Part shown: piece after piece, positions 1 through 64,000 of the stretch
How the letters are laid out: every line of letters starts with the position of its first letter
Position numbering within the stretch: position 1 is the stretch's first letter
Origin: a virus
Virus record (IMG/VR): IMGVR_UViG_3300047469_000312
Coordinates: 108,465 to 172,464 of that record
DNA: 64,000 nucleotides
Direction: 5' to 3' (one strand)
Program-made: the position numbers and the translations under genes
Notes under the pieces: generated by a model
The model's database searches: none
What the model was told of the DNA's origin: nothing
Seen by the model: the letters and a program-made list of their open reading frames with translations, nothing else

Positions 1-1
1 G

Positions 2-376
2 CTGGGCCGAGTCTGGAACCCCCAAGCCATGGCTAAAGCTGTGGAGAAGTTTAATGCGCGTGTGGAGCAGGGCCGCGCGCACGGTGAACTGGGCCAACCT
101 GCTCGCTACGCAGGTCAGTCCCACGAACAGTACAAAGAGCGCTGCCAGACGGTGGAGATGGGGAATACCTGCTGTCAGATCACTGACGTGAAGATCGAAG
201 AGAACAAGTTGGTCGCCTGCATGAAGCCCTCGGGGCGCTGGAAGGGCTCGCTTGAACAACTGTTGGAAGACGACGTACCCGTCACGCTGGGGATTCGTGC
301 GCTGTGCGACATTAAAGCAGACGGTGAAGTCAAGGTAAAGGACATCGTCACGTTTGATGTGATCTCGCCGACCTGA
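2..376 (+). CDS. Prohead-protease-like protein, C-terminal part (5' end outside window)
   Basis: The frame is open to the left edge, so the gene starts upstream. The visible part begins GRVWNPQAMAKAVEKF, continues with HGELGQP and ends FDVISPT. This order matches phage prohead core proteases (T4 gp21 / peptidase U9 type: NGR-YP..VL.KAV, GELnHP, GvSSRG, fD.V..PS), which mature the capsid. The His of GELxHP is Gln here, and the SSRG segment reads LGIRAL, so both usual catalytic residues appear to be absent. It may be an inactive homologue or core protein. The family call rests on motif order only. Confidence 0.5.
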   Translation: MGRVWNPQAMAKAVEKFNARVEQGRAHGELGQPARYAGQSHEQYKERCQTVEMGNTCCQITDVKIEENKLVACMKPSGRWKGSLEQLLEDDVPVTLGIRALCDIKADGEVKVKDIVTFDVISPT

Positions 377-405
377 ATTAACATAAACTAAAACGAGGAA
401 TCACC

Positions 406-1227
406 ATGTTTATCAGCCAGTACGAAATCGATTACCGCAAGGCGACGACCACACACATCGGCAAAGAGCTGTTCGGGCGGCAGGCCATGTACTACCATCT
501 GGTCGACGATCACTCGGAGAACCCCGAGAAGCCGCCGCTGCAAGTGTGTCAGAGCGCTGGGGTCGTAGCTGGTATCCAGGGTGAGCCGGGTCAGGTGCCG
601 TTCTTGGTCGACCTGGCCGTTCCGACGACGGTGGATGGTATTTTCGTATTGCTCGAGAAGCTCGAAGTCAGTGCGATCGCCACCGAAGGTCCGGATGAGG
701 TAGCGGACGAGATTGGCTTGGTGGAATTTCACAACGCAGAACGCATCATCAACGCGGTGAACCACATGCAAGATCAGCGCCAGAAGCCCAAACGCAATCA
801 CCTCTCGCTAGTGGTCGATAACGTCAATACCGTCGAGGCGCTTGTCGAGTCCCTGCATCCGAAGATGGAGCTCAACTACGCGGTGCTCATCGAAGCCCTG
901 GAGCAGCATGTCTCGATCTCGCTGATGCCCTCGGCAAAAACGACGCACTTTCGTCACCATGTGCCCGTTGCCATCAAAGCCGAAGACGACGGTCACTTCC
1001 TCCGGATTTTGCGAGATCAGGGGCGCAGTGGCTTCTTCTATCGAGACGCTCTGCGTAAAGGTGAAGTCTACGCGGTGATTGCGATCGACGAGCTGGTGTT
1101 TATGGTGGGTCTGCGCTCGCACTTTACGGTGTGGGTCAAGAAGGACACCGAACGCTTTTACGACATGCATGAACAGACCTTCACGGTCGATCGTGAAGCC
1201 TTTATGCAGATTGTACGGTCGCTTTAA
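406..1227 (+). CDS. Hypothetical protein, 273 aa
   Basis: Not recognised. The start has a GAGGAA ribosome-binding site 8 nt upstream. The protein is soluble, with no membrane segment or signal peptide, and looks like a mixed alpha/beta protein with an acidic middle. It follows the protease-like gene by 29 nt and precedes another unknown gene by 15 nt, so all three are probably co-transcribed. A structural or head-assembly role would suit the neighbourhood, but nothing in the sequence proves it. Confidence 0.8.
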   Translation: MFISQYEIDYRKATTTHIGKELFGRQAMYYHLVDDHSENPEKPPLQVCQSAGVVAGIQGEPGQVPFLVDLAVPTTVDGIFVLLEKLEVSAIATEGPDEVADEIGLVEFHNAERIINAVNHMQDQRQKPKRNHLSLVVDNVNTVEALVESLHPKMELNYAVLIEALEQHVSISLMPSAKTTHFRHHVPVAIKAEDDGHFLRILRDQGRSGFFYRDALRKGEVYAVIAIDELVFMVGLRSHFTVWVKKDTERFYDMHEQTFTVDREAFMQIVRSL

Positions 1228-1242
1228 ACAAGGAAACCCGGA

Positions 1243-1842
1243 ATGAAAACCCAAGAAGAGTTGCAAGCCATCGTGAACGAAATTCGCGAAGTCTGCAATT
1301 TGCACGGCGTGGTGCTGTTGCCTGCGCCAGATCAGGAAGCAGGTGGTTTTGAAATCCTGCTGGTGGAGTCGAAAGACATCGCCAACGTCGATCCGCACTG
1401 CATCTACTTCGGCGGCGAAGTGTCGCCCGAGAAGCTCAGCCTCACCAACAAGGTGATTGACCATTCGCATCGACTGGACGGGAGTGATAAGGTCCTGGAT
1501 CGGTTTGCCATCAAGGGCATCGGTGATGTGGTGGGCCACACCCAACCACGCATTGTGGTGTCGGAGTATCACGAGGGCGATACCGATCTCTTTAAGGGCG
1601 CGGTGAATGCAGTCGACGTGGATTCGCTCAGTGAAGTCGAGGACATCCTGTTTGTGAAGAACGCCCGTTTCGGGCTGGGGTTCACGCATTTCAGTATCGA
1701 GCTCTCGCACGGGCCGTTCGGGGTCCTGGTGGCGCATTACCAGGACAGCAAACCGCTCACCATCGGCTTCATTGAAGGTGCGCCCGAAGCTGATTTGCTC
1801 AAGCAATGGCCGCCCCAGGAGACGACTCATGGCGGTGTCTGA
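1243..1842 (+). CDS. Hypothetical protein, 199 aa
   Basis: Not recognised. It starts at MKTQEELQAIVNEIRE with an AAGGAAA site just upstream. The N-terminal 20 residues form a likely amphipathic helix; the rest alternates short beta-like and acidic segments. It is soluble with no Cys-rich motif. Its 3' end overlaps the next gene by 14 nt, which suggests translational coupling in the 406-2164 operon. Confidence 0.78.
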   Translation: MKTQEELQAIVNEIREVCNLHGVVLLPAPDQEAGGFEILLVESKDIANVDPHCIYFGGEVSPEKLSLTNKVIDHSHRLDGSDKVLDRFAIKGIGDVVGHTQPRIVVSEYHEGDTDLFKGAVNAVDVDSLSEVEDILFVKNARFGLGFTHFSIELSHGPFGVLVAHYQDSKPLTIGFIEGAPEADLLKQWPPQETTHGGV

Positions 1843-2164
1843 ACTGCATGTCCCGATGCGCGAGATTGTGGCACGCGAAGTGGACAACAAGGGCTCCGAG
1901 CTGGCGCGTGAACAAGCCATCATCATGGGCACGCACCAGCACTACAAGGGCGGCATTTATCAGGTGCTCTTCGAATGTCCGCATTCCGAGACCGGCGAAA
2001 CGATGGTGATTCGTAAGCATCTGTGGCCGCACCCGTTCTCCATCAAGGCGGTCCCCAAGGCTGTGTTCATGCAGGACATTGCCGAGGGCATGCCGCGGCA
2101 CCGCCCGCTCACTGCGACTGAGAAGGACCACGCCGAAGCGCAACTGAAGAAGAAGTACGCTTAA
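1829..2164 (+). CDS. Hypothetical protein, 111 aa
   Basis: Not recognised. The ATG at 1829 is preferred over longer in-frame starts because an AGGAGA site lies 7 nt before it. The protein begins MAVSELHVPMREIVAREV and ends in a Lys-rich tail (QLKKKYA). It contains CPHSETGETMVIRKH but no paired cysteines, so there is no zinc finger. It is the last gene of the operon and is followed directly by a strong terminator. Confidence 0.75.
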   Translation: MAVSELHVPMREIVAREVDNKGSELAREQAIIMGTHQHYKGGIYQVLFECPHSETGETMVIRKHLWPHPFSIKAVPKAVFMQDIAEGMPRHRPLTATEKDHAEAQLKKKYA

Positions 2165-2171
2165 GGCGGAA

Positions 2172-2198
2172 GCGGGGCCTAGACCACCCCGCTTTTTT
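2172..2198 (+). terminator. Rho-independent terminator
   Basis: GCGGGG (2172-2177) pairs with CCCCGC (2187-2192) around a 9-nt loop and is followed by a run of six T. It ends the operon from the window start to 2164. Confidence 0.85.
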
Positions 2199-2219
2199 AT
2201 TTAATTTAGAGGAAGAAAA

Positions 2220-3644
2220 ATGAATTACCTCACGAATCTCTGGTTGGCGTTTAACGCTTACTCACATTCGAATCCCATGATTGCGGGGGCAGTCTCTCTG
2301 TGGGGTTTAGGCCTAGTCACCTGGGTCTTTCGCAAGATCCCGATGAAGCTCATCAGCAAGATTCACGGCCAGCTCACCACCACGCTCACCTTCGACAATA
2401 CGGAGCTGGGCTGGGCACGGGAGAATTATGCAAGCTTCATGGAGTGGTTCATGCAGAACAAGTGGGCGAAGTATTCGCGCCAGCTGGCTTTGCAGACCTA
2501 CGGTGCGCAGTTCTTTGATCGACACAATGGTCACGGCAGTCGCAATGCGGCTGACGTGGCTATCGGTGACGGTAACCACTTTTTTTTCTTCAAGCGACGC
2601 CTGTTTCTGATGCACCGCCGGACGATGGAAAAGCAAGGCCGCGATAATATCGTCTACGTGGTGACGCTCACCATGTTTGGTCGCAACAAAGCGATCATGC
2701 AAGACCTGGTGGATGTGTTTTGCCACAAGTTCCCGGAGAACAAGCTGAAGCTGATGCGCTTTAAGAGCAATTACTGGGCCGATTACGCGATGCTCGATCG
2801 CCGTGAGTTGAAAACCGTGATTGTCGAGAAGGCACTCAAGCAGTCGCTCGTCAAAGCCATTGAAGACTTCCAGATGAGCGAGGCCTGGTACACTGCGCGG
2901 GGCTTGCCCTGGAAGAAGACCTTTGTGCTGCATGGCGTGCCTGGCACCGGTAAGACCAGTCTCATCAAGGCACTCGCCAGCCACTTCAATCTGAACGTGT
3001 GTCGGTTGAACCTGAATGCGCTCAATGACGAGATGCTGGAAGAGGCACTCGCGAATATTCCGAGCCGCTCCATTCTGGCGATCGAGGACTTTGACTCGGC
3101 AAAAGCTACGCGGCGGCGTTCAGCTATGAAGAGTGACGACAGCACGAAGTACACGGTCGCAGTGAAATACGACAGCAGCGGTAAGCCGAACCTGGAAAGC
3201 GCGATCAATTCGATCAAGGGTCTAGGGGTGGATGACGCGCCGGTTAATCCGATGGCGAAGCTCCTCGAAGACATGGATGGCCTCACGCTCTCCGGTATTC
3301 TGAACGCGCTGGACGGCATTGCCTCGCTGCATGGCACGCTGATCTTCCTCACGACCAATACGCTGGATGACATTGATCCGGCGGTGATTCGTAAGGGTCG
3401 CGTGGACCACGTCTTCGAGATCAAGCCGCTCACGCACAGCGAAGTGCTGGACTACATCGAGCTGATGTTCCCTGGCCGGAGCTCGGAACCCGCTGCGTGC
3501 TTTAGCAGTATCCTGGGGTGTGACCTGCAGGCGCTGTACTTCGAGCATCACGATAACTTCGATCAATTCATCGATGCCATCCCGAAAGTCAACGATCTGG
3601 AAGACACGATTCGCCAGATCGACACTCTCATTAAAGCTGCTTAA
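2220..3644 (+). CDS. BCS1-like AAA+ ATPase with N-terminal membrane segment
   Basis: An AAA+ ATPase of the BCS1/FtsH-like clade. Walker A GVPGTGKT lies at residues 239-246 and Walker B ILAIED at 285-290; LTTNTLDDIDPAVIRKGRVD supplies sensor-1 and the arginine-finger region around 380-395. Residues 18-38 are hydrophobic and could anchor the protein in the membrane, as in mitochondrial BCS1, which moves folded substrates through a membrane. The middle region (40-220) is phage-specific. The start has a GAGGAAG site. The substrate in a phage is unknown; chaperone or translocase activity is inference from the family. Confidence 0.8.
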   Translation: MNYLTNLWLAFNAYSHSNPMIAGAVSLWGLGLVTWVFRKIPMKLISKIHGQLTTTLTFDNTELGWARENYASFMEWFMQNKWAKYSRQLALQTYGAQFFDRHNGHGSRNAADVAIGDGNHFFFFKRRLFLMHRRTMEKQGRDNIVYVVTLTMFGRNKAIMQDLVDVFCHKFPENKLKLMRFKSNYWADYAMLDRRELKTVIVEKALKQSLVKAIEDFQMSEAWYTARGLPWKKTFVLHGVPGTGKTSLIKALASHFNLNVCRLNLNALNDEMLEEALANIPSRSILAIEDFDSAKATRRRSAMKSDDSTKYTVAVKYDSSGKPNLESAINSIKGLGVDDAPVNPMAKLLEDMDGLTLSGILNALDGIASLHGTLIFLTTNTLDDIDPAVIRKGRVDHVFEIKPLTHSEVLDYIELMFPGRSSEPAACFSSILGCDLQALYFEHHDNFDQFIDAIPKVNDLEDTIRQIDTLIKAA

Positions 3645-3667
3645 GAACAACAGGAACAAAAAAGAAA

Positions 3668-4432
3668 ATGGATAGTCGTCCGCGCGTTATCTGTGGTTTC
3701 CCTGGCGTGGGTAAAACCACCCTGTTTAACAAACTGCGTCACTCCGGGATTTTGATCCATGACTCCGACAGCAGTCAGTTCAACAAGGACCAGTTCCCCG
3801 AGAACTACATCGCTCATATCCAAGCCTGCCTCGCAGCGGGTGCGTGGGTGCTTTGTTCGACGCACACGGTTGTGCGTGACGCGCTGGTGAAAGCCGGGAT
3901 CAGTTACGCCATTGCGGCACCCGCGCACAAGTACTTGAAGGACGAGTACATGGCGCGTTATCGGGAACGTGGCTCCCCGGAAGGCTTTCTTAAGCTGATG
4001 GATGCGAAGTGGGACGAGTTCATGGATGACGTGTGGGTCAATGACAAGCGCGGTATCCATATCGGCCTGGGTGAAGGCGAATATCTCGAGCGCATTGCCA
4101 AGGACATCCTCAAAAGCGATGAAGGCATGCGCTTTAAGGTATTCCACAACCCGCTGAATTCGAAAGAAGCCTTGCGCGTGGGGCAGCCGTACTTCACTAC
4201 CGAAATGCTGAATGGCTTTCAAGCTGGGCTCATCTGGGCCGAGATGCTCGAAGCCAAAGCTCAAGGTTGGATCAATCCAGCCGAGAGCGCTCAGTACTCC
4301 GTGCGGGCGGACGCGCATCGGATTTATACCGACATGGCGGCTGCGCTGTCATTGGACCTGGATGTCAAGGTCTCGATGAACCCGCAGGTGATTGATCTCA
4401 CGTTCCGTCCGCGTCTGAAGGTGCCAGCATGA
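3668..4432 (+). CDS. P-loop NTPase / kinase-like protein
   Basis: The N-terminus carries a Walker A motif, GFPGVGKTT (residues 10-18), followed by DSDSSQF, an arrangement seen in small nucleotide or polynucleotide kinases that phosphorylate a nucleotide or a nucleic-acid end. Residues 1-165 look like the kinase core. Residues 170-254 are an extra C-terminal domain of unknown role (FTTEMLNGFQAGLIWAEML). It is 24 nt after the AAA+ gene and its stop overlaps the next start (ATGA). The substrate cannot be deduced. Confidence 0.65.
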   Translation: MDSRPRVICGFPGVGKTTLFNKLRHSGILIHDSDSSQFNKDQFPENYIAHIQACLAAGAWVLCSTHTVVRDALVKAGISYAIAAPAHKYLKDEYMARYRERGSPEGFLKLMDAKWDEFMDDVWVNDKRGIHIGLGEGEYLERIAKDILKSDEGMRFKVFHNPLNSKEALRVGQPYFTTEMLNGFQAGLIWAEMLEAKAQGWINPAESAQYSVRADAHRIYTDMAAALSLDLDVKVSMNPQVIDLTFRPRLKVPA

Positions 4433-4812
4433 GGGCCGCGTTCTTTGCTCGCGTCCTGAACCGCAGTTTCGATCCAGTGCGTGACTGCGGTGTGTACCGG
4501 AATAAAACCGAAGGCAGTTGCGTGCACGTGGATGGCATGCTCTGCGAAGAATCTTGCTCGATGCGTCAAGCGTACGCAGAAGTACGAGCCAAAGTGCCGG
4601 TACTGGAAGCATCCGGGGATGACCCGATCGTGTACCAGTACCGGCATTATGAAGCAAGTCCATACGTTGCCGAAGCTAGTCGGGGTTGGCAAGCGTGGAA
4701 GACTTGCGATGAACAAGAATTAGTCGACATTCGCACGTACATCTCCCGTGGTCTCAAATACCAGATCCGGATTCTGCGTGAAAGTCGCGTGGAGGGCTTC
4801 AGCCCCTCCTGA
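4429..4812 (+). CDS. Hypothetical Cys-containing protein, 127 aa
   Basis: Not recognised. The start overlaps the previous stop (ATGA). The N-terminal half contains several cysteines (RDCGVYRNK, SCVHVDGMLCEESCSM), which may form a small metal site or disulfides. The C-terminal half is helical and charged. No transmembrane segment. Confidence 0.72.
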   Translation: MRAAFFARVLNRSFDPVRDCGVYRNKTEGSCVHVDGMLCEESCSMRQAYAEVRAKVPVLEASGDDPIVYQYRHYEASPYVAEASRGWQAWKTCDEQELVDIRTYISRGLKYQIRILRESRVEGFSPS

Positions 4813-4827
4813 GCATTAGGATTTAAC

Positions 4828-5166
4828 ATGAGTGAGCATAACGCAGTAGTGTATCTGGGCCGTGGCAACATGAACATCCTCCAGCAGACCAATGATGCCG
4901 GGACCGATTACGCGGACCCGATCGCCAAGCTGGAAGTCATCGCGGTGAGCGGCGGACATCAACCGATCACCACGGAGCGCATGACTGCCATGCATTCCAC
5001 CACGATCATGTTTCGTACCGGCCATCGTCATCGGGGTACAGTGACGATTCAGCACCAGATCGGGGATGTCCTGGTGCAAGGCGACGACTTGAACGGACTG
5101 GACGACGTGTGTCTGCATTTGCGTGTCGTGCGTCAGAATCTGGCCAAGCGTCGTAAAGCCGCATGA
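4828..5166 (+). CDS. Hypothetical protein, 112 aa
   Basis: Not recognised. It starts MSEHNAVVYLGRGNMNILQQ. It is rich in beta-forming and His residues and ends with a basic tail (RQNLAKRRKAA) that could contact nucleic acid. Its stop overlaps the start of the following 54-aa gene (ATGA), so the two are probably translationally coupled. Confidence 0.7.
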   Translation: MSEHNAVVYLGRGNMNILQQTNDAGTDYADPIAKLEVIAVSGGHQPITTERMTAMHSTTIMFRTGHRHRGTVTIQHQIGDVLVQGDDLNGLDDVCLHLRVVRQNLAKRRKAA

Positions 5167-5327
5167 AGACCTGCTTCTCGGTTAACATGCGCGTCAAGCG
5201 GTTGCAGCAGGCAGGATCGCGTCGGATTAAGATTGCGATCCGCAAGCTCGGCCAAGAGGCGCTCACCGAGGACGAAATTGTCCGCGCTGTGAAGCGTCTT
5301 CAACAACAGATCAAGAACAGGAAATAG
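5163..5327 (+). CDS. Small basic protein, 54 aa
   Basis: A short gene that overlaps the stop of the previous gene (ATGA at 5163). The product starts MKTCFSVNMRVKRLQQAG and ends QQQIKNRK. It is strongly basic and mostly helical, which would suit nucleic-acid binding. The next gene begins 2 nt after its stop, so it fills the gap exactly between two convincing genes, the main argument that it is real. Function unknown. Confidence 0.6.
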   Translation: MKTCFSVNMRVKRLQQAGSRRIKIAIRKLGQEALTEDEIVRAVKRLQQQIKNRK

Positions 5328-5329
5328 CG

Positions 5330-6133
5330 ATGGCAGTAGATGAAAACGTGCTGGCCCATTTGGAATCCATCCGACTGACGTATAACGTCACCATCCTGCA
5401 CGCAGTCGAAGTAGGGAGTCGGGCGTGGGGACTGGCCAACCCACAGAGTGACCATGACATCGGTTTCATCTACGTGCGTCCTAAACACACGTACTTCCAG
5501 ATCAACCAAGGGCATCGCGACGCGGCCTTGCTGGAAAACCGTGACACGCTCGAAATCAAGGTCGACGGCTTTGGCGACTTGAATGGTTTTGACATCGAGA
5601 AGGCCACTACCCTAGCGTACAACTCGAATCCGTCCATCGTCGACTGGCTGCGACTGCCCGAGTATTATTCCACGGATCATGCGAATCGCTTGCGTGAACT
5701 GATGTGGAAAGGTTTCTCGACGTTAAAGCTGCGTCAGCAGAACGTCTCGATCTTGCGGCGCAATTACAAGACCTACGTCGAACCACGCCCCACTGTCTCA
5801 GTGAAGAAGTACCTGCACACCGTGCGGCCGCTATTGAATGCGATCTGGTTCGAACGTACCGCAACCTTCGACCTCGGCACGGAATGTCCGCCGGTGAATT
5901 ACCTGGCATTGTGCAATGTGGCGGCGTACAACCACGACCTGCTCGAAGGCTGCATGCAGCTGTTGCACCTGAAGCTTAAGGGCGAAGAGCGCGTGCAACG
6001 CATCGCTGGCATCGACCGTGTGATTGAGAAGATGCTAGAAAGCCGTGAGATCCCTCAAGGTCTCACCCGTATAGCTCCGGACATTGTCCAGTACGATCGT
6101 TTCTTTGCGGACGTTGTCCTTCAACAGAACTGA
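5330..6133 (+). CDS. RlaP-type nucleotidyltransferase (RNA-repair DNA polymerase beta superfamily)
   Basis: A minimal nucleotidyltransferase. The GS-x(10)-DxD signature sits at residues 29-43 (VGSRAWG, then SDHDIGF with D41 and D43), followed by DGFGDLNGFDIEKA and a conserved NPSIVDWL segment. This pattern fits the PF10127 family (YcgL / RlaP), which occurs in bacterial RNA-repair clusters. It would transfer a nucleotide to an RNA end or other acceptor. The same window encodes a Thg1-like polymerase and an RNA ligase, which supports an RNA-repair role. Family confidence is good; substrate is inference. Confidence 0.75.
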   Translation: MAVDENVLAHLESIRLTYNVTILHAVEVGSRAWGLANPQSDHDIGFIYVRPKHTYFQINQGHRDAALLENRDTLEIKVDGFGDLNGFDIEKATTLAYNSNPSIVDWLRLPEYYSTDHANRLRELMWKGFSTLKLRQQNVSILRRNYKTYVEPRPTVSVKKYLHTVRPLLNAIWFERTATFDLGTECPPVNYLALCNVAAYNHDLLEGCMQLLHLKLKGEERVQRIAGIDRVIEKMLESREIPQGLTRIAPDIVQYDRFFADVVLQQN

Positions 6134-6135
6134 TC

Positions 6136-6369
6136 ATGAAACTGAGCGAAGCACTAAGCATCATTCGGCGGCATGGGCGCGGCATCGCCGTATGTCAGAA
6201 CGGACGCGATGAGCATCATGTTCAGTACAGCTACGACCGCCATTTGCGGCTCACGTGGCAAGCAGGTAGCACTGCGGGCGGAGTGGTGACTGGTAGCCTC
6301 ATCCCGGATATGAATAGCGAGGGCTGGCAGGTGTTTGCCAGCCTGTACTCGCAGACCCAATTGTCGTAA
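6136..6369 (+). CDS. Hypothetical protein, 77 aa
   Basis: Not recognised. It starts 2 nt after the nucleotidyltransferase stop. The product starts MKLSEALSIIRRHGRGIAVC and is soluble, with a helical N-terminus and a beta-rich remainder (RHLRLTWQAGSTAGGVV). The tight spacing implies translation from the same message. Confidence 0.68.
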   Translation: MKLSEALSIIRRHGRGIAVCQNGRDEHHVQYSYDRHLRLTWQAGSTAGGVVTGSLIPDMNSEGWQVFASLYSQTQLS

Positions 6370-6378
6370 GGATCAAGC

Positions 6379-6879
6379 ATGGCCAGTAACATGGAAGCAA
6401 TTGCATCCGTTCAGGGGTTGCGCCCCTGGGTGATGGAGCTCGTGAAGAACGACGAATGGTTGGACCTGTTCGATGCGGATACGGCTCGCCTGAACAAGGT
6501 GGTGATTCTGACTGCGACCAAGCCGTTTAATGGTGAGAAGGTCGACGTGTTTGGGATCATCCCCAAGGAAGCACTCAAGCCCTTCGGGCTGCACGAAAGT
6601 TTCATTGGCCGCCCCGCCCCCACGCACCAACTGGGTGCCGATCAAGCGATGGTGTTGATGGTGCGCTCGGTCGTTATTCCGCACAAGCAAACTGCCTGGA
6701 CACCGGGCCGAGACCCAAACAGTCGGGAAGTGGACTACTGTGACTTCATCGCTGCTGAACACGGCGTGAAGGACTTCGTGCACCGCACCCTCGTGCATCA
6801 GCGTCATACGGCGAAGTTCGGCGAGCAGATCGCCAACTTCCTCGCCAAGGGTGTGAAGCCGATCATCCTGCTCACATGA
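6379..6879 (+). CDS. Hypothetical protein, 166 aa
   Basis: Not recognised. An AAGGATC site precedes the start. The product is soluble and starts MASNMEAIASVQGLRPWVME. It has no visible catalytic motif. The stop overlaps the next start (ATGA), one of a chain of overlapping genes from 6379 to 7863. Confidence 0.75.
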   Translation: MASNMEAIASVQGLRPWVMELVKNDEWLDLFDADTARLNKVVILTATKPFNGEKVDVFGIIPKEALKPFGLHESFIGRPAPTHQLGADQAMVLMVRSVVIPHKQTAWTPGRDPNSREVDYCDFIAAEHGVKDFVHRTLVHQRHTAKFGEQIANFLAKGVKPIILLT

Positions 6880-7205
6880 GTGCGAACCTTGATGCGTTTG
6901 CTCAGCAATGCATGGCGAAGTATCCGGCTGCTCACGTATCGTGGTTTCTGATGTCCTCGTTCATTTACTACTACCACTGCAGTTCCTTGATTTCGGACGA
7001 TCTGTTCGAAGGGATCTGCAAGTGGCTAGAACGTAATATCGACACGATTGAGCATCCGCACAAGCACCTCATCACACACGACATGTTTGCGATCGGCAGT
7101 GCCTTTGCGCTGAGCTACAAGGATTATCCGTTGCGGGTGCGCTCGGCTGCCATGGCGCTACTTTTCCAACTCGACGAATTGAATAAGAAGGAAACAACAG
7201 CATGA
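6876..7205 (+). CDS. Hypothetical protein, 109 aa
   Basis: Not recognised. It overlaps both neighbours by 4 nt. The product is rich in aromatic residues (SWFLMSSFIYYYHCSSLI) but this stretch is broken by polar residues and is not a convincing membrane segment. It looks like an all-helical small protein. Confidence 0.72.
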   Translation: MSANLDAFAQQCMAKYPAAHVSWFLMSSFIYYYHCSSLISDDLFEGICKWLERNIDTIEHPHKHLITHDMFAIGSAFALSYKDYPLRVRSAAMALLFQLDELNKKETTA

Positions 7206-7516
7206 CTGGAGTAGAACCCAAGACTGAAAGCGACTATCCTCTTTCGGGCATGGTTGCTCGCGCTATGCTGCGCGAGTACATCGACGAAGTAGTAGCCAAG
7301 AGTCGTGACACCTGCGCGGAGATCATTCAGGAGCTGCGAGGCACGCTGAAGGTCAAGCGCATCGACCTGAAAGAGTTCGATTGGGCGGAGTATCCGACGA
7401 TCATCGCGATGTCATTCTCGCTCGTCAATGACGAGACCAACATCCGTCATCTGTTCTCGCCCAAGCATTCGGCCTGGCAGACTTCCTGCGACAGCGCTTA
7501 CGTTAAGGAGGCGTGA
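7202..7516 (+). CDS. Hypothetical protein, 104 aa
   Basis: Not recognised. The start overlaps the previous stop (ATGA) and its stop overlaps the next start. The N-terminus (YPLSGMVARAMLREYIDEVV) is helical. An AAGGAGG site at its 3' end serves the following gene. Confidence 0.72.
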   Translation: MTGVEPKTESDYPLSGMVARAMLREYIDEVVAKSRDTCAEIIQELRGTLKVKRIDLKEFDWAEYPTIIAMSFSLVNDETNIRHLFSPKHSAWQTSCDSAYVKEA

Positions 7517-7863
7517 TGATCAATCTAAATAACGCGAATCCGGAGTTCTGTTTTGTCCTCGGCGTGGTGCTTCTGATTGCGATGTTTTACTTCGTTATGC
7601 GCGAAGAACAGGCGAAGAAGATTCGCGAGAGTCGTTACTGGCCCATTGCCTTTATTGGTTGGCCGCTCGTCCTGTCGATTCCCGCTAAGCTGATGCTACC
7701 GTTCTTTGACCAAGCGCAGATCAACGAAGACATTTTCGTGCCGTCATTGTTCGGCGGTGTCCTGTTGCTGTGCGGCGTGTCGCTCTTTATTCAGCATCGT
7801 CGCATGAAGAAGGAAGCTGAGCGAGATTTCCAAAACGCTCTACGGCGAGGTAGACGTGGTTGA
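7516..7863 (+). CDS. Inner-membrane protein with about three membrane segments, 115 aa
   Basis: Hydrophobic segments lie at about residues 12-29, 44-62 and 76-95; the C-terminus is highly basic (RRMKKEAERDF, RRGRRG) and probably cytoplasmic. The ATG at 7516 follows AAGGAGG with 5-nt spacing; a GTG three bases earlier is too close. Function unknown. Small membrane proteins of this kind in phages often act in lysis, superinfection exclusion or takeover, but no family is recognised. Confidence 0.72.
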   Translation: MINLNNANPEFCFVLGVVLLIAMFYFVMREEQAKKIRESRYWPIAFIGWPLVLSIPAKLMLPFFDQAQINEDIFVPSLFGGVLLLCGVSLFIQHRRMKKEAERDFQNALRRGRRG

Positions 7864-7966
7864 TCCAGACATCCGGGCTGAACTCTGCTACGAGATTCGT
7901 GATCTGCGCGCGGAGGCTGATCCCGATGCTCCTCATGCCGTCTTCAGTTTTTACGTGGTGACGTAA
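7856..7966 (+). CDS. Putative small protein with GTG start, 36 aa
   Basis: A short frame with a GTG start overlapping the end of the membrane-protein gene and a GGCGAGG purine-rich stretch upstream. The product starts VVDPDIRAELCYEIRDLR and is acidic and helical at first. Reported because it fills an otherwise empty 200-bp stretch, but size and start codon make it tentative. Confidence 0.35.
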   Translation: MVDPDIRAELCYEIRDLRAEADPDAPHAVFSFYVVT

Positions 7967-7978
7967 CAAAGATAAACG

Positions 7979-8053
7979 ATGAACCTTATCTTCGTCGATC
8001 GTGGTCCGGCCACGAGCTGGACCGATCACAACCTCATACAAGCTTACAAATAA
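7979..8053 (+). CDS. Very small putative ORF, 24 aa
   Basis: An ATG at 7979 opens 24 codons (starting MNLIFVDRGPATSW) ending 5 nt before the next gene. It has only a weak purine stretch as ribosome-binding site. It may be a leader peptide or chance. Confidence 0.2.
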   Translation: MNLIFVDRGPATSWTDHNLIQAYK

Positions 8054-8057
8054 GAAC

Positions 8058-8465
8058 ATGCTCAAGATCAATATCGAACATGGCGATGTCGGTGTTGCCG
8101 CCGCAGTAGCAGGCATTATCGAGAACGCACTGGCTCAGCACGGTTTCACCAACGTGAAGGGCAAGATCGTGATGGTGTACCAGGAAGTCAAGCGCGATGC
8201 CGCAGGCAGTGTCGTGCCTAGCTTCGGCAAGGTCAATCAGCTCTCGCCGCTGGTCGATCCTGCAATCGAGTTACGTCCGAAGATGTACACGACGGAACTG
8301 ATGGACGCCCGCATCGCTTATGGCTACCCGGTTATCGTCGACTGGATGAAGGCCGATCGACCGGATGTCTTCGCTTCTCCGGTACTGATCGATACGGGTA
8401 TCGAATCTACTCCGTATCAAGAACAACTGAAAGCGTTCAAGGAAGGGAAAGATGCTGCGTGCTGA
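8058..8465 (+). CDS. Hypothetical protein, 135 aa
   Basis: Not recognised. The ATG at 8058 ([19 protein letters not shown]) is preferred to an upstream GTG that would add 19 poorly supported residues. The 3' end overlaps the thymidylate synthase gene by 14 nt, so the two are likely coupled. The sequence gives no indication of a nucleotide-metabolism role beyond that coupling. Confidence 0.72.
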
Positions 8466-9339
8466 ACAACAATACCTGAACGGCCTGCGCCGCATCCATG
8501 ACGAAGGCGTCGATCTCAAGAACGAACGCACCGGGATCGTCTGTCGGACGGTGATCAATGTCGACCTCACGTACGACGCGACCAGCAACAAGGCACCGAT
8601 CGTCACCACGCGTAAAGCACCGGTGAAACTCCCGATCGCTGAGCTGCTCGGTTACATCAAGGGTGTCACGTCCGCCGCACAGATGCGCGAGCTCGGCACC
8701 AAGTCGTGGGACGCCAACGCCAACGAAAATACGGCATGGCTGAAGAACCCCAACCGTCAAGGTGAAGACGACCTCGGCCTGATCTACGGGGCAGTCGCCA
8801 AGAACTGGCCTGTCACTGAGTTTTACACGCCGGATGGTGGTGAGTCGAACACCACACTCGATCTGTTCCGCAAGGTCTACAACAACCTGAAGAAGGGCGT
8901 CGATGATCGGGGCGAAATCATCACGTTCTGGAATCCGGGTATGTTCCACTTGGGCTGCCTGCGGCCGTGCATGTACGAACATCAGTTCTCGCTGTTGGGT
9001 GACGACCTGTATCTGAATTCGACCCAGCGCTCTTCAGACTGGCCGCTCGGCACCGTGGCGAACATGGTGCAGGTCTGGTTGTTCCTGCGACTGATGGCGC
9101 AGATTACGGGCAAGAACCCGAAGTACGCGTATCACCGTAATGTGAACTCGCACATCTACGGCAACCAGCTGGACTTGGTGCCTGTGCAGTTGAGCCGGTC
9201 GATTTTGGCTGAGCCGACGATTGACATCAACCCAGACATCAAGACGCTGGAAGATCTGGAAACCTGGGTGACGGTCGACGATTTCAAGGTCACGTATCCG
9301 GAATACCATCCGGCGATCAACTATCCATTTGCGGTGTGA
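8452..9339 (+). CDS. thyA: Thymidylate synthase family enzyme
   Basis: ThyA-fold enzyme, 295 aa, close to the usual 264-300. Visible motifs are [12 protein letters not shown] (GPVYGxQW position), the catalytic Cys173 in [10 protein letters not shown], and [14 protein letters not shown] (residues 192-205). ThyA converts dUMP to dTMP with methylene-tetrahydrofolate. The Asn that recognises the pyrimidine is present (N204), arguing for a dUMP rather than a dCMP substrate (dCMP hydroxymethylases carry Asp there). A dUMP hydroxymethylase cannot be excluded. An AAGGAAGGG site precedes the start. It pairs logically with the dCTP deaminase at 53520. Confidence 0.9.
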
Positions 9340-9341
9340 GC

Positions 9342-9608
9342 ATGTCCGAGAAAAGCCTAGAAGAAGAACTCGCGTTCTTGCGTGAGCGCGAGATAGAGGT
9401 CATCGGTTTGCTGGGGTTCTTGAAGCCCGTCATGCAAGCAAACGTTGATGTCAATTTCACGCTCAGTCGGGACGAGCATGGATTTGGAAAGCTCTATATG
9501 CATCCGCTCGCGGTCTCTGCAGAAGACGCCGGAGATAAGCCTGTCTGGTGTGGTTCGGTGGCGGTGCTTTCACCGAGCTTTCTGAAGACGTTTGTCGATA
9601 AGGACTGA
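9342..9608 (+). CDS. Hypothetical protein, 88 aa
   Basis: Not recognised. It starts 2 nt after the thyA stop at MSEKSLEEELAFLREREIEV, a likely coiled coil, followed by a beta-rich domain. No motif ties it to nucleotide metabolism. Confidence 0.68.
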   Translation: MSEKSLEEELAFLREREIEVIGLLGFLKPVMQANVDVNFTLSRDEHGFGKLYMHPLAVSAEDAGDKPVWCGSVAVLSPSFLKTFVDKD

Positions 9609-9609
9609 C

Positions 9610-9855
9610 ATGGCCTACGCAAAAGTGCTCTGGCATCCGGCACAGAACCGCGCGCTCACGGATGAGGAAGCCGCTTACGTAGATGCGTGCGCGATGCGGG
9701 CTATGGAAGGCTATATCTCCCGTGGTACGAATCTCACGTCAGCAGACATCGCGGACATCTCGTACAAAACAGCGTTCATGATGCTAGACGTTCGTCAAGA
9801 TCGCTACATGAAGATGGTCAAGTACGAGGTCAAAGAAGAAACCCGACCGGGTTGA
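9610..9855 (+). CDS. Hypothetical protein, 81 aa
   Basis: Not recognised. The start overlaps the preceding region closely (stop at 9608). The product starts MAYAKVLWHPAQNRALTDEE and is mainly helical and soluble. The next gene is Thg1-like, 11 nt downstream. Confidence 0.68.
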   Translation: MAYAKVLWHPAQNRALTDEEAAYVDACAMRAMEGYISRGTNLTSADIADISYKTAFMMLDVRQDRYMKMVKYEVKEETRPG

Positions 9856-9866
9856 AGGATAGAATA

Positions 9867-10670
9867 ATGAGAAAGGACAAACTCGGCGATCGCATGAAGC
9901 GCTACGAGCTCTCGGACGATCGTCGTCTGATGCCGTTGCTGCCGATTGTCATCCGCATGGACGGGATCGCTTTCAGTACATTCACACGGGGTTTGAAGCG
10001 CCCGTACGACGAGCGGCTATCGACCTGCATGATCGAGACCACCAAGGGCCTGGTAGAGCGCTGGCACGCTACGTTGGGCTATACGCAAAGCGATGAAATC
10101 ACGATCTTCCTGAAGAACGACGATCCGTTTGCTTTGATGCCTTACGACGGCCGCGTGCAGAAATTGATCGGGGCATTTGCTTCGTCGGTCACGGGCAAGT
10201 TCATCCGCCACATGAATCAGCACCTGCCAGAGAAAGCCCACATCGATCCGGAGTTCGACTGCCGGGTCTGGCAATTGCCGAACATGGCAGAAGTCTTCAA
10301 CATGTTCCTGTGGCGCGAATCGGATGCGACCACCAACAGCATCCAGATGGCGGCGCAGTCGCAGTATAGCCACAAGCAGCTGCACAAGAAGGGCTGGTCG
10401 GACTTGAACGAGATGCTCTTCCAGAAGGGCATCAACTACAACGACTACCCGGCCTTCTTTAAGCGCGGCACGTACGCGCGCCGCACGGCGGTGCATCGTT
10501 TGCTGACGGCTGAGGAACTGAACAAGATCCCCGAGCAGCACCGTCACCTGCATCAAGGGATTGTCACACGTAATGAGCTCATTGCGGTCGACATGCCTGC
10601 GATCCATTCGATCAAGGGTGGCATGGAAGAACTGCTCGGCCACATGAAGCCGCGCGCGTTATTGGGGTAA
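9867..10670 (+). CDS. Thg1-like 3'-5' polymerase (tRNA-His guanylyltransferase family)
   Basis: A 267-aa Thg1/TLP protein. The metal-binding residues are clear: RMDGIAFSTFT (D32) and GYTQSDEITIF (D76, E77), followed by the FLWRESDATTNSIQMAA segment typical of bacterial and viral Thg1-like proteins. These enzymes add nucleotides in the 3'-5' direction to the 5' end of tRNA, either G-1 of tRNA-His or to repair truncated tRNAs. A GAAGGAT site precedes the ATG. With the RlaP-like enzyme at 5330 and the RNA ligase at 30286, it suggests that the phage restores tRNAs cleaved by host defence nucleases; that role is inference. Confidence 0.85.
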   Translation: MRKDKLGDRMKRYELSDDRRLMPLLPIVIRMDGIAFSTFTRGLKRPYDERLSTCMIETTKGLVERWHATLGYTQSDEITIFLKNDDPFALMPYDGRVQKLIGAFASSVTGKFIRHMNQHLPEKAHIDPEFDCRVWQLPNMAEVFNMFLWRESDATTNSIQMAAQSQYSHKQLHKKGWSDLNEMLFQKGINYNDYPAFFKRGTYARRTAVHRLLTAEELNKIPEQHRHLHQGIVTRNELIAVDMPAIHSIKGGMEELLGHMKPRALLG

Positions 10671-10673
10671 GCA

Positions 10674-11426
10674 ATGGTAAAACTAATTCTTAAAGATCTA
10701 CCGCCTGGTTTCAAAAGCGTGCCAGCAGACAGCAGCTATCAGCCCGATCTGTCGGAATGGATCAGCAATCAGTCCTATGTGGGACGGAATCTGATTGCGG
10801 TAGTGACGCGTAACGTGTCGACCGACCAAGAAAACGGCGAGCTGTACGCAGGCATGATCAAGGCGATGCTGGAACTCCATCCGTATTCGATCGATGGCTT
10901 CTGGACTGGCTTCAGTGAAGATGGTTTCTTCATGCCAGACCCGCGCTTTAAGGTCAACGAGAAGTATGGTCGGCCCGTCGATCGCCTGCTCACGCACTGG
11001 CGGCGGGATTACAACTGCTACCAGCATACCGCGCACCCGATCGAGGGCAAACAGCGCCCGACCAAAGAGCAGTGCACGATCGACGTGATGTTTATCGAGC
11101 CTGACCCCACTTGCACTAAGGTGGTAATGGCATGGCACATGTTCCAGATGTTTCCGGAAGAATACGCGGGCCTGCAGTCCAAGCGCGATCTGATGCGTGC
11201 GTCACCGGTGTTCAATTTCCACGGCTTTCGCGTGCATCGACGCATCAAGGGCACCGTGTGCGAATTCACGCTCGGTTACGAATCGTACGAAGACGGCGAC
11301 CGCGTGATCGATCATGCCCAGCGCATCTTGAACGGAATCGCTCTTGAGGGCATGAATCCCCACGCACGACAAGAGTTCGTCACCGCCATTGCGCCAGACG
11401 CTGGTCCGGAAGTCCAGGCGGGCTAA
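10674..11426 (+). CDS. Paralogous-pair protein A, 250 aa
   Basis: Not recognised, but related to the product of 11728-12669. Both share VGRNLIAV/QGRNIIAV, ELHP followed by TGF, an HW...YN.Y segment, IDVMFIEPDPTCTKVVMAW/IDVVFFETDATHTRVLAAW and a GLxSxRD motif. The duplication makes a repeated structural or DNA-associated role plausible. It follows the Thg1-like gene by 3 nt and contains no membrane segment. Confidence 0.75.
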   Translation: MVKLILKDLPPGFKSVPADSSYQPDLSEWISNQSYVGRNLIAVVTRNVSTDQENGELYAGMIKAMLELHPYSIDGFWTGFSEDGFFMPDPRFKVNEKYGRPVDRLLTHWRRDYNCYQHTAHPIEGKQRPTKEQCTIDVMFIEPDPTCTKVVMAWHMFQMFPEEYAGLQSKRDLMRASPVFNFHGFRVHRRIKGTVCEFTLGYESYEDGDRVIDHAQRILNGIALEGMNPHARQEFVTAIAPDAGPEVQAG

Positions 11427-11747
11427 ATGAACATGTATCGTCGCCAGCGTCTTAACTTCACGTACACGCTACCGGAAGGTTGGTCGATGTTCCTGTACGG
11501 TAACGAGCCGGTGCACGTCGTCATCATGACGGACGCAGGCGACATCGTCACGTGGGCAGTGAGTGCCGGTGACATGGTCATTCGGACCGAACAATTGGTC
11601 GACGAGCCGTGGGAGTACGACAGCGTCGAGGCCGGTATCTCGCTCTACATCGCCACGCTCGTGGGGCTCGAATTAGCCGACATGCGCATGTATGGTTTAA
11701 ATCAACTTAACACAACAAGAGGTTCTGATGTCAGCAGGATCGCGTAA
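11427..11747 (+). CDS. Hypothetical protein, 106 aa
   Basis: Not recognised. It begins immediately after the previous stop with MNMYRRQRLNFTYTLPEGWS. It is beta-rich and acidic. Its 3' end overlaps the next gene by 20 nt, so it sits between, and is probably co-translated with, the two paralogues. Confidence 0.7.
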   Translation: MNMYRRQRLNFTYTLPEGWSMFLYGNEPVHVVIMTDAGDIVTWAVSAGDMVIRTEQLVDEPWEYDSVEAGISLYIATLVGLELADMRMYGLNQLNTTRGSDVSRIA

Positions 11748-12669
11748 GAAGCACAGCAACAACCACAAGCAGTATCAGGACGGCAATCAGGACCACCTGG
11801 AGGTCTCGTCGCTGCTCGCTGGGGCAGGTAATGGTCGTGACGTCGAAGCGCGTCTGGGTGGCGCTGCTAAGCTCGCTGAGAGCATCGACAATCCACCCCC
11901 GCCGGAAGACGACATCATGGGCGGGGTACCGGGTATCGGCAATGAAGGCCCGGTTACAGCGGGCAATGCGGATACCGAGAAACAACCGGAAACCCAGCCA
12001 GGTCGCATTGCTGAAGCATTCAGCACTTCCGAAGTCGGCGCTGAAGGCGATGGCGGCCATATCACCAACAATGTCTACCAGGGTCGCAACATCATTGCGG
12101 TGCTGGTGCGCGGTACGCGCGAATCGCTTTTCGAGCCGAACTTCAATGAGTCGCTAAAGGCCCTCGTCGAGCTGCACCCCATCAAGATCAAGGGTCTGCG
12201 CACGGGCTTCAAGATTGGCGAACTCTCGAAGACGCAAACGCGGGTGATGGCCACTGCCTCAGTGGCCGACTTCACCTGGCTGGAGCGCCAGGATCGGGTG
12301 ATCGACACCACCATGCATCACTGGGGTGATCGATACAACGACTACCTGCTTGACGAAGAACAGGCGCGCGATAACCGCTCGTACAAGGCGAAGATCTCGC
12401 TGCAAGACGTGACGATCGACGTCGTCTTCTTCGAAACCGATGCGACTCACACCAGGGTGCTCGCTGCCTGGAAGGGCATGAACCTGCGGCCCGTGCATTA
12501 TACGGGTCTGTTATCGGCGCGTGACGTTGGTGGCTATCCCTTCGGTAACCAATGCGTCACGGCGACGCTGGATGGGACGTACGTACGTAATCCCGCGGTG
12601 CTGGCAGAAGCGCAGGCGCTGCTCGACGGTGTCCGCCTGCAATGCGCCAACCCGTACGCTTTGACCTGA
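11728..12669 (+). CDS. Paralogous-pair protein B, 313 aa
   Basis: Second member of the pair with 10674-11426. Residues about 105-313 align motif by motif with the paralogue. Residues 1-100 are an extra low-complexity, probably disordered region starting MSAGSRKKHSNNHKQYQDG and containing PPPPEDDIMGG. AGAGG precedes the ATG. The stop overlaps the start of a small membrane protein (TGATG). Function unknown. Confidence 0.75.
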   Translation: MSAGSRKKHSNNHKQYQDGNQDHLEVSSLLAGAGNGRDVEARLGGAAKLAESIDNPPPPEDDIMGGVPGIGNEGPVTAGNADTEKQPETQPGRIAEAFSTSEVGAEGDGGHITNNVYQGRNIIAVLVRGTRESLFEPNFNESLKALVELHPIKIKGLRTGFKIGELSKTQTRVMATASVADFTWLERQDRVIDTTMHHWGDRYNDYLLDEEQARDNRSYKAKISLQDVTIDVVFFETDATHTRVLAAWKGMNLRPVHYTGLLSARDVGGYPFGNQCVTATLDGTYVRNPAVLAEAQALLDGVRLQCANPYALT

Positions 12670-12809
12670 TGCTGAAGGTTATCGGCATAAGCGCAGTGAT
12701 GGTCCTCGCGGGCCTCACTGCGATCGGTGTAGTAGGGTGGGAAGTGGTCGAGGCAGTCACGCTTTTCTTTCGTTTTACCATGACGGGTCTCGGCTCGTTG
12801 CTGCGGTAG
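12669..12809 (+). CDS. Small membrane protein, 46 aa
   Basis: A 47-codon frame whose ATG overlaps the previous stop (TGATG). Residues 4-24 (VIGISAVMVLAGLTAIGVVGW) are a clear transmembrane segment, and a second hydrophobic stretch (AVTLFFRFTM) follows. It fills the gap before the next gene exactly. Function unknown. Confidence 0.55.
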   Translation: MLKVIGISAVMVLAGLTAIGVVGWEVVEAVTLFFRFTMTGLGSLLR

Positions 12810-12845
12810 CCACGAGGTGACACCTTCTTCAGACCAGGAGGGGCA

Positions 12846-13094
12846 ATGTATCGGCATGACGTGTTGGTGCAGATCGGCAGTCTCTGGTTTACGTTTGTGT
12901 TTTTCCTTGTATTGTATTGCCTCTGGTGTTGGTTGGCTTTACGGTCGCGTCGCTCTCAGGGTAGGATCAGCTATCGTCGCTATGCGATGTATGCGCAGCA
13001 ACTGCGCCGCCGAACCTGGTGGGTGTTCGGCGCTTCCTTTCTCGTCGTGACGTTTCTCTACGCAGTGATTACCGAACTTAATTCAAAGGGGTAG
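12846..13094 (+). CDS. Membrane protein with two segments, 82 aa
   Basis: AGGAGG precedes the ATG. Hydrophobic helices lie at about residues 12-32 and 58-76, joined by a strongly basic cytoplasmic loop (RSRRSQGRISYRR). It directly follows another small membrane protein, so the two may work together. Function unknown. Confidence 0.68.
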   Translation: MYRHDVLVQIGSLWFTFVFFLVLYCLWCWLALRSRRSQGRISYRRYAMYAQQLRRRTWWVFGASFLVVTFLYAVITELNSKG

Positions 13095-13096
13095 GC

Positions 13097-13420
13097 ATGG
13101 CATTTGAACAACCGAAGAGCAGTGAGAACCGCGATGGGTTCTGCTTTGACACTCTCCTCGCACTGGCCAAAGACGGTCCGTGTTGGGACGGTGACGTGCC
13201 CTCGAAGTCCGGGCGCAATGACCTGATCGAGCACGGGATGGCGATCCGGGTGGTCGTCAAGGGTGAGGACGGCTTCACCGCACTTACCTACAAAGGGCGT
13301 GACTTCTTCGTGAAGTACATGGAGTGCGACACGCTGAAACAGGCGCTCGAAAAGCAACGCCAGAGCTTTATCAAAGGCTGGCGCGAGCGTAACGAACTCA
13401 CGGATATTGCGGTCAATTAA
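13097..13420 (+). CDS. Hypothetical protein, 107 aa
   Basis: Not recognised. It starts MAFEQPKSSENRDGFCFDTL, 2 nt after the preceding stop. The product reads like a compact winged-helix-sized domain with a helical C-terminus (LKQALEKQRQSFIKGWRERN). It is the last gene before a 236-bp structured intergenic region. Confidence 0.68.
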   Translation: MAFEQPKSSENRDGFCFDTLLALAKDGPCWDGDVPSKSGRNDLIEHGMAIRVVVKGEDGFTALTYKGRDFFVKYMECDTLKQALEKQRQSFIKGWRERNELTDIAVN

Positions 13421-13656
13421 CCCTCCTCTCAGATACCACATTCTGTGAGGAACATGCACGGCGTTTGTAGGAGTTCGACAGACGACTGGGCTTTTTAGCG
13501 TGAGCAGGGACTGCCTTGTCAGGCCGTCTCCTGCTTTCGCTAGAAAATCTATTTATGCCGTTGTTCCGTTAGGGAATAGATGAGTCATGTCTAGTAAATT
13601 CTATCCAGACACGGCATTTTGTAGAAGAGTACGACCCTTATAACTGACAAGAAACC
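13421..13656 (+). ncRNA. Structured intergenic region, candidate small RNA / terminator complex
   Basis: No convincing ORF. A long imperfect hairpin covers 13496-13542: TAGCG pairs with CGCTA, GAGCAGG with CCTGCTT, and GCC with GGC near the loop. Downstream, TGCCGT (13556-13561) pairs with ACGGCA (13611-13616), enclosing TGTCT/AGACA. A small hairpin near 13421-13450 may be the terminator of the preceding gene. A possible promoter-like box, CCTTATAAC, lies at about 13636-13644. The region may encode a processed RNA or control the HNH-like gene at 13657. Confidence 0.35.
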
Positions 13657-14304
13657 ATGGCCGCTAATCACGGGGCACGTAATACGCACGGCATGTCACG
13701 AGACCGACTGTACTGGCGCTGGATGGGGATTCACGCCAAGTGCTACCGTGAAGAGAACCAAAGCTACAAGCGCTACGGTGCGAGGGGAATTATCGTTGAG
13801 TGGGACTGGCATCGGGATAACAATCTCGGGCTGCAGAACTTCCTCAACTGGCTGACTGAGAAATTGCAAGAACAGGGTAATCCTGAGAAGTACGCAGTCG
13901 TGCTTGATGATCAGTCGAAGAACTTCGGACCCGGCAACTGCCTGGTGCGTAGTCATCAGTTCGCTATCCAGCGGCGCGAGCACAATGCGTTCAGTCCTGC
14001 TAAAGTGATCGAGATGCGCCAATACAAACGAGCGTATCCGGAGGCCACACTGGAGCAGATGGCTGAACTATTCGGGGGGTCCGCTTCAGGCGTCTCACGA
14101 GTACTGTCGGGCGTAGATTACGCCAACCTGAATGAGATTGCACCACCCATTGACGTCGACCAAATAAGAAAGGGGATTAAAGCGACGCACGGAAAACGCC
14201 GTAAGGCGAAGAAGCCTGCCCAAGAAAATAAACCTGATCCCAACCCACCGACGACCGTTCGCCGTCTATACCGAAGCGGACAACTCATGGTAGTAATTGA
14301 ATAA
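13657..14304 (+). CDS. HNH-like endonuclease with C-terminal helix-turn-helix
   Basis: Residues 1-112 resemble the phage HNH/homing-endonuclease family with the frame RxYWRWMGIHAKCY, KRYGARGI, then LDD near position 88 and FGPGNCLVRS..FAIQRR (family: LDRIDNnGxYxPxNCRW..xEQxxNRR). The charged LDRxDN core is altered here, so activity is uncertain. Residues 113-155 (SPAKVIEMRQYKRAYPEATL...ASGVSRVLSG) look like a helix-turn-helix that could read DNA. Such free-standing nucleases often spread between phages. It lies just after the structured region. Confidence 0.6.
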   Translation: MAANHGARNTHGMSRDRLYWRWMGIHAKCYREENQSYKRYGARGIIVEWDWHRDNNLGLQNFLNWLTEKLQEQGNPEKYAVVLDDQSKNFGPGNCLVRSHQFAIQRREHNAFSPAKVIEMRQYKRAYPEATLEQMAELFGGSASGVSRVLSGVDYANLNEIAPPIDVDQIRKGIKATHGKRRKAKKPAQENKPDPNPPTTVRRLYRSGQLMVVIE

Positions 14305-14326
14305 GCATCTTCTCGGGGATAACAAG

Positions 14327-15010
14327 ATGTTTGGCTTCTTTGTGTGGTTTCGTGTAGCGGTAGTAGTTGCAACTGTGTGGATGTTGGTCAGTGCGCGGGC
14401 GTCGCATCCGAGCCATCTCCTCACCTTCTTGGCTGGCATGGCGCTGCTCAGTCTTCTCTCCGATGAGAAGCTCAAGCGGTGGTTCGTTCTACCCGAACCG
14501 CCCCGTGCTGTCAAGGTTCCAGATCACGACGGGGCTTCTCCTGGTCTGGAATGTTTGATTGGTAGTCCGGACGAGTTCAAGGAACATCGTGCGGACCTGT
14601 ACGACGAAGAGCGCATCGTGGGTTCCGCGGTGCTGCACTACGGTACGGGTCAGATCTGGGCAGTCGAGGCGCCTGGACGCCATCATCATGTCCTCTGGGC
14701 CATGGACATGCTGAAGGTTCCGCACGCGTATCACCGAGACCAGGGCTTTCTCACGAATTGGGGACGTTACGTCGACCGGAAAGAAGCAGCACTGATCGCC
14801 GCCGCGGCCAATCAGTTGCTCGATAAACAATTTACTCCGCCCGAACTCTTCAGTGAAGACGTTTGGGTGACACCCCCGTGGGAGAACAAGTATGACGGCA
14901 GTAGCAGTACCGAAGGACTACACCAGCCCGCAGTGGGACAGCACGACGCAGCGTGGGGACTGGAAGAACTACATCAACGAGGGGCTTCAGAAGGTCTGGG
15001 CGTCGTTTAA
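14327..15010 (+). CDS. Membrane-anchored protein, 227 aa
   Basis: The ATG at 14327 is chosen over an upstream TTG because GGGGATAA lies 5 nt before it. Hydrophobic helices at about residues 5-22 and 31-46 anchor a cytoplasmic domain of about 175 aa. The last 40 residues overlap, in another frame, the 61-aa gene starting at 14892; the tail here is Gly/Gln/His-rich and less protein-like, so a frameshift or a true gene overlap is possible. Function unknown. Confidence 0.65.
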   Translation: MFGFFVWFRVAVVVATVWMLVSARASHPSHLLTFLAGMALLSLLSDEKLKRWFVLPEPPRAVKVPDHDGASPGLECLIGSPDEFKEHRADLYDEERIVGSAVLHYGTGQIWAVEAPGRHHHVLWAMDMLKVPHAYHRDQGFLTNWGRYVDRKEAALIAAAANQLLDKQFTPPELFSEDVWVTPPWENKYDGSSSTEGLHQPAVGQHDAAWGLEELHQRGASEGLGVV

Positions 15011-15077
15011 CGCCGCGCAACAGATGCTGATTGCCGTGAACGCGCAAGAACACGCGGACAAAGAAGAGCAGGAATAA
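14892..15077 (+). CDS. Small helical protein, 61 aa, overlapping the previous gene
   Basis: A GGAGA site 5 nt upstream of the ATG supports this start even though the gene overlaps the preceding one by 119 nt. The product starts MTAVAVPKDYTSPQWD and ends in a helix rich in Ala, Gln and Glu (QEHADKEEQE). Not recognised. Confidence 0.6.
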   Translation: MTAVAVPKDYTSPQWDSTTQRGDWKNYINEGLQKVWASFNAAQQMLIAVNAQEHADKEEQE

Positions 15078-15081
15078 CGTC

Positions 15082-15444
15082 ATGCCCTACCATGAGTCGA
15101 TGAGCAGGCTCGACCACGAACGTATCGTGGCAGACCTCGAAGGCAGCCTCAATAAGCTGCTTGCTGAGAACCTCGAGCTGCGTGCCCGCAACAACGACCT
15201 CACGGTCTTCCTGGATGCGTACCAGCGCGACTGTCGTCGTACGCTCGATGCGGCGCATTACTACAGCCAGGATATTCCGGGACTCGTTGGCACCACCGGA
15301 GAAGATGCGGTCTACTATTTGGCGTTTCTGTATCTGAACGCCATGGCAGGACCCCGCGCTCGCAAGCTCACCGCCATGGACGGGCGTCGTCAATTCAAGC
15401 GTCAAGCCAAGCGTCGCGTGAAGTACACCATCAGACGGGGATAA
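15082..15444 (+). CDS. Coiled-coil hypothetical protein, 120 aa
   Basis: Residues 10-45 (LDHERIVADLEGSLNKLLAE and onward) form a heptad-like coiled coil, and the C-terminus is strongly basic (RRQFKRQAKRRVKYTIRRG), suggesting nucleic-acid contact. It starts 4 nt after the previous stop. Not recognised. Confidence 0.7.
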   Translation: MPYHESMSRLDHERIVADLEGSLNKLLAENLELRARNNDLTVFLDAYQRDCRRTLDAAHYYSQDIPGLVGTTGEDAVYYLAFLYLNAMAGPRARKLTAMDGRRQFKRQAKRRVKYTIRRG

Positions 15445-15447
15445 GAA

Positions 15448-15777
15448 GTGACGAAGCTTTTGAGTAAAGTGCTTTCTCAAGAGGAAGCCGATGCTTTCGC
15501 TGAGACGGCGGTGCGCACCAAAGCCCGCGAACTGTTGGAGCTCGCTGATGAGCTCGGCCTGAAAGTCACGATCGATCTCGTGCCGAACCAGCCGCTCTCG
15601 ACCGCGGATGCGAAACCCCGAGTGGACTTACGTCGCAAGCGTATCCTGCTCGATAAGGGTGCGTACCTCTTCACTGATCCGGACGTGGTCAAGAAGGTTG
15701 TGACCAAAGCGTTCCCGATTGATCAGTTGCAGCACATCGCCTTCAAGACGGAAATGAAGCTGAAGCGCGAGCAATAA
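15448..15777 (+). CDS. Hypothetical protein with GTG start, 109 aa
   Basis: The GTG at 15448 follows GGGGATAA and lies 3 nt after the preceding stop; no ATG is available nearby. The product is charged, helical in its first 45 residues, and ends KTEMKLKREQ. Not recognised. A hairpin directly downstream ends the unit. Confidence 0.68.
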   Translation: MTKLLSKVLSQEEADAFAETAVRTKARELLELADELGLKVTIDLVPNQPLSTADAKPRVDLRRKRILLDKGAYLFTDPDVVKKVVTKAFPIDQLQHIAFKTEMKLKREQ

Positions 15778-15783
15778 CACGTA

Positions 15784-15805
15784 CCCAGGGGCTACGGTCC
15801 CTGGG
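15784..15805 (+). terminator. Hairpin, probable terminator
   Basis: CCCAGGG (15784-15790) pairs with CCCTGGG (15799-15805) around GCTACGGT; a run of seven T follows 13 nt later. It separates the 15448 gene from the 15835 gene. Confidence 0.6.
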
Positions 15806-15834
15806 ACAAGACCACGACTTTTTTTGGCATTACC

Positions 15835-17025
15835 ATGACTTACAGCGAAATGGTGGGACAACTCAAAAGCACCATCGAAGAAGATGGCCATAGTGCCTCG
15901 GCGATGGTGACGCTGGAGCTTATCGAGCTTCTGCGAAGCGGCATGAAGAAGCCCGAACCGCAGTTGGAGAGTTTGGCCAAGTCGCTGAATAGCCATATCG
16001 TCGCCATGGCGCAGCACAAGTGGAGCGTGGCGAAGTACTTCTCGGGCCGTGGTCCGATTGCCAACAAGCTGCGCGACTATGCAGCTATCAGTCGTCATTT
16101 CTCGATGGGGATTTTCAAGCTCGAAGACAAGCTGAAGAAGTTTGACTTCCAGCCGGTGACGGACGACGCGGATCGCTCGAAGGCGTTCCGGGTGTGGCTC
16201 GAAGAAGCAGCGATGAATGCCTTCGGTACTTACCACGACATCGAGCTGCCGCTGCCTTACATCCCCGGTATCGAAGTGGGTCTGCCCTCGGGCATCCACC
16301 GTACGAACCCGGAATCGTACGCAGCCGGGGCCGAGAGCCCGCAATGGCTGGTACTGGCCGCTGACCTCGAGAACGGCCTGAAGGCGCGCTACATCGTGCG
16401 GCGGGACCATCGTGCGGTGTTGCTGTACTGGCACCCGCATGAAGAAGTCTGGCTGGCTGATCCGGGCGAGACGATCTTCCCTGGCGTGCTGGAAGCGTTT
16501 GCTCTCGAGTGGGAGAAGCTCGCCAACAAGAGTGGCTACACGGCGGAGAAGCCCGTGGATGTCGAGGCGAACCTCGCTGAGCTGCACACGAAGATGAACC
16601 AGGTCTTCGATGCCGAAGAGAAGCTCCCGGATGTCACCCAGCATTATGTCCGCAACGACGACGGTCTGTCTTCGTTTGTCCGCATCCAGGTCGAAGACTA
16701 TATCCTCACCTTCATGAACACGAAGGGCCAGTGGGCAAGCCGCAATATCTTACTCTCGGTGAATGGGGCTGGACCGTACAACATGCGTGTGCAGTGGAGT
16801 GACCTGCGCGAATTCACCCGCCAGGAAGTCTTCAAGCAAGCGCACCTGGTGCTCGACGGGCTAATCCAGCAGTACATTAGCGTGCCGGAAGAACCAGCGC
16901 CCTTGCCGCAGGCGCCTGAGATGGCTGACACCGTCGCTGAAGTGCAGACGCAACTCGCTTCTGAAACCCCGGACTATACGCCGGTGTACCTGAAGCTGCA
17001 GCGTCAAGCGAAGAAGGAAAAGTAA
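15835..17025 (+). CDS. Hypothetical protein, 396 aa
   Basis: Not recognised. A large soluble, acidic protein starting MTYSEMVGQLKSTIEEDGHS, helical for about 110 residues and then mixed. A Pro-rich linker (EEPAPLPQAPEM) lies near the C-terminus, which ends KLQRQAKKEK. It overlaps the next start by one base (TAATG). Its size suggests an important phage function, but no motif is visible. Confidence 0.78.
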   Translation: MTYSEMVGQLKSTIEEDGHSASAMVTLELIELLRSGMKKPEPQLESLAKSLNSHIVAMAQHKWSVAKYFSGRGPIANKLRDYAAISRHFSMGIFKLEDKLKKFDFQPVTDDADRSKAFRVWLEEAAMNAFGTYHDIELPLPYIPGIEVGLPSGIHRTNPESYAAGAESPQWLVLAADLENGLKARYIVRRDHRAVLLYWHPHEEVWLADPGETIFPGVLEAFALEWEKLANKSGYTAEKPVDVEANLAELHTKMNQVFDAEEKLPDVTQHYVRNDDGLSSFVRIQVEDYILTFMNTKGQWASRNILLSVNGAGPYNMRVQWSDLREFTRQEVFKQAHLVLDGLIQQYISVPEEPAPLPQAPEMADTVAEVQTQLASETPDYTPVYLKLQRQAKKEK

Positions 17026-17375
17026 TGCTCGCCTTCTTCCATCACTCCGCGGCTACTCTCCTGTACCTGTTGATCTTCGGTCACTTTGTGGCTGATTATC
17101 CGCTCCAGGGACCGTACCTCAGTGAAGCGAAGAATCCCGATAGTGCGTTGGGTCAGAACGGCGTGTGGAAACATGCGCTGTTCGCCCATGCGTACATTCA
17201 GTCCGGATTCGTCTTGCTCTTTACCGGCTCGATGCATTGTGCGGTGATTGAGCTGGTGGCGCACGCGTTCATCGACTACGGCAAGTGCAAGAAGTACATC
17301 ACCTATAACACCGACCAGGCACTACACATCGCCTGCAAGGTCCTTTACCTCTTTGTGGTGTTTGGTCAGTTATGA
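17025..17375 (+). CDS. DUF3307-like membrane protein
   Basis: A 116-aa hydrophobic protein with FGHFVADYPLQGPYLSEAKN near the start and a series of hydrophobic helices, including HAFIDYGKCK. The early HFxxDYxxQ and later D-K pattern match the DUF3307 (PF11750) family of small phage and bacterial membrane proteins of unknown function. It starts at the TAATG overlap and its stop overlaps the next start. Confidence 0.6.
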   Translation: MLAFFHHSAATLLYLLIFGHFVADYPLQGPYLSEAKNPDSALGQNGVWKHALFAHAYIQSGFVLLFTGSMHCAVIELVAHAFIDYGKCKKYITYNTDQALHIACKVLYLFVVFGQL

Positions 17376-18091
17376 ACTCCCAACTCAAAGTCTACGACGT
17401 CGACCCGGTGTTTGGACGACATGCGAAAGACGGCAAGATTACCCACTCGATGCGAGTCGGCTACACCACCTTTCGTCCCGGTATTGCCGTGACTACGGTG
17501 CTCGATGCAGCTGCGCGGCGTTACGAGATGTCGATGGACCCGGATGACGCGATTGCGGTGGCGGAGAAGATCAGCTTTGAGCGACTGCAAGAGCTCGATG
17601 AGTTGATCCCGCAAACGGGGCGGGAGTTCGTGCCCTACGGCATGTATCTGAGCCTGCAGCGCGAGCTCGCGGAGTACCAGCTGCAAGTGTTGCAGATGCA
17701 GCGTATCCCGGTGCCGTCGTTTCAGCAACGTGTGTGGGAATGGTTCAAGTCGTGCTTCGGCCCGGCAGGCATCAAGGACAAGCTGCAGCGCTACTTCCGC
17801 TTCTACGAGGAGGCGACGGAGCTGGTGCAAGCAGGCGGCATAAGTCGTCAAGACGCTCACCGCATGGTCGATAGCGTTTACGACAAGACGCCCGGTAAGG
17901 TCTATCAAGAAGTGGGCGGCGTCGCCACCACCTTGGCGATGGTCTGTAACGCCGAAGGGCTCGAGCTGGATCATACCGCCGACACCGAGCTCGCACGGGT
18001 CTGGGGTAAGCAGGACGAGATTCGCGAAAAGCAAAAGCAAAAGCTTCACCCCGCATCGGGTGTGAGCAAGCGGCTCTACGCGGACGACTAA
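17372..18091 (+). CDS. MazG-like nucleotide pyrophosphohydrolase
   Basis: The C-terminal half has the EExxE motif of all-alpha NTP pyrophosphohydrolases (RFYEEATELVQAGG, E146/E147/E150), followed by GKVYQEVGGVATTLAMVC, a pattern found in phage MazG/MazZ-type enzymes that hydrolyse (d)NTPs to (d)NMP and pyrophosphate. Residues 1-125 are an additional N-terminal region of unknown role. Possible tasks are cleaning the dNTP pool or lowering ppGpp; the substrate is not predictable here. The gene overlaps the DUF3307-like gene by 4 nt. Confidence 0.65.
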   Translation: MNSQLKVYDVDPVFGRHAKDGKITHSMRVGYTTFRPGIAVTTVLDAAARRYEMSMDPDDAIAVAEKISFERLQELDELIPQTGREFVPYGMYLSLQRELAEYQLQVLQMQRIPVPSFQQRVWEWFKSCFGPAGIKDKLQRYFRFYEEATELVQAGGISRQDAHRMVDSVYDKTPGKVYQEVGGVATTLAMVCNAEGLELDHTADTELARVWGKQDEIREKQKQKLHPASGVSKRLYADD

Positions 18092-18154
18092 GGCAAAGTT
18101 CACTCGGGCGACTCATCCATTGCAGAGTGAGATCAACAACTAAAAACAAGGATT

Positions 18155-18547
18155 ATGGCCATGCCGTTGGTGTATTTGCGGTTCGGGGTTTTGCCCATTG
18201 GAGGCAAGAGCTACAACCGGGAAAAGAAAAAGCATGAAGCAGGAGTGGGCGTCTGGGAAGCCATCGAAGAAGAGTGCGGTGATCGTAAGCAGTACCGCAT
18301 TTTGATGCCCCGGATGAAGCGTGATGAATGGCAGCGCGCAGCCGTTGAGCTGCATGCCTCGCACGGCAAACCCTGCTTTTTGGTGACGGGGAAGGTGCTA
18401 AAGGGCTTCGGCAGCTTTGGCGAAACGCTTCTGGGCGACGTGAAGATCGTCGAAGAAGTCAATCCATGCGCTGGGCGTAACTGGCGCGAACTTGCTGATC
18501 GTCCCCTGGATGCCGAGCAGGACGAAGCAGCAGGAGAGTATCTGTAA
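18155..18547 (+). CDS. Hypothetical protein, 130 aa
   Basis: Not recognised. It starts MAMPLVYLRFGVLPIGGKSY with AAGGAT upstream. Beta-rich N-terminus, conserved-looking VTGKVLKGFGSFGETLLGDV in the middle, acidic C-terminus. Its stop overlaps the next start (TAATG). Confidence 0.72.
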   Translation: MAMPLVYLRFGVLPIGGKSYNREKKKHEAGVGVWEAIEEECGDRKQYRILMPRMKRDEWQRAAVELHASHGKPCFLVTGKVLKGFGSFGETLLGDVKIVEEVNPCAGRNWRELADRPLDAEQDEAAGEYL

Positions 18548-19035
18548 TGGAATTTCACCTCATTCCGAAGTATCGCTCGCTCGATGTCGTCGAAGCACTG
18601 AAGATCAAAGAGATCAAGTTTGTCAACATCGCGGGTGCGGATGTGACGAAGTTGGTTCCGGAAGACGAACGCTTCGACGAACTCACGCTGCCGTTCGAAT
18701 TCTCGCTGCACCATACCCTGAAGCCGGGCGGCTACTGGGTGCGGCGTGCGAACGAGGCTTCCTCGTCGTATGTTCCGGCTGAACTGATCGAAGGTCATTA
18801 CCAGCAAGCGACCGAAATCAGCCCGGACGTGCTCAAGAACATCCGTGCAGTGGTAGCCAAGGATCTGGTTTCGGACGAAGAAGTCTCGAAGCTGAGCCAG
18901 ATGGTCTACAGCGAATTGCACGACGAGAACCAGGGCGTGATCGGTGGCCCGGACGTGATCCACATGCAGTATCCGGCGCGCCTGGCTGAAGCCGTCACCG
19001 AGCTGGTACTCAACAAGCTGGTGGCGCTGGCATGA
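18547..19035 (+). CDS. Hypothetical protein, 162 aa
   Basis: Not recognised. It starts MEFHLIPKYRSLDVVEALKI, is acidic and soluble, and overlaps both neighbours by 1-4 nt. No catalytic motif seen. Confidence 0.74.
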   Translation: MEFHLIPKYRSLDVVEALKIKEIKFVNIAGADVTKLVPEDERFDELTLPFEFSLHHTLKPGGYWVRRANEASSSYVPAELIEGHYQQATEISPDVLKNIRAVVAKDLVSDEEVSKLSQMVYSELHDENQGVIGGPDVIHMQYPARLAEAVTELVLNKLVALA

Positions 19036-19478
19036 TCCGCTACGAGCAAGGCACACGTCTCGTCGACACCTTGGAAGCCGGTAAGCTACTGCACGGCATG
19101 GATATTCTCTATCCGGACTTTAGCTACTGGTTCACCAACAAAGTCATGCCCGGTGTCATGGTCGGGCGTGACATCCTGATGCTCGCCAAGGATAAGCACC
19201 AAGTCATTGGCGTGGCACTGGGTAAGAAGAACGCGCACGAGACCAAGCTGCGCTGCGTGCGGGTGTTGCCGGAATACCAGAAGCGGGGAACCGGGATTCA
19301 TCTCGTTGAAAAGATGCTCGTTCAATTGGACGACGACAAGCCCAGTTGTACTGTGGCTGAAGAGATGTTTCACCAGTTCTCCCGACCGTTTATCAATCTG
19401 TTCGATTTCGATCTCACCAAAGTCGAAAAGGGCATGTACCGAGCGGGGAAGCTTGAGTATGTCTTCAACCAACATTGA
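19032..19478 (+). CDS. GNAT-family N-acetyltransferase
   Basis: 148 aa, the usual size for GCN5-related acetyltransferases. The acetyl-CoA loop is recognisable: LRCVRVLPEYQKRGTGIHLV, with Q/R-x-x-G-x-G at residues 83-88, preceded by a beta strand (VIGVALGKK). Such enzymes move an acetyl group from acetyl-CoA to an amine. The substrate is unknown; in phages, host-protein acetylation is a possible use. It overlaps the previous gene by 4 nt. Confidence 0.68.
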   Translation: MIRYEQGTRLVDTLEAGKLLHGMDILYPDFSYWFTNKVMPGVMVGRDILMLAKDKHQVIGVALGKKNAHETKLRCVRVLPEYQKRGTGIHLVEKMLVQLDDDKPSCTVAEEMFHQFSRPFINLFDFDLTKVEKGMYRAGKLEYVFNQH

Positions 19479-19713
19479 AGCCGTGGTCAATGGTGTTGCC
19501 GAAGGTGACATCAAGTTACTCAACACCAAAGACCTCATGAACATCCTGCGGGTCTCACGTTCGACGATCAATCGTTGGTTAAAAGATTCGACGGCCTGCG
19601 ACGTGCCCTTTCCTCAGCCGACGTTTATCTTCGGTCGAAGCGGTCGTTGGACCAAAGCCCATATCGTTGCCTGGGTGGATGCGAGCGTCAAGAAAGCTAA
19701 AGAGAAAGGATGA
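19459..19713 (+). CDS. AlpA/MerR-like DNA-binding protein, 84 aa
   Basis: LLNTKDLMNILRVSRSTINR is a helix-turn-helix of the AlpA / phage excisionase type, followed by the FPQPTFIFGRSGRWTKAHI wing and the VAWVDA end typical of the family. The ATG at 19459 overlaps the GNAT gene by 20 nt. It would bind DNA as a regulator or excisionase-like factor. The gene at 19939 is a second protein of the same kind. Confidence 0.7.
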   Translation: MSSTNIEAVVNGVAEGDIKLLNTKDLMNILRVSRSTINRWLKDSTACDVPFPQPTFIFGRSGRWTKAHIVAWVDASVKKAKEKG

Positions 19714-19714
19714 C

Positions 19715-19936
19715 ATGCGCTATAGGACAGCAAGAGAAGAAGTGAACCTCGTATGTTTTTGGCTCTGTCTGATCGCGGTCATCATTCTCGGCCTCTATCA
19801 GCTGCACGTGTATCGGGGCGAAGGCGTTCAGGACAAGGATCTCATCTGCACGCAAGGCGGCGCGGCTTACGTGATGTCGCTCGCCAAGATGATTCCGGTA
19901 CCGAGCAAGGACGCGGTCTGTAAGAAGAAGGAGTAG
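19715..19936 (+). CDS. Single-pass membrane protein, 73 aa
   Basis: AAAGGATG precedes the ATG. Residues 11-29 (VNLVCFWLCLIAVIILGLY) form one transmembrane helix; two cysteines follow in the outer part (DLICTQGG, AVCKKKE) and could pair in the periplasm. It lies between two AlpA-like regulators. Function unknown. Confidence 0.62.
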   Translation: MRYRTAREEVNLVCFWLCLIAVIILGLYQLHVYRGEGVQDKDLICTQGGAAYVMSLAKMIPVPSKDAVCKKKE

Positions 19937-19938
19937 TC

Positions 19939-20226
19939 GTGAGCACACCGGTCAGGTTGATGACCATCGGGGACGTGTGTCGTTTTACCAAAAAGAGCCG
20001 GGAGAAGATCGAGCTCTATTTGAGGCGACCAGAGAAGGCACCCGTGCCCTTTCCCCTACCTGTGGTGGTAGAAGGTAAGGAGCGCTGGTGGGACCGCAAA
20101 GCGATTAGACGTTGGGCAACGTGTTATGCGCAGTATCGGAGCATTGTGAACTTACGCGTGCGGGGCAATACGCGCGTACTGCATACACTTCCGAGCGCAC
20201 GGATCAAAGAGACTGATCCAAAATAA
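19939..20226 (+). CDS. AlpA/MerR-like DNA-binding protein, 95 aa, GTG start
   Basis: GTG at 19939 is supported by AAGGAG 7 nt upstream. LMTIGDVCRFTKKSREKIEL is a helix-turn-helix matching the neighbouring regulator at 19459, again followed by PFPLPVVVEGKERWWDRKAI. The basic C-terminus could add DNA contacts. Being the last gene before the adhesin promoter, it could regulate the adhesin, but this is inference. Confidence 0.65.
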   Translation: MSTPVRLMTIGDVCRFTKKSREKIELYLRRPEKAPVPFPLPVVVEGKERWWDRKAIRRWATCYAQYRSIVNLRVRGNTRVLHTLPSARIKETDPK

Positions 20227-20233
20227 TTTCAGA

Positions 20234-20243
20234 CCTATATAAC
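20234..20243 (+). promoter_or_regulatory. CCTATATAAC promoter-like box
   Basis: CCTATATAAC lies 60 nt upstream of the adhesin start. Similar boxes occur at 35670, 49408, 57439 and 63549, each in an intergenic gap before a + strand gene. The core resembles the TATATTAC early promoter of phiKZ-type phages. Confidence 0.55.
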
Positions 20244-20303
20244 AAAGGTGAGTTGGAAACAATACCAGCTTAATCCACTTCACCAACGGAAAATACAATC
20301 ATC

Positions 20304-22334
20304 ATGAAATCGAATTCGATCAAGAAGAATGCCCTCCTCATCGCTTTGCTCGCTTCTGTCTCGGTTGGCGCTTATGCCAACTGCGGAAACGGCTACAACG
20401 GTAACGGTAACGGCTGCGGCGAAGGTCAAGTCGGCCCGCAAGGCCCGGCAGGCCCCGCAGGTGCCAACGGCAAGGACGGCGCGTCGGTTACTGGCGTGAA
20501 CATCAGCGGTTCGACGGTGACGACCACGCTGTCGAACGGCACATCGGTACAAGGTTCCGTGTCGGGTCTGGCCACCTCGGCTCAGCTGAACAGCACCAAC
20601 CAGAACGTGTCGCAACTGCAGCAGACCACCCAGCAACAAGGCTCGGCGATCAACAGCCTGCAGGTGAACAGCGCCACGCATCAGGAAGTGACCGACACTG
20701 CTGCAGGCACGCTGGCTGCAGCGAACGTGCATACCGACGCTTCGGTGGCGGCTGAAGCAAGCCGTGCCAAAGGCGCGGAAGCCAACCTGCAGTCGCAAGT
20801 AAATGGTGTGTCGAGCACGGCTAACCAAGCCTTGTCGAACTCGCAAGCCGCGCAAGCAACGGCCGGTCAAGCGAAGTCGATCGCGCAAGGTGCAGACGCC
20901 AAGGCCAATACGGCAATCGGCATCGCCACCGGTGCCGCTATCACGGCAACGGGTGCTGCCATCGTCGCGGGTCACGCTGAAGGCGTCGCTGAAGGTGCAG
21001 CAGCTCTTGCACAATCGGCTACGGCTACGGCAAACACCGCCAATGCGAAGGCCGACGCCAACGCAACGGCGATCAGCAAGGAAACCACCCGTGCGACCAC
21101 CGCGGAAGCAGGTCTGCAAACCGGTGTGAACAAGGCGCAAGCGACGGCAGACGCAGCGGGTAAAGCCGCTTCGCATGCACAAGGTACGGCAGATGCCGCC
21201 CTGGTCGTCGGCAGTGCAGCACTCGGTCTGGCAGGTAAGGCAGAAGGCGACGCTCAGCACGCCCAGTCGACCGCGAACACGGCGCTGAATCAGTCCAAGC
21301 AAAACAGCTCGGCTATCTCGGACCTGCAAGCGAACAGCGCAACCCACGCTGAAGTTGCGACCGCCACGCAAACGGCGATCGATACGTCGATGGACTACAC
21401 CAACAACGTCGCGCACGATTTGCAAGCCCAGCAACAAGCCGGTGATGCGGCTACCCTGAGCGCCGCTAACGCGAACGCAGCAGCAGGGGATGCGAAGACG
21501 CTGAAGTCGGCGAACTCGCACGCCGATGCGGCCGCCGCCGCAGCTTACGTCGGTGCAGTGGCTACGTCGGGTGCTTACACCGACTACGTCGCAGGCAAGA
21601 CGCTTAACTCGGCCAAGGGCTACACCGACAAGCAAGTCGGCGCAGAATCGAGCCGTGCCCAAGCTGCCGAAAGCACGTTGCAGTCCAACATCAATACGGA
21701 ATCGAATCGCGCCCAGACTGCGGAAGCAGGCCTGAACACGAAGATCGACAACGAAACGACGCGTGCTACGACGGCAGAAGCCGGACTGCAAACCCAGATC
21801 ACCGGGAATACCCAGTCCATCACCCAGCTCCAAGCTGATGTGAATAAGGGCCAAGTCGGCGCAACCGCGAAGGTGCAGTCGAACAACTCGGTGGCACTCG
21901 GTGCGAACTCGGTGGCTGATCGTGACAATTCGGTGTCGGTGGGTTCCGCCGGTAACGAACGTCAGATCACCAACGTGGCGGCCGGTACGGCGCCGACCGA
22001 TGCAGCGAACGTGGGCCAGGTGAACTACGCGCAGCAACAGTCGTACGCTTACACCGACCGTGCGGTGGCGAACCTGCAGAACCAGTTCGACAGCTACAAG
22101 AAGGACACCTACGGTGGCCTCGCTTCGGTGCTGGCGATCGCGGGTCTGCCGCAACCGACGCAAGCAGGCAAGTCGATGATCTCCGCTGCGGTGTCGAACT
22201 ACCATGGCCAACAAGGCCTGGCAATCGGCGTCTCGACGGTGACCGGTGACAACCACTGGGTCATCAAGGCAGGCGTGTCAACCAGCAGCCGCGGCGACGT
22301 GGCGGCAGTGGGTTCGGCTGGCTTCCAGTTCTAA
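20304..22334 (+). CDS. Trimeric autotransporter adhesin (YadA type)
   Basis: 676 aa. It has a Sec signal peptide (residues 1-25, cleavage probably after AYA), a short collagen-like stretch ([13 protein letters not shown], about 44-56) and a long Ala-rich coiled-coil stalk with repeated [14 protein letters not shown] units. A YadA stalk motif ([20 protein letters not shown]) precedes a C-terminal beta-barrel anchor of about 75 residues with [15 protein letters not shown] and a terminal aromatic (GSAGFQF). This is the full layout of a type Vc outer-membrane adhesin rather than a tail fibre. It has its own promoter-like box and a strong terminator. In a phage it would be a host-surface (moron-type) protein altering adhesion or receptor access. 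Confidence 0.88.
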
Positions 22335-22345
22335 ACTGCTTCATG

Positions 22346-22407
22346 CCCACTACTTCCGGCTTCGGCTGGGGTAGTGGGTTGAGGGATTTCGATCCCTCTT
22401 TTTTTTT
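22346..22407 (+). terminator. Double terminator after the adhesin
   Basis: First stem CCCACTAC (22346-22353) with GTAGTGGG (22371-22378). Second stem GAGGGAT (22381-22387), TTCG loop, ATCCCTC (22392-22398), followed by nine T. It isolates the adhesin transcript. Confidence 0.9.
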
Positions 22408-22437
22408 GTTCAAAACGAGACTAAATTGGAGACCGTT

Positions 22438-22773
22438 GTGGATTCACTTATTAAGTTCCTGGCATTTGCATTTCAAGACGGTGCATTCGAAGGTGAGCAC
22501 AGCGCAGAAGAGTTGCTGGCGAAGCTCTCGACACGCGAAGACTGTAGCGAAGACACTGTGACCTTCTTGCGTCATTCGGCCAAGACAGGTTTACTCAATC
22601 TGAGCGTCTGCGAAATCCTCTCGGGCAAGCGCAGTGAAGCCAAGCGCGAAGCATTCGGGCTGGATTACCTGCAAGCGAAGTTGCTGGTCCGTTCGCTGCC
22701 GGATCGCATCGAGCACGTCATGCGTGAAGCAAGGCATTGGGAACACCTACGCAATACCGCAGCAGCTGCTTAA
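22438..22773 (+). CDS. Hypothetical protein with GTG start, 111 aa
   Basis: The GTG at 22438 is chosen because GGAG lies 6 nt upstream; a TTG 12 nt earlier overlaps that site. The product starts VDSLIKFLAFAFQDGAFEGE and is all-helical and acidic. Not recognised. Confidence 0.65.
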   Translation: MDSLIKFLAFAFQDGAFEGEHSAEELLAKLSTREDCSEDTVTFLRHSAKTGLLNLSVCEILSGKRSEAKREAFGLDYLQAKLLVRSLPDRIEHVMREARHWEHLRNTAAAA

Positions 22774-22783
22774 AGGAGCAACG

Positions 22784-22903
22784 ATGTACAAGCGTTACTG
22801 TCATTACCTGCCATGCATGTTTAAGGGTTGTATTAACCCGACCATGCTAAACAGCGACTACTGCTACGAGCACTTCGACGTGCAAGGGCGTGAAGCCAAG
22901 TGA
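22784..22903 (+). CDS. Small zinc-finger-like protein, 39 aa
   Basis: AAAGGAG precedes the ATG at 22784. The product has C6, C11, C16, C27 and H30 (CHYLPCMFKGC... YCYEH), a spacing that could hold one zinc ion. It fits exactly between two genes. Function unknown; a nucleic-acid or protein-binding knuckle is possible. Confidence 0.55.
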   Translation: MYKRYCHYLPCMFKGCINPTMLNSDYCYEHFDVQGREAK

Positions 22904-22944
22904 AGTAGCGCAGCAGGTCCATTAACCTAGATGGGAGAGAAGAC

Positions 22945-23445
22945 ATGCGCCGATGGGGAAACGTCGTGGCGTTTTACACTCGTCGTGATTTCATGTCAAA
23001 CCACTACATCTGTCACTTCAAAGTGAAGGGCATTTCGTTCTCGTCGCTCGAGCAGTTCATGATGTACTGCAAGGCGATGCTCTTTAAGGACCACGATGTA
23101 GCGGAGCTCATTCTGAAGACCGATAACCCGCAAGCGCAGAAAGTCTTAGGACGCAAAGTGCGCGGTTACGTCGATGCAGTGTGGGTGGCCAAGCGAGAGC
23201 AGTTTATTCTCATTGGCATGCTTGAGAAGTATAGTCAGAACCCGCAGGAGCGCCAGTGGCTCCTCGAGACGGGCAATGACATCCTGGTCGAAGCCAGCGA
23301 ACGCGATACCGTGTACGGCGTGGGTCTCAGTGAAGACGATCCCCGTATCGAGAATCCCTATGAGTGGAAAGGTGCCAACTTGTGTGGTGTCCTGACCATG
23401 AAGGCTCGGGAGCAGTTGCAGACCCGAGCAGTTCGTGTGGGGTAA
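22945..23445 (+). CDS. NADAR-family protein (YbiA/RibX-like)
   Basis: 166 aa with the NADAR pattern: FYTRRDFMSNHYICHFKVKG, FSSLEQFMMYCKAMLFKDHD, KVLGRKVRG, VWVAKREQF, then LLETGNDILVEASERDTVYG with G at the usual W-G-x-G site. Members are N-glycosidases; characterised examples remove ADP-ribose from guanine or act on riboflavin intermediates. A phage copy could undo ADP-ribosylation used by host defence, or interfere with NAD-derived signals; this is inference. GGGAGAGA precedes the start. Confidence 0.75.
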   Translation: MRRWGNVVAFYTRRDFMSNHYICHFKVKGISFSSLEQFMMYCKAMLFKDHDVAELILKTDNPQAQKVLGRKVRGYVDAVWVAKREQFILIGMLEKYSQNPQERQWLLETGNDILVEASERDTVYGVGLSEDDPRIENPYEWKGANLCGVLTMKAREQLQTRAVRVG

Positions 23446-23461
23446 GGCCAGGAGGGAGGTG

Positions 23462-23869
23462 ATGGCAGAGAAGTGTAGTAGCTGCAAGACGGCACGGGTG
23501 TTTGACGCGTCGGCTTGCGTAGAGTGTGGTCGCGGTTTTCCTGCGACTGCGGTATCGGCGGAAAACGCCTACTGGGCGCTCTTGCCTGTCATGCGTGACA
23601 TGGCGCGACGACTCGGCTGGTGTTTGGCGCTTTATGGACCACTGCGTCGGGACATGGACATGGTGGCCGTACCGTGGAAGGAAGACGCTGTGCCTCACGA
23701 ACAGCTTCTCGAAGAAATCATTAAGACTTTTGGCGATCGCTATTCCGACGCGCAACCCGATTCGACAATCGGCCGACAGGGCGTCACCGTAATCTGTCGC
23801 AAGCGCATCGTGCGTGAGTGTGGCAGCTACATCGACGTCTCGGTAGTAGACCCTCGCATCAAAGAGTGA
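23462..23869 (+). CDS. Zinc-ribbon protein with nucleotidyltransferase-like segment, 135 aa
   Basis: The ATG at 23462 follows GGAGGGAGG. An N-terminal zinc ribbon (C5-x2-C8 and C19-x2-C22) is followed by LALYGPLRRDMDMVAVPW, which resembles the G-S/P-x..-DxD signature of nucleotidyltransferase-fold phage proteins (HGSxxRDxDLVAVPW). The second G-S residue is not present, so activity is uncertain. The NADAR gene lies just upstream. Confidence 0.58.
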   Translation: MAEKCSSCKTARVFDASACVECGRGFPATAVSAENAYWALLPVMRDMARRLGWCLALYGPLRRDMDMVAVPWKEDAVPHEQLLEEIIKTFGDRYSDAQPDSTIGRQGVTVICRKRIVRECGSYIDVSVVDPRIKE

Positions 23870-23879
23870 AAAGGAACCT

Positions 23880-24215
23880 ATGCGACTCGTTAATCGTCGT
23901 TTGATGTTACAGATGCCGATCTCCACTGTGTATTCGATGTGGATTCCGAATAGTTACGTCGAGCTGTTTGTGTTCACGGGACTGCGTGGCACAGAAGAGT
24001 GGGAAGCCATCAAGTTAGTCGATGGCGTGAAAACCGCGTTCTTCCTTGATCCTGTTTTTGTTAAGTCCGTGCCGCGCTTCACGCCTGCACCAGGCGACAC
24101 GCGCAGCCAGCTGTATCTGATCTGGGAAGAGGCAGACATTCAACGCATGCTGGGCCGCATGCAAGCGGCACTGGCATCCGTGCCGAACCAGGCACACGTA
24201 TTCTTAGGGGACTGA
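23880..24215 (+). CDS. Hypothetical protein, 111 aa
   Basis: Not recognised. It starts MRLVNRRLMLQMPISTVYSM. The last 40 residues (YLIWEEADIQRMLGRMQAAL) resemble the end of the 24459 product (FVVFEKSDVKAIMERLKSVM), hinting at a shared domain. AAAAGGA precedes the start. Confidence 0.7.
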   Translation: MRLVNRRLMLQMPISTVYSMWIPNSYVELFVFTGLRGTEEWEAIKLVDGVKTAFFLDPVFVKSVPRFTPAPGDTRSQLYLIWEEADIQRMLGRMQAALASVPNQAHVFLGD

Positions 24216-24216
24216 C

Positions 24217-24456
24217 ATGAGTTGGTGGGTGAAGATCACGGCGAGTGCCTTTGGCTGCTACGCGATGGGTAGTTGTTTGCTGGCCATGATGATGGTGTTG
24301 CACTACGTGGGACATCGTCGCAAACTTGGGCGCGCAGAATGGCTGACCGTGCTCACGTGCTTGCCGCTGGTCAATGTCGTGGTCATCGCCTACCTCGTCC
24401 TCGAAGGCGTCACCAAGGTCACGGGCAAGCCGATTAATATCGGACCAAAGAGGTAG
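24217..24456 (+). CDS. Two-segment membrane protein, 79 aa
   Basis: Hydrophobic helices at about residues 8-29 and 42-62 joined by HRRKLGRAEW. The start is 2 nt after the previous stop. Function unknown. Confidence 0.65.
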   Translation: MSWWVKITASAFGCYAMGSCLLAMMMVLHYVGHRRKLGRAEWLTVLTCLPLVNVVVIAYLVLEGVTKVTGKPINIGPKR

Positions 24457-24458
24457 CG

Positions 24459-24818
24459 ATGAGAATTGTAGGCTTGGAAGAATTCCTCGCTCTGCCGAAC
24501 GAGACCCTCTTCTGTAAGTATTACAACGAGGCGAGCTGGGGGGATCTGCGTATCAAGACGGGACTGGCGGCTCAGGGCGACTACATGTTCCAGAACGTGT
24601 TGGAGGTGAAAGCCGATGACGCGGACCATAGCCGCATGCTTCAGCGCACTGCGGTAGCCAGTTGCAGTCGTTTCAGTCTGGACTTACGCTGTCCGGCACG
24701 CGATACCCTCGGCCACGCCAATGCGAAATTCGTGGTGTTCGAGAAAAGTGACGTTAAAGCCATCATGGAGCGACTCAAGTCCGTGATGAAAGCATTTGAG
24801 GAAAAGAATGGCAGTTGA
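24459..24818 (+). CDS. Hypothetical protein, 119 aa
   Basis: Not recognised. It starts MRIVGLEEFLALPNETLFCK; beta-rich centre and a C-terminal helix that resembles the 23880 product. It overlaps the DUF1289 gene by 11 nt. Confidence 0.7.
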   Translation: MRIVGLEEFLALPNETLFCKYYNEASWGDLRIKTGLAAQGDYMFQNVLEVKADDADHSRMLQRTAVASCSRFSLDLRCPARDTLGHANAKFVVFEKSDVKAIMERLKSVMKAFEEKNGS

Positions 24819-24984
24819 ATCGGGTTGCATCGGCGTGTGTTCCACGCTTTTCGATGCAGTGTGTAAGGGCTGTGGTCGCACTCAGGCAGATGTCGATGGC
24901 TGGGTGTTTCTCACGGAAGATGAACAACGTGAAGCAGTCCGAAACGCACAGGAACGACTGCGGCAGGCGGAGGCGCAGAAATGA
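24808..24984 (+). CDS. DUF1289 family protein, 58 aa
   Basis: The short DUF1289 signature is complete: CIGVCSTLFDAVCKGCGRTQ (C7, C11, C19, C22), then W32 and a helix with EDEQREAV. These are small cysteine-cluster proteins found in proteobacteria and some phages; function unknown, probably metal-binding. Overlaps both neighbours. Confidence 0.72.
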   Translation: MAVESGCIGVCSTLFDAVCKGCGRTQADVDGWVFLTEDEQREAVRNAQERLRQAEAQK

Positions 24985-25457
24985 AGCAGCTGGCTCAAGG
25001 ACTGGATAAGGGTTACACGAACTCGTTCCGGGAGTATTTCGAGAACTTCCTCTGGGCACGGGAAACCACCCCGGAAGTGAACCTGACGGACATCGGCTTT
25101 ACGCTGACGCCGAAGGGAGCGATCGACATGCGCCACGGGGTGGACAACGTGCGCTTTGCTTACGGCACGTTTGCCAAGTTCAAGACCACGACTGGCATGC
25201 GAGTGGTGCTGCTGATGACGCGCCTCGGTGCGATCGGGTTGTACGAGTACATCGAAGACCCGAGTAAGCCGAACAACCTGAAGCTGGGGCTGCTGCAATC
25301 CACCGCCGTCGCCACGCACTGGTTTATCCGCAAGGCAGAAGGCAACGACGCGCAACTCGAACAACTGCTGTGGCTCTTTGGTGTCCCGGAGAAGGGCATC
25401 ATGAATCTGGCTGAACGACTCGATGCGCTTGCTGAGCAGTTGAGTGTGAAGCCGTAA
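24981..25457 (+). CDS. Hypothetical protein, 158 aa
   Basis: Not recognised. It starts MKQLAQGLDKGYTNSFREYF and overlaps the DUF1289 gene by 4 nt. Mixed alpha/beta, soluble, with a helical acidic end. Confidence 0.72.
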   Translation: MKQLAQGLDKGYTNSFREYFENFLWARETTPEVNLTDIGFTLTPKGAIDMRHGVDNVRFAYGTFAKFKTTTGMRVVLLMTRLGAIGLYEYIEDPSKPNNLKLGLLQSTAVATHWFIRKAEGNDAQLEQLLWLFGVPEKGIMNLAERLDALAEQLSVKP

Positions 25458-25472
25458 CATCGGGGAAGGACC

Positions 25473-25757
25473 ATGCCGTACCAATTTGTTTTGGGTTCGC
25501 CCACGCGCGCCGGTGCGCACAGCAACATCGAGTATTTTAGCGAACACGCGGACCGGGGCGATGTCCCCAACATCGTGACGCTGGAAATTCGTGCGATGCG
25601 TTTCAATACGCAGGCTGAGGCCGGTGCCCGCATTGCCGACTTCATGCAAGCAAAGCAAGGCCAGAAGCAAGCGATTCGTCGTTCGTTGGGTCGGGAAGAA
25701 AAACCGCTTTACGAACCGCAGGATAGTTCGCCGATCTACATCTTGCCAGTGGAGTGA
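25473..25757 (+). CDS. Hypothetical protein, 94 aa
   Basis: Not recognised. GGGGAAGG precedes the start (MPYQFVLGSPTRAGAHSNIE). The product is soluble and ends SSPIYILPVE. It is followed by a hairpin with a TATGCCG element, the end of this unit before the tail-fibre block. Confidence 0.68.
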   Translation: MPYQFVLGSPTRAGAHSNIEYFSEHADRGDVPNIVTLEIRAMRFNTQAEAGARIADFMQAKQGQKQAIRRSLGREEKPLYEPQDSSPIYILPVE

Positions 25758-25765
25758 CTGGACCT

Positions 25766-25794
25766 GAGGCGGGCTTCGGCTCGCCTCCTATGCC
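25766..25794 (+). terminator. Hairpin plus TATGCCG cassette
   Basis: GAGGCG (25766-25771) pairs with CGCCTC (25782-25787) around GC-TTCG-GC. TATGCCG follows 1 nt later. One of about ten such cassettes in the window, each at the end of a transcription unit. Confidence 0.65.
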
Positions 25795-25845
25795 GCTAAA
25801 TCGAAAGCCATCGTATGAATCTATTCTTTCTCACTGGAGCAGTAC

Positions 25846-26370
25846 ATGGCACTCTCTGACGAACTCGCTCAACTTCAAACCGCAGTTGCCAGCACCGGCA
25901 CCGCGATCCACAATAAAGACAGTGCTGAAGCCACGACGCGCCAGAATGCGGATATTGCGCTCGGCGCGCAGGTCGGCAGTCAACGGGGTCTGGTATCGAT
26001 CAAAACGGGCGCCAGCACCCTGCCAGCCGATCCTTGGGGGTATGTCTACCAGACCGACGCGGCGAACACCACGGGTGCGCTGAGCACTGCTTTGCCTGCT
26101 GCAGCACCTGCCAACGCGGGTAAGCGCTTGGTCTTTGAAAATACCTCGGGGTTTAACTGGACGCTCACGGCGTCCAACATTTTGTCCTCGCAAAGCAACG
26201 GCGCGGCTTCACTGGTGCTCGCCCCTGGTACGACGGCTGAACTCTATCACGACGGTGCCAGCTACCTGGTCGAAGGCGGCACCTATGTAAGTGGCGGCAA
26301 CGGTAAGACGACAGTGTCCGCTGCGGCTCCCTCGGGTGGTGCGAATGGCGATACTTGGTATCAGGTGTAA
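25846..26370 (+). CDS. Tail-fibre-like structural protein, 174 aa
   Basis: Low-complexity Ala/Thr/Gly/Ser sequence typical of phage fibre parts: an N-terminal helical segment (ELAQLQTAVASTGTAIHNKD) and a beta-rich remainder ending SGGANGDTWYQV. GGAG precedes the start. It opens the fibre block 25.8-35.6 kb. Probably a virion adhesin component; exact place unknown. Confidence 0.62.
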   Translation: MALSDELAQLQTAVASTGTAIHNKDSAEATTRQNADIALGAQVGSQRGLVSIKTGASTLPADPWGYVYQTDAANTTGALSTALPAAAPANAGKRLVFENTSGFNWTLTASNILSSQSNGAASLVLAPGTTAELYHDGASYLVEGGTYVSGGNGKTTVSAAAPSGGANGDTWYQV

Positions 26371-26372
26371 AC

Positions 26373-27086
26373 ATGCCGATCTACAAGAACATTAGCGGAA
26401 CGTGGACTGTCACCAAACACCTCTGGCGCAACATCAACGGCACCTGGACCAAGGTGCGGCGCGCCTTTCGCAATGTGAACGGCACCTGGACGCAGTACCA
26501 CGGCGATAACGACTTTACGGCGTATTCGTTGGGCTTGCTCCAGAACCGTATTGCGGCGGCCAATGGGGGACTGTGGATGAATGGGGCCCAGAAGTTGGGT
26601 CCGACTCGCTCTTACAGTCTTGTCACCTTTGACAAGTACGGCAACATCGCCTTTAGTCGCTCGTACGATATTTTCGGCGAAGCCTCGGACGGCTCACCTA
26701 CCGCGACCCCGTATGGTTCGGCACAGTTTTCAGCCGACGTGGGCGCGCTCGCGACGGGTACGAACTTCGTGCTCGTCACCTACGACGAACCCGCGAGTGG
26801 TGTCGCCCCCGTTGAGCCAGGGGTGACTAATCCCCCGATCGCAGCGGTTGATAACGCACTGGTGGCGCTCGGAGCCTCGAGCTCGATGTTAAACAGTATT
26901 CAGTATCGAGGCGCGTACTTGCTGCTCGGTAGCAAGGGGGGCACCAAGGCGGCTGAGCTCTACGCCGGGACGTATCAAACCGGCATTGGTAGCGGTGGCA
27001 CGGACGCGGGTTGTTTGGATGGCGCCGTGGGTGTCACGTTCAATGTGGTCAACGGAGTCATCAGTAACGTGGTAAGGACACTTTAA
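26373..27086 (+). CDS. Tail-associated structural protein, 237 aa
   Basis: Three imperfect repeats near the start: KNISGTWTVTKHLW, RNINGTWTKVRRAF, RNVNGTWTQYHG. Such GTW repeats occur in phage tail-tip and fibre proteins. The remainder is Gly/Ala/Thr-rich beta structure. The ATG at 26373 is preferred to an upstream in-frame start lying in the previous gene. Confidence 0.62.
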   Translation: MPIYKNISGTWTVTKHLWRNINGTWTKVRRAFRNVNGTWTQYHGDNDFTAYSLGLLQNRIAAANGGLWMNGAQKLGPTRSYSLVTFDKYGNIAFSRSYDIFGEASDGSPTATPYGSAQFSADVGALATGTNFVLVTYDEPASGVAPVEPGVTNPPIAAVDNALVALGASSSMLNSIQYRGAYLLLGSKGGTKAAELYAGTYQTGIGSGGTDAGCLDGAVGVTFNVVNGVISNVVRTL

Positions 27087-27089
27087 GCA

Positions 27090-27812
27090 ATGAACCCAAT
27101 CGCCCTTCTGGCAGCAGCGCAGCGTGCGCAAGCTGTCTATATTCCCGATGCGCTGGCTGCTCAGAAGGCCTTCAGCGGGCTCGGGATGACTTACCTGGGA
27201 CAATACCAGGATGCCACTCACCAAGGCGCTGTATCGACTGATAGCAAGGGTCGTTACTATGTGTCCATTTCCGGCACGCGTTACTCCGAAGGCTACGGGG
27301 CGGATCTCTTTGCTGATATTTGGCTGGCACCGCATGACTGCTTAAAGGGCGGTCAAGTCGCCTCAGGCATCATCGAAGGCATGGACAAGTTCTGGGCCTG
27401 GGCTTTGAGTAAGATCCCGGCTACCGCAGAAATCAGTGTCGAGGGTCACTCCTTGGGGGCTGAGCGCGCTTTGCTCACGCCGATGTTTCTGCCCAAAGAA
27501 CGCGTCGGTGACATCTATGCATTTGAGCCGCCGATGTTTGCCACCCCGGAATGGTGGGCAGCCTATGGACCCGATCTGGTGAACGCGGTCTGTACGGTAC
27601 AAGGTGCTGACCGCTGGTTTGCCTGGCCCCCGCGTCAAGGCTATGTCCACAACCCGGCAGGCAAGTATATGTGGTTGATGTCGACCGCCGCTGAGTGGAT
27701 CAAGGCGACTGACTGGAAACCCTCCGGCTTCTCAGACCAGGACCACTCGATTGACCGTTTGGTGGAGCGGGTGCAAGAAGCCATTCATGGCAACTGGTTC
27801 CCGCAATTCTAG
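27090..27812 (+). CDS. Lipase / alpha-beta hydrolase-like enzyme
   Basis: 240 aa with the class-3 lipase pattern: a strand VSISGTRYSEG, then the nucleophile elbow VEGHSLGAERAL (G-H-S-L-G, Ser121), AFEPPMF and a late His region (DQDHSI, His about 223). It lacks a signal peptide and sits inside the tail-fibre block, so it may be a virion esterase acting on host surface lipid or polysaccharide esters. Alternatively it acts inside the cell. AAGGA precedes the start. Confidence 0.72.
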   Translation: MNPIALLAAAQRAQAVYIPDALAAQKAFSGLGMTYLGQYQDATHQGAVSTDSKGRYYVSISGTRYSEGYGADLFADIWLAPHDCLKGGQVASGIIEGMDKFWAWALSKIPATAEISVEGHSLGAERALLTPMFLPKERVGDIYAFEPPMFATPEWWAAYGPDLVNAVCTVQGADRWFAWPPRQGYVHNPAGKYMWLMSTAAEWIKATDWKPSGFSDQDHSIDRLVERVQEAIHGNWFPQF

Positions 27813-28112
27813 TATTCTATGGAACTGTTCGTGATGGGGCATCGTTCCTTCTCCTGAGAGGTGGTTGTCGTTCGGCGCGAGCCGGTTATAAGGGTGGGCT
27901 CTCCGGGCCTGCCTTTATGACGCTATGTTATGCAGAGCCTGTGTGGCCTGTTAAGTCTACGCGATGAGAGCGCTTCATTGAAAGCGCATACGCTCGATGA
28001 GACCGTGAGACCTCCTCCGGAAAGGGGACATGGATGCCGGGACTTCGGTCCCGGCTCTATGCTGCAAATTTTACGTATGTGGCTTACGGTATGCGGAAAT
28101 GAGGAGGAATTC
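27813..28112 (+). ncRNA. 300-bp intergenic region with two hairpin-TATG cassettes; candidate small RNA
   Basis: No good ORF. Hairpins: CGGC-GCGA-GCCG (about 27874-27885), an imperfect stem 27890-27915 followed directly by TATGACG, GCGCTT/AAGCGC (27969-27987), and GCCGGGAC-TTCG-GTCCCGGC (28036-28055) followed by TATGCTG. If TATG marks a start and the hairpin an end, 27916-28055 could be a free-standing RNA of about 140 nt. The last part contains the AGGAGG site for the gene at 28113. Confidence 0.35.
28036..28062 (+). terminator. Hairpin plus TATGCTG cassette
   Basis: GCCGGGAC (28036-28043), TTCG loop, GTCCCGGC (28048-28055): a perfect 8-bp stem. TCTATGCTGC follows, then an AT-rich stretch. 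Confidence 0.65.
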
Positions 28113-28514
28113 ATGGAACAAACAGAATACTTAATCATCGATACCCTGAAGCCATTAGGGCGGTTTCTGAAGGACACGGCGTTCTTTAGACAGACCCAGT
28201 ACGATGGTGAAGTGATTGCTCAGGAATACATCGAGGACTATTTAGATCAGGTGCTCGATCGGGTGATTGATTGTGTCTCGCACGAGCATCAGGCCCACTC
28301 TCGGCTGTGGGACTACGCCAACGAAATCAAGGACAATGGTTTCTTGACGGACTCGGCACCCGAATCTATTGTTCTGGCGCAAGGCGTCGTGGTGTTGGGT
28401 GATGCGTTGGTGGACCAGCTGCGTGAGCTGCGGGCTTACGATGAGAAACACCAATTCAATTATCATCTCTCGGGTCGCATTGCACACGCTGACCTGATTC
28501 TCGCGAAGATCTAA
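28113..28514 (+). CDS. Hypothetical protein, 133 aa
   Basis: Not recognised. AGGAGG at 28102 fixes the start at 28113; longer in-frame starts would run through the hairpins. The product starts MEQTEYLIIDTLKPLGRFLK, is acidic and all-helical. Confidence 0.72.
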   Translation: MEQTEYLIIDTLKPLGRFLKDTAFFRQTQYDGEVIAQEYIEDYLDQVLDRVIDCVSHEHQAHSRLWDYANEIKDNGFLTDSAPESIVLAQGVVVLGDALVDQLRELRAYDEKHQFNYHLSGRIAHADLILAKI

Positions 28515-28516
28515 TC

Positions 28517-28930
28517 ATGCTCTATCCTAAAACTGTGGAAACACCACCGGGCCCGGAGCGCATTGTGTTCGATCTGTGGGACATCGAACCCGCGTTTCGC
28601 AAGAAGGTCAACTGGATGAAAGACTTCGAGGGTTCACTACCCGAAGTGCTGGAGCTCTTGCCGCCGTACATCAACAACCCCATCGACGCGGAGCAGGGAC
28701 TGAAGTCGTACATGGAGTGGACTGTCAGAGAACATGCGCTGCAAGGTTGCGAGAACGATGGCAAGATCTACGCGGGAGCAATCCAGTTAGTGGGTCAGTA
28801 CATGATCGAGCAGTTCATCAAGCTCGGTCTTTATCGGGACGGCATGTGCTACTACGTGCCCGATGGTTGGCTGGATAGCTACTCACCGGTCTACAAGAAG
28901 GTGAGCATCGAAGAACTCTTTAACGTCTAA
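28517..28930 (+). CDS. Hypothetical protein, 137 aa
   Basis: Not recognised. It starts MLYPKTVETPPGPERIVFDL, 2 nt after the previous stop, and ends KKVSIEELFNV. Acidic, soluble, mostly helical. Co-transcribed with the QueC-like gene 4 nt downstream. Confidence 0.72.
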   Translation: MLYPKTVETPPGPERIVFDLWDIEPAFRKKVNWMKDFEGSLPEVLELLPPYINNPIDAEQGLKSYMEWTVREHALQGCENDGKIYAGAIQLVGQYMIEQFIKLGLYRDGMCYYVPDGWLDSYSPVYKKVSIEELFNV

Positions 28931-28934
28931 CATC

Positions 28935-29678
28935 ATGGAAGAAGACAACAAGAAAGTCCCCCTCCTGCTTTTTTCAGGCGGCATGGACTCAACCTACCTG
29001 CTTCAGTGGTTCCTGCACTATGGGGATGTGGATACGCTCTTTGTGCAAGCTAACCCGCATCCGCTGAAGTTGGTCAAGGAAAAGGAGGCGCGCAAGAAGC
29101 TCTTCGCGCTCTTCGAAAAGCACTATAAACATCGCGTACTCCAGGATCACGAGATCGAGCTGAATCGACTCTTTGGCGAGAATAGTGACATCAAGGCGGT
29201 GCAACCGATCAGCTGGTTGACGGCGGCGTTGATTGCCTTTGATTCGCAACGCCATCATTCGGTGAGCGTGGGCTACGTGCTCGGGGACCAAGCACCGGTC
29301 TATCAGCAACAGTTTAAAGCTTACTGGGAAGCGGGCTGGGTGATGACGCGTGGACCACGTGAGGCCGTGCCGCAGTTGGTCTTCCCGCTGGTGGAAACGC
29401 ACCACACCAAGTACGACACCATCAATCGAATCGACAAGCGGCTCGTGATGGCCACCTGGGTGTGTGAGACGCCGTATGAAGTCGGCGAGGCTGCGCACAA
29501 GACCATCAAAGCGTGTACGCGCTGTGGTCCGTGTCGACTCTTGCATCACACGGTCAAAGACTGGGAAGACAATCACCATCAGAACTACCTGGGTGAAGTG
29601 ATCAAAGCAATGAATCCGGACAAGTACCCGAGTTCCTTGCTGCATGAATTGGCCGTCCAGCCGAAGGACTTCGTCTAA
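28935..29678 (+). CDS. QueC-like PP-loop enzyme (7-cyano-7-deazaguanine synthase family)
   Basis: The N-terminus has the PP-loop of ATP pyrophosphatases (LLFSGGMDSTYLL, residues 11-23). The C-terminus has the four-cysteine zinc site typical of QueC (WVCETP, then ACTRCGPCRLL with CxxCxxC). QueC makes preQ0 from carboxy-deazaguanine and ammonia using ATP. Phages use such genes to build 7-deazaguanine DNA modifications or to alter queuosine. Other steps (QueD, QueE, FolE, a transglycosylase) are not in this window. 247 aa is near the family length. Confidence 0.68.
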   Translation: MEEDNKKVPLLLFSGGMDSTYLLQWFLHYGDVDTLFVQANPHPLKLVKEKEARKKLFALFEKHYKHRVLQDHEIELNRLFGENSDIKAVQPISWLTAALIAFDSQRHHSVSVGYVLGDQAPVYQQQFKAYWEAGWVMTRGPREAVPQLVFPLVETHHTKYDTINRIDKRLVMATWVCETPYEVGEAAHKTIKACTRCGPCRLLHHTVKDWEDNHHQNYLGEVIKAMNPDKYPSSLLHELAVQPKDFV

Positions 29679-29702
29679 AAGTAATTTTTGCCTTGCATTC
29701 AC

Positions 29703-29809
29703 CATGTTGTGCACACATGACCACATGACCGATCTAACCGGATTCCCCACTCGATTGCGAGGCTAACAGGGGAGACCAACCAGATCGTCCTGCTCGAGGA
29801 GCCAACATG
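29703..29809 (+). ncRNA. Structured intergenic element, candidate small RNA (about 107 nt)
   Basis: Nested helices close the whole region: CATGTTG (29703-29709) with CAACATG (29803-29809), GATCT (29731-29735) with AGATC (29782-29786), TTCCCC (29743-29748) with GGGGAG (29769-29774), an inner hairpin CTCG-ATTG-CGAG (29750-29761), and TCCT/AGGA near 29788-29800. This order of nested, compatible stems is unlikely in plain spacer DNA. It could be a trans-acting RNA or a leader of the 29867 gene. Not recognised as a tRNA or known riboswitch. Confidence 0.4.
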
Positions 29810-29866
29810 AAAAAGGAAGCGTGATGAAGAAGTACTAATTCATTTCAGTTTCTGTTTGAGTGTAAG

Positions 29867-30217
29867 ATGAGCAATTACGACGAAGTTAAGATTGACCTGG
29901 GGATGCCCGCCTCGCACAACTTGTTGTCTGAGACGGATCGCATGGAGTACGCCGATGACACGGATTGCGTGGAGTCGGTCGAAGTAATGAGTGTTGCGGG
30001 GCACGGCTTCACGTGGGATGCCATCAGGCGAGTGCCGATGCCTGCGCGTCAGATCGGTTTTGAGATCAAACGCGACGGCAAGCATGAAGGCCTGGTGGTA
30101 TTCAACACGGAGCTCGGGGATGTCACCCTGGCACCAACAACGAACGTCGGGGCGCTCGAAGGGGTGATGATGACGGTGCGCGTCACGCGCGTGAACTACA
30201 ATCGTCAGCTGCGGTAA
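29867..30217 (+). CDS. Hypothetical protein, 116 aa
   Basis: Not recognised. It starts MSNYDEVKIDLGMPASHNLL; acidic N-terminus and beta-rich C-terminal domain. The ribosome-binding site is weak, in line with control by the structured element upstream. Confidence 0.68.
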   Translation: MSNYDEVKIDLGMPASHNLLSETDRMEYADDTDCVESVEVMSVAGHGFTWDAIRRVPMPARQIGFEIKRDGKHEGLVVFNTELGDVTLAPTTNVGALEGVMMTVRVTRVNYNRQLR

Positions 30218-30224
30218 AGCAGGA

Positions 30225-30277
30225 CCTTTAATGGTGGGGCGGCGGGATTCGAAAACTAATCGAACCTCCGTTAAAGG
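30225..30277 (+). promoter_or_regulatory. Hairpin that hides the ribosome-binding site of the RNA ligase gene
   Basis: CCTTTAA (30225-30231) is complementary to TTAAAGG (30271-30277), which contains the AAAGG Shine-Dalgarno of the ligase gene starting at 30286. An inner pairing TTCG (30248-30251) with CGAA (30261-30264) supports the fold. When formed, ribosome access would be reduced. Confidence 0.45.
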
Positions 30278-30285
30278 GTAGTAAA

Positions 30286-30864
30286 ATGAAGAAGATCATC
30301 TCGCTGTTTCAACGCAACTGGGACAAGGACACGCACGGGGAACGGCGTGTTCGTGATGAAGTGACTGCTGGTGCAGAATGGGTGTTAAATGGCGAAGGGG
30401 TTGCCACGCGCAAGTGGGACGGCGTCGCGGTCTTGATTCAGGCAGGAAGCGCTTTCATGCGTTTCGATCTGAAGCAGGGTCGCCAACGGCCGGAAGGCTT
30501 TATCCCCGCCCAGCCTGAAGCTGATCCCGTTACCGGTCACTGGCCGGGTTGGGTGAGTGCGCAGACACCTGCCGGTAAGTACGTCATGGAAGCGGTCTTG
30601 AAAGCGCTGGACGCGTGGGGGGAAGTACCCGATGGAACCTACGAGGTGTGTGGGCCGAAGATTGGCACTCGTCATGGGGCGAATCCGGAGAAGTTGACGG
30701 AGCACGTTCTGATCCCGCACGGGAAAGATGTGATCGAAGACTGTCCGCGCACGTTCTGGGAACTGAAGGCGTATTTGCAAGCCCGCTCGATTGAAGGCAT
30801 TGTGTGGCACCACCCGGATGGCCGCATGGTGAAGATCAAGAAGGCGGATTTCCCCGTTCAGTAA
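30286..30864 (+). CDS. RNA ligase (nucleotidyltransferase superfamily)
   Basis: 192 aa. Motif I ATRKWDGVAV carries the nucleotidyl-acceptor Lys43. TYEVCGPKIG (118-127) fits motif III/IIIa, IEGIVW (169-174) motif IV, and MVKIKKADF (181-189) motif V. These are the signatures of ATP-dependent RNA ligases of the small single-domain kind. It would seal RNA breaks, possibly tRNA cut by host defence nucleases, together with the Thg1-like and RlaP-like enzymes. A hairpin masks its ribosome-binding site. DNA ligase activity is unlikely at this size. Confidence 0.78.
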   Translation: MKKIISLFQRNWDKDTHGERRVRDEVTAGAEWVLNGEGVATRKWDGVAVLIQAGSAFMRFDLKQGRQRPEGFIPAQPEADPVTGHWPGWVSAQTPAGKYVMEAVLKALDAWGEVPDGTYEVCGPKIGTRHGANPEKLTEHVLIPHGKDVIEDCPRTFWELKAYLQARSIEGIVWHHPDGRMVKIKKADFPVQ

Positions 30865-30873
30865 TGGTCATAG

Positions 30874-30904
30874 GCCCGGAGGGAAACCTCCGGGCTTTAT
30901 GCCG
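30874..30904 (+). terminator. Hairpin plus TATGCCG cassette
   Basis: GCCCGGAGG (30874-30882), GAAA loop, CCTCCGGGC (30887-30895): a perfect 9-bp stem with a GNRA loop. TTTATGCCGC follows. It ends the RNA ligase unit. Confidence 0.7.
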
Positions 30905-30942
30905 CTCGTCCATGCTATGTTAATACTAAGCAAGAGGACATC

Positions 30943-33900
30943 ATGAGCTTGATCAAGGCCAAGCTGGCAGCGCTGGTCAAAATACTCGACCCCACTGGCG
31001 CGCTAATGCCACAAGAAGTTCAAGAGCCGCCGGTGTCAACTGAGATGGCTGAGTCTACCGAGACCCTCAGCGTCGATGAAGCTCCTCCACAAGAACCCGC
31101 CGTTGTTGAGCCGGTGGAAGAGCCGATTCCTGAACCTGAACCCGCGCCGCTGGTCGAAGAGCCCGTTGTGGTGGCTGAAGCCGAAGTGGAACCGGAAGCC
31201 GTGGCTGAGCCCGAGCCAACACTCGAACCGACTCCTGAGCCCGAGCCCATCGTGGTCGATGAAGTAGTCGAAGCTGCTCCAGCACCCAAGATGGCTTTAC
31301 GGATGATGGCTGCGCCGCATCGAGCGCTGAAAGCAACCCCGAGCACGAGCCCACTCACATCCTCGTTGCAAAGTCTGCAGACCGCCATGACGGACTTCGT
31401 GGCGCCGTATAACTCAGCGCTCGTGAACACTAAAGTGCAAGAAGCGGTCACTGCCGACAGTGCTGCCGAACTGGGTGGAGCAACACCTGCTGCTGTGATC
31501 ACAGCCTTGGAAGCAGATCTGGATGCTCACGCCGCGACTTACGGTCAATCGCACAACGTCACGCCAGTTCAAGCAGGAACCTATTCGAAAACGCAAGTAG
31601 ATAGCGAGTTGCAGGGTCGAGTGGCCTTTAGCGGCATGCCGCTCACGCGCTATGGGGAGCTCAGTTATCTTCCGGCTGGCGTGTCCGGTTCGTTCGAGGG
31701 TGCTACCACCAACATCGCCCTCTACGGGGAAGCGCGTAACTATCCAGGCATTGTGGAAGATGATGGCACCTTTGTCTTCTTGCGCAGCGGGACCAATGGC
31801 TCCAAGCAAGGGGTGTACTATGCGTACACCAAGAACGTACTGGCTGCCACGGATCTGACGCCCACCCGAACCAACCGCAAGTATGCTCCGGCGTATTTCC
31901 CGTCGGGCTCGAGTGCGCGCTACGTGTGTCGCAGTGACATCAATGGTGCCTGTATTTTGGGCCGACTGCAAGATGCCAGCAACAATCTCACGGGCTGGTT
32001 CCTCTCACTCACGCACGGCACCTTTAACGATGCCAATCATACGGGTTGCGTGATTGCTGCCGGTAGCCTGCCGGGGGTGATTAATAACGCCTACCCGGAA
32101 GCATTCGTCGGCAATGATTCGGTTTTCCTGATCTTCCCCAATGCGGACGTGACGGACAATACTGGCTCACCGGTGGAATACCAGATTTACCAGATTCCCT
32201 TGTCGTCTATCGGCAATGGCAATACCGTTGTCCCCACGGCGCTCACGGGCTGGACGATCAATAGTTTCTACGGGCAGAACATCGCCAGCACCAACATGCG
32301 CTTTGCCAATGCCTGCGTGGATGTGGCAGCCAATCAACCGCTGGTGGTACGTGACCCGAGCGCGAACGGCTGCTACATCGTGCCGTTCTATCCGAACCAG
32401 TTGGGCCACTGTACGTATAGTGCACAAGGCTCGGACGGCAATATCCGCACCCGCATCATGGTGGAGTTCCTGGTGCAAAATCCGGCTACGGGCGAGCAAC
32501 CGGTGGTGAACATGTTCTACACCTTTGTGTGGAATCCCACCAATCGCACGGGTGGTGTGGAGGCGGCCTATAAGGGACCACTCACCGTGGCGGTGAACGG
32601 GAGCAATAACGTCGTGCTCTCGGGACCCATTCTGTTAACGGATCGCAGCGCGATTTCCTCGGGTAACTGGCTCACGGGTGAAACGCTTTCCTATCATCCC
32701 TCGGGCTACTGGGTCTCGGTGGTCGATCAGAACCAACCGGACTTGAACTGCTGGGTGACGCGCTGTAAGTTAAATGCGGGTGCCACTACACCCGTGCTGG
32801 CGTTGGCGGGCGGTCTCACGGTCACCGGCAAGCTTAACACTGTATTCACCCCGGCGTACGGTTCAGCGGTCGGTGGGGGGTTGATGGGTTCGTTTCAGCT
32901 TCCCAATAACCGGGTGATGGTGTACGGTGGTGGCAAGAACGCCGCGGGGAGTTTCCAGACCGATCTGATCTTGGCTCAAAAGGGTGCGGATGGCTACACC
33001 TATAGCTCGCAGAACTTTGGCACGCTCACGGGCTTTGCCCCGAATGCCTACCGGCAGTTCTTAACGGACATCGGGAAAAATCCGATCACGTATGGGGGCA
33101 TGATCAGTGAAATCACCGCAGCAGGCGCAATCACCTGTACGGGCGCTTCGTATATGGAGAACATTTCCAATACGGGCTACACGAACTGTGATAGCAATCT
33201 GACGCTCACGGGCAGTACCTCAATTGCCCCTGCGCTGTATGGTTCGATCAAATCTGCAATGCTCTCGGCATTGGGAGTGGGGGCAGTGGATTCACGTGTG
33301 ACGATCGTGGTGCCGCAGAATGCTTCGATTCCGCCGTTTGCTGTGCTAAACTGGGTCTCCACCGATGCCGTGGCGAGAGACATGGCGGCTTTGGGAGAAC
33401 TCTCCATTACAGCGGGTTCTCGGGCAGGGGCGATTACGGGCTTGTCGCTGGTGTCGGTGTCACCGGCAAAGCAGAATTACAACTTTGCGAGTGGCTTCAC
33501 GGACAACCAGAGTAATTACAAGTACACCTACATGGGTGGCGGCGTGACGATCGTCGAGTGTTCGGACTGCTGGCTCATTGGTGGGTCGTCCAAACACTTC
33601 CTGAATCGAGTGCTCTTCACAGGTGTCTACACGTATCGTTTTGCGGTACCGAAGAGTACGAACCGTCCCGACTGGAATCGCTTGGTGACCAATCCCGTGT
33701 GGGGACAAATCGCCTCGACTTTCTGGGGCGGGGTGCCGGGGAAGGGTTTCGGGGAATTCCAGCAGCTGGTGACGAATTCCGATGACCTGACTAAGCTCAC
33801 GTTCCGACCCTTTGCGACCAACCTCTCGACCTACGATGCGTGGACGCAGTCCACGCAAGCCAATTGGTCGGTGCAGGTGTCGCAGGATGTGGCACAAGGC

Positions 33901-34260
33901 TGGATTGTCTACTTTACGGACATTCAGCCCCTGATCATGAATGGCGTGTATTACAAGCTACAACCCGCCACGATTGATCTCACCACCATCCAGGCCAGCC
34001 CGGCGAACACGACCTTCTATATCTACGTGGTGTTCACCAATGGGACTCCAGCGTACGTGATTCGCACCACCGATCAGCCCGAGTCACCGACTGTGCTGTT
34101 CGTGGGCACGCTAGTCACCAACGCAACGCAGATCAGCGCGATCAACATGCAAAAGGTCACGCGGCTGGGGAACTATCGGGTCTCCGCCACGCGTGCAGGC
34201 GGCGCGATTCCGGTTTCGGCAGGCACGCCGGATGCCACTGCAGCACTTATCTGGAAGTAA
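30943..34260 (+). CDS. Large tail fibre / receptor-binding protein, 1105 aa
   Basis: Residues 20-115 are a disordered acidic linker rich in Pro, Glu and Val. Then comes a fibre-type region (ELGGATPAAVITALEADLDA, HNVTPVQAGTYSKTQVDSEL), a long beta-rich body, and a C-terminal tip ending YRVSATRAGGAIPVSAGTPD. The linker-and-tip layout and position indicate a virion host-recognition fibre. The tip and the TYSKTQVDS module are shared with the smaller fibre at 34356, so the two are related by duplication or domain exchange. GAGGACATC precedes the start. Confidence 0.78.
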   Translation: MSLIKAKLAALVKILDPTGALMPQEVQEPPVSTEMAESTETLSVDEAPPQEPAVVEPVEEPIPEPEPAPLVEEPVVVAEAEVEPEAVAEPEPTLEPTPEPEPIVVDEVVEAAPAPKMALRMMAAPHRALKATPSTSPLTSSLQSLQTAMTDFVAPYNSALVNTKVQEAVTADSAAELGGATPAAVITALEADLDAHAATYGQSHNVTPVQAGTYSKTQVDSELQGRVAFSGMPLTRYGELSYLPAGVSGSFEGATTNIALYGEARNYPGIVEDDGTFVFLRSGTNGSKQGVYYAYTKNVLAATDLTPTRTNRKYAPAYFPSGSSARYVCRSDINGACILGRLQDASNNLTGWFLSLTHGTFNDANHTGCVIAAGSLPGVINNAYPEAFVGNDSVFLIFPNADVTDNTGSPVEYQIYQIPLSSIGNGNTVVPTALTGWTINSFYGQNIASTNMRFANACVDVAANQPLVVRDPSANGCYIVPFYPNQLGHCTYSAQGSDGNIRTRIMVEFLVQNPATGEQPVVNMFYTFVWNPTNRTGGVEAAYKGPLTVAVNGSNNVVLSGPILLTDRSAISSGNWLTGETLSYHPSGYWVSVVDQNQPDLNCWVTRCKLNAGATTPVLALAGGLTVTGKLNTVFTPAYGSAVGGGLMGSFQLPNNRVMVYGGGKNAAGSFQTDLILAQKGADGYTYSSQNFGTLTGFAPNAYRQFLTDIGKNPITYGGMISEITAAGAITCTGASYMENISNTGYTNCDSNLTLTGSTSIAPALYGSIKSAMLSALGVGAVDSRVTIVVPQNASIPPFAVLNWVSTDAVARDMAALGELSITAGSRAGAITGLSLVSVSPAKQNYNFASGFTDNQSNYKYTYMGGGVTIVECSDCWLIGGSSKHFLNRVLFTGVYTYRFAVPKSTNRPDWNRLVTNPVWGQIASTFWGGVPGKGFGEFQQLVTNSDDLTKLTFRPFATNLSTYDAWTQSTQANWSVQVSQDVAQGWIVYFTDIQPLIMNGVYYKLQPATIDLTTIQASPANTTFYIYVVFTNGTPAYVIRTTDQPESPTVLFVGTLVTNATQISAINMQKVTRLGNYRVSATRAGGAIPVSAGTPDATAALIWK

Positions 34261-34271
34261 GCATTCATGAG

Positions 34272-34305
34272 AACCAGGGTACTTCGGTATCCTGGTTTTT
34301 ATGCT
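34272..34305 (+). terminator. Hairpin plus TATGCTG cassette
   Basis: AACCAGGGTAC (34272-34282), TTCG loop, GTATCCTGGTT (34287-34297), one G-U pair. TTTATGCTG follows. It ends the large fibre gene. Confidence 0.7.
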
Positions 34306-34355
34306 GTCGGTTTAATCGGCAATCTTATAGAAGATCTCTTTACACGGATGTGATC

Positions 34356-35039
34356 ATGGACCTGAGCGGATTGAACGGCGCGCTGAATACTTTTAGCACG
34401 GCGGTAGTAGGTGGGATTAGCCGGAAGGTGCAAACTGCCTACTCGGCTGATAACGCACTGGCTCTTAATGGCCAGACCGCCACCCAGATGACCAACACGG
34501 CCAACGCCCATACGGACGCGCACGCCAATAACACCAGCAACCCGCACGGTACGACTGCCGCCCAGATTGGCGCGTATAGCTCGGGCCAGATTGACACGGC
34601 CGTCGCTGCGCTCTTGCCTTCCGGTATTGTTCCGCTGTCCGCCTTTGGCGATGCGATGGGCACCCCGATTCCGGTCAGCATCAATACGTCGAACAAGACG
34701 GTGAATTTCACCGCAGGCATTCCGTGTCTGATTGCAGGCCAGGCGTTTACGCTGGGTGCTTACAGTCTCGCCTATGCGACCAATGCGACGACGCTTTATT
34801 ACCTGAAGCTGACAGCGGGAGTCATCAGCATCATCGCTTCGTCCACAGTCCTGGCGGAGTCGAACACCACCATGTACATTGGTAAGATTGTGACGGATGC
34901 CTCGGGCAATGTCACCACGAACACCATTGCGCGGGTGGTACGGGTCGATGTCTATCGGGTGTCGGCAACCGCAGCGGGCTCTTCGATTGCTGTCTCTAAC
35001 GGCACTCCTGACCAAAGCGCGAGCCTCGCCTGGTCCTAA
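34356..35039 (+). CDS. Second tail-fibre protein, 227 aa
   Basis: Same layout as the end of the 1105-aa fibre: HGTTAAQIGAYSSGQIDTAV, a short beta body, then VDVYRVSATAAGSSIAVSNG as the tip. Probably a short fibre or an alternative receptor-binding tip. The ATG at 34356 is preferred over a GTG six bases earlier. Confidence 0.7.
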   Translation: MDLSGLNGALNTFSTAVVGGISRKVQTAYSADNALALNGQTATQMTNTANAHTDAHANNTSNPHGTTAAQIGAYSSGQIDTAVAALLPSGIVPLSAFGDAMGTPIPVSINTSNKTVNFTAGIPCLIAGQAFTLGAYSLAYATNATTLYYLKLTAGVISIIASSTVLAESNTTMYIGKIVTDASGNVTTNTIARVVRVDVYRVSATAAGSSIAVSNGTPDQSASLAWS

Positions 35040-35059
35040 TTTTATTTTGAGGTTTTACG

Positions 35060-35560
35060 ATGCCTTACTACCGCGACGCGAGCGGCAATGTGCTCTTTTT
35101 CAATTCGATTGCGTTCGCGCATGATCTGCCTGCCGGTGCCACGGTGATCAGTGATGCGGAAGCGCTGGCGGATACTCCCACACCCTTGGGTGAAATCCAG
35201 AACTTGCAGATCCAGCAAATCGACGATGCTTGTGCAGCGGCGATTGTCAATGGTTTCACGTCCAGTGCACTGGGTGCCGCCTATCACTATCCGGCCAAAA
35301 GCACCGATCAGGCGAACCTGGCAGCGGCGGTGCAGCGCTCGATGTTGCCGGGTTTTACTTCGGTGCTCTTCTGGTGTGCAGACCGGTACGGTAACTGGGC
35401 CATGCGTGGTCACAACCAAGCCCAAATCCAGCAAGTCGGCATTGACGGCTTTAACTGGATTAGCAAGTGCATCGCCCAAAAGGCTCAGCTTGAAGTGCAG
35501 GTGATGAGCCTGCAAGATCCGGCTGCCATTGCCAAGATCGTCTGGTCGAATCCGACCTAA
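35060..35560 (+). CDS. DUF4376-type fibre-associated protein, 166 aa
   Basis: The C-terminal part carries features of DUF4376, often found in phage tail-fibre or fibre-assembly proteins: IQQIDDACAAAIVNGFTSSA, YHYPAKSTDQANLAA, WAMRGHNQAQIQQVG and a final KAQLEVQ. It directly follows the fibre genes and probably helps assemble or cap a fibre. Confidence 0.65.
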   Translation: MPYYRDASGNVLFFNSIAFAHDLPAGATVISDAEALADTPTPLGEIQNLQIQQIDDACAAAIVNGFTSSALGAAYHYPAKSTDQANLAAAVQRSMLPGFTSVLFWCADRYGNWAMRGHNQAQIQQVGIDGFNWISKCIAQKAQLEVQVMSLQDPAAIAKIVWSNPT

Positions 35561-35566
35561 TTGATG

Positions 35567-35600
35567 CCCAGGGCTACGGCCCTGGGTCTATGCCGTTTTT
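35567..35600 (+). terminator. Hairpin plus TATGCCG cassette
   Basis: CCCAGGGC pairs with GCCCTGGG around TACG (35567-35586). TCTATGCCGTTTTT follows. It closes the fibre block. Confidence 0.7.
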
Positions 35601-35669
35601 ACTCGTGGCCGCCATGATTTGTCTATGGTGGAAAGAGGACCCGGATCAAGGATTCCAGATAAAATCAGC

Positions 35670-35679
35670 CCTATATAAC
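35670..35679 (+). promoter_or_regulatory. CCTATATAAC promoter-like box
   Basis: CCTATATAAC preceded by TCAGC, like the box at 57439. It lies about 75 nt upstream of the three-winged-helix gene. Confidence 0.55.
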
Positions 35680-35755
35680 AGGAGTGAGAAGGTTGTAGTA
35701 CCCTCTTCTCCTAGGCTTGAATTGATCAACGAAGAAGATAAAGGAGTTGTTTGTG

Positions 35756-37411
35756 ATGGCTAAAGGTCGTGCCCTGAAAGATCTGCGTAACATTCACCAA
35801 TTGTTCACTCCGGCGAAGCCTGAGAAACCTTTTGCGCAACAACTGGCCGCTGCTGAGAAAGCACCGCCTCCGGCCGAAGACATCGACGTCGCGATGCTCG
35901 CACTGATGACCAACTACCGGGGTTGGACGGTAGGTGATGTGCAGCGTTGTTTGGCCAAGCATCCGGACGCAGATCAGATTCCGGCTCTCATGAACAAGTT
36001 CGTCAATGAAGGAAAATTCGAAATTATGACTATTACAGGTCGCCCCGCAACGTATACCCTGAAGCGCAAGCCCCTGGAAACTATCACCAGCGCCCGCAAC
36101 AAAGCGGCGGCGTTCAAGCTCACTGATCCGGTGGGCACCCGGCAAGCTCCGGACCCCAAGGGCGTCATCGTCCTTGAAGAAGGGCTGGACGTGGCCATCT
36201 GGAAGGTGATGTCGGACAACAAGGCGCGCACCAAGAACGAAATCTGCGCGATGCTGGCCGAGTACAAGTTCGATCGCATCCAGATCAATCGCCGGGTCGA
36301 TTCGATGATCAACTCGCGCAATTACTTCGACCGTCGTGACGGTGGCTCGGGCGGTATGCGCTACTCGATGAAGAAACACGTGCCGATGCCTACCCCGCTC
36401 AATCAGGTGCTCCTGGAAGAGCAGACGGCGCTCGCCAAGATCCGCGACAACCTCACGACACCGCGCGTCGAAGACGAACGCGAAATTCGCATCCGCGCGA
36501 TGTATGAATCCAGCGCGCAGGGCAACTTCGCTCCGCTGCATTCGGCTTCGCGTGAAGTCGGTTCGGTGTTTTCGATCGTCTCGAATGCACTCAATAGCGA
36601 GCATGCTGAGAAGGTGGATGGTGCAAGCGTCCTGGCGCAGGAAGAAGTCTCGGCTGAAGCTATCAAGCAAGTAAACGCAACCTCGGAAGCCCCGATGAAT
36701 CCCGTGATTGACCTCGCCCCGACGATGGCGGAAGACGACCATTTGAACACACTCATCTGGAAGGCGATGTCCGACCACAAGCCGTACAAGTCGGAGGACG
36801 TGGTCACGCTGGTGCAGCTGGTGCGCCCGAGCCAGTCAGCGAAGAGCATCGGCAACCGTCTCTCGGCACTCGGTATCGACGGCTGGTTTAATATCTCGAA
36901 GGAAGGCCGCGCGAATGTCTGGGCTCTGAAGCCCGGCATTCCCAATCCGAACCTGAAAGTGAACGAGCCGCTGGCCGCGCACCACGCGAGCCTGCGTGCA
37001 GCCCAGTCGAAGTCGCCACAACAAGAACTGCCGGTGCAAACTGAGCAGCCCGTAGCACAACCCGAAATCACCGATAACCAGGAAACCGACATGTCTGCTG
37101 CCACCAATACGAAGTACAACACCACCCCCTCCCTCGTGCAAGTCGCTCCGAAAGCTGCGCCGATCGCTGCACCCCTGATCGAACTCGCCATCCCCATCAA
37201 GGGCGAGAAGTTCAGCTTCGCCGAATGCCGTCAGCTCGTCGAAGAACTGCGCGCACTCGGCTACGGCCGTGAGTCGGGCGCCGTCTCGCAGCTGTCGTTG
37301 GTGAATCAGCAAGTCACCATCAAGGGCATCGTGTTCGAGAAGAACGAGCTCGATGAGATTGTCAAGTCGCTGCTCGCTGAAGGTTTCGGTAGCCACGCTG
37401 TCAAGCGCTAA
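35756..37411 (+). CDS. DNA-binding-like protein with three winged-helix repeats, 551 aa
   Basis: Three internal repeats of about 65 residues begin DIDVAMLALMTNYRGWTVGD (near 40), GLDVAIWKVMSDNKARTKNE (near 140) and HLNTLIWKAMSDHKPYKSED (near 325). Each continues with a second helix and a wing ending in YTLKR, YSMKK or WALKPG. The repeats look like winged helices. An acidic, disordered linker and a C-terminal domain (FSFAECRQLVEELRALGYGR) follow. AAGGAG lies 9 nt before the ATG. Its own early-type promoter suggests an early regulatory, architectural or host-takeover role; the target is unknown. Confidence 0.68.
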   Translation: MAKGRALKDLRNIHQLFTPAKPEKPFAQQLAAAEKAPPPAEDIDVAMLALMTNYRGWTVGDVQRCLAKHPDADQIPALMNKFVNEGKFEIMTITGRPATYTLKRKPLETITSARNKAAAFKLTDPVGTRQAPDPKGVIVLEEGLDVAIWKVMSDNKARTKNEICAMLAEYKFDRIQINRRVDSMINSRNYFDRRDGGSGGMRYSMKKHVPMPTPLNQVLLEEQTALAKIRDNLTTPRVEDEREIRIRAMYESSAQGNFAPLHSASREVGSVFSIVSNALNSEHAEKVDGASVLAQEEVSAEAIKQVNATSEAPMNPVIDLAPTMAEDDHLNTLIWKAMSDHKPYKSEDVVTLVQLVRPSQSAKSIGNRLSALGIDGWFNISKEGRANVWALKPGIPNPNLKVNEPLAAHHASLRAAQSKSPQQELPVQTEQPVAQPEITDNQETDMSAATNTKYNTTPSLVQVAPKAAPIAAPLIELAIPIKGEKFSFAECRQLVEELRALGYGRESGAVSQLSLVNQQVTIKGIVFEKNELDEIVKSLLAEGFGSHAVKR

Positions 37412-37423
37412 AGAGGTGACGAC

Positions 37424-37516
37424 ATGAGCGTGAGATTCTTTCTGTTCTGTTGTCGCCTGCTGAGAATCTCGCCGACCATCGTCGTCTCTCAGCCTAGCGA
37501 CAAACCCAAGCGCTAA
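37424..37516 (+). CDS. Small ORF, 30 aa
   Basis: GAGGTG lies 5 nt upstream of an ATG that opens 30 codons (starting MSVRFFLFCCRLLRISPTIV). Hydrophobic and cationic; could be a membrane peptide. It sits between the winged-helix gene and a hairpin. Confidence 0.4.
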   Translation: MSVRFFLFCCRLLRISPTIVVSQPSDKPKR

Positions 37517-37529
37517 ACCGCAGTAAGTT

Positions 37530-37560
37530 GCCGGGACCTTCGGGTCCTGGCTTTATGACG
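37530..37560 (+). terminator. Hairpin plus TATGACG cassette
   Basis: GCCGGGACC (37530-37538), TTCG loop, GGTCCTGGC (37543-37551), one G-U pair. TTTATGACG follows. Confidence 0.7.
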
Positions 37561-37583
37561 TCGCTTTCTTTCAGGAGAACGTA

Positions 37584-38321
37584 ATGATTAAGCATCTGTT
37601 AGCAGCTGCATTGCTTGTTAGTGTCTCGAGCATGGCGCTCGCAGACGGCCCCCTCAGTGCCTATGACGGTACTGAGGATCTTGCGCTCGCCCCGAACGAG
37701 CGCGTCATCCCCGAAAGCCAATACAACATCGATGGAGCACAAGAAGACCCCGCTGCACCGATGACCGGAACCGCCCGCGCCTTTCGCAATGGTCGGATAC
37801 AAGGTGCCGCAGAACAAAAAGAAAAAGATGCCCAAAACTATCCGCCCCTGCCGCCGCTACCGAAAGGTTACGCAGGCTACCCCCAAGCCGCCCAAGTGGC
37901 TGCCATCCCTAAACCTGTTATGCGTCAAGCGCCAGCGCCCGTCTATGCTGCGCCCCAACAGCAAGCTGAGGTCGCCTATCAGCCGCAACCGCAACAGTAC
38001 GTACATGCTGCTCAGCCACCGGTTGTGGTGAATGTCGTGCAGCCGGACCCGCGCTACTACCAGCCTGCCACTGACTTTGGTCGCGCACCCAGCTGGCGCA
38101 ACCGCCAAGAAGCCATGGAAGAATATGGCTACGACCCGTACCCGCCCCCCGGCTATCAGCCGCCGCCCCGGCCGGTTTATATCGCCCCGCAACCAGTCTA
38201 TGTACAGCCTGGTTATGTGGTGCGCTCACAACCGCGTTACTACCAGCCTTACCCGGTCTATCGGGACAGTGGTTACGCTGTGATTCGGGGACGTGGTTGG
38301 TCGGTGGGAACAGGATGGTAA
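37584..38321 (+). CDS. Exported Pro/Gln/Tyr-rich protein, 245 aa
   Basis: A Sec signal peptide (residues 1-20, cleavage after ALA in SSMALADG) is followed by an acidic region, then a long low-complexity stretch rich in Pro, Gln, Tyr and Ala (YPPLPPLPKG, QPQPQQY, PPPGYQPPPRPVY) and a Gly/Arg/Trp tail. It probably sits in the periplasm or on the outer surface of the infected host. Not recognised as a named family. GGAGAA precedes the start. Together with the adhesin it suggests active remodelling of the host envelope. Confidence 0.65.
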   Translation: MIKHLLAAALLVSVSSMALADGPLSAYDGTEDLALAPNERVIPESQYNIDGAQEDPAAPMTGTARAFRNGRIQGAAEQKEKDAQNYPPLPPLPKGYAGYPQAAQVAAIPKPVMRQAPAPVYAAPQQQAEVAYQPQPQQYVHAAQPPVVVNVVQPDPRYYQPATDFGRAPSWRNRQEAMEEYGYDPYPPPGYQPPPRPVYIAPQPVYVQPGYVVRSQPRYYQPYPVYRDSGYAVIRGRGWSVGTGW

Positions 38322-38334
38322 AATTAACGTAGTG

Positions 38335-38450
38335 GCATCATCGAGTGAGTACTGTTCCATGAACGGGGAGAGGGCACAGACCGTTGTGCTCGCATGCGAC
38401 ACGCGCTCTGCTAGGAGTTCGCCCTCCTCCCGTTCGAAAATCGACGATGC
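38335..38450 (+). ncRNA. Highly structured intergenic RNA candidate, about 116 nt
   Basis: Closing stem GCATCATCGA (38335-38344) with TCGACGATGC (38441-38450), one mismatch. After an asymmetric internal loop (16 nt and 5 nt) a second stem pairs GAACGGGGAGAGGGC (38361-38375) with GCCCTCCTCCCGTTC (38421-38435), 14 of 15 pairs. Inside, CAGA/TCTG and CGC-AT-GCG can form a further hairpin (38377-38410). This rod with a large internal bubble loosely recalls 6S RNA in layout, without sequence evidence. No ORF fits. Confidence 0.5.
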
Positions 38451-38453
38451 GTA

Positions 38454-38552
38454 ATGAGTAAATTGAAAATAACAAAAGCCGATCTTATTTTTGCGCTCTT
38501 GTGTCTGGGTGCATTAATAGGCGGTATGATAAATGGCTATTATAGCCAATAA
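38454..38552 (+). CDS. Small membrane peptide, 32 aa
   Basis: ATG at 38454, four bases after the structured element. The product (starting MSKLKITKADLIFALLCLGA) has one hydrophobic helix of about 20 residues. No strong ribosome-binding site, so tentative. Its stop lies 10 nt before the next gene. Confidence 0.35.
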   Translation: MSKLKITKADLIFALLCLGALIGGMINGYYSQ

Positions 38553-38562
38553 GAGGAATGAA

Positions 38563-39258
38563 ATGAACAACGCACCGACCTGGGTGAAGAAGATTACATT
38601 TGAACTGCGCCACCCGGCGTATAAGGACAATAAGCTCGTGCGGACGCTCGTCGTGTCCGACACAGTGCACGTGCCAGAGGGAATGCTGACACCGTCGATG
38701 GACAGTCTCGGGTTGGTGGATTTTGACTATCGTGATCCGGGGGATTACGACAAGATCCGCGAACTCATCATCAAAGAAGTGATCCGCTCCAAGATCGATG
38801 GTTTGCCGCCGCATGCAGTGTCGGATGTGATTCGGGTGACGAAGGAAAGCACGTTCCAAATCATCACTACGGCAACCGATCGCATCGCAGGCAGGCCGAC
38901 GCGACGCTTTGGGATCAAGCTCACGCTGGAAGGACGCGAAAACGAGTCGCTCTGGTACGGTGGCAGTGACATGCCGGTCTACCACTTTGTCGGGGGAGAG
39001 TGGTCAGGCGTGGGTGACCCGATGTTCGACGCGCATTGCTGCTGGGTGGGCAAGCTCGTCGCGACGCAAAAGGCTGAGGAAATTCTGCGGGACTGGCAGC
39101 GCATGGGTTTTAACCAGCCGCCGATTAAAACCGATGTCCAGGAATTGTGCTATGCCAAGCAAACCATTCAGTTGGTGAGCGAAGTACAGCGCGATGCTCT
39201 GGCAGGTGGCGTGACTGCGTTCGGTTCGCGTGCATTGGCGGAATTGGACTTGCACTAA
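38563..39258 (+). CDS. Hypothetical protein, 231 aa
   Basis: Not recognised. AGAGGAA precedes the ATG at 38563; an ATG 30 nt earlier lacks a site. The product starts MNNAPTWVKKITFELRHPAY, is soluble with mixed structure, and has CCWVGKLVATQKAEE in the C-terminal third. A hairpin follows. Confidence 0.74.
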   Translation: MNNAPTWVKKITFELRHPAYKDNKLVRTLVVSDTVHVPEGMLTPSMDSLGLVDFDYRDPGDYDKIRELIIKEVIRSKIDGLPPHAVSDVIRVTKESTFQIITTATDRIAGRPTRRFGIKLTLEGRENESLWYGGSDMPVYHFVGGEWSGVGDPMFDAHCCWVGKLVATQKAEEILRDWQRMGFNQPPIKTDVQELCYAKQTIQLVSEVQRDALAGGVTAFGSRALAELDLH

Positions 39259-39266
39259 GGTGCATA

Positions 39267-39284
39267 GGGAGCCAGTAGGCTCCC
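39267..39284 (+). terminator. Hairpin, probable terminator
   Basis: GGGAGCC (39267-39273), AGTA loop, GGCTCCC (39278-39284); T-rich stretch about 15 nt downstream. Confidence 0.6.
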
Positions 39285-39383
39285 GACTCGTCCGGTTCCT
39301 TTTTCTTTTCTATTGAAGGACAAAATAAACATATATCATCAAGTAGCAATGCAACCGAGGTCGTTAACTTTGGAGGAAGTATT

Positions 39384-39716
39384 ATGACCGATACCACACA
39401 GAAAGAGCTGGGTCAAGAGTTCGTGCGGAAACTCAATAATCTAGCGCTGGAGGCCGAAAAGGTGCGCGGGTCGGGGGCGATCATGTCCGATCGTCGCCAG
39501 TTTTACCGCCGTCGCTTGGCGAAGTATTTCATGGATGCGAACTACACCGTGGTGCTCGAACGTATTAACCGCGCTGAGTACCCGGATGCATTCCTGCAAG
39601 AGAAGATCAAACAGATGGACGATCTCATGTCGAACTCCTCAGCGCTCGAACGAGCCCTGAGTGATGGTGCTCGCGCGGAGAGCACGTTTGACCTGGGTTC
39701 TTTTAACCGTTCTTAA
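39384..39716 (+). CDS. Hypothetical protein, 110 aa
   Basis: Not recognised. GGAGG precedes the start. The product is helical and charged (KELGQEFVRKLNNLALEAEK). A weak promoter-like box TATATCAT lies about 50 nt upstream of the start. Confidence 0.7.
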   Translation: MTDTTQKELGQEFVRKLNNLALEAEKVRGSGAIMSDRRQFYRRRLAKYFMDANYTVVLERINRAEYPDAFLQEKIKQMDDLMSNSSALERALSDGARAESTFDLGSFNRS

Positions 39717-39730
39717 CGAGGAGCAGTGAG

Positions 39731-40822
39731 ATGAATGAGTTGCAAGCGACCAGCCCGATGCAGTCGCAGTACATGATCAAATGCGTGAAGTCCGGCAACA
39801 CCGCAGAAGCCTTTTACGCGTTCTTGTTCGATCGGGAATTCTGGGCGCAACGCGACCAGGCGGCCCAGTTCAGTGATCTGGCCATGGCGATTACGAAGTT
39901 GGAGGCGATTGCCAATGATGAGATCGGCGACGGGCTTTTCATCAGCCTGAAAGAGCAACTCGATGGGGATGTGGCGGCACTGTACGTCGTGCGCACCGAT
40001 GACGATGCGATCATGCACAGCATCGCTTACCTGGATGATAGCGCAAAGGCGCCTGCGAATTCGCAAGACTCCGATGCTTTCCAGCTGAAAGTCGTGCGCG
40101 AAGGCCAAGACGACGTGTATGTCAACGTCGACGAAGATGCCAACATCAACCTCACCGTGAACAAGGAGGAAGCAACCCTCTACGGGCACATTAACTTAGT
40201 GCGACAGATCATCCAGCAATTGCAGGATGCGACGATTGGTGAAATCGGTGTGGACCATGAGTCGGTGGAAAGCGCAGACACAGCACTCGAGCAAAGCGAC
40301 GGTTGGTCGCAGCTCAAGCTGCATCTCTGTAGGCGCCCGGCCGACTATACCGAGGAAGTACCCCAGGACGCCGACGGCAGCCCATCCAAAGGACTGTGGT
40401 GGTACGAGAAGGTGGTACTTGAAATCGTCGACGTGAATCGAGAGGAGACCGTCGAGACGCACATGCTGCGCACGGTGGTGAAGATCAGTGACGCCCATCA
40501 TTTCACCGTACGCATCGTACGCGAACCGATGGCCGATCTCTGGCTCACCGCCGATGGCCAGACCAGTGAAGACTACGTACCCGATGAAGCACTCATCGTC
40601 AGCATGAACGAGGGTGTGGAGTTGTTGCGCAGTCTGATGGAAATGAGCGACGTGAAGGACCTGGCAGCAGGGCAAGAACCGTTGCCCTTCCAGGCGTTGA
40701 AGTCGCAGTTGATTCGGGGTAGTGAAGAAGTGTGGGCGGAGCTGATTGACATCGAGGACCAAAAGGCAGTGGGGTCGGTGTACTTGAAGCAGCCGTTCTA
40801 CATGGAAGAAGTCAAGCTCTAA
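39731..40822 (+). CDS. Hypothetical protein, 363 aa
   Basis: Not recognised. GAGGAG precedes the start (MNELQATSPMQSQYMIKCVK). The protein is strongly acidic and soluble. Two segments have a similar look (FQLKVVREGQDDVYVNVDED near 118 and FTVRIVREPMADLWLTADGQ near 258), suggesting an internal duplication. A long hairpin follows the stop. Confidence 0.75.
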   Translation: MNELQATSPMQSQYMIKCVKSGNTAEAFYAFLFDREFWAQRDQAAQFSDLAMAITKLEAIANDEIGDGLFISLKEQLDGDVAALYVVRTDDDAIMHSIAYLDDSAKAPANSQDSDAFQLKVVREGQDDVYVNVDEDANINLTVNKEEATLYGHINLVRQIIQQLQDATIGEIGVDHESVESADTALEQSDGWSQLKLHLCRRPADYTEEVPQDADGSPSKGLWWYEKVVLEIVDVNREETVETHMLRTVVKISDAHHFTVRIVREPMADLWLTADGQTSEDYVPDEALIVSMNEGVELLRSLMEMSDVKDLAAGQEPLPFQALKSQLIRGSEEVWAELIDIEDQKAVGSVYLKQPFYMEEVKL

Positions 40823-40835
40823 TTCATAACGAGCA

Positions 40836-40890
40836 TAAGGAGCGCTATTCCCGCTAGGTAAAACTAACGGGGTAGCCTCCTTTTATGCCG
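40836..40890 (+). terminator. Long hairpin plus TATGCCG cassette
   Basis: AAGGAG and GCTA (from 40836) pair with TAGC and CTCCTT (to about 40881), with CCCG/CGGGG inside. TTTATGCCG follows. Confidence 0.6.
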
Positions 40891-40929
40891 TATATGGACT
40901 AGTTGTCAACAATAACAAGGAGTTAGGTG

Positions 40930-41532
40930 ATGATCCCAACGGAAACGCTGTGTGACTGGAACTGTATCGACGAAAAGACGCAGCAGCCCCAGTCATTCTC
41001 GCCGCTGGTCGAGTGCAATCTGCATGACTTTACGCTCACGTTGCTCTCGTGGGTACGTGGCCATAACCTGAACAATCCGCGGAACCGGCAAGCACTCACT
41101 TACGGGCAGGAAGCGGGGGACGGCTACTTCGCTTTTGAATTCAAGCTGCACGGGGACCTGGTGGCCAAACGCACCCAGGCATCGAGCACGTACCATCTGG
41201 CGAAAGTCATCTGCTTCGATGATGATCGCACCAAGGTCCGGATTCGTTACTTGGTGTGGCGCACCGTGCGTGGTCCGCATGGTCGTGCGCACCCCATCGC
41301 CCAAGAACTGCTCGATATGCTGGAAGTGGATTATTCGCTGAACACCCATCCCCGCATGAACAACGTGAAGAAGGCCGCAGTTGACGTGTACAACCACATC
41401 AGCGATGGTACGTTTGATTTCACGCTGTATCGCGAGCACTTGGCGCATGAGCCACGCATCAATGGCAAGCAAGGCTTCAAGCAGTCGGCAGCTAAACGGC
41501 TGATTCAGCCCGACAGCCATCAGACGGCATAA
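40930..41532 (+). CDS. Hypothetical protein, 200 aa
   Basis: Not recognised. It starts MIPTETLCDWNCIDEKTQQP; AGTTAGG lies upstream. The C-terminus is basic (KQGFKQSAAKRLIQPD). It is convergent with the - strand gene at 41571, with a GC-rich hairpin between them. Confidence 0.72.
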   Translation: MIPTETLCDWNCIDEKTQQPQSFSPLVECNLHDFTLTLLSWVRGHNLNNPRNRQALTYGQEAGDGYFAFEFKLHGDLVAKRTQASSTYHLAKVICFDDDRTKVRIRYLVWRTVRGPHGRAHPIAQELLDMLEVDYSLNTHPRMNNVKKAAVDVYNHISDGTFDFTLYREHLAHEPRINGKQGFKQSAAKRLIQPDSHQTA

Positions 41533-41533
41533 A

Positions 41534-41552
41534 CCCCCGGCAGCGGCCGGGG
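41534..41552. terminator. Bidirectional hairpin between convergent genes
   Basis: CCCCCGGC pairs with GCCGGGGG across AGCG (41534-41552). It lies between the + strand gene ending at 41532 and the - strand gene ending at 41571, so it can serve both. Confidence 0.65.
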
Positions 41553-41570
41553 GAAAGCGTCTGCCTCGCG

Positions 41571-41966
41571 TTACGCGGTGGGCGCTGCTTTTTGGATGGC
41601 GGGAATCATCTTCCCGTTTTCATCCAGAGTGATCGTAAAGCTCAGACCCGCGGCATTACACTTCGCAATCATGCGCTCGATGTACTGCCACAGATCCTGC
41701 TCACTGGTCACCGGTTTGGGTTGCGTCGCATCCTGCGCTTCGCGTTCTTTTGTGAACGCAATCGCTGCAAAGATCGCGTGTGCAAAATTCAGTGTCACCC
41801 CTTGCGGGTTCGCAAGGACAGCAGCACCGAGTTTGGTAGGGTCGGCCGCATCCAGAACACCCAGACGTTGGGCTTCCTGGATAATGCCAGGGTTGTTAGG
41901 GCGATCACCACTGGGAGTCGTTTGAACCACACTGAGTACGGTGGTCGCTGGAGTAACAGTACTCAT
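41571..41966 (-). CDS. Hypothetical protein on the - strand, 131 aa
   Basis: One of only two clear protein genes on the - strand. The ATG at 41966 is supported by GGAG 8 nt upstream; a longer start at 42005 is less likely. The product starts MSTVTPATTVLSVVQTTPSG and ends MIPAIQKAAPTA. A Thr/Pro-rich start precedes a helical region. Not recognised. Its inversion suggests separate control from the surrounding operons. Confidence 0.7.
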   Translation of the reverse strand: MSTVTPATTVLSVVQTTPSGDRPNNPGIIQEAQRLGVLDAADPTKLGAAVLANPQGVTLNFAHAIFAAIAFTKEREAQDATQPKPVTSEQDLWQYIERMIAKCNAAGLSFTITLDENGKMIPAIQKAAPTA

Positions 41967-42034
41967 TAGAATGCTCCAAGAAAGAGGATCGGTGTGGGGG
42001 TTCATCAGATATGTGTTTCCCTAGGGGAGGTTGT

Positions 42035-42319
42035 ATGCTTAATCTGATCATACTCAACTGCGACGATGGTCGCAAGCTCTACTATTCCAACGGACAACGC
42101 ACGCCGCAGGGCTTCCATGAGAACATCCAGGACGCCACGTTGTATCCGGACGGAACAGCAGCGAGTCATGATTTTGGGATGTTGCGCTCGACGCTACACG
42201 GTCAGTCGTTGGTTCGCAATGGCTTGATCCGGCCGACCTGGAAACAAGTCACAGGTCACTTGACTGTGGAACAGTTCGGTCACGGCGAAGCAGTCACGAG
42301 TGCAGCGGTGCGTCTCTAA
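42035..42319 (+). CDS. Hypothetical protein, 94 aa
   Basis: Not recognised. GGGGAGG lies 5 nt upstream of the ATG at 42035. The product starts MLNLIILNCDDGRKLYYSNG and is beta-rich. It is divergent from the - strand gene, so promoters for both may lie in 41967-42034. Confidence 0.68.
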   Translation: MLNLIILNCDDGRKLYYSNGQRTPQGFHENIQDATLYPDGTAASHDFGMLRSTLHGQSLVRNGLIRPTWKQVTGHLTVEQFGHGEAVTSAAVRL

Positions 42320-42338
42320 CTGCGAAAAGGTCATTACA

Positions 42339-42629
42339 ATGGACAGAACAAAAAAGAAGATTGAAGTCCAGGCACGCGTGCGAGTCATTGGTAAGATCAA
42401 ACGCCAGGAGCTCACGCGGCCTGAGAACTTCAACACCGTCGTCGAAATTGAGCGCTCCGCCATCTACGCACCGGGGGCTCAACAGACGCTGGTGGAAACC
42501 GCTACGCGTAAATCATTCGTGGACCATTTCCTGAACCGCATGCGCCACGACGCCGACGCGAAGCGCCGAATCGGTGGCACCAAGTGGGAGGTGGACGTGT
42601 TGGAGCTTCGTTATAAGGACGCAGTATGA
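42339..42629 (+). CDS. Hypothetical basic protein, 96 aa
   Basis: Not recognised. AAAAGG precedes the ATG at 42339. The product starts MDRTKKKIEVQARVRVIGKI and is positively charged, which fits nucleic-acid binding. Its stop overlaps the next start. Confidence 0.68.
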   Translation: MDRTKKKIEVQARVRVIGKIKRQELTRPENFNTVVEIERSAIYAPGAQQTLVETATRKSFVDHFLNRMRHDADAKRRIGGTKWEVDVLELRYKDAV

Positions 42630-43165
42630 ACTTCGGTGAGATGGCTTGGCGACCCAGGCTGCGCCAGATCGGCTTTGCCCCGAAAGGTGAAGAGTGGCGT
42701 TGCTTTCAGCCGGGATTGAAGACTCGACCCGGTGAGTACTACTCGGAAGACATCACGCTCTCCCTCGCCGAGCGCTGGCACATGTTCCTCGGGTATCGGG
42801 AACATGATGCACGCGAGCTCCTGAAAGAGTTCGATGTGTATCAGATCGTGCACCTGGACGATCTCTTTCGCTTTGTCCTGCATCTGCCCAAGCCGCTCGC
42901 GCAGTTGTTGGACGAGGCGAAGATTCCGCGTACCAAAACGCTGACTCACTTTAACCCGTTGTTTGGGCCACCGCCTGAATTCCATGGTCCGCTGGAACCC
43001 TCAGGGCTGCTGCCTTACGGCGCACCGACGGGCAATGACAAAGAGCTCGGGGTTCAGCCGTCGTTCAGACACATCGAGAACTTGCCGATCTTTTCGATGC
43101 CATCAGTGGAAAGCTGGCGCAAAGTAGCTGCGGCGCTTGCAGACCACACGCATAAGCAGGCATAA
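42626..43165 (+). CDS. Hypothetical protein, 179 aa
   Basis: Not recognised. It starts MNFGEMAWRPRLRQIGFAPK at the ATGA overlap. Mixed structure with a Pro/Gly-rich middle (FGPPPEFHGPLEPSGLLPYG). Confidence 0.72.
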   Translation: MNFGEMAWRPRLRQIGFAPKGEEWRCFQPGLKTRPGEYYSEDITLSLAERWHMFLGYREHDARELLKEFDVYQIVHLDDLFRFVLHLPKPLAQLLDEAKIPRTKTLTHFNPLFGPPPEFHGPLEPSGLLPYGAPTGNDKELGVQPSFRHIENLPIFSMPSVESWRKVAAALADHTHKQA

Positions 43166-43236
43166 AGAGAGTAGTTGGAGAAAACCAGTAATCTAACCAG
43201 GAGTATTGCCCACTTGTAATATGGAGGATAAGAAAC

Positions 43237-43599
43237 ATGCCGTCGAATGTAATTACTGCACGGCTCTATACGGGGAAGATGTTGTATCTCGGTAGAGTAG
43301 AGTCAGGAAAGCTCGGAGATTGGTATGGTGAATTGGACCGCGCTGAAATCCTCCCAAATGAGGGAGATCTCTCGTCACTTTTCGATGCACTCTGTATGCA
43401 CGTGCAATACAAGACTGGTCGGACGCTGTTTGATCCGAATCTCTTGAAAACACTGCAACAAAAGGCCCGCCTCTTTGAATTGGGGGCAGCTCGGGTGGTG
43501 GAGGGACAGGTACGCACCTTCCGCCATCGCATTATTGACACCCATGCGCTGGAACAACGCTTTAGTAGTCCCGTCTTAAAGTTATCAGCCACAATGTAA
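43237..43599 (+). CDS. Hypothetical protein, 120 aa
   Basis: Not recognised. GGAGG precedes the ATG. The product starts MPSNVITARLYTGKMLYLGR; soluble and mixed alpha/beta. It is followed by a hairpin-TATGCCG cassette. Confidence 0.7.
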   Translation: MPSNVITARLYTGKMLYLGRVESGKLGDWYGELDRAEILPNEGDLSSLFDALCMHVQYKTGRTLFDPNLLKTLQQKARLFELGAARVVEGQVRTFRHRIIDTHALEQRFSSPVLKLSATM

Positions 43600-43602
43600 G
43601 TA

Positions 43603-43636
43603 GAGGGCGGCCTACGGGCTGCCTTCTATGCCGTTT
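43603..43636 (+). terminator. Hairpin plus TATGCCG cassette
   Basis: A 10-bp stem with two G-U pairs (GAGGGCGGCC with GGCTGCCTTC) around TACG. TATGCCGTTTTT follows, the same 3' sequence as after the hairpin at 35567. Confidence 0.65.
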
Positions 43637-43681
43637 TTACGCTGTCGCCCCATCGGTTGAGTACCCATCCAAGGATAAATC

Positions 43682-44218
43682 ATGCCCACCAAATCAGGTC
43701 GTATCAAACTGGAAGACGTCCGTCAGGGCAAAACCATCTTCCAGCCGTTCTTTGATCCGAAGCAAAAGAAGATGGTCCCCAAGGCTCACCTGGTCAGCTT
43801 CGGCATCACCTACCGTCTGGTGGGGCTGGTCGCTAATGAGGACGGTATCCTCGAAGGCTACAGCCTGCCGATGTATTCCGTCAGCAAGCCGAGCGCCATG
43901 TCGCACAGTAAGACTCCGTCCCTCCTCACCTTTCATCCGACACGTAACTTCGCGGTGGTGGAACTGCCCGACGGGTCGCTGTGTCTGCGCAATGGCTTCA
44001 CGAGCCGTCGGCGCTGCCAGCAGTATCTCGAGGATCTGGAAGCCGGTCGGATCGACGAGAAGACGCACGGCATCGTGGTGGGAAGTCCTACCCGTGAAGC
44101 GGTGGAAAAGCACGCGAAGCTCGGCGGTGATCTGCCCGACCCGATCGAATTCAACGATCTGAAATGGGAACCCACGCGCGGCAGCGCGCCGGACTACAGT
44201 GGTCGTCAGGCAGGTTAA
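43682..44218 (+). CDS. TKxGR-family paralogue 1, 178 aa
   Basis: It begins MPTKSGRIKLEDVRQGKTIF. Two other genes, at 51012 and 51598, begin MATKAGRAEVSDVRTGKTLW and MATKAGRATLKDLKAGKTLW, so the window holds a three-member family. The rest is beta-rich with a segment SRRRCQQYLEDLEAG. Function unknown. The multiplicity suggests a surface, regulatory or structural family in this phage. Confidence 0.72.
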   Translation: MPTKSGRIKLEDVRQGKTIFQPFFDPKQKKMVPKAHLVSFGITYRLVGLVANEDGILEGYSLPMYSVSKPSAMSHSKTPSLLTFHPTRNFAVVELPDGSLCLRNGFTSRRRCQQYLEDLEAGRIDEKTHGIVVGSPTREAVEKHAKLGGDLPDPIEFNDLKWEPTRGSAPDYSGRQAG

Positions 44219-44222
44219 AAAG

Positions 44223-44471
44223 ATGGCGACCACTACGTCCAGCGAGAAGCACCCGTGCTGCCGGGGTGAGTATCGGGACTCACCCGTAGGCGTGGTGTAC
44301 GTGTGCGGCTATAACACCGTGATTCAGTGCGAAGAGTGTCGCTACCGCACCAATCGCAACTTCAGCTATCTGGAAGTCCGTAAGAATCCGGAGGCCAAAG
44401 GGAACCGCCCGCTGGGTGGTCGTGCTGAACAACTGACGTTTTTCCCGAGGAAAGAATATGGAACCGAGTAA
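44223..44471 (+). CDS. Cys-rich putative zinc protein, 82 aa
   Basis: The ATG at 44223 is preferred over one 24 nt earlier. Cysteines at residues 12, 13, 28, 36 and 39 (HPCCRG, VCGYNTVIQCEEC) suggest a zinc ribbon. The tail is basic. Function unknown. It overlaps the next gene by 14 nt. Confidence 0.62.
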   Translation: MATTTSSEKHPCCRGEYRDSPVGVVYVCGYNTVIQCEECRYRTNRNFSYLEVRKNPEAKGNRPLGGRAEQLTFFPRKEYGTE

Positions 44472-44883
44472 AGAAGCCGCTGAACCCGTGAAGATTGTGG
44501 ATTACCTCAGTCTGATCTCGCGCAAGCCGGACCCCAATCCGAAGGCGACCCAGCGCCTGTGCGAGCAGATCCGCACCCTGCTGAAAGACCACGAATTCCC
44601 GCCGATCATTCCGACGCGATTCAAGACCATCGAAGAAATGATCCCGAAGGGTGGCTTCAAGCTAGGCGAGCTGACGCTCTTTATGACGTCGCCGCGCCCG
44701 AGTGAGCGCAAGTCGGACGTCATGTTCCACACGGTCTTGCGCAAGATGGCTGAAGACCCGAACTTTAAACCCGTGTTCCGCTTCGAGCAGGAAGGGTCGC
44801 CGTATGACCAAGAACGCTTCGAAACCGCGCTCAAGAGCATGGGCATCGAAATCACTAACGATAACAAGGAAGTCAAGTCATGA
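44458..44883 (+). CDS. Hypothetical protein, 141 aa
   Basis: Not recognised. GAGGAAA precedes the ATG. The product starts MEPSKEAAEPVKIVDYLSLI. The segment GGFKLGELTLFMTSPRPSER recalls the strand after a nucleotide-binding loop in RecA/DnaB-like proteins, but there is no P-loop, so this is only a resemblance. Confidence 0.7.
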   Translation: MEPSKEAAEPVKIVDYLSLISRKPDPNPKATQRLCEQIRTLLKDHEFPPIIPTRFKTIEEMIPKGGFKLGELTLFMTSPRPSERKSDVMFHTVLRKMAEDPNFKPVFRFEQEGSPYDQERFETALKSMGIEITNDNKEVKS

Positions 44884-45416
44884 GTAAGTCGAACGCCGCC
44901 CAACGTCGTCTGGAGCAAAAGAAGCTGCCGCTGGCCATGCAAAAGCTGCTGGCTAATGGCTACAGCGGCAAGGCGCAAGCCGCTGCGGATAACGAGTTCT
45001 ATCTGAACTATCTGGAGAACCGTCGTCAAGCCGCGCTGGAGCAAAAGCCCTTTCGTGAAGCTCTGAATGCGCTGCACGAAACGAACCCGTTCAAGGAAGT
45101 CGAGTACGGCGCGGCGATCTTCACCTATGTGCCCACAGAACTGTCGGTCAAGATCGGTGAGCTCTGTGCTGAGTGGAAGGTGGCGGTGCAAGAGAACCTG
45201 CAAGGCAAGAGCTGGTCGTCGGTGCGCTACCCGTGGAATGACGGTAAGCCCGTCAGTCAGGAGTACGTGATGCCGTCGCCCGATCACGCAGACTTCATGA
45301 AGTTCGTCACGTATGAACAACTGCGCGCTACGCCCGAGCAGGATCTGAACATGCGTGCCTTGCTCACCCAAATGGCCAAAGATCTGGGGATCGCCGATGA
45401 AGCTCAAAACGTTTGA
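44880..45416 (+). CDS. Hypothetical protein, 178 aa
   Basis: Not recognised. It starts MSKSNAAQRRLEQKKLPLAM at the ATGA overlap; basic helical N-terminus, then an acidic domain. It overlaps the next gene by 20 nt. Confidence 0.74.
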   Translation: MSKSNAAQRRLEQKKLPLAMQKLLANGYSGKAQAAADNEFYLNYLENRRQAALEQKPFREALNALHETNPFKEVEYGAAIFTYVPTELSVKIGELCAEWKVAVQENLQGKSWSSVRYPWNDGKPVSQEYVMPSPDHADFMKFVTYEQLRATPEQDLNMRALLTQMAKDLGIADEAQNV

Positions 45417-45705
45417 CATCCTCATGAACGGCAAGCTGAGGCCGTTCGAAGTCGTGCTCGATAAAGGCACGAAGGTGTTGGATTTTATCGACCATACGGG
45501 CGAAAGCACAGTACAGTTGGTGATCCTCGAACCCGAGAATATGGGCGATGAGCTCGAAACGCGTAAGCTCTGCTTCTATCAGGTCAATGATAAGGAAACG
45601 AGTGTGCCCGAGCTCGCGCGCTACATCGCGACGTCCAAGGGCAAGTACTGGGCTCCATTCATGCTCTTTGACGTGACGGGGTGCGTGCTCGACGAAGAAG
45701 AGTAA
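45397..45705 (+). CDS. Hypothetical protein, 102 aa
   Basis: Not recognised. The ATG at 45397 lies within the 3' end of the previous gene. The product starts MKLKTFDILMNGKLRPFEVV, beta-rich and acidic at the end. Confidence 0.68.
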   Translation: MKLKTFDILMNGKLRPFEVVLDKGTKVLDFIDHTGESTVQLVILEPENMGDELETRKLCFYQVNDKETSVPELARYIATSKGKYWAPFMLFDVTGCVLDEEE

Positions 45706-45732
45706 ATAGGCTAATTAAAAGGAGTAGGACAA

Positions 45733-46275
45733 ATGGCAGAAGAAAAGGCAGTTCCGGCGATCCTCTCGTTTAACGAAAAGCGTATGCGCCCGGTTGTGGC
45801 ACGGGCGTTGCCCATGATTGGTAAACTGCTGACGATGCAGCGCGAGATTAACTTTGTTTTGCCGCGGGTCGACAAGCCGATTGGGGACTTCTTTGTAATG
45901 GCGTTTCCGTACGGGGGTCCGATCGGTGTCAATAGCCGAGGGATCGTGAATGAAGAAGGGGATTTCTTCTGCCTGATCGAGAACTCCGCCCATGCTGCTT
46001 TTGAGCGCGAAGAGCTGACGCTCGGTCAAGTGCTGCACGACGCACTGAGCTTCGTGTGCATCGAGCACAAGCTCGTCGACGATAAGGTCAGCGTGTTGTT
46101 GCGTAATCGGGCCACGGAAATCATGGCGCGGGCATACTTTGTCGGCAGCACCACGTTTGACATGGCGGTGACCGTCACGCAGGCGCTCATGTGCATGAAT
46201 GCGCCGTCTCCTAAAGAAGCGGCAGCGATCGCCGCCTCGGAGCTGCAACGTATCATGAATAGGAAGGAGGCGTAA
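45733..46275 (+). CDS. Hypothetical protein, 180 aa
   Basis: Not recognised. AAAGGAG precedes the ATG. The product starts MAEEKAVPAILSFNEKRMRP; strand-rich middle, then a long Ala-rich helical end. Its stop overlaps the next start (TAATG). Confidence 0.74.
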   Translation: MAEEKAVPAILSFNEKRMRPVVARALPMIGKLLTMQREINFVLPRVDKPIGDFFVMAFPYGGPIGVNSRGIVNEEGDFFCLIENSAHAAFEREELTLGQVLHDALSFVCIEHKLVDDKVSVLLRNRATEIMARAYFVGSTTFDMAVTVTQALMCMNAPSPKEAAAIAASELQRIMNRKEA

Positions 46276-46547
46276 TGCCCAGGCCAGCGCATACGGTGGA
46301 GAAGGTACGCCTGAATCTGGACATGCATCCGGACGTGAAAGCCGAGATTCAGGCCATCCAGGAGCGCCTGAGCGCCGACAGCATGGGTGAGGTTATCCGG
46401 CGTTGTGTGAAGGCCGTGACGAGCGTTCTGGAAGCCCACGACCGGGGTGATCGTGTCATGGTGTACCCGAAGGATGGCAGTACGCCTTACGAAATGTTGC
46501 TTTTTCCGCCGAGGAGGAAAGATGTACCCGAAGGATCTGATGACTAG
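46275..46547 (+). CDS. Ribbon-helix-helix-like DNA-binding protein, 90 aa
   Basis: EKVRLNLDMHPDVKAEIQAI followed by ADSMGEVIRRCVKAVTSVLE matches the strand-helix-helix pattern of RHH repressors (an N-terminal beta strand that reads DNA, then two helices). The remainder is an extension of unknown role. Possibly a phage repressor or accessory regulator. It overlaps both neighbours. Confidence 0.6.
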   Translation: MPRPAHTVEKVRLNLDMHPDVKAEIQAIQERLSADSMGEVIRRCVKAVTSVLEAHDRGDRVMVYPKDGSTPYEMLLFPPRRKDVPEGSDD

Positions 46548-46989
46548 GCCCGATGAGCAACTGACGCCTTACGAGCGGCAGCTGAAGTACGGCGAGAACG
46601 GTGACCCGCAGCAACTGAACCCGTATATCGACCAAGCGCTCGCGTTGATGGAAGAGTGCGACAAGTGGAATGTCGACAAAGTCTTCCAGAAGGCATGGCG
46701 CGTCGGTAAGGGTTATGTCAATTCGCGCAGTCTTTGGGACCTGGTGAAGGCACGCATCATTGCGCAGCTCAAAGAGCAGGCTCGTAAATCGATCCAGTCT
46801 TACCTCAGCGATCATGACGCGTTGCTGGGTTTCATGACTGAAGATGCTCGCTGGCACCATACGCGGGCTAACCTGGTGACGGTGTTGTTTGAGGTCACGG
46901 GCGGCGGTGTCGCGCTGGACGAGCTGGCTCAGGTGGCTGACGAAGCGATCGCCGACTGTATCAAAGCTAACCAAGGGGGGAGAGCGTGA
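46522..46989 (+). CDS. Hypothetical protein, 155 aa
   Basis: Not recognised. GAGGAGG fixes the ATG at 46522 despite overlap with the RHH gene. The product starts MYPKDLMTRPDEQLTPYERQ; all-helical, soluble. Confidence 0.72.
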   Translation: MYPKDLMTRPDEQLTPYERQLKYGENGDPQQLNPYIDQALALMEECDKWNVDKVFQKAWRVGKGYVNSRSLWDLVKARIIAQLKEQARKSIQSYLSDHDALLGFMTEDARWHHTRANLVTVLFEVTGGGVALDELAQVADEAIADCIKANQGGRA

Positions 46990-47417
46990 GCCGGAGTTCC
47001 GCGATTCGCAGACGTCGTAAAATCATGCGTGGCATTGGGGTCAAGCGCCTCACCTATCGGCAACAGATGGAACACATTGCCGTGAGGACGGTGAAACGCA
47101 TTATCGCCACCGTTGGCTGGGATCACGTGAAGTTCATGCAAGACACGTCGTTCTCCTTGGAAGCGGCTATCACCCCGGAACGAGAAGCTCTCGTCGAGCA
47201 AATTTTGCTCGAGCAGGGGTATCTTAAGACACGCACCGGAGAGTTCGTCCACAAGAAGATGCGCTTGTCGGACTTCGCTTCAATAGGTGCGATAAGTATT
47301 GTGCCTACCGTTATCAGCGAACCTGATCGAATGCCAGGGGCTTTTGGCTGGCCGGAAATCACTCCGGAAGAAATCAAGGCCGTCGAAGAACGGCTCGCGG
47401 CGCCACACGGTATCTGA
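46986..47417 (+). CDS. Hypothetical basic protein with GTG start, 143 aa
   Basis: GTG at 46986 follows GGGGGGAGA. The product starts with a basic stretch (SRSSAIRRRRKIMRGIGVKR), a possible nucleic-acid-binding tail, then a mixed domain. Not recognised. It is the last gene before a structured element. Confidence 0.68.
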   Translation: MSRSSAIRRRRKIMRGIGVKRLTYRQQMEHIAVRTVKRIIATVGWDHVKFMQDTSFSLEAAITPEREALVEQILLEQGYLKTRTGEFVHKKMRLSDFASIGAISIVPTVISEPDRMPGAFGWPEITPEEIKAVEERLAAPHGI

Positions 47418-47428
47418 GCTGTATTAGT

Positions 47429-47594
47429 GCTAGTCACCTGAGTGCTGGGCGCGGCGCTCACGGGGAGTGGTCCATCGTGCCGGTTTTCAGGTTTGGCCGG
47501 ATTATCAAGTCGGTGGGAAAAGGCCCGTTGGTAGGGGTGAGGGGCGTGGAAACCTCTCTGCCTGAATCCAACCCCCAGCACTCAGGTGATTGGT
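47429..47594 (+). ncRNA. Large inverted-repeat structured element (166 bp)
   Basis: TCACCTGAGTGCTGGG (47434-47449) is perfectly complementary to CCCAGCACTCAGGTGA (47574-47589); wobble pairs extend the helix by about five further positions (47429-47433 with 47590-47594). The 124-nt interior contains CTCAC/GTGAG (47457-47461 with 47537-47541), CCGG/CCGG (47480-47483 with 47497-47500) and GAGG/CCTC near 47539-47556. It could be a structured RNA or a miniature inverted-repeat mobile element; no target-site duplication is evident. No known riboswitch or ribozyme was recognised. Confidence 0.5.
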
Positions 47595-47624
47595 GAGCCA
47601 TATGCGCATAGCCGGGGATTCACA

Positions 47625-47954
47625 ATGTCTGATTTAGTTCGGAGTTCAGTAAGGGAGACAGTCGAACTGCTCTATGGCCTGATTGCCAATCCTGAATCGA
47701 TCGATAAGTTTGCTGCTTTCTTTAGCAAAATCAACGAGCGAGCGTTCGTGATGTCGGTGTCAGAGGGTAGGTACAACAATAAAGAACTCGGAACTGTGGT
47801 GACCATTACGGTCCACGACAGCAAAGGCACGTTTGAACTGCTGCAGGGTTTTCTACCCTTGGCAGAAGAGATGTTTGAAAGAACAGGTAAGCGCTACTTC
47901 ACGGACTTCTTCGAGCCAGAGTTTGGTTCGATTCTGCTGATTGATAGCGAATAG
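47625..47954 (+). CDS. Hypothetical protein, 109 aa
   Basis: Not recognised. The ATG at 47625 has GGGGA upstream; an ATG at 47600-47602 and a start at 47586 would lie in or next to the inverted repeat. The product starts MSDLVRSSVRETVELLYGLI; helical, then mixed. Confidence 0.68.
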   Translation: MSDLVRSSVRETVELLYGLIANPESIDKFAAFFSKINERAFVMSVSEGRYNNKELGTVVTITVHDSKGTFELLQGFLPLAEEMFERTGKRYFTDFFEPEFGSILLIDSE

Positions 47955-47989
47955 GCATAATAACGAGATTGACACTACAGGTTGAGAAC

Positions 47990-48871
47990 ATGACCACCAT
48001 CCTTTACCACGACGGCCGACTCTTTGCTGACTCTACTATCTACAAGGGTAGTGATCGCATCAACAGTCTGGAAAAGATCGTGTTGCTGAACCCGCCGTTT
48101 AAAATCCTCTCGGACAGGCCGGAGTTCGAATTCAATGACATCGTCTACGGCTACTCGGGCACGGGCAGCCAGGACGCAATGGAGGCCTTTGCTGAGCACT
48201 TGCAGGGCAATGTCAAGGAGCGCGAGGATAGCAAGCTCACGCTCGCTTTCTACGACATGATCTCGACCTCCAACATGGTGGTGCCAGGCAATACGTTCGA
48301 GATCTTCTTCATCGGCGAGCAAGCCAACCACAGTTTTCGGTTGGACCACCACGGCTTTATCTACACGCGCTACGAGCTGGATCAAACCGTGGCGCTGGGC
48401 AGTGGCTCGCAAGACGTGATTCGCAATATCACGCACCACCGGGACCCGATTCGCGCGATGATGGAAACCTTCATCACCGATACAACCTCGGGTGGCTGGA
48501 TCGACTGTTGGGCGCTGCGCGAAGACGATGGTCTCAAGCGCTTTCGACGTGTGGGGTTGTGTGAGCCGATTCCCACTGATCTGATTCGGGCAGTGATGGA
48601 GAAGTTCCATGCCGACATGGAAGAGATCCCGCTGCAATTCGTGCGCAATGCGAAGAACACGCAGGACATCATCAACATTGCCAATATGAATCAGAAGCTG
48701 TTCGATCAGAATAAGCGCCTGAAAAAGCAGCTTGACATCTTGCGCAAGCAGGGCGTGCCCATTCCGGTCGTGCCGACGAAGGTCGCCAAGACGAAGCCCA
48801 AAACCCAGAAGCTGCCCTACACCAAGCTCTCCGGTGAAAAGGCAGTCACTGAGGTGAAGAAAAATAAGTAA
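47990..48871 (+). CDS. Hypothetical protein, 293 aa
   Basis: Not recognised. The ATG at 47990 is preferred to an upstream TTG. The product starts MTTILYHDGRLFADSTIYKG, which resembles the opening strand of N-terminal-nucleophile hydrolases (T2/T3 next to TILYHDG), a resemblance only. The C-terminus is a coiled coil (MNQKLFDQNKRLKKQLDILR) and a basic tail. Confidence 0.74.
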   Translation: MTTILYHDGRLFADSTIYKGSDRINSLEKIVLLNPPFKILSDRPEFEFNDIVYGYSGTGSQDAMEAFAEHLQGNVKEREDSKLTLAFYDMISTSNMVVPGNTFEIFFIGEQANHSFRLDHHGFIYTRYELDQTVALGSGSQDVIRNITHHRDPIRAMMETFITDTTSGGWIDCWALREDDGLKRFRRVGLCEPIPTDLIRAVMEKFHADMEEIPLQFVRNAKNTQDIINIANMNQKLFDQNKRLKKQLDILRKQGVPIPVVPTKVAKTKPKTQKLPYTKLSGEKAVTEVKKNK

Positions 48872-48940
48872 AGGTTTTTTTCTGCAGTACCCACACTAAA
48901 AGCAGTCTCCGTTAAACAAACGAGGAAAGGAAATACAACC

Positions 48941-49324
48941 ATGGTTAAGAACATTATCAACCTGCTGTGCAACGGCTTCGAAAAGATGACGGCCCCGGCC
49001 CTGGGCAACCACAAGCACCGGATCGCGTCCGACTGCGGTTTGTCGGATGAAGACTTCCAGCTCGTGCTGGATGGCGAGATGGAAATCAGCCCGGCCTTGG
49101 CGCTCAAGCTCGAACAGACCATGGGTATCGATGCCCACGACATTCTGAACGCCCAGTCGGCGGATCAACTCGCGGCCCTCGGCAAGGCCCGCACCAAGAA
49201 GGTCGAAGTGCCGAAGGAAACCAAAACCGAGAAGGCTGCTAAGCCCGCTTCGGATGGTCGCCCGAAGCAGTCGCCGATGCACCGCGGCCCGCGCCCGACT
49301 GGCGCTGTCGCCATCAAGCTGTAA
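48941..49324 (+). CDS. HigA/XRE-like helix-turn-helix protein, 127 aa
   Basis: GLSDEDFQLVLDGEMEISPA followed by LALKLEQTMGIDAHDILNAQ matches the recognition-helix region and following helices of HigA-type XRE regulators, although the turn is not typical. Residues 85-127 are a basic Lys/Pro/Ala tail. Possibly a small DNA-binding protein made in quantity, given its own terminator. Not linked to a toxin gene. Confidence 0.55.
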   Translation: MVKNIINLLCNGFEKMTAPALGNHKHRIASDCGLSDEDFQLVLDGEMEISPALALKLEQTMGIDAHDILNAQSADQLAALGKARTKKVEVPKETKTEKAAKPASDGRPKQSPMHRGPRPTGAVAIKL

Positions 49325-49343
49325 GCTGAACCACGGCATATGA

Positions 49344-49386
49344 GCGGAGCCTTCGGGCTCCGCTTTGTGACAGCCTTTCTTTTTTT
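49344..49386 (+). terminator. Terminator
   Basis: GCGGAGCC (49344-49351), TTCG loop, GGCTCCGC (49356-49363), then TTTGTGAC (a variant of the TATGAC element) and a run of seven T at 49380-49386. Confidence 0.8.
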
Positions 49387-49407
49387 GATACTGAATCCGA
49401 TTTAAAA

Positions 49408-49417
49408 CCTATATTAC
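49408..49417 (+). promoter_or_regulatory. CCTATATTAC promoter-like box
   Basis: CCTATATTAC, containing the exact TATATTAC core known for phiKZ early promoters, lies 44 nt upstream of the gene at 49461. Confidence 0.6.
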
Positions 49418-49460
49418 CCCTGGTGAGTAGTGTAGCTCTTAAATCTGACGTAAAGGAATC

Positions 49461-49988
49461 ATGACCAAGAGTTTGCTTTACTATACATGTCCGAATGAGA
49501 AGTGCGGTAAGTCCGACCGACTCGAACTGGACAATGGTGATACGGTTGTCAGCCATGCGACCTTGCACAACGCCAATGCTGCGATGACGACAGCGCTGAT
49601 GGCATTGACTGAACAGGTCGTGTGCTACTGGTGTAAGACGCGCGTGTCGTTCGAATGGGAAACCATTCGCGTACCCAAAGCGGTCAAGTACACGCCCTAT
49701 TCCAAACTGAATAGCGACGCGTTGTTTCTGGTCGAGGGCTCTGATTTGGCAGGTGGCAAAGCCCATCTGGACGCGATCGTCGAACACGAGAATTTCGTGG
49801 CCCTGCTCAATCGTGAATTGGGTCGGCTGGACCACACGCATTATCCGCGTGACTGGAAGATACGGCTCGCAGGCAAATGGCTGCGCTCGCTCATCACCAC
49901 GTGGGTCAAAGGCAACAAGTCCGGCACGCCAGACTATCACACGCTGGATGTCGAGTACACCCAACTCATGACTGTTTATATTCGCTAA
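49461..49988 (+). CDS. Zinc-ribbon-like protein, 175 aa
   Basis: Two cysteine pairs, C10-x4-C15 (CPNEKCGKSD) and C55-x2-C58 (CYWCKTR), suggest a zinc-binding domain of about 60 residues. The remainder is mixed. AAAGGAATC precedes the ATG. It stands first after an early-type promoter, so it is probably expressed early. Function unknown. Confidence 0.65.
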   Translation: MTKSLLYYTCPNEKCGKSDRLELDNGDTVVSHATLHNANAAMTTALMALTEQVVCYWCKTRVSFEWETIRVPKAVKYTPYSKLNSDALFLVEGSDLAGGKAHLDAIVEHENFVALLNRELGRLDHTHYPRDWKIRLAGKWLRSLITTWVKGNKSGTPDYHTLDVEYTQLMTVYIR

Positions 49989-50000
49989 GGAGTAGCATAA

Positions 50001-50258
50001 ATGTCGACTGTAGGAATGGTGCGCGGTAAGGCCGCACGGCGTCGGGAAGAGCAAGGCAACGGCAAGGGCGCGCCGAACCTCTATACGCCGGAGCAACTCA
50101 GGCGTTGGGACGTGTCGGTCGAAGCCAACAATGGCGACTGGGTTCCGGCGCGCCCGATGGGCTGGCAGGGCTGGGGTCTCTACGGTTTGAAACGCCGTTT
50201 CAAACTGGCCTGGGGTGTCTTCACCGGTCGCTACGATGTACTGAAGTGGCCGCTCTAA
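50001..50258 (+). CDS. Hypothetical basic protein, 85 aa
   Basis: Not recognised. AAGGAG precedes the start. The product starts MSTVGMVRGKAARRREEQGN; basic N-terminus and a Trp/Gly-rich end (GWQGWGLYGLKRRFKLAWG). Confidence 0.66.
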   Translation: MSTVGMVRGKAARRREEQGNGKGAPNLYTPEQLRRWDVSVEANNGDWVPARPMGWQGWGLYGLKRRFKLAWGVFTGRYDVLKWPL

Positions 50259-50267
50259 GGAGGTGTG

Positions 50268-50618
50268 ATGCAGACAGACCACTTGCAGCGCATCGCCATG
50301 AACGCGATGGCCCATGTGTACGTCGAGAACAACGTCGAAGAGGCGGCGCTGCTGTGGCAATTCCACGCGTGGTGTCGTAAACAGTTTGCTCTCTTCGATG
50401 CCTGCGATTTGGCCGAAGCGGTGACGATTTCGCTCACTGAGCGCGCCTGGCTGCAAGTGCCGGGCTACACTAACAAACAGTACGGGCATGTGTTTTCGAT
50501 GATCTTCGAAGACGCGCTTCTGAAGCCCGAGCAGTACAAGAAGGCCGAGCTCTTTATGCGGGTTTCCGAATGTGGGAAGATCGTCGAGCTGCTGCAATTC
50601 CAACCCACTATGCATTAG
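50268..50618 (+). CDS. Hypothetical protein, 116 aa
   Basis: Not recognised. A perfect AAGGAGGT precedes the ATG at 50268. All-helical product starting MQTDHLQRIAMNAMAHVYVE. Confidence 0.72.
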   Translation: MQTDHLQRIAMNAMAHVYVENNVEEAALLWQFHAWCRKQFALFDACDLAEAVTISLTERAWLQVPGYTNKQYGHVFSMIFEDALLKPEQYKKAELFMRVSECGKIVELLQFQPTMH

Positions 50619-50627
50619 GAGAACGAC

Positions 50628-50828
50628 ATGGTTCTGTTCAATGAGAAAGGCGAAGTCGCCCTCGATACAGAAGGTTACATGGATCGCCTGAACGCCAACA
50701 TGGAGTTGATTCAAACGCGTCAGCTCCACAACGCACCGCCCGCGCGCGTCTTCACAGCGGCCGACATTGCTGCAGTAAAAGCTGCACCGGTAATGATGGT
50801 GATCGACAGCTGCGGAGAGATGCCATGA
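50628..50828 (+). CDS. Hypothetical protein, 66 aa
   Basis: Not recognised. AGGAGA precedes the ATG. The product starts MVLFNEKGEVALDTEGYMDR and ends VMMVIDSCGEMP. Its stop overlaps the next start. Confidence 0.62.
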   Translation: MVLFNEKGEVALDTEGYMDRLNANMELIQTRQLHNAPPARVFTAADIAAVKAAPVMMVIDSCGEMP

Positions 50829-51022
50829 GTCAGCGCAAACCCATGAGAGAACACATCAACGACAAGGTGATGGAGCTCACTGATGTGTTCGCAGCGTTTC
50901 CTGCCGAAACCAAATCGGTGGATTCCCGAGCCTGGCAGCACTTGCTGGTGTACGTGCCCAAAGAAGAACTCGAAGCCCGTCTAAAGAAGATAAACGAAAG
51001 GAAAGAAGAAGATGGCAACTAA
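50825..51022 (+). CDS. Small charged protein, 65 aa
   Basis: Not recognised. It starts MSQRKPMREHINDKVMELTD at the ATGA overlap; a helical charged protein ending KKINERKEEDGN. It overlaps the next gene by 11 nt. Confidence 0.62.
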   Translation: MSQRKPMREHINDKVMELTDVFAAFPAETKSVDSRAWQHLLVYVPKEELEARLKKINERKEEDGN

Positions 51023-51572
51023 AGCAGGCCGTGCCGAAGTCAGTGATGTCCGCACGGGGAAGACACTGTGGTATGCGGCAATCGATCTCGTTACTGGTAA
51101 GCGTTATCCGTTACCGACACTGGTAGGGACATCGGCCAGAAAGCTTATCCGTCAGCGTGAGTTGCCAGATGGTAGCGCCGCGCCCGAAGTCTTCTGGGTT
51201 TTCTACGACTATCGACGCGGCCAACTCAGCGGCCGCTTGATTTACATCGAGAATTTCCCACTGAATCACAAGGAGGAGCCGTCCTTCGATAAGTGCTTTG
51301 TCAGTCGCTCAGCCGTGCTGCGCTGGATTAAGCGCTACGAAAGCAATCGGGTCGAGACGCTCTGCGAAGATCGACGCGTCTTCAAGTACGGCTCGCACTT
51401 CCTTCGCCGCTCGGGAATCGACACAGCCAATCTGGCGGACAACCAGTTCGTCAAGACGGAACAATGGCTGGTGAACGAAGCCAAGTACGAGCGGCATCCG
51501 TCAACGCCGTTCAATCTGTTCGAAGCCACTCAGGCGGCCCAAGCCGCGCTTGCGGAAGCGCAGTCGGCCTAA
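51012..51572 (+). CDS. TKxGR-family paralogue 2, 186 aa
   Basis: It begins MATKAGRAEVSDVRTGKTLW, matching the genes at 43682 and 51598. A SRSAVLRWIKRYESNRV segment occupies the same position as SRRRCQQYLEDLEAG in paralogue 1. AAAGGAAAG precedes the ATG. Function unknown; tandem placement with paralogue 3 indicates local duplication. Confidence 0.72.
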   Translation: MATKAGRAEVSDVRTGKTLWYAAIDLVTGKRYPLPTLVGTSARKLIRQRELPDGSAAPEVFWVFYDYRRGQLSGRLIYIENFPLNHKEEPSFDKCFVSRSAVLRWIKRYESNRVETLCEDRRVFKYGSHFLRRSGIDTANLADNQFVKTEQWLVNEAKYERHPSTPFNLFEATQAAQAALAEAQSA

Positions 51573-51597
51573 CTGTTCAAAAACAAGGAGAGTTACC

Positions 51598-52791
51598 ATG
51601 GCAACAAAAGCAGGTCGTGCAACACTGAAGGATCTCAAAGCGGGTAAGACGTTGTGGCTTGTGCGGGCTGGTTACGGTAAAGCGCTTATTGGTGAGGAAG
51701 GCAACCAGGACAAGCTGAACCTCAGCTGGGTGCATGAGCCTGAGCGATTGGTGGTAACCCAGCGACCGTTTCGCACGATGACCGACCATGGTCCGAGCGC
51801 AGTCTCGAAGCCGAAGCCGGACTGGTCCTTTGTAGTGCGGGAATTCTATCCCTCCGGCGACTCGTATGAGCTCACGTTGGATTGCAGTATCGTGGGGATT
51901 CCGACCGATGTGCGTCCGGAAGTCGACTGCACCTTCCTCTTCGTGTCTAAGAAAGCTGCGATGCGTTATTACGAGCATGTGCGTTCGGTCACTTACGCGC
52001 ATCTGTTTGAACATCCAGCACAGTGGAAGACGACAGGACTGCGCAAGCGCGTGTGTCGGTCGTGGAATGGCCGCCCCATGGTGGTGGGTGACATCCCGAC
52101 GAAGGGCAATAGCCATCGTCCGTGGTTGCGGCTGCGCCCGACTGAGTTCCTCATGGGTGGCACGGTGATGAATCAGAGCACGCCCGATAGTGCGCTTGAG
52201 CACTCCATGCGAGAAAGCGCCAAGGAACTCTCGATGGTGTATCCGAGTGGGCCGATCAAGTGCCTCAGCGACGTGCATCTGGGCGTTACGCCGAAAGAGC
52301 ACTTCAAGGACATGGAGAACTTCTTCACGGGTTTCTGGGAACAGCTCCCCACGCCGGAAGCACGGAAAGCTCACATCCGTGACGGTGGCGTGCGTAAGCT
52401 CTATCCGGGACAAGTGATCATTCCGGGCGATCTCATGCCGGAGCAACGTGCTCAGATCGAGAAGGACTTCGTGATTCTGGACGAAGCACACATCATCGAC
52501 CCACCGGGCAAGCGCTTCGTGGAAGTCGAGGCGTCCATCCAGGGCAAGCCGGTCGCAAAGCTGGGTTTCGATCCTGCTGGCCTGACGCTCACCAAAGTGG
52601 TGATCGGTAACGGCGACAAGATCACGCACGAGTGGACGGTTTCTCCGGCCGAGTTCCCGCCCGCTGACGAGCAACCTTCGCCGGAAGTGCTGGCCTTTGC
52701 TGATCAGATCTTGAACGGCACGAAGATCACGGTTCAGGGTAGCCCCGAAAAACTGAAGTTCGACGATCCTGAAATCAAGAAGGAGGAATGA
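51598..52791 (+). CDS. TKxGR-family paralogue 3, long form, 397 aa
   Basis: The first 190 residues match the other two family members (MATKAGRATLKDLKAGKTLW, later SKKAAMRYYEHVRS). Residues 200-397 are an added domain (KCLSDVHLGVTPKEHFKDME, VRKLYPGQVIIPGDLMPEQR) not seen in the others, so this is a fusion or the ancestral long form. AAGGAGAG precedes the ATG at 51598. No catalytic motif recognised. Confidence 0.74.
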   Translation: MATKAGRATLKDLKAGKTLWLVRAGYGKALIGEEGNQDKLNLSWVHEPERLVVTQRPFRTMTDHGPSAVSKPKPDWSFVVREFYPSGDSYELTLDCSIVGIPTDVRPEVDCTFLFVSKKAAMRYYEHVRSVTYAHLFEHPAQWKTTGLRKRVCRSWNGRPMVVGDIPTKGNSHRPWLRLRPTEFLMGGTVMNQSTPDSALEHSMRESAKELSMVYPSGPIKCLSDVHLGVTPKEHFKDMENFFTGFWEQLPTPEARKAHIRDGGVRKLYPGQVIIPGDLMPEQRAQIEKDFVILDEAHIIDPPGKRFVEVEASIQGKPVAKLGFDPAGLTLTKVVIGNGDKITHEWTVSPAEFPPADEQPSPEVLAFADQILNGTKITVQGSPEKLKFDDPEIKKEE

Positions 52792-53090
52792 TGGGTGTCG
52801 TTTGGGATGTGACGTTTGGGTGTCCGAAGTGTAAGAACTACGTTCGCTACCAGACTCGCTTGAGTGAGCACGATGTCAGTCTCGAGGATCTGGGCGAAGG
52901 TATCGTCATGGATGAACTCTTCGAAGAGAATACCAACGGTCAGTGTTGGTGCTCTTATTGCGACACCAAGATCGGATTCGTAAAAGAGATCCGTCTGAAA
53001 CCCGTGATCCATGATGAATTACCCCAGGACCCTACACCCGACGAGATTGCTCGGGTGCAGGCCTATCTGGCTCGTCAACAAGGAGGTTAA
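52791..53090 (+). CDS. Zinc-ribbon protein, 99 aa
   Basis: AAGGAGG lies 4 nt upstream of the ATG at 52791; the ATG three bases earlier is too close. Cysteines C11-x2-C14 (CPKCKN) and C54-x2-C57 (CWCSYC) form a probable zinc ribbon. The tail is acidic. Function unknown. Confidence 0.65.
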   Translation: MGVVWDVTFGCPKCKNYVRYQTRLSEHDVSLEDLGEGIVMDELFEENTNGQCWCSYCDTKIGFVKEIRLKPVIHDELPQDPTPDEIARVQAYLARQQGG

Positions 53091-53091
53091 G

Positions 53092-53466
53092 ATGGGCGCA
53101 CGTATTGCAGTAAACATTCCCGAAGATGAACTCGGGATGATCGAGACATCGACCCATTCAGTAGCGTGGTGTGTGATCGAGATGTGTAGTCCGTGGCTCA
53201 ATGGCGCACAGCACGAGCGGGACTTCAAGGTCATTCCGAGCGCGGCGTTAAAGGCTGCTGACCGGGAAGTACCCAAGAGCTGTGAAGCCTACGGCCACTG
53301 GCGACTTTATCGCACGCTAGAGGGTGTGGAAGGTGCCCCCGGCAGCGGCAAGCTCTGGCAGATCGAGCACGGTAACTGGAACGCTTCCATCTTTAACGAA
53401 GCTCGTGAGTTCTTGCGCCAGTACGGTGCGTCGACCTCGACGGATGATGCCGAGGTGAAGCTCTAG
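53092..53466 (+). CDS. Hypothetical protein, 124 aa
   Basis: Not recognised. AAGGAGG precedes the ATG at 53092. The product starts MGARIAVNIPEDELGMIETS; mixed structure. A short hairpin ACCCAC/GTGGGT (53478-53499) follows and may terminate the unit. Confidence 0.7.
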   Translation: MGARIAVNIPEDELGMIETSTHSVAWCVIEMCSPWLNGAQHERDFKVIPSAALKAADREVPKSCEAYGHWRLYRTLEGVEGAPGSGKLWQIEHGNWNASIFNEAREFLRQYGASTSTDDAEVKL

Positions 53467-53477
53467 CTTTAAATTAC

Positions 53478-53499
53478 ACCCACGCCCCATCAAGTGGGT
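53478..53499 (+). terminator. Weak hairpin
   Basis: ACCCAC (53478-53483) pairs with GTGGGT (53494-53499) around a 10-nt loop, without a good T run. Confidence 0.35.
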
Positions 53500-53519
53500 A
53501 TAAAACAAGGAAGATTGAC

Positions 53520-54389
53520 ATGATTTTGAATGACCGCGCAATCAGAAAGCTCTCGCTGATGCCCACCCACCAGCGAGTCGATAACAACCTGCGGCGTACG
53601 CTCTATGCGCTGGTCGGCGATGAACTGTACTGCATCGGGGACGGCTATCGCGACGACACGCGCTGCAAAGGCGGTATGGAAGAAGCCATGCGGGGTCTGA
53701 AGGAGCTCACGACCGAGCAGGCCGTAGGCTTCGCAGGCGGCGCCTGTTTTGTTCCGGACCCGGATCAGGATTTGGTGGTTGGTCAGCTAAACGGCCAATG
53801 GGGTCGCATGATCACGCCCTTTGTGCCGGGCCAGGTTCGCACTGCTGACAAATACTGGGACGATGACAAGCGAGTCTGGCGCTTCGGTACTAAGGACGGC
53901 GCCGTTGCGACCAATCCCGGTCAGAAGATCATTTCCTACGGCACCAGTAGCATGGGCTACGACGTGCGGCTTGGGCGTAAGTTCAAGGTCTTCACGAACG
54001 TCTACGGCGCCGTGATCGACCCGCTGAATATGCCGGATGAAGCCTACGTCGATATGGAAGGCGACTACGTCGTCATCCCGCCCAACAGCTACGTGCTCGG
54101 CCACACGATCGAGTATTTCAACATGCCCAACGACGTGGTGGCGATCTGTGTGGGCAAGTCGACGTACGCGCGAGCGGGCTGTGCCATCAACGTGACGCCG
54201 ATCGAGCCCGGCTTCAAGGGTCAGGTGGTCATCGAGATCGCTAACCAGACCCCGCTTCCGATGAAGGTGTATGCGGACATGGGCATTGCACAGTTCATGT
54301 TCTTGCAGGGCGAGCCGTGCGAGATCGACTACGCCAACCGCGCGGGCAAGTATCAAGGCCAGATGGGTATCACAACCGCGCGGGTGTAA
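53520..54389 (+). CDS. dcd: dCTP deaminase-like enzyme with N-terminal extension
   Basis: Residues 135-289 carry the Dcd/DUT signature: SYGTSSMGYDVRLGRKFKVF, SYVLGHTIEYFNMPNDV, the active-site block GKSTYARAGC, GFKGQVVIEIANQ with the catalytic Glu, and a final MGIAQFMFL. dCTP deaminase converts dCTP to dUTP. The first 130 residues have no match I recognise, so the protein is longer than the usual 190 aa. A lysine replaces the usual arginine of GRSSLAR. With the thymidylate synthase it would feed dTMP synthesis. A dUTPase-like function is a weaker alternative. Confidence 0.78.
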   Translation: MILNDRAIRKLSLMPTHQRVDNNLRRTLYALVGDELYCIGDGYRDDTRCKGGMEEAMRGLKELTTEQAVGFAGGACFVPDPDQDLVVGQLNGQWGRMITPFVPGQVRTADKYWDDDKRVWRFGTKDGAVATNPGQKIISYGTSSMGYDVRLGRKFKVFTNVYGAVIDPLNMPDEAYVDMEGDYVVIPPNSYVLGHTIEYFNMPNDVVAICVGKSTYARAGCAINVTPIEPGFKGQVVIEIANQTPLPMKVYADMGIAQFMFLQGEPCEIDYANRAGKYQGQMGITTARV

Positions 54390-54420
54390 CCTTCCTCGAA
54401 GTTAATAAGGAGAAGAAAAA

Positions 54421-54750
54421 ATGGCAGACTTCACCAAGATGGAATTCAGGCAACATCGCGTGCCGACGCCGGATGTCAAACTCGACACGAGCCGTAACCT
54501 GACGAGTCATCTGCAAAACGAAGAAGCAGGCACGCTGATCTGCGCGGCAATGACGGGCATCGACAAGACGCTGCGCGACATGCGCGAGAGCGGCCTCTTC
54601 TGCAAGGACGAGATCGACGAGATGCTGCAGTCGGACACAAAGACGATCACGGTCAGCAAAGACCAAGTGATCCTCAAGTGGGTCAAGATGGGTCCGAGCG
54701 CTTCGGAGATCCGTCAGTTCACGATCATGTACGTGCCGGAGCCCGAATGA
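54421..54750 (+). CDS. Hypothetical protein, 109 aa
   Basis: Not recognised. It starts MADFTKMEFRQHRVPTPDVK with AAGGAGAAG upstream. Helical centre, beta-rich end. Its stop overlaps the start of a membrane protein. Confidence 0.7.
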   Translation: MADFTKMEFRQHRVPTPDVKLDTSRNLTSHLQNEEAGTLICAAMTGIDKTLRDMRESGLFCKDEIDEMLQSDTKTITVSKDQVILKWVKMGPSASEIRQFTIMYVPEPE

Positions 54751-55109
54751 GCTACCTCCCCCTCACTAACAATGTCGGGGTGAACCTCGCTTTGAGCTCG
54801 GCGATGGACAGCAACAATTCGCCTGCGGCGAGCCAGCAGACCCAACCCCAAGTCATCATCGTGCAAGCCCCGGCAGGCACGACGATTCAGGTGGTGCAGC
54901 CACCGCATCAGTTGCCGCTGCCAGAAGAAAAGCCGCTGTCGACTGACTTCACCGTCTTCATTTTCATGATGGGGGTGACGGGTGTGTTGCTGATTGTACT
55001 GGCAGCCACTCGTAAAGCAAGCCTGCGCAAACTCATCGGTGCAATCATCGTGATTCCATGGGCTTTGTTTGCTTGCTACAACCTGTTCTCCTTGGCGAGA
55101 GCAGGCTAA
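54747..55109 (+). CDS. Membrane protein with Gln/Pro-rich N-terminus, 120 aa
   Basis: Residues 22-65 are rich in Gln, Pro, Val and Ala and probably disordered. Hydrophobic helices at about 71-91 and 98-116 follow, separated by ATRKASLRKL. The start overlaps the previous stop (ATGA). Function unknown. Confidence 0.66.
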   Translation: MSYLPLTNNVGVNLALSSAMDSNNSPAASQQTQPQVIIVQAPAGTTIQVVQPPHQLPLPEEKPLSTDFTVFIFMMGVTGVLLIVLAATRKASLRKLIGAIIVIPWALFACYNLFSLARAG

Positions 55110-55175
55110 CTGTTTTATCCAACCCGAGCCAGACTTTGAGGTCGGCTCAATCTCAAGCTTAAAGGAGCTGAGTAA

Positions 55176-55580
55176 ATGACTGAAGTAAAGCTGTTGCGTA
55201 AAGGCGGTAAAGGTATCAAAGGCACGGTAGCGAACGCGGATCATCACGCGAAGTATATCCTGCCCTTCATCGAAGCGATGCAAGGTGCAGCCAAGCACGT
55301 GGGTTTCAAGGAGTGGCGACAGGGTTCCAATATCCATGAGTTCGTTACGCACCATGGCGGTCGCTACACGCTACGTCCGATCTGTCAGGAAGACGATCCG
55401 ACCAAACCGTTCTACTGTGGCATTCGTTTGTCGCTGCGTCTGTCGCGCAGCGAAGAACACCGCCTGCTGGAAATCGATAACGTCGCCGATGTGCCGCGTC
55501 TGCTGGACGTGATGCGCTTGTTGGCCCTCCCCGTCAAAGGACGCCTGAATACGGGCGCAGAAGCAAAGGAAGCAGCATAA
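55176..55580 (+). CDS. Hypothetical protein, 134 aa
   Basis: Not recognised. AAAGGAG precedes the ATG. The product starts MTEVKLLRKGGKGIKGTVAN; basic N-terminus, mixed domain. Its stop overlaps the next start. Confidence 0.7.
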   Translation: MTEVKLLRKGGKGIKGTVANADHHAKYILPFIEAMQGAAKHVGFKEWRQGSNIHEFVTHHGGRYTLRPICQEDDPTKPFYCGIRLSLRLSRSEEHRLLEIDNVADVPRLLDVMRLLALPVKGRLNTGAEAKEAA

Positions 55581-55870
55581 TGGCAAACGTCGTTCCGGGG
55601 AAAGTCTATCTCATCATTGGCTCGGCCAATGGACCCAAAGGTCTCTCGGTGGGTCGCAAGTGTAAGACGATTCATCGCCAGCCACTCGATCACATCGAAC
55701 ACGGTCCGCTCTGGTACGTGGAGTCGGCCGATGGTCGGGAGTTTGTCTCGCAGTATGGCGCTACCGGCATGTACGTCACAGTGGCTGAAGATTGGCTGCA
55801 GGACATTCCGCCCGAGCCGCCGAAGGCTGAACCGCGTGTGACTGAGAAAGATCTGGAGCGGGTGGAGTGA
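55580..55870 (+). CDS. Hypothetical protein, 96 aa
   Basis: Not recognised. It starts MANVVPGKVYLIIGSANGPK, a beta-barrel-like opening, and ends in a charged helix. Overlaps the next start. Confidence 0.68.
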   Translation: MANVVPGKVYLIIGSANGPKGLSVGRKCKTIHRQPLDHIEHGPLWYVESADGREFVSQYGATGMYVTVAEDWLQDIPPEPPKAEPRVTEKDLERVE

Positions 55871-56253
55871 TGCTGAGGCGCCTACTGCCTAAGTGGAGTG
55901 AGGGGCGTCAGGGTTCAGGGTATCGAATCATGACGTTCATCAACAGCTCGCAGCTCAAGTTCGACATGCATCTGATCCAGTATCCCACTGGGTCGTCGAT
56001 TCCGCCCCACAAAGACAAAGCCAACTTTGACCAGCGTCACTATCGACTCAACATCGAAGTGAAGCGACCCAAAGTCGGTGGCTTCTTCGTGGTGGAGAAG
56101 TGCATTTTCCGGTGGTGGCGCATTGCGCTCTTTCGACCGGATCAGTGTTTGCACATGGTCACGCCGATCGAGCAAGGCACGCGCTGGGTGCTAAGCTTCG
56201 GCTGGCTGCGTGCTCCAGCGAAGGAGTCGCTCCGTGATATTAAGTTTGATTAA
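55870..56253 (+). CDS. 2OG-Fe(II) oxygenase-like protein, 127 aa
   Basis: A small double-stranded beta-helix protein: YPTGSSIPPHKDKANF supplies HxD (H47, D49), and DQCLHMVTPIEQGTRWVLSF supplies the distal His95 and the 2-oxoglutarate-binding Arg105. This is the full iron and cosubstrate set of the prolyl-4-hydroxylase-like superfamily in a minimal size. It could hydroxylate a protein or a nucleic-acid base; the substrate is unknown. Confidence 0.65.
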   Translation: MLRRLLPKWSEGRQGSGYRIMTFINSSQLKFDMHLIQYPTGSSIPPHKDKANFDQRHYRLNIEVKRPKVGGFFVVEKCIFRWWRIALFRPDQCLHMVTPIEQGTRWVLSFGWLRAPAKESLRDIKFD

Positions 56254-56267
56254 TTACAAGGAAAGAA

Positions 56268-56717
56268 ATGCTGATTTATCCGCTTAAGGTCACGGTCGAT
56301 GATCCGGGCTGGCTTGTAGAGTCCCGCGATATACGGCAACTGGTGACGGGTGCACCGCGCGGCACGACGAAAGAATTCGCAGTGAAAATGGGTTACGAGG
56401 CATTCAAGATCGTCGCCGAACTCCTGATGGAGCGTGGCCGACCGATCCCCTTGCCTTCGCAACCGCAACACGGCGAATTGGCCATGACGCTGAGTCTGAA
56501 CATCGAAGCCAAACTCCTGATCTGGAACGAAATCGTGAAGCTGGGTCTCAAACCGGCACAGATAGCCAAGCGTCTCGGTCCGCTTAAGTACCCGATGACG
56601 AAGTTCAAGAACCTCGACGACCCGGTGTCGCTCGATGTCCTGGCCAGTCTGGCGGTGATGGTCAAACTGAACTTTTCGTTTCAGGTTGGTGGGCACTATG
56701 CTGAGTCGGTTATTTAA
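56268..56717 (+). CDS. HicB-like antitoxin-fold protein, 149 aa
   Basis: It opens like HicB antitoxins: VTVDDPGWLVESRDIRQLVT, GTTKEFAVKMGYEAFKIVAE, then GRPIPLPSQPQHGEL. The C-terminal half (LLIWNEIVKLGLKPAQIAKR) fits the helix-turn-helix part of HicB. No HicA toxin gene was seen next to it, so it may neutralise a host HicA or act as a regulator. AAGGAAAG precedes the ATG. Confidence 0.62.
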   Translation: MLIYPLKVTVDDPGWLVESRDIRQLVTGAPRGTTKEFAVKMGYEAFKIVAELLMERGRPIPLPSQPQHGELAMTLSLNIEAKLLIWNEIVKLGLKPAQIAKRLGPLKYPMTKFKNLDDPVSLDVLASLAVMVKLNFSFQVGGHYAESVI

Positions 56718-57030
56718 GTGGCTCTTTGAGCCGAGAGGGGTGAAGCTTCAGCTCCTCCCGGTCAAACGCCTCTACGTCAAGAAGCAAGGCGAGTGGAGGT
56801 TAGTCTGGAAGAAGCAGCCTCCTCCAACGCCTCGTAGGACTTGGGGTGCCAATCCAGACTGTCCGAAGTGTGGAAGTCGCTGTGGTCATTACGACATTCA
56901 CACGCGCAAGGTGTTCTGCTTTGGTTGTCGGGACGTCGTCTACCAGTTGCATCACTGGCCCGTGCCCGCCGACTACCTCACGCATCACGGCGAGACTGTC
57001 CCTCACCTCGTCCCGCCGCAAGTGCGCTAA
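56698..57030 (+). CDS. Zinc-finger-like protein, 110 aa
   Basis: The start overlaps the HicB-like gene by 20 nt. Cysteines C55-x2-C58 and C74-x2-C77 (CPKCGSRC, CFGC) form a probable zinc ribbon. The N-terminus is basic and hydrophobic. Function unknown. Confidence 0.62.
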   Translation: MLSRLFKWLFEPRGVKLQLLPVKRLYVKKQGEWRLVWKKQPPPTPRRTWGANPDCPKCGSRCGHYDIHTRKVFCFGCRDVVYQLHHWPVPADYLTHHGETVPHLVPPQVR

Positions 57031-57059
57031 CTATAACGTCTCACTACAGGAGCAGTACC

Positions 57060-57371
57060 ATGGAAGGTTTCAAGAACGAATTCTTCGCAGCGGCGGTCAT
57101 CAAAGATCAGCCGGAGAACTTCACTGGCGTAGAAATCAGTGGCGTGCGCATCGCTACCGGTTCGGTCGAAGACGGTCGTCATCCGTGCGTGATGGACAAC
57201 GAGAAGCCGGAATTCTTTTCGGCGTACTTGCGTCACAAGGACGGGCGGGCTCTGGCTGTGTGCGATGTCGGCACGCATGCGGAGTGCCTCGCGTGGTCGA
57301 ACCAGCTGGCGGCTCGCTATCGTGAGCACCATTGGACGGTGACGGATCTGTTCGCAGCAGTGCATCACTAA
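57060..57371 (+). CDS. Hypothetical protein, 103 aa
   Basis: Not recognised. AGGAG precedes the ATG at 57060. The product starts MEGFKNEFFAAAVIKDQPEN. It is followed by a hairpin cassette. Confidence 0.68.
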   Translation: MEGFKNEFFAAAVIKDQPENFTGVEISGVRIATGSVEDGRHPCVMDNEKPEFFSAYLRHKDGRALAVCDVGTHAECLAWSNQLAARYREHHWTVTDLFAAVHH

Positions 57372-57390
57372 AACAACAAGCATCGTGAAA

Positions 57391-57421
57391 AGCGGGGAGG
57401 AGAGCTTCCTCGCTCTATGAC
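57391..57421 (+). terminator. Hairpin plus TATGACG cassette
   Basis: AGCGGGGAGG (57391-57400), AGAG loop, CTTCCTCGCT (57405-57414), two G-U pairs. TATGACG follows. Confidence 0.65.
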
Positions 57422-57438
57422 GTCAAACGAGTTTCAGC

Positions 57439-57448
57439 CCTATATCAC
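57439..57448 (+). promoter_or_regulatory. CCTATATCAC promoter-like box
   Basis: CCTATATCAC preceded by TCAGC, as at 35670. It lies about 58 nt upstream of the transglycosylase gene. Confidence 0.5.
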
Positions 57449-57505
57449 TAACTTAGCATTACAGGAAGCACCTTCATCAACGCTAATTACAAGGAAGAAT
57501 AAACG

Positions 57506-58006
57506 ATGGTTAGAATAACAATCTTAGCCGCCCTCACTGCTTTAGCCGTGTTGTTTTCCGGGGTTTGCGAAGCTGACTGCTTTACCGACGCGGCGTCGTA
57601 TCAGAAAGTCAACCCGCTAATCCTGCGTGGGATTGCGGTGGTGGAAAGTCAGAACGACCCGAAGGCATTAAACCGTAACAAGAATGGCTCGGTTGATTTT
57701 GGCCTGATGCAGGTCAATTCGATCCATCTCCCGGAGCTGAAGAGGTACAAGATCGGCCGCCGGGACTTGATGCAGAGCTGCAAGAACATATACGTCGCAG
57801 CCTGGTTGCTGCGTCGCTCGATGAACCGGTACGGCAACACCTGGGCTGCCGTCGGGGGCTATCATTCCAACACGCCCAAAGAGCGTGCGGTGTACGCCAT
57901 CAAGGTCCGTCAAGTGGTAAAGACGATTCTTGCAGCTAAGCAGCAGACTGTGCATGTAGCATCTCTTCCACCCAAACATATTCCGCTGCTCCTTGCGAGC
58001 AATTGA
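57506..58006 (+). CDS. Exported lytic transglycosylase (LT/GEWL fold)
   Basis: A signal peptide (residues 1-23, hydrophobic core LAALTALAVLF) precedes a transglycosylase domain: LRGIAVVESQNDPKALNRNK with catalytic Glu47, then DFGLMQVNSIH and AVGGYHSNTP. This order matches the IpgF/VirB1-type enzymes that cut peptidoglycan locally. In a phage it may assist lysis, or open the wall during infection. AAGGAAG precedes the ATG, and it has its own promoter-like box. Confidence 0.8.
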   Translation: MVRITILAALTALAVLFSGVCEADCFTDAASYQKVNPLILRGIAVVESQNDPKALNRNKNGSVDFGLMQVNSIHLPELKRYKIGRRDLMQSCKNIYVAAWLLRRSMNRYGNTWAAVGGYHSNTPKERAVYAIKVRQVVKTILAAKQQTVHVASLPPKHIPLLLASN

Positions 58007-58032
58007 GGTTCCTATGTCCCAGGAGGTGAGTC

Positions 58033-58380
58033 ATGGCGTCGCTACTCGAAGTGGCCGCTCGAGGTAATGTCGGCGATGTGGTTCAGGCCATCTATGCACA
58101 GTGCCACGATCTGGAAGCGAAGCACCAGTTGCATTTGTTGGCCAAGCCGTACTTTGAAACGATTTTGCGACGTTTCAATGGCCAGACCTTGCGTTACAGC
58201 CTGGTCTACGGTTTGATCAAGACGCTTGATGGTAATTCCAATCCCGCGTACCTGCTCACCATGACGCGCGCTGACCAGCTGGTCACCAAGTGGGCGCTCT
58301 TCGTGAATGAGCAGGATCGCATTATCCGGATTGCTGAGCAAGACCCCGAGCTTCCTACCAACCTAATTGTGAAACACTGA
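58033..58380 (+). CDS. Hypothetical protein, 115 aa
   Basis: Not recognised. AGGAGGTGA precedes the ATG. The product starts MASLLEVAARGNVGDVVQAI; all-helical for its first half. Confidence 0.72.
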   Translation: MASLLEVAARGNVGDVVQAIYAQCHDLEAKHQLHLLAKPYFETILRRFNGQTLRYSLVYGLIKTLDGNSNPAYLLTMTRADQLVTKWALFVNEQDRIIRIAEQDPELPTNLIVKH

Positions 58381-58382
58381 CG

Positions 58383-58838
58383 ATGAACCCCATTCGCACG
58401 CCTTACGACCCAACGAATAATTTCTTCATGATGCAAGACATCGATCTGCCGAATCTACGCGAGCTTACCGAGATGGTCCATCAGGCCACCCTGCTCGACG
58501 AATATGCCAATGACAAGTTCGTCATTCGCATCATGAAGCGCGTGACGGATGCCGCATACGCGCTGCTGCAGCTGACCAATGGCTTCGACGGCAAAGATAC
58601 CGGTGAAGTGCGCTACAACTGGCTGCCGGTCAAGTTCTACAAGGCGGTGGCCAAAGACAATGGCGACTACGACTATTACGACGGCTTCAAGATCACGCTC
58701 TCGTGCCCAGGCGTGATGAATGCCATCGAGATCTTCTTCTCACTGCAAGCCTCGGCTTACAAATACGGCGTCTTCGAGCGCCATGAGCTCGGTGGTTGGC
58801 AAAGCCGTTCTTCGATAAAAGACCAGGAGGCCAAGTAA
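58383..58838 (+). CDS. Hypothetical protein, 151 aa
   Basis: Not recognised. It starts MNPIRTPYDPTNNFFMMQDI, 2 nt after the previous stop, with its stop overlapping the next start. Acidic and mostly helical. Confidence 0.72.
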   Translation: MNPIRTPYDPTNNFFMMQDIDLPNLRELTEMVHQATLLDEYANDKFVIRIMKRVTDAAYALLQLTNGFDGKDTGEVRYNWLPVKFYKAVAKDNGDYDYYDGFKITLSCPGVMNAIEIFFSLQASAYKYGVFERHELGGWQSRSSIKDQEAK

Positions 58839-59194
58839 TGGAACTGCTCCCTATCGGCCAGCGCGTCACCCACTTCGATGGTGGTCCGCATTCGCATGGC
58901 AAAGGCACGATCGTCGGTTACAACCGCATCACGCCTAACAACTACGCGAAGGAAAACCCCCGTGCGGCCGCTGAAGCCATCGCGACCATTCAGGATGCGG
59001 CTTTGCAGAGCGCTATGATGGGCGCGCTGGTGGGCGGCTTCTACGACGGCAATCGCTGCCCGTACGTCGTGCGCTGGGACCCGCGTAACGACGACAGTGA
59101 GATCGGCTTGAAGTACCCGCAAGGTTACAAGGATGTCTACGAGCCGGATTCGATTCGTGTGATTCCGGGTGAAGTCGTGGAAGTCCCGCAGTAG
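58838..59194 (+). CDS. Hypothetical protein, 118 aa
   Basis: Not recognised. AGGAGG fixes the ATG at 58838. The opening MELLPIGQRVTHFDGGPHSH and later CPYVVRWDPR look like a small SH3-like beta barrel, with a helical insert. Function unknown. Confidence 0.7.
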   Translation: MELLPIGQRVTHFDGGPHSHGKGTIVGYNRITPNNYAKENPRAAAEAIATIQDAALQSAMMGALVGGFYDGNRCPYVVRWDPRNDDSEIGLKYPQGYKDVYEPDSIRVIPGEVVEVPQ

Positions 59195-59215
59195 CAAGAT
59201 CACCAGGAGAAGACG

Positions 59216-59515
59216 ATGGAACGTTTTGAACTCACCCCCGAAGAGCGTGAAGAACTCGTGGCGTTTGTAAACAACCCGCCGAATTCGTTCGCGACGTTCG
59301 ACGAGCTGAGCCAGTGTATCACCAAGATCACCGCGCGCGTGAAGCCGTTCTACGAAGCGGGCCAAGGCATGGCGGAGAACGATCTGGTCCTGATCGACAA
59401 GGCTACCGAAGTGCTCGCCTATGTCGACGACATCATCTCGAAGACGACGACCAATGTCGAGCTGGTGAAGGAGAACCTGACTGTGCTGCATCGCGGTAAC
59501 GATACGGTGCATTAA
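59216..59515 (+). CDS. Hypothetical protein, 99 aa
   Basis: Not recognised. AGGAGA precedes the ATG. The product starts MERFELTPEEREELVAFVNN; acidic and all-helical. It is the last + strand gene before the guide array and converges with the presumed array transcript. Confidence 0.7.
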   Translation: MERFELTPEEREELVAFVNNPPNSFATFDELSQCITKITARVKPFYEAGQGMAENDLVLIDKATEVLAYVDDIISKTTTNVELVKENLTVLHRGNDTVH

Positions 59516-59521
59516 CAGTAG

Positions 59522-59553
59522 TGCGGCATAAAGCCCGAGGCAAGCCTCGGGCT
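59522..59553 (-). terminator. Reverse-oriented hairpin-TATGCCGC cassette, probable array terminator
   Basis: AGCCCGAGG (59532-59540), CAAG loop, CCTCGGGCT (59545-59553). Read on the - strand the stem is followed by TTTATGCCGC, the same element that follows + strand units at 30874 and elsewhere. The orientation implies that it ends a - strand transcript, i.e. one coming from the array. The stem could also help end the + strand gene at 59515. Confidence 0.55.
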
Positions 59554-59577
59554 GCAGTAAGCATCAAGGACAGTCAG

Positions 59578-60797
59578 CCACCCAACCGATTTAGTGTATC
59601 AGAGTATCGATGTCACCCAGTCCCGCGTAGTTGACCAAGGAAGTCAAGTCACCCAGTTGTCGAAGTGCATCAGAAAACTCAAGCCCCATCCACCCTACGC
59701 CAGTGGGTCAAATGCGGCGAGTCACTCATCATAGACTATCGTATCGCTCGGAGAAACTCACCCAGCTCCGTTGAATGTATCACATCGGTATCACACCCAT
59801 AGGGGAAATGTGTGCCAGAGAAGATGAATTCACCCATACTACACTTGCGCATCAGGCACGTTGAAACACCCAGGAGAGACGGAAAATGCATCATGTTTTT
59901 GTTAGCCGCCCAAACCGGATAATTGCACCAATGAGTAAAAGTCCCCCATTGTAGTCTAGTGTGTCAGACTGACATAGTCCCCCAGAGAGTCGAAATCGTA
60001 CCATCGGTTTAATTTCGCCCGTGGAGGAGAAGTGCGTCAAAGGGTGTTGTCACCCAATTAAGTAATACGGGTCAAAACATGGAAGTTACCCAGGTAATCG
60101 ACCGCATCAAAAATACGCAGACACCCAAAAAATTTTAGTGGGCCACTTCGGGAAGGTCTCCCAAAAAGAGACAGCGTATCAAGGTAGGACGAATGTCACC
60201 CACGATCTCGAGTGTATCAATCTGCTCCAGTCACCCATTGTGATAGAATGTACCAAGTGAAGTAATTCAACCAGATGTAATCAGTGTATCTAGGCACTGT
60301 TGTCGCCCATGCGAGGTCAGTGTATCATCGTGCATGAGTCATCCAGATAGCTCAGTGTATCAAAAGTCTTGAAACCCCCATCAATTCGCAGTGTGTCTCA
60401 GAGGGGAACATCACCCAGTGTAGAGTAACGCATCACGGTCAAACAGTCACCCAATTCCGGTTAGTGCATCACCAAACTTCAGTCACCCAGAGCCAGAAAG
60501 TGTATCAAAGTAAGAAAAGCACCCATCCAGATAGAATGAACCAGTTGGACAGTTTCATCCAACATACAACAGCGTATCAAACGGTCTTATTCGCCCAATT
60601 GCGTCAAATGTATCAGCAACCTTTATTCACTCATATTCCCACAGTGTATCATCGTAGCAAATTCACCCAATCTCGCATAGTGGATCGACAGAACGCAGTC
60701 ACCCCTGAACAACTAGTGCATCAGTAAGCTGTATTCATCCATGACGACGTAGTGTATCAAACCAGTAGACTCTCACCCAAGAGCAGCTAGTGTAACA
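59578..60797 (-). repeat. TIGR-like array: about 34 units of ~36 bp with two motifs and two spacers each
   Basis: Motif A (consensus AGTGTATCA) starts at 59593, 59629, 59664, 59702, 59738, 59774, 59809, 59846, 59885, 59922, 59958, 59995, 60031, 60066, 60101, 60137, 60173, 60211, 60247, 60283, 60319, 60354, 60390, 60427, 60463, 60499, 60535, 60571, 60607, 60643, 60679, 60715, 60751, 60789. Motif B (consensus TCACCCA, usually preceded by A then G/T) alternates with it, 34 copies from 59578 to 60773. Seven A and twelve B copies are exact. Between B and A lie 9 variable nt; between A and the extended B also 9. This gives 9+9+9+9=36, the layout of TIGR arrays, which yield 36-nt dual-spacer tigRNAs. 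On the - strand the motifs read TGATACACT and TGGGTGACT, both with UGA, as in box C/D-type RNAs. The neighbouring Nop-domain gene supports this. Confidence 0.88.
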
Positions 60798-60803
60798 CCA
60801 ACG

Positions 60804-60831
60804 CGTATACAACCACTTACAATTGAAACAA
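60804..60831 (-). promoter_or_regulatory. Possible - strand promoter for the array
   Basis: On the - strand, TTGTTT (60826-60831) and TATACG (60804-60809) lie 16 nt apart in the gap between the tas start and the array. This is a weak sigma70-like pair reading into the array. Confidence 0.25.
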
Positions 60832-60843
60832 GGAAACCGAATC

Positions 60844-62142
60844 ATGAATACCCCGATCATCGCCCCGACCTACAACCCGAATCTCGCTGTGATTCGCACC
60901 ATGGTGCGCTCAGCCTACGACATGCAGGGTCTGCGCATTCAGATGGGGAACCGCGTGACCGCCAGCTTCAAAGCCAAGCTCGGTCTGCGTCAGGACGGCA
61001 TGAGCGAGGCCGAACTCGAGAAGCAGGAAAAGAACCTGCTCGAGCAGTTGCGCAAGTCCTATCGTCGTATCACTGACGGCATCATCGACGAGCACCACGA
61101 CGACACCACAGAAGCCATCGAAACGATGACCGCTAAGCTTCCCACCGAGAAGAAATTCAAGGGCGACGAGCTCATCACGCACTACAGCGAACTGCTGCTG
61201 GTGGATAACTACCTGAACACGCTCAAGAACGAAGAGCACCACTTCAAGGACATGGAGCGGATTCTGAAGAAGATCCCGATCTACACAGAGTTCTTGTCCG
61301 GGGTGCGCGGCATTGGTCCGGCTTTGGCGGGCATCATCGTCTCCGAAATCGACATCACCAAGGCCGAGTATCCGTCAAGCCTGTGGAAGCTCGCTGGGCT
61401 GGACGTGGTGCATATTGGCAAGTACGTCGACGACAAGGGTCGTGAGCAGACCGTGCGCGGGCAAGAAATCGACGCCTGGTACGCCGACAGCAAGAACTTC
61501 GATCTGCCGATGCTCGCCGAAGGCAAGTACCCGGTGACCTTCGAAGCAGTTGGTCGGTCGCGGCGCGACTTCTGTTTGGTGCAGAAGGAATACACCAATC
61601 GCGAGGGCGAGCAGGCGTTGCGGGATTCGATCACCTTCAACCCGTTCCTGAAGACTAAGCTGATCGGCGTGGCCGGTACCTCGTTCTTGCGCGCAGGCAT
61701 CTCCACCGTGGATGGCAAGAAAGTCGGCGCAGTCCGTCGACTGGAACTGGCCAAGGAAGAAGGCTTTGATCCGAAGGACTACGCGGAGATGGACGAAGAC
61801 CAAGCTGTCATCATCTATCTGCGCGCCAAGGGTCACACGGTAGTCGTCGAACCGAGCCCGTATGCGGTGATCTACAACAATTACAAGAACCGCCTGAAGA
61901 ACGATCCGCGCCACGCTGAGAAGACGGACCTGCATAAGCACAACATGGCGATCCGCTATATGGTCAAGCGCTTCTTGGTCGATCTGTACAACAAGTGGCG
62001 GGCGCTGGAAGGTCTGGTCGTCGCTCCGGAGTACTCGGAAGGCGTGCTGGGCAAGGTGCACGGCGTCGCGAAGGAAGCTGGTTGGCAACACCCGCGTTAC
62101 CGCGCCGCGACGGGCGGTCAGCATCCCAATCACTCAGCCTAA
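60844..62142 (+). CDS. Nop/Transposase_20-domain protein, probable Tas protein of the nuclease-less (TasA) type
   Basis: 432 aa. An N-terminal region is followed by a long helical stretch (about 50-145) and then LSGVRGIGPALAGIIVSEI (152-169), the helix-hairpin-helix-like signature of the IS110/IS116 Transposase_20 domain, continuing WKLAGLDVV. A C-terminal helical part (YAVIYNNYKNRLKNDP..., KHNMAIRYMVKRFLVDLYNK) matches the end of the same domain. This domain is related to the Nop domain of box C/D RNPs and of Tas proteins. No DEDD (RuvC-like) transposase domain and no HNH or RuvC nuclease is visible, so it should bind RNA-guided DNA without cutting it. AAGGAAA precedes the ATG. The 36-bp array lies 47 nt upstream. 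Confidence 0.82.
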   Translation: MNTPIIAPTYNPNLAVIRTMVRSAYDMQGLRIQMGNRVTASFKAKLGLRQDGMSEAELEKQEKNLLEQLRKSYRRITDGIIDEHHDDTTEAIETMTAKLPTEKKFKGDELITHYSELLLVDNYLNTLKNEEHHFKDMERILKKIPIYTEFLSGVRGIGPALAGIIVSEIDITKAEYPSSLWKLAGLDVVHIGKYVDDKGREQTVRGQEIDAWYADSKNFDLPMLAEGKYPVTFEAVGRSRRDFCLVQKEYTNREGEQALRDSITFNPFLKTKLIGVAGTSFLRAGISTVDGKKVGAVRRLELAKEEGFDPKDYAEMDEDQAVIIYLRAKGHTVVVEPSPYAVIYNNYKNRLKNDPRHAEKTDLHKHNMAIRYMVKRFLVDLYNKWRALEGLVVAPEYSEGVLGKVHGVAKEAGWQHPRYRAATGGQHPNHSA

Positions 62143-62155
62143 GAAGGAAGAAGTC

Positions 62156-62386
62156 ATGTGTCTCACCCAGCAAGAAATCGACCTGTGTAAAGAGGATGTG
62201 AAGCTCAGTCGCAACGAGCTCAGCCAGAAGTACAACCTCGATCAAGGTGGTGAACACCCGGTGGCAACACGCGAGTCCTTCGATCGCAACGGCCTGCGGG
62301 ACCCCTTCAATCCCACCACCGACTACACGACCGAGTATCGCGTCTGGACGTGGCACCAAGTCAAGGAAGTAGCCGAAGGCAACTAA
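62156..62386 (+). CDS. Hypothetical protein, 76 aa
   Basis: Not recognised. AAGGAAGAAG precedes the ATG, 13 nt after the tas-like gene, so they are probably co-transcribed. The product starts MCLTQQEIDLCKEDVKLSRN and is acidic; the first 30 residues are helical. It may be an accessory to the system or unrelated. Confidence 0.66.
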   Translation: MCLTQQEIDLCKEDVKLSRNELSQKYNLDQGGEHPVATRESFDRNGLRDPFNPTTDYTTEYRVWTWHQVKEVAEGN

Positions 62387-62409
62387 GTCTTTTCCGAGGA
62401 GCAAAGCAA

Positions 62410-62613
62410 ATGAAAAAGCAACACATTGCAGACAGTATCGGTAAGACTGTAACTGTCAATCCGCTCCGTGACATCGGCATCGACGGCGACATCCGACGCA
62501 TCATTGGCAAGGACGCTACGCTTGTTAAGCAGTGCAAGAGCGGTTTGCTCCAAATCAACTGCGAAGGTCGTGACTACTCGGTGCCGATGATCAACGTCGA
62601 CCTGAAGGTCTAA
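62410..62613 (+). CDS. Hypothetical protein, 67 aa
   Basis: Not recognised. GAGGAG precedes the ATG at 62410. The product starts MKKQHIADSIGKTVTVNPLR and looks like a small beta-barrel protein (a Gly/Val-rich strand pattern ending NVDLKV). Last + strand gene before the convergent terminator. Confidence 0.64.
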   Translation: MKKQHIADSIGKTVTVNPLRDIGIDGDIRRIIGKDATLVKQCKSGLLQINCEGRDYSVPMINVDLKV

Positions 62614-62652
62614 GCGGCATAAGCCCTCCCCATTACGGGGAGGGCGTCTATG
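62612..62652. terminator. Bidirectional hairpin between convergent genes
   Basis: GCCCTCCCC (62623-62631) pairs with GGGGAGGGC (62637-62645). TATGC follows on the + strand and TTATGCCGC on the - strand, so the element is double-sided and serves both the + strand unit and the protease gene. Confidence 0.75.
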
Positions 62653-62671
62653 CTACTCTTTCTTTTTTGCT

Positions 62672-63463
62672 TTAACCAGCGACCTGAGTGATCACCCAGA
62701 AATCTTCAGCGAGCTGCGGATTCATGATGTACTCATACGGCAGCCAGAATGAACCCCGCTCGTTCGAGCCCGGCCAAGCAGGCGGGTAGATCGTGTTCCA
62801 CGAGTTGCGGACCAGAATCGCTTGCTTGCTGTCGTCGTAACCCACCGCCAGCACGGCGTGACCGCCCTGGCAGGTTTCGGTCGGACCCGGCATCGGTACC
62901 ACACCCGAGGCGATCGTCTGCGGTGCTTCGAACGAATCGTACACGATGATGCCGATCAGAATCGGTCGATTCAGCACTGCCAGCACGTGCTTGAACGCTG
63001 TCAGCTCTTGCGGTACCGCTTCGTACTGCAGCGCCCGGTGTTGCAGGCCTTCGTTGTACGCTTCAAGCGAGGGCTTCTGACGGAACGCTTGTTCGTTGTA
63101 CGGCCAGGTGGTTTCGAGCGGCGCACCGTATTGCGCGGCGGCCTTCACCACGTCCCGAATCTGACCACCTGAATCCTGATCCACCGTGCCTTCGAGATTG
63201 CGCTCGTTCCAGTACAGGAACAACCGCGAGAGTTGCACCGCGTTGTCGTTATTGTTCTGGATGTTTTGTTCGTATTCGAGCGCGCCTGCGCAGGCGTTGG
63301 CTGTACAGCTACCGAGTTGATCTTGATCGAAGACCGGGCCGAGGTAAGGCGTCAAATCCGCTTTGGGCGGAATCAGTGCCGCACCGAAGGTCTTGTGGCC
63401 TTGGTAAACGAAGTCACGCGCATCGTGCGTCTTCAGTTTACGGTTGTACTTACTGTTACTCAT
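62672..63463 (-). CDS. Papain-like (C1A) cysteine peptidase
   Basis: 263 aa. The papain catalytic set is complete: FDQDQLGSCTANACAG with oxyanion Gln47 and nucleophile Cys53, CQGGHAVLAVGYD with His202, and LVRNSWNTIY with Asn220. There is no signal peptide and no obvious propeptide beyond about 40 residues. The ATG at 63463 (MSNSKYNRK) has GGGG upstream. Papain-fold peptidases are unusual in phages; it might process virion or host proteins. Placed on the opposite strand, it is controlled separately. Fold confidence is high, role unknown. Confidence 0.82.
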   Translation of the reverse strand: MSNSKYNRKLKTHDARDFVYQGHKTFGAALIPPKADLTPYLGPVFDQDQLGSCTANACAGALEYEQNIQNNNDNAVQLSRLFLYWNERNLEGTVDQDSGGQIRDVVKAAAQYGAPLETTWPYNEQAFRQKPSLEAYNEGLQHRALQYEAVPQELTAFKHVLAVLNRPILIGIIVYDSFEAPQTIASGVVPMPGPTETCQGGHAVLAVGYDDSKQAILVRNSWNTIYPPAWPGSNERGSFWLPYEYIMNPQLAEDFWVITQVAG

Positions 63464-63548
63464 GCTAACCCCTGTCGGTAGTGATCGAAGCGAAAAAATA
63501 CACTTCATACGATCCAATATTTTTTTACTTACCGAAAAAGATTACGCA

Positions 63549-63558
63549 CCTATATTAC
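63549..63558 (+). promoter_or_regulatory. CCTATATTAC promoter-like box
   Basis: CCTATATTAC with the exact TATATTAC core, 27 nt upstream of the last gene; it lies in the divergent gap after the peptidase gene start. Confidence 0.6.
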
Positions 63559-63585
63559 TGCTATGTCATCAATCAGGAGAACCGT

Positions 63586-63993
63586 ATGTCCAACCACCAG
63601 ATTATGTTAAGCGATGCTGCAAACGGGAGTCAGCTCGACGCGATCTTTGCGTTTCTCGACCCTCAGATGGACCCCGCACGCAAACCTCACATGTTTCGAC
63701 TCGCGCGCGAATGGGTCGCGCAAGAACTCTCACTTTACGGCAAGAGCTATAACACCGACGCCGTCGAATGCACGCTCGAGCTCCAGAAGGTCAAGGCAGT
63801 GTTTGACTTTCATGGCGAAGACGCTGAGATGCTGGCGTATCAGCTCAAGCTCAGTATCGTTGGGCAAGAGCCACACCATCCTACGGTTGAAGTGGATGCG
63901 CTTTTTATCATCAACGCCCAGGGCGTCGTGGATAACCTTGTGCTCTCCAAAGCTGCGAATCTTACTGATGACGAACAGCCCAAACTTGTCTAG
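63586..63993 (+). CDS. Hypothetical protein, 135 aa
   Basis: Not recognised. AGGAGA precedes the ATG at 63586; a longer frame starting at 63481 would run through the promoter-like box. The product starts MSNHQIMLSDAANGSQLDAI; acidic, mixed structure, ending DDEQPKLV. Probably early, given its promoter. Confidence 0.7.
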   Translation: MSNHQIMLSDAANGSQLDAIFAFLDPQMDPARKPHMFRLAREWVAQELSLYGKSYNTDAVECTLELQKVKAVFDFHGEDAEMLAYQLKLSIVGQEPHHPTVEVDALFIINAQGVVDNLVLSKAANLTDDEQPKLV

Positions 63994-64000
63994 GAAATTT

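Follow-up and report, generated by a model that had tools for sequence, protein, structure and literature searches.

A trimeric autotransporter gene behind an early-type promoter in nucleus-forming jumbo phages, probably acting at the surface of the infected cell

The window, which is the whole stretch of 64,000 nucleotides analysed here, comes from a phage record that is itself a 172,464 bp fragment, and it contains a gene for a trimeric autotransporter adhesin (TAA) set between a promoter box and a terminator (Table 1). Type Vc adhesins are virulence and biofilm factors of bacteria, and in phages they are known mainly from prophages. A signal peptide, a collagen-like stretch, a coiled-coil stalk, and a YadA-type anchor had been proposed for this product in a sequence-only reading, and the agreement of a signal-peptide rule, Pfam, matches to NCBIfam models and solved TAAs, AlphaFold2, and Foldseek indicates that this architecture is present and complete. 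Under a strict rule (two or more Lys/Arg, a hydrophobic core, and small-X-Ala), only one of the 112 plus-strand ORFs in the window passes, namely the TAA ORF. The YadA_anchor family (PF03895) matches residues 616–676 over its full length, at 60 of 60 positions (E=1.2e-14; 54.5 bits, with a cut-off of 22.7), and it also matched 11 of 12 other proteins examined. The last 160–200 residues match eleven solved TAA sequences as well as the BimA and YadA models of NCBIfam.

Table 1. Features of the TAA locus, in window positions.
Feature	Position	Strand	Details and basis
Early-type phage promoter box	20227..20243	+	TTTCAGACCTATATAAC; 17/17 match to motif TTTCARACCTATATWAC
Trimeric autotransporter (type Vc) gene	20304..22334	+	ATG start, 676 aa
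Sec-type signal peptide, residues 1–25	20304..20378	+	Predicted cut after AYA; rule-based
N-terminal tip, cysteines C27 and C38	20382..20417	+	Both invariant in 8/8 core homologs; alignment
Collagen-like run, residues 41–61	20424..20486	+	Seven Gly-X-Y triplets; sequence
Ala-rich stalk, residues 96–515	20589..21848	+	Presumed trimeric coiled coil; sequence composition
YadA-type head repeat and neck, residues 516–569	21849..22010	+	Sequence and fold matches
Membrane anchor: helix 570–613, four strands 624–674, C-terminal Phe	22011..22331	+	Pfam, AlphaFold2, Foldseek
First hairpin past the stop	22347..22378 (about)	+	CCCACTAC...GTAGTGGG, no T tract; sequence
Rho-independent terminator	22381..22407	+	GAGGGATTTCGATCCCTC and nine T, hairpin about 22381–22398; terminator scan, sequence

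Residues 516–676 were modelled with AlphaFold2 as a single chain from 32 aligned loci, the FLC9 row being left out, and the model (mean pLDDT 86.5) has a long helix and four strands, the anchor fold of one chain in trimeric autotransporters. Foldseek superposed the anchor on Hia (2gr8) at 0.8 Å over 77 columns, with a TM score of 0.95 by target, and on YadA (2lme) and AtaA (9vnj) at 1.7 Å each; it also placed the model on the heads of BoaA and BpaC. By both sequence and fold, the head/neck and anchor resemble solved SadA, Hia, BpaC, BoaA, YadA, and AtaA, with the head/neck matches falling on SadA (2yo0), BpaC (7o23), and BoaA (3s6l). The head and neck are accordingly established by sequence and fold, while the coiled coil of the stalk is presumed from composition. 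The collagen-like stretch is plain in the sequence, and the Pfam search returned no collagen family for the TAA protein, the run being short. Against PHROGs, the protein had weak matches only, to families of unknown function. The two cysteines at the tip may form a disulphide cap. We rejected a lipoprotein attached through cysteine 27, as no lipobox is present and the preceding residue is Asn, Ser, Asp, or Thr/Ser in the homologs.

The motif TTTCARACCTATATWAC, with its core TATAT[AT]AC, occurs at 10 sites in the record, every one of them on the coding strand, where 0.67 core matches are expected per strand; in FLC9 all 14 core sites lie on the coding strand. Upstream of the TAA gene the box is identical in five of eight genomes (our own record, FLC9, L004, L005, and L006) and degenerate in L007, and none was recognised there in L008 and L009. 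A variant, CATATTACTAACTTGT, precedes the gene for chimallin, the nuclear-shell protein, in our own record, FLC9, and three relatives. The “promoter-like box” of the sequence-only reading has thus gained substance: judged by its sequence, it is a real, recurring class of phage promoter and not a chance match. The extended form TTTCA..CCTATAT[AT]AC resembles the published predicted promoters of phiKZ, 201phi2-1, OBP, EL, and N1M2 (PMC7058600), and such motifs, where tested, are early promoters read by the virion RNA polymerase in jumbo phages encoding RNA polymerases (reviewed in PMC7598289). Motif comparison likewise finds the phiKZ-type pattern, a conserved AT-rich motif of ~10 nt upstream of early operons, and a sigma-70 promoter scan found nothing at the box. 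We infer with good reason that the TAA gene is transcribed early, the timing being read from the likeness of the motif. Within the window the motif stands at 20227, 35672, 49410, 57432, and 63551, with others elsewhere in the record, and it offers a candidate map of early operons in a genome whose genes are all hypothetical; a PHROGs search was largely uninformative for the genes that follow the other boxes. At the other end of the gene, the proposed double terminator holds as two successive hairpins, of which the second alone has a T tract. FLC9 and the IMG/VR orthologs likewise end in a hairpin with a T tract.

Just upstream of the TAA gene (19712–19936) lies a small single-TM protein, the counterpart of FLC9 gp241, with a conserved periplasmic-looking CTxGGAAY; it is a possible partner of the TAA. 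A NADAR-domain protein (22945–23445; PF08719, E=3.5e-41) is encoded 0.6 kb downstream and perhaps counters ADP-ribose or NAD-based defence. Further along are weak matches to ILEI (26355–27086, E=5e-4) and to lipase class 3 (27090–27812, E=0.0084), as well as a transposase-like protein (60823–62142; phrog_4285, E=1.5e-26) with no Pfam match.

The TAA is conserved within a lineage of nucleus-forming jumbo phages, a point that the sequence-only reading did not have. Its ortholog, gp240, is collinear in the isolated phage FLC9 (321,833 bp), a jumbo phage of Burkholderia glumae in which this gene, like every other, is annotated “hypothetical”. Among the products recognised in FLC9 are the sheath, the large terminase, the major head protein, RNA polymerase beta subunits, and the nuclear shell protein; this last, gp382, is a chimallin (phrog_4795, E=1.1e-99). 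A 2025 review placed FLC9 with the Chimalliviridae, its genus being unnamed (PMC12388082). Our own record has a chimallin (80% identity over 638 residues) and baseplate-type genes; it lacks the remaining FLC9 markers, which fits a fragment, apparently of a phage genome of ~310–320 kb. Six IMG/VR phage records of 244–315 kb also carry the TAA, and chimallin is present in all eight core TAA records (our own, FLC9, and these six). More distant TAAs were found in two further records, only one of which has a chimallin match. L036 (JARLJL010000015.1), a 245-kb jumbo-phage-like contig in a Sulfuriferula MAG, likewise carries a distant TAA, whose collagen stretch is very long, and a chimallin match occurs in the same assembly. 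Eleven chimallin-bearing records at a greater distance lack the YadA anchor, so the TAA is an accessory of one branch and not of the whole family, with the caveat that several records may be incomplete. The literature we covered, incompletely, held nothing on point about TAAs in Chimalliviridae or jumbo phages.

In the alignment, all eight core proteins keep the signal peptide, the two N-terminal cysteines, the head/neck, the anchor, and the C-terminal Phe. The collagen run varies, being absent in FLC9 and L005 and longer in L006–L009 and L036, and the stalk differs in length by blocks among homologs. Estimates of dN/dS are about 0.06–0.5 in all computable domain comparisons, the signal peptide included. 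Synonymous divergence is uneven along the gene (for the window TAA versus L005, dS is 0.08 in the anchor and 0.58 in the stalk), which indicates exchange of segments between phages. These data bear on whether a captured host gene is simply carried along without benefit. Absence from the 11 distant records, by which the gene is not essential to the family, would agree with such a passenger, but purifying selection is seen at dS near saturation, every close relative examined has the gene, and its promoter and terminator are conserved, which leaves this idea scarcely credible.

An anchor tree of 83 columns puts nine phage sequences in one clade (99/92), with the phage anchors L031 and L035 just outside, and this clade is nested with anchors of Caballeronia, Trinickia, and Burkholderia (support 100/98). 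Such nesting inside Burkholderiaceae TAAs points to a probable capture from a Burkholderiaceae host, for which we consider the evidence moderate, not strong, with 83 columns only.

Weak anchor matches in unrelated phages led to four more proteins, phiEco32 gp119, Munch_428, RYC VCPH_00147, and AAM22 gp20. In each, the N-terminus is signal-like and PF03895 matches with E no worse than 2e-11 (phiEco32 gp119 from an internal Met); Munch and AAM22 pass the signal rule, whereas phiEco32 and RYC fail it and their signals were judged by eye. The phiEco32 and Munch versions also have collagen repeats. The annotated start of phiEco32 gp119 (L117:3419-4216) is probably 39 codons early, hiding the signal peptide; from the likely start the protein has 226 aa and keeps collagen and anchor, with hardly any head. 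The phiEco32 copy sits among early genes (PMC8948821, PMC4281155), and in virulent Salmonella phages yadA homologues that do not lie near the tail genes have been considered as possible virulence genes (PMC3728262). Two Salmonella WGS matches were left out of the phage count, and the Acinetobacter “phage” matches H20 and H21 were not accepted as phage evidence, since the Acinetobacter one is surrounded by ordinary bacterial genes and adjoins ompA. Relative to the sequence-only reading, the new elements are that the promoter belongs to a recurring phage class and that similar proteins occur in unrelated lytic phages.

Whether the product belongs to the cell or to the virion was weighed from several directions. 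An infected-cell surface protein had been proposed in place of a tail fibre, and at the sequence level this is upheld by the signal peptide, the sequence and fold of the anchor, the C-terminal Phe, selection on every domain, the early-type promoter, and a setting which in FLC9 is a block of small non-structural genes, with the polymerase, sheath, head, and shell genes elsewhere. A tail fibre was rejected on the conserved signal peptide, the barrel anchor, and the gene context. A YadA-domain protein has been detected by mass spectrometry in particles of the cyanophage S-SZBM1 (PMC9146016), and several phage records annotate such genes as “tail protein”; yet assembly in the cytoplasm makes no sense of a signal peptide and an outer-membrane barrel, the TAA gene has its own promoter and terminator, the structural genes of FLC9 lie elsewhere, and SU10, a phage of the phiEco32 group which lacks the gene exactly between its neighbours, still makes full virions (PMC4281155). 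A virion fibre like those of some cyanophages is therefore very improbable here. Proteomics of SU10 was dropped as an argument on the virion role, since this phage has no copy; SU10 serves only to show that the gene is dispensable in the group. From their N-termini, the lytic-phage genes labelled “tail protein” or “agglutinating adhesin” also probably encode surface proteins of infected cells.

We consider it very likely that the TAA is displayed early on the outer membrane of the infected cell. With a complete surface-fibre gene behind an early-like promoter, the infected bacterium probably shows a phage-made fibre well before it bursts. The phiKZ-type promoter would be read early, probably by the virion-packaged RNA polymerase, which would put the 5′ end of the transcript just after CCTATATAAC. 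The signal peptide would direct the chains to Sec, and three of them would insert through the host BAM as one 12-strand barrel, pushing out a stalk whose tip is collagen-like or beta-rich and bears cysteines. In the minutes before lysis, the fibre would coat the outer membrane, where it may act as a steric brush that makes it harder for further phages to adsorb, and for progeny to bind doomed cells and debris. The explanation as a whole, that a Burkholderiaceae-type TAA was captured and kept by nucleus-forming jumbo phages, is transcribed early and displayed on the outer membrane, with shielding of the cell as the leading candidate for its benefit, appears likely to us.

The benefit itself is less certain than the display. 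Shielding or superinfection exclusion is our leading candidate, held tentatively and ahead of aggregation and then of help in a carrier state, because the smallest phage versions can do without the head and a shield helps the phage regardless of whether neighbouring cells are infected; phages that lyse within about an hour are assumed to leave enough time for display. The sequence favours neither shielding nor adhesion, and known TAA stalks and heads do aggregate cells. The fibre might instead join infected cells together or fix them to a surface, and the burst would then free progeny beside new hosts or in a biofilm. Autoaggregation is common among TAAs, Eib proteins on prophages such as P-EibA chain and clump cells by homotypic contact (PMC12511318), and the YadA head/neck is retained here; however, homotypic sticking requires neighbours that also express the fibre, and a minimal phage version such as phiEco32 gp119 retains collagen and anchor with hardly any head, so that aggregation is possible but the less probable purpose. 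Jumbo phages have also been discussed as pseudolysogens with surface-modifying genes (PMC7824862), and Eib provides a case of TAAs used in a plasmid- or prophage-like manner; on this reading the gene could help a living infected host to colonise or to exclude rivals, like the morons Lom and Eib. This we think rather unlikely, as no lysogeny genes were noted, the early-type promoter suits lytic infection, and phages related to FLC9 are regarded as lytic (PMC12388082).

Early display of a short TAA may extend beyond this lineage. We suggest, speculatively, a strategy acquired repeatedly by lytic phages of Gram-negative hosts, in which at least four unrelated phage groups would have taken bacterial TAA genes and reduced them to a signal peptide, a collagen or coil part, and an anchor, early display shutting competitors out of the infected cell at its surface or keeping progeny off debris. 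For a lytic, nucleus-forming jumbo phage that seemingly makes a TAA early, the surface of the infected cell would be remodelled before lysis. Localisation, timing, and effect are directly testable, as the cultivable isolate FLC9, studied for control of rice seedling rot, carries the gene.

T5 Llp is an early phage lipoprotein at the outer membrane that acts in superinfection exclusion on one receptor. The TAA shares with it, and with other early superinfection-exclusion surface proteins, that an early phage product would be exported to the outer membrane; Llp differs as a lipoprotein acting on a single receptor, and the likeness is one of logic, with no relation of sequence or fold claimed. 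With the TAAs of Burkholderiaceae (BpaC, BoaA, and unnamed ones of the B. cepacia complex), the head/neck and anchor are common, at ~59% identity to Burkholderia loci over 161 aa, and collagen-like domains have been described in some host adhesins too (PMC10224339). In contrast to these, the present TAA is phage-borne and shorter, and has a phage promoter and an anchor in a phage-specific clade. Phage-borne TAAs have prior examples in the Eib prophages and the yadA homologues of virulent Salmonella phages. The EibA-type TAAs of lambdoid prophages are likewise phage-encoded, YadA-anchored single genes with stem-loops, but they belong to temperate phages, benefit the host, and have an unrelated passenger and an anchor ~36% identical. 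The yadA homologues of virulent phages (phiEco32 gp119, Salmonella FSL SP-058/076, Munch, and Pantoea AAM22) share a signal or signal-like N-terminus, a stalk, PF03895, often collagen, and a position away from tail genes; they differ in coming from unrelated phages with anchors outside the FLC9 clade, and earlier reports regard them as possible virulence genes or label them “tail protein”, without treating them as early surface proteins.

What the first reader, a model, noticed from the sequence alone, without database searches (positions are those of the whole stretch)
47429..47594. 166-bp element closed by a perfect 16-bp inverted repeat
The arms at 47434-47449 and 47574-47589 are perfectly complementary and extend by wobble pairs, the latter favouring an RNA rather than a DNA function. 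The interior offers further stems. It could be a novel structured RNA or a miniature inverted-repeat element.
Basis: seen in the sequence. Interest (0 to 1): 0.65.

Follow-up and report, generated by a model that had tools for sequence, protein, structure and literature searches.

The report
Conserved structured RNA in jumbo phages
The inverted repeat closes a roughly 170-nucleotide folded RNA gene carried once per genome by a group of giant nucleus-forming bacteriophages; its stem keeps pairing while its sequence changes, it matches no RNA family in the current public library, and its job is not yet known.

Summary
In detail: 47434-47449 and 47574-47589 are perfectly complementary. It is the only perfect 16-bp inverted repeat (arms within 300 nt) in the window, and none of 100 random windows had one. 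The arms are the core of a 22-bp closing helix with G·U pairs. The same element occurs once each in three near relatives, in Burkholderia phage FLC9 (84.6%), and in a distant relative, G001. In G001 the interior is ~82% identical while the arms have largely different letters yet still form a 25-bp helix. Fourteen pairs show compensatory changes (0/500 shuffles). The plus strand folds far better comparatively than the minus strand. This is a conserved structured RNA, not a mobile element. Neighbouring genes differ in all three lineages, and G001 lacks both window neighbours, so a gene-specific leader or riboswitch is unlikely. The phages encode chimallin-like shell proteins and phiKZ-like terminases. 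About 80 other terminase-bearing records and the bacterial genome contigs gave no credible copy. No Rfam family matches. Best reading: a stable trans-acting RNA released from phage transcripts at the closing helix. Expression and function are untested.

The parts
47428..47595 (+). structured RNA element, outer limits of closing helix P1
   Evidence: consensus fold and pair counts on six sequences; CM matches at 141-207 bits in all six
47428..47449 (+).
   Evidence: pairs with 47574-47595; 10 of 22 P1 pairs have changes on both sides that keep pairing
47574..47595 (+).
   Evidence: as above; 25-bp helix of largely different sequence in G001
47455..47469 (+). P2 hairpin CRCUC-[ACGGG]-GAGYG
   Evidence: second pair is A-U, G-U or G-C in different copies
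47471..47517 (+). P3 stem-loop (47471-47477 with 47511-47517) enclosing hairpin P3b CCGGUU/GGCCGG (47480-47485 with 47495-47500)
   Evidence: P3 varies with pairing kept in 95% of cells, one double change; P3b invariant
47527..47572 (+). P4 stem (GUUGG/CCAAC) with terminal hairpin 47539-47544/47553-47558
   Evidence: stem invariant; two compensatory pairs in the terminal hairpin
47462..47526 (+). possible pseudoknot: P2 loop GGG (47462-47464) with CCC (47524-47526)
   Evidence: formed in all copies but invariant, so neither supported nor refuted
47490..47569 (+). possible alternative long-range pairing GGUUUGG (47490-47496) with CCUGAAUCC (47562-47569, U47567 bulged), exclusive with part of P4 and P3b
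   Evidence: 7/7 pairs in all copies, two pairs with one-sided changes (U-G/U-A, G-U/G-C)
46986..47417 (+). upstream protein gene (FLC9 gp199-like), context only
   Evidence: 74-89% aa in near relatives, 44% aa in FLC9, where it lies downstream of the RNA; absent from G001
47625..47954 (+). downstream protein gene (FLC9 gp198-like), context only
   Evidence: 59% aa in FLC9, absent from G001

Best explanation
The element is a gene for a conserved, structured, non-coding RNA of about 165-190 nt, read from the plus strand, carried once per genome by a clade of phiKZ-like, chimallin-encoding jumbo phages that includes Burkholderia phage FLC9. A long closing helix (P1, 22-25 bp, sequence free to change) holds a conserved multi-branch core of three stem-loops. 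Shown: presence, conservation, compensatory changes, strand, single copy, independence from neighbouring genes. Inferred: the RNA is co-transcribed with the surrounding plus-strand genes and cut free at P1, the kind of double-stranded region that RNase III processes (in G001 it may begin its own transcript), and it then works in trans as a stable RNA, most likely by binding a protein through its conserved core. What it binds and does is not known.
For: Six copies in three lineages. 14 pairs with changes on both sides, 17 such cells against 4.2 expected, 0/500 shuffles as high, 97.4% of cells paired against 34-51% when the partners are slid. Arms of G001 largely different in sequence yet forming a 25-bp helix. 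Plus-strand consensus energy -78.4 vs -58.1. Conservation above the neighbourhood: 96.9-98.8% in near relatives while the upstream gene is 79-93%; 84.6% to FLC9, equal to the tRNA-Asn/tRNA-Tyr array of the same two genomes (84.4%), while the flanking 7.5 kb gave no other DNA match in the phage collection; 81.7% over 126 nt, the most identical segment of 100 nt or more among the 103 matching segments of G001 and G003. Different genes follow it in the three lineages and G001 lacks the window's neighbours. No room for a promoter between the upstream stop codon and P1 in FLC9 (2 nt) or the window (10 nt), which points to release from a longer transcript. Release of ncRNAs from mRNA untranslated regions is known in phiKZ (PMC8545117).
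Against: No transcript data. Only three independent lineages, so each pair rests on one or two changes and the shuffles do not remove relatedness. In all three lineages a coding start lies 18-35 nt downstream, so a leader role cannot be excluded. RNase III processing and protein binding are inferred from shape alone.
Confidence: 0.62

Rival explanations
1. A cis-acting element of the polycistronic mRNA: an intercistronic or leader structure that sets processing, stability or translation of whatever gene follows (like phage T7 RNase III sites), without a life of its own.
For: In all three lineages it lies 18-35 nt upstream of a start codon and, in two of them, between co-directional genes. P1 is long enough for RNase III. 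In G001 it lies just after a divergent gene, as a 5' leader would.
Against: The following gene is different in each lineage, and neither window neighbour exists in G001. There is one copy per genome of about 254-322 kb, so it is not a general mRNA element. The unpaired core is as conserved as tRNA, more than a processing hairpin needs.
Confidence: 0.25
2. A riboswitch or protein-sensing leader controlling one particular gene.
For: Multi-branched conserved core; position before a start codon.
Against: No Rfam family at any useful score; no conserved target gene; no terminator-like site on its strand near it.
Confidence: 0.05
3. A miniature inverted-repeat transposable element.
For: Inverted ends, 166 bp, position shifts between lineages.
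Against: Single copy in every genome. The ends diverge fully while the middle is conserved, the reverse of terminal repeats read by a transposase. Compensatory changes and wobbles are RNA signatures. No flanking duplication is visible.
Confidence: 0.02
4. A conserved small protein gene, for instance the minus-strand open frame 47123-47581 that also appears in FLC9 and G001.
For: Short stretches of that frame match between the phages (65-72% over 25-40 residues).
Against: A 1-nt and a 3-nt gap between the window and FLC9/G001 inside the element break the frame; variation follows base pairs, not codons; the match ends where the RNA ends.
Confidence: 0.02

Closest known systems
phiKZ UTR-derived ncRNAs (about 100 nt from the PHIKZ298 3' UTR; about 180 nt from the p40 5' UTR; PMC8545117)
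   Same: Structured ncRNA of similar size from a nucleus-forming jumbo phage, apparently released from an mRNA.
   Different: No match of our model in phiKZ; two-stem folds in the paper versus a long closing helix with a multi-branch core here; theirs shown by Grad-seq and northern blot, ours not yet.
Phage T7 intercistronic RNase III sites (own knowledge)
   Same: Hairpin between co-directional phage genes with a helix long enough for RNase III.
   Different: T7 sites are short simple hairpins in several copies; this is one per genome with a strongly conserved multi-branch interior.
YrlA / bacterial Y RNAs (own knowledge)
   Same: Closing helix formed by both ends, internal domain, association with RNA-repair genes; this genome has RlaP.
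   Different: No Ro (TROVE) protein in any of six records and no Rfam match.
Large ornate phage/bacterial RNAs (GOLLD, ROOL, OLE; PMC12286853)
   Same: Structured RNAs without a coding role, some of them phage-borne.
   Different: Those are far larger (own knowledge) and are in Rfam; no similarity found here.

Membership tests
conserved structured non-coding RNA | compensatory base changes across homologues | tested here: met
   14 pairs, 0/500 shuffles, slides all lower; three independent lineages only
conserved structured non-coding RNA | no protein-coding signal | tested here: met
   frame-breaking indels; variation at paired positions
conserved structured non-coding RNA | transcribed as a discrete RNA | not testable with these tools
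   no RNA data for these phages
any described Rfam family | score above the family's gathering threshold | tested here: not met
   no hit in the window; permissive searches of the window copy, G001, FLC9 and near relatives gave only chance-level matches
miniature inverted-repeat element | several copies with conserved terminal repeats and target duplications | tested here: not met
   one copy per genome; ends diverged in G001
riboswitch / gene-specific leader | stays with the same downstream gene family | tested here: not met
   three lineages, three different downstream genes; two window neighbours absent from G001
Y RNA / YrlA | partner Ro (TROVE-domain) protein encoded | tested here: not met
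   PF05731 absent from six records including complete FLC9; control genome rang
tRNA or tmRNA | ARAGORN or Rfam model match | tested here: not met
   none in the window
phiKZ UTR-derived ncRNAs | sequence/structure homology | tested here: not met
   R1 finds nothing in phiKZ
RNase III processing site | cleavage in vivo or in vitro | not testable with these tools
   P1 of 22-25 bp is compatible

The most novel reading that the evidence does not exclude
A new RNA class: a trans-acting, protein-bound RNA specific to a clade of nucleus-forming jumbo phages, serving the phage nucleus, the phage polymerases or counter-defence, with two mutually exclusive conserved pairings that could make it a conformational switch.
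Probability: 0.3. Interest if true: 0.85.

Novelty: new variant of a known kind. Interest (0 to 1): 0.58.

Why it matters
Very few non-coding RNAs are known in nucleus-forming jumbo phages (two UTR-derived candidates in phiKZ), and none of those was placed in a conserved family. Here an RNA in the FLC9 clade is as conserved as tRNA while the protein genes around it change, so it probably does something the phage cannot easily lose. FLC9 is a cultured phage, so the RNA can be looked for, deleted and pulled down directly.

Tried and rejected
Mobile element, coding gene, riboswitch, tRNA/tmRNA and Rfam membership: tested and rejected. Y-RNA idea, prompted by the D-loop-like GUUGGUA and the RlaP gene: no TROVE protein. 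Guide-RNA idea from the transposase-like gene at 60823-62142: absent from FLC9 and G001, which carry the RNA. Looking for a partner protein found only in RNA-bearing phages: the list was too long and noisy to be of use. Pattern hits in a Rubripirellula and a Marinobacter MAG share only a 21-nt motif; a weak hit in G020 (14 bits) aligns poorly and lies within what looks like protein-coding sequence; a 12-bit LucasX hit in 37 nt did not recur with the core model. Tail-fibre gene 30943-34260 as a marker for relatives: too widely shared among phages. CAGG/CCUG loop contact: not kept in FLC9.

Full report
Observation. The two arms are exact reverse complements. In the 64-kb window this is the only perfect inverted repeat of 16 bp or more with arms within 300 nt, and none of 100 Markov random windows contained one. 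The helix continues outward by four wobbles and other pairs to 22 bp. ARAGORN and Rfam find nothing (permissive).

Which phage. The window is the end of a 172,464-bp virus record. Near relatives G002, G003 and G004 are IMG/VR contigs of 311-315 kb; the nearest cultured phage is Burkholderia phage FLC9 (322 kb), placed in one family with Chimalliviridae members FLC6/FLC8 but in an unnamed genus (PMC12388082). Their terminases are phiKZ-like, and the phiKZ shell protein PHIKZ054 (ChmA) has a relative in G003, FLC9 and G001 (E 9e-26, 1e-25, 8e-17). So these are very likely nucleus-forming jumbo phages.

Copies. DNA search of 50,697 phage records gives FLC9 alone as a credible match (84.6% over 162 nt). 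Pattern scans of IMG/VR give the three near relatives and one distant phage, G001 (254 kb; terminase 57% identical to FLC9's). Each genome has one copy. Covariance models R1 (whole) and R2 (core) found no credible copy in about 80 other records found through the terminase, among them LucasX, phiKZ, Noxifer, FLC6, 201phi2-1, PA1C, Psa21 and Goslar; many of the records are fragments, and the named phages were scored with stricter filters. Bacterial genome contigs and plasmids gave no credible match.

Structure. On the sequence-based alignment A2 the consensus fold has P1, hairpin P2, stem-loop P3/P3b and stem P4. Fourteen of its pairs show changes on both sides that keep pairing; 0 of 500 shuffles reach this, and sliding the partners by 1-3 columns drops pairing from 97% to 34-51%. 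Between the window and FLC9 alone, A-U becomes G-C and C-G becomes U-A in P1. G001 has replaced most of P1 and still forms 25 bp, with many G·U pairs that exist only on the plus strand (duplex -38.8 vs -29.4 kcal/mol). P2 carries A-U, G-U and G-C at one pair. The P2-loop GGG/CCC pseudoknot is invariant, hence untested. A second long-range pairing, 47490-47496 with 47562-47569, is possible in all copies and excludes part of P4; which one forms is open.

Selection. Between the window and its near relatives the element is 97-99% identical while the upstream gene is 79-93%. Between G003 and FLC9 it is as conserved as the tRNA-Asn/tRNA-Tyr stretch (84.6 and 84.4%). Between G001 and G003 its 126-nt core is the most identical segment of at least 100 nt among 103 matching segments. 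The closing arms, in contrast, are free to change as long as they pair. A transposon would show the opposite.

Context. Window: gp199-like gene, RNA, gp198-like gene. FLC9: gp200, RNA, gp199, gp198. G001: a divergent gene, RNA, a 101-aa frame and phosphatase genes, with no homologue of gp199 or gp198 in that contig. The RNA therefore does not depend on its neighbours. In FLC9 the helix starts 2 nt after a stop codon and in the window 10 nt after one, which leaves no room for a promoter between them and suggests release from a longer transcript; in G001 about 42 nt separate it from the divergent gene, whose start codon is inferred.

Mechanism. Shown: a conserved structured plus-strand RNA, one per genome, independent of the flanking genes. 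Inferred: processing at P1 and action in trans through a bound protein. The main rival is a cis-acting mRNA element, because a start codon follows in every case. phiKZ is known to make two ncRNAs by release from untranslated regions (PMC8545117), so the mode of birth has precedent, but no homology to those was found.

Limits.

Noticed in passing
window 30865-30904: A 40-nt stretch identical in G003 and FLC9, holding a perfect hairpin GCCCGGAGG-GAAA-CCTCCGGGC followed by CTTTAT, just upstream of the 1105-aa tail-fibre-like gene (30943-34260); single copy in the window.
   Followed up: partly
G003:C1:119290-119963 (L249:19290-19963): A tRNA array in which ARAGORN gives odd anticodons, Phe (AAA) and His (ATG), where FLC9 has GAA and GTG; the phage also carries a tRNA-His guanylyltransferase gene (window 9687-10670).
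   Followed up: no
window 5330-6133: RlaP family nucleotidyltransferase (RNA repair pathway).
   Followed up: partly
window 60823-62142: Protein matching a PHROG family annotated as transposase (E 1.5e-26), almost identical in G002-G004 but absent from FLC9 and G001; Pfam gives only weak matches.
   Followed up: partly
window 2220-3644: BCS1-like AAA ATPase gene (Pfam AAA and BCS1_N) with weak resemblance to defence ATPases TRIP13/IetA.
   Followed up: no
window 20304-22334: 676-aa protein ending in a YadA-like membrane anchor domain, unusual for a phage.
   Followed up: no
window 47990-48871: HslV-like peptidase family protein two genes downstream of the RNA, also present in FLC9.
   Followed up: no
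L002:7743-7997 (FLC9 gp200): 84-aa, very basic protein gene immediately upstream of the RNA in FLC9, with no homologue detected in G003, G001, G035, G013 or LucasX.
   Followed up: partly
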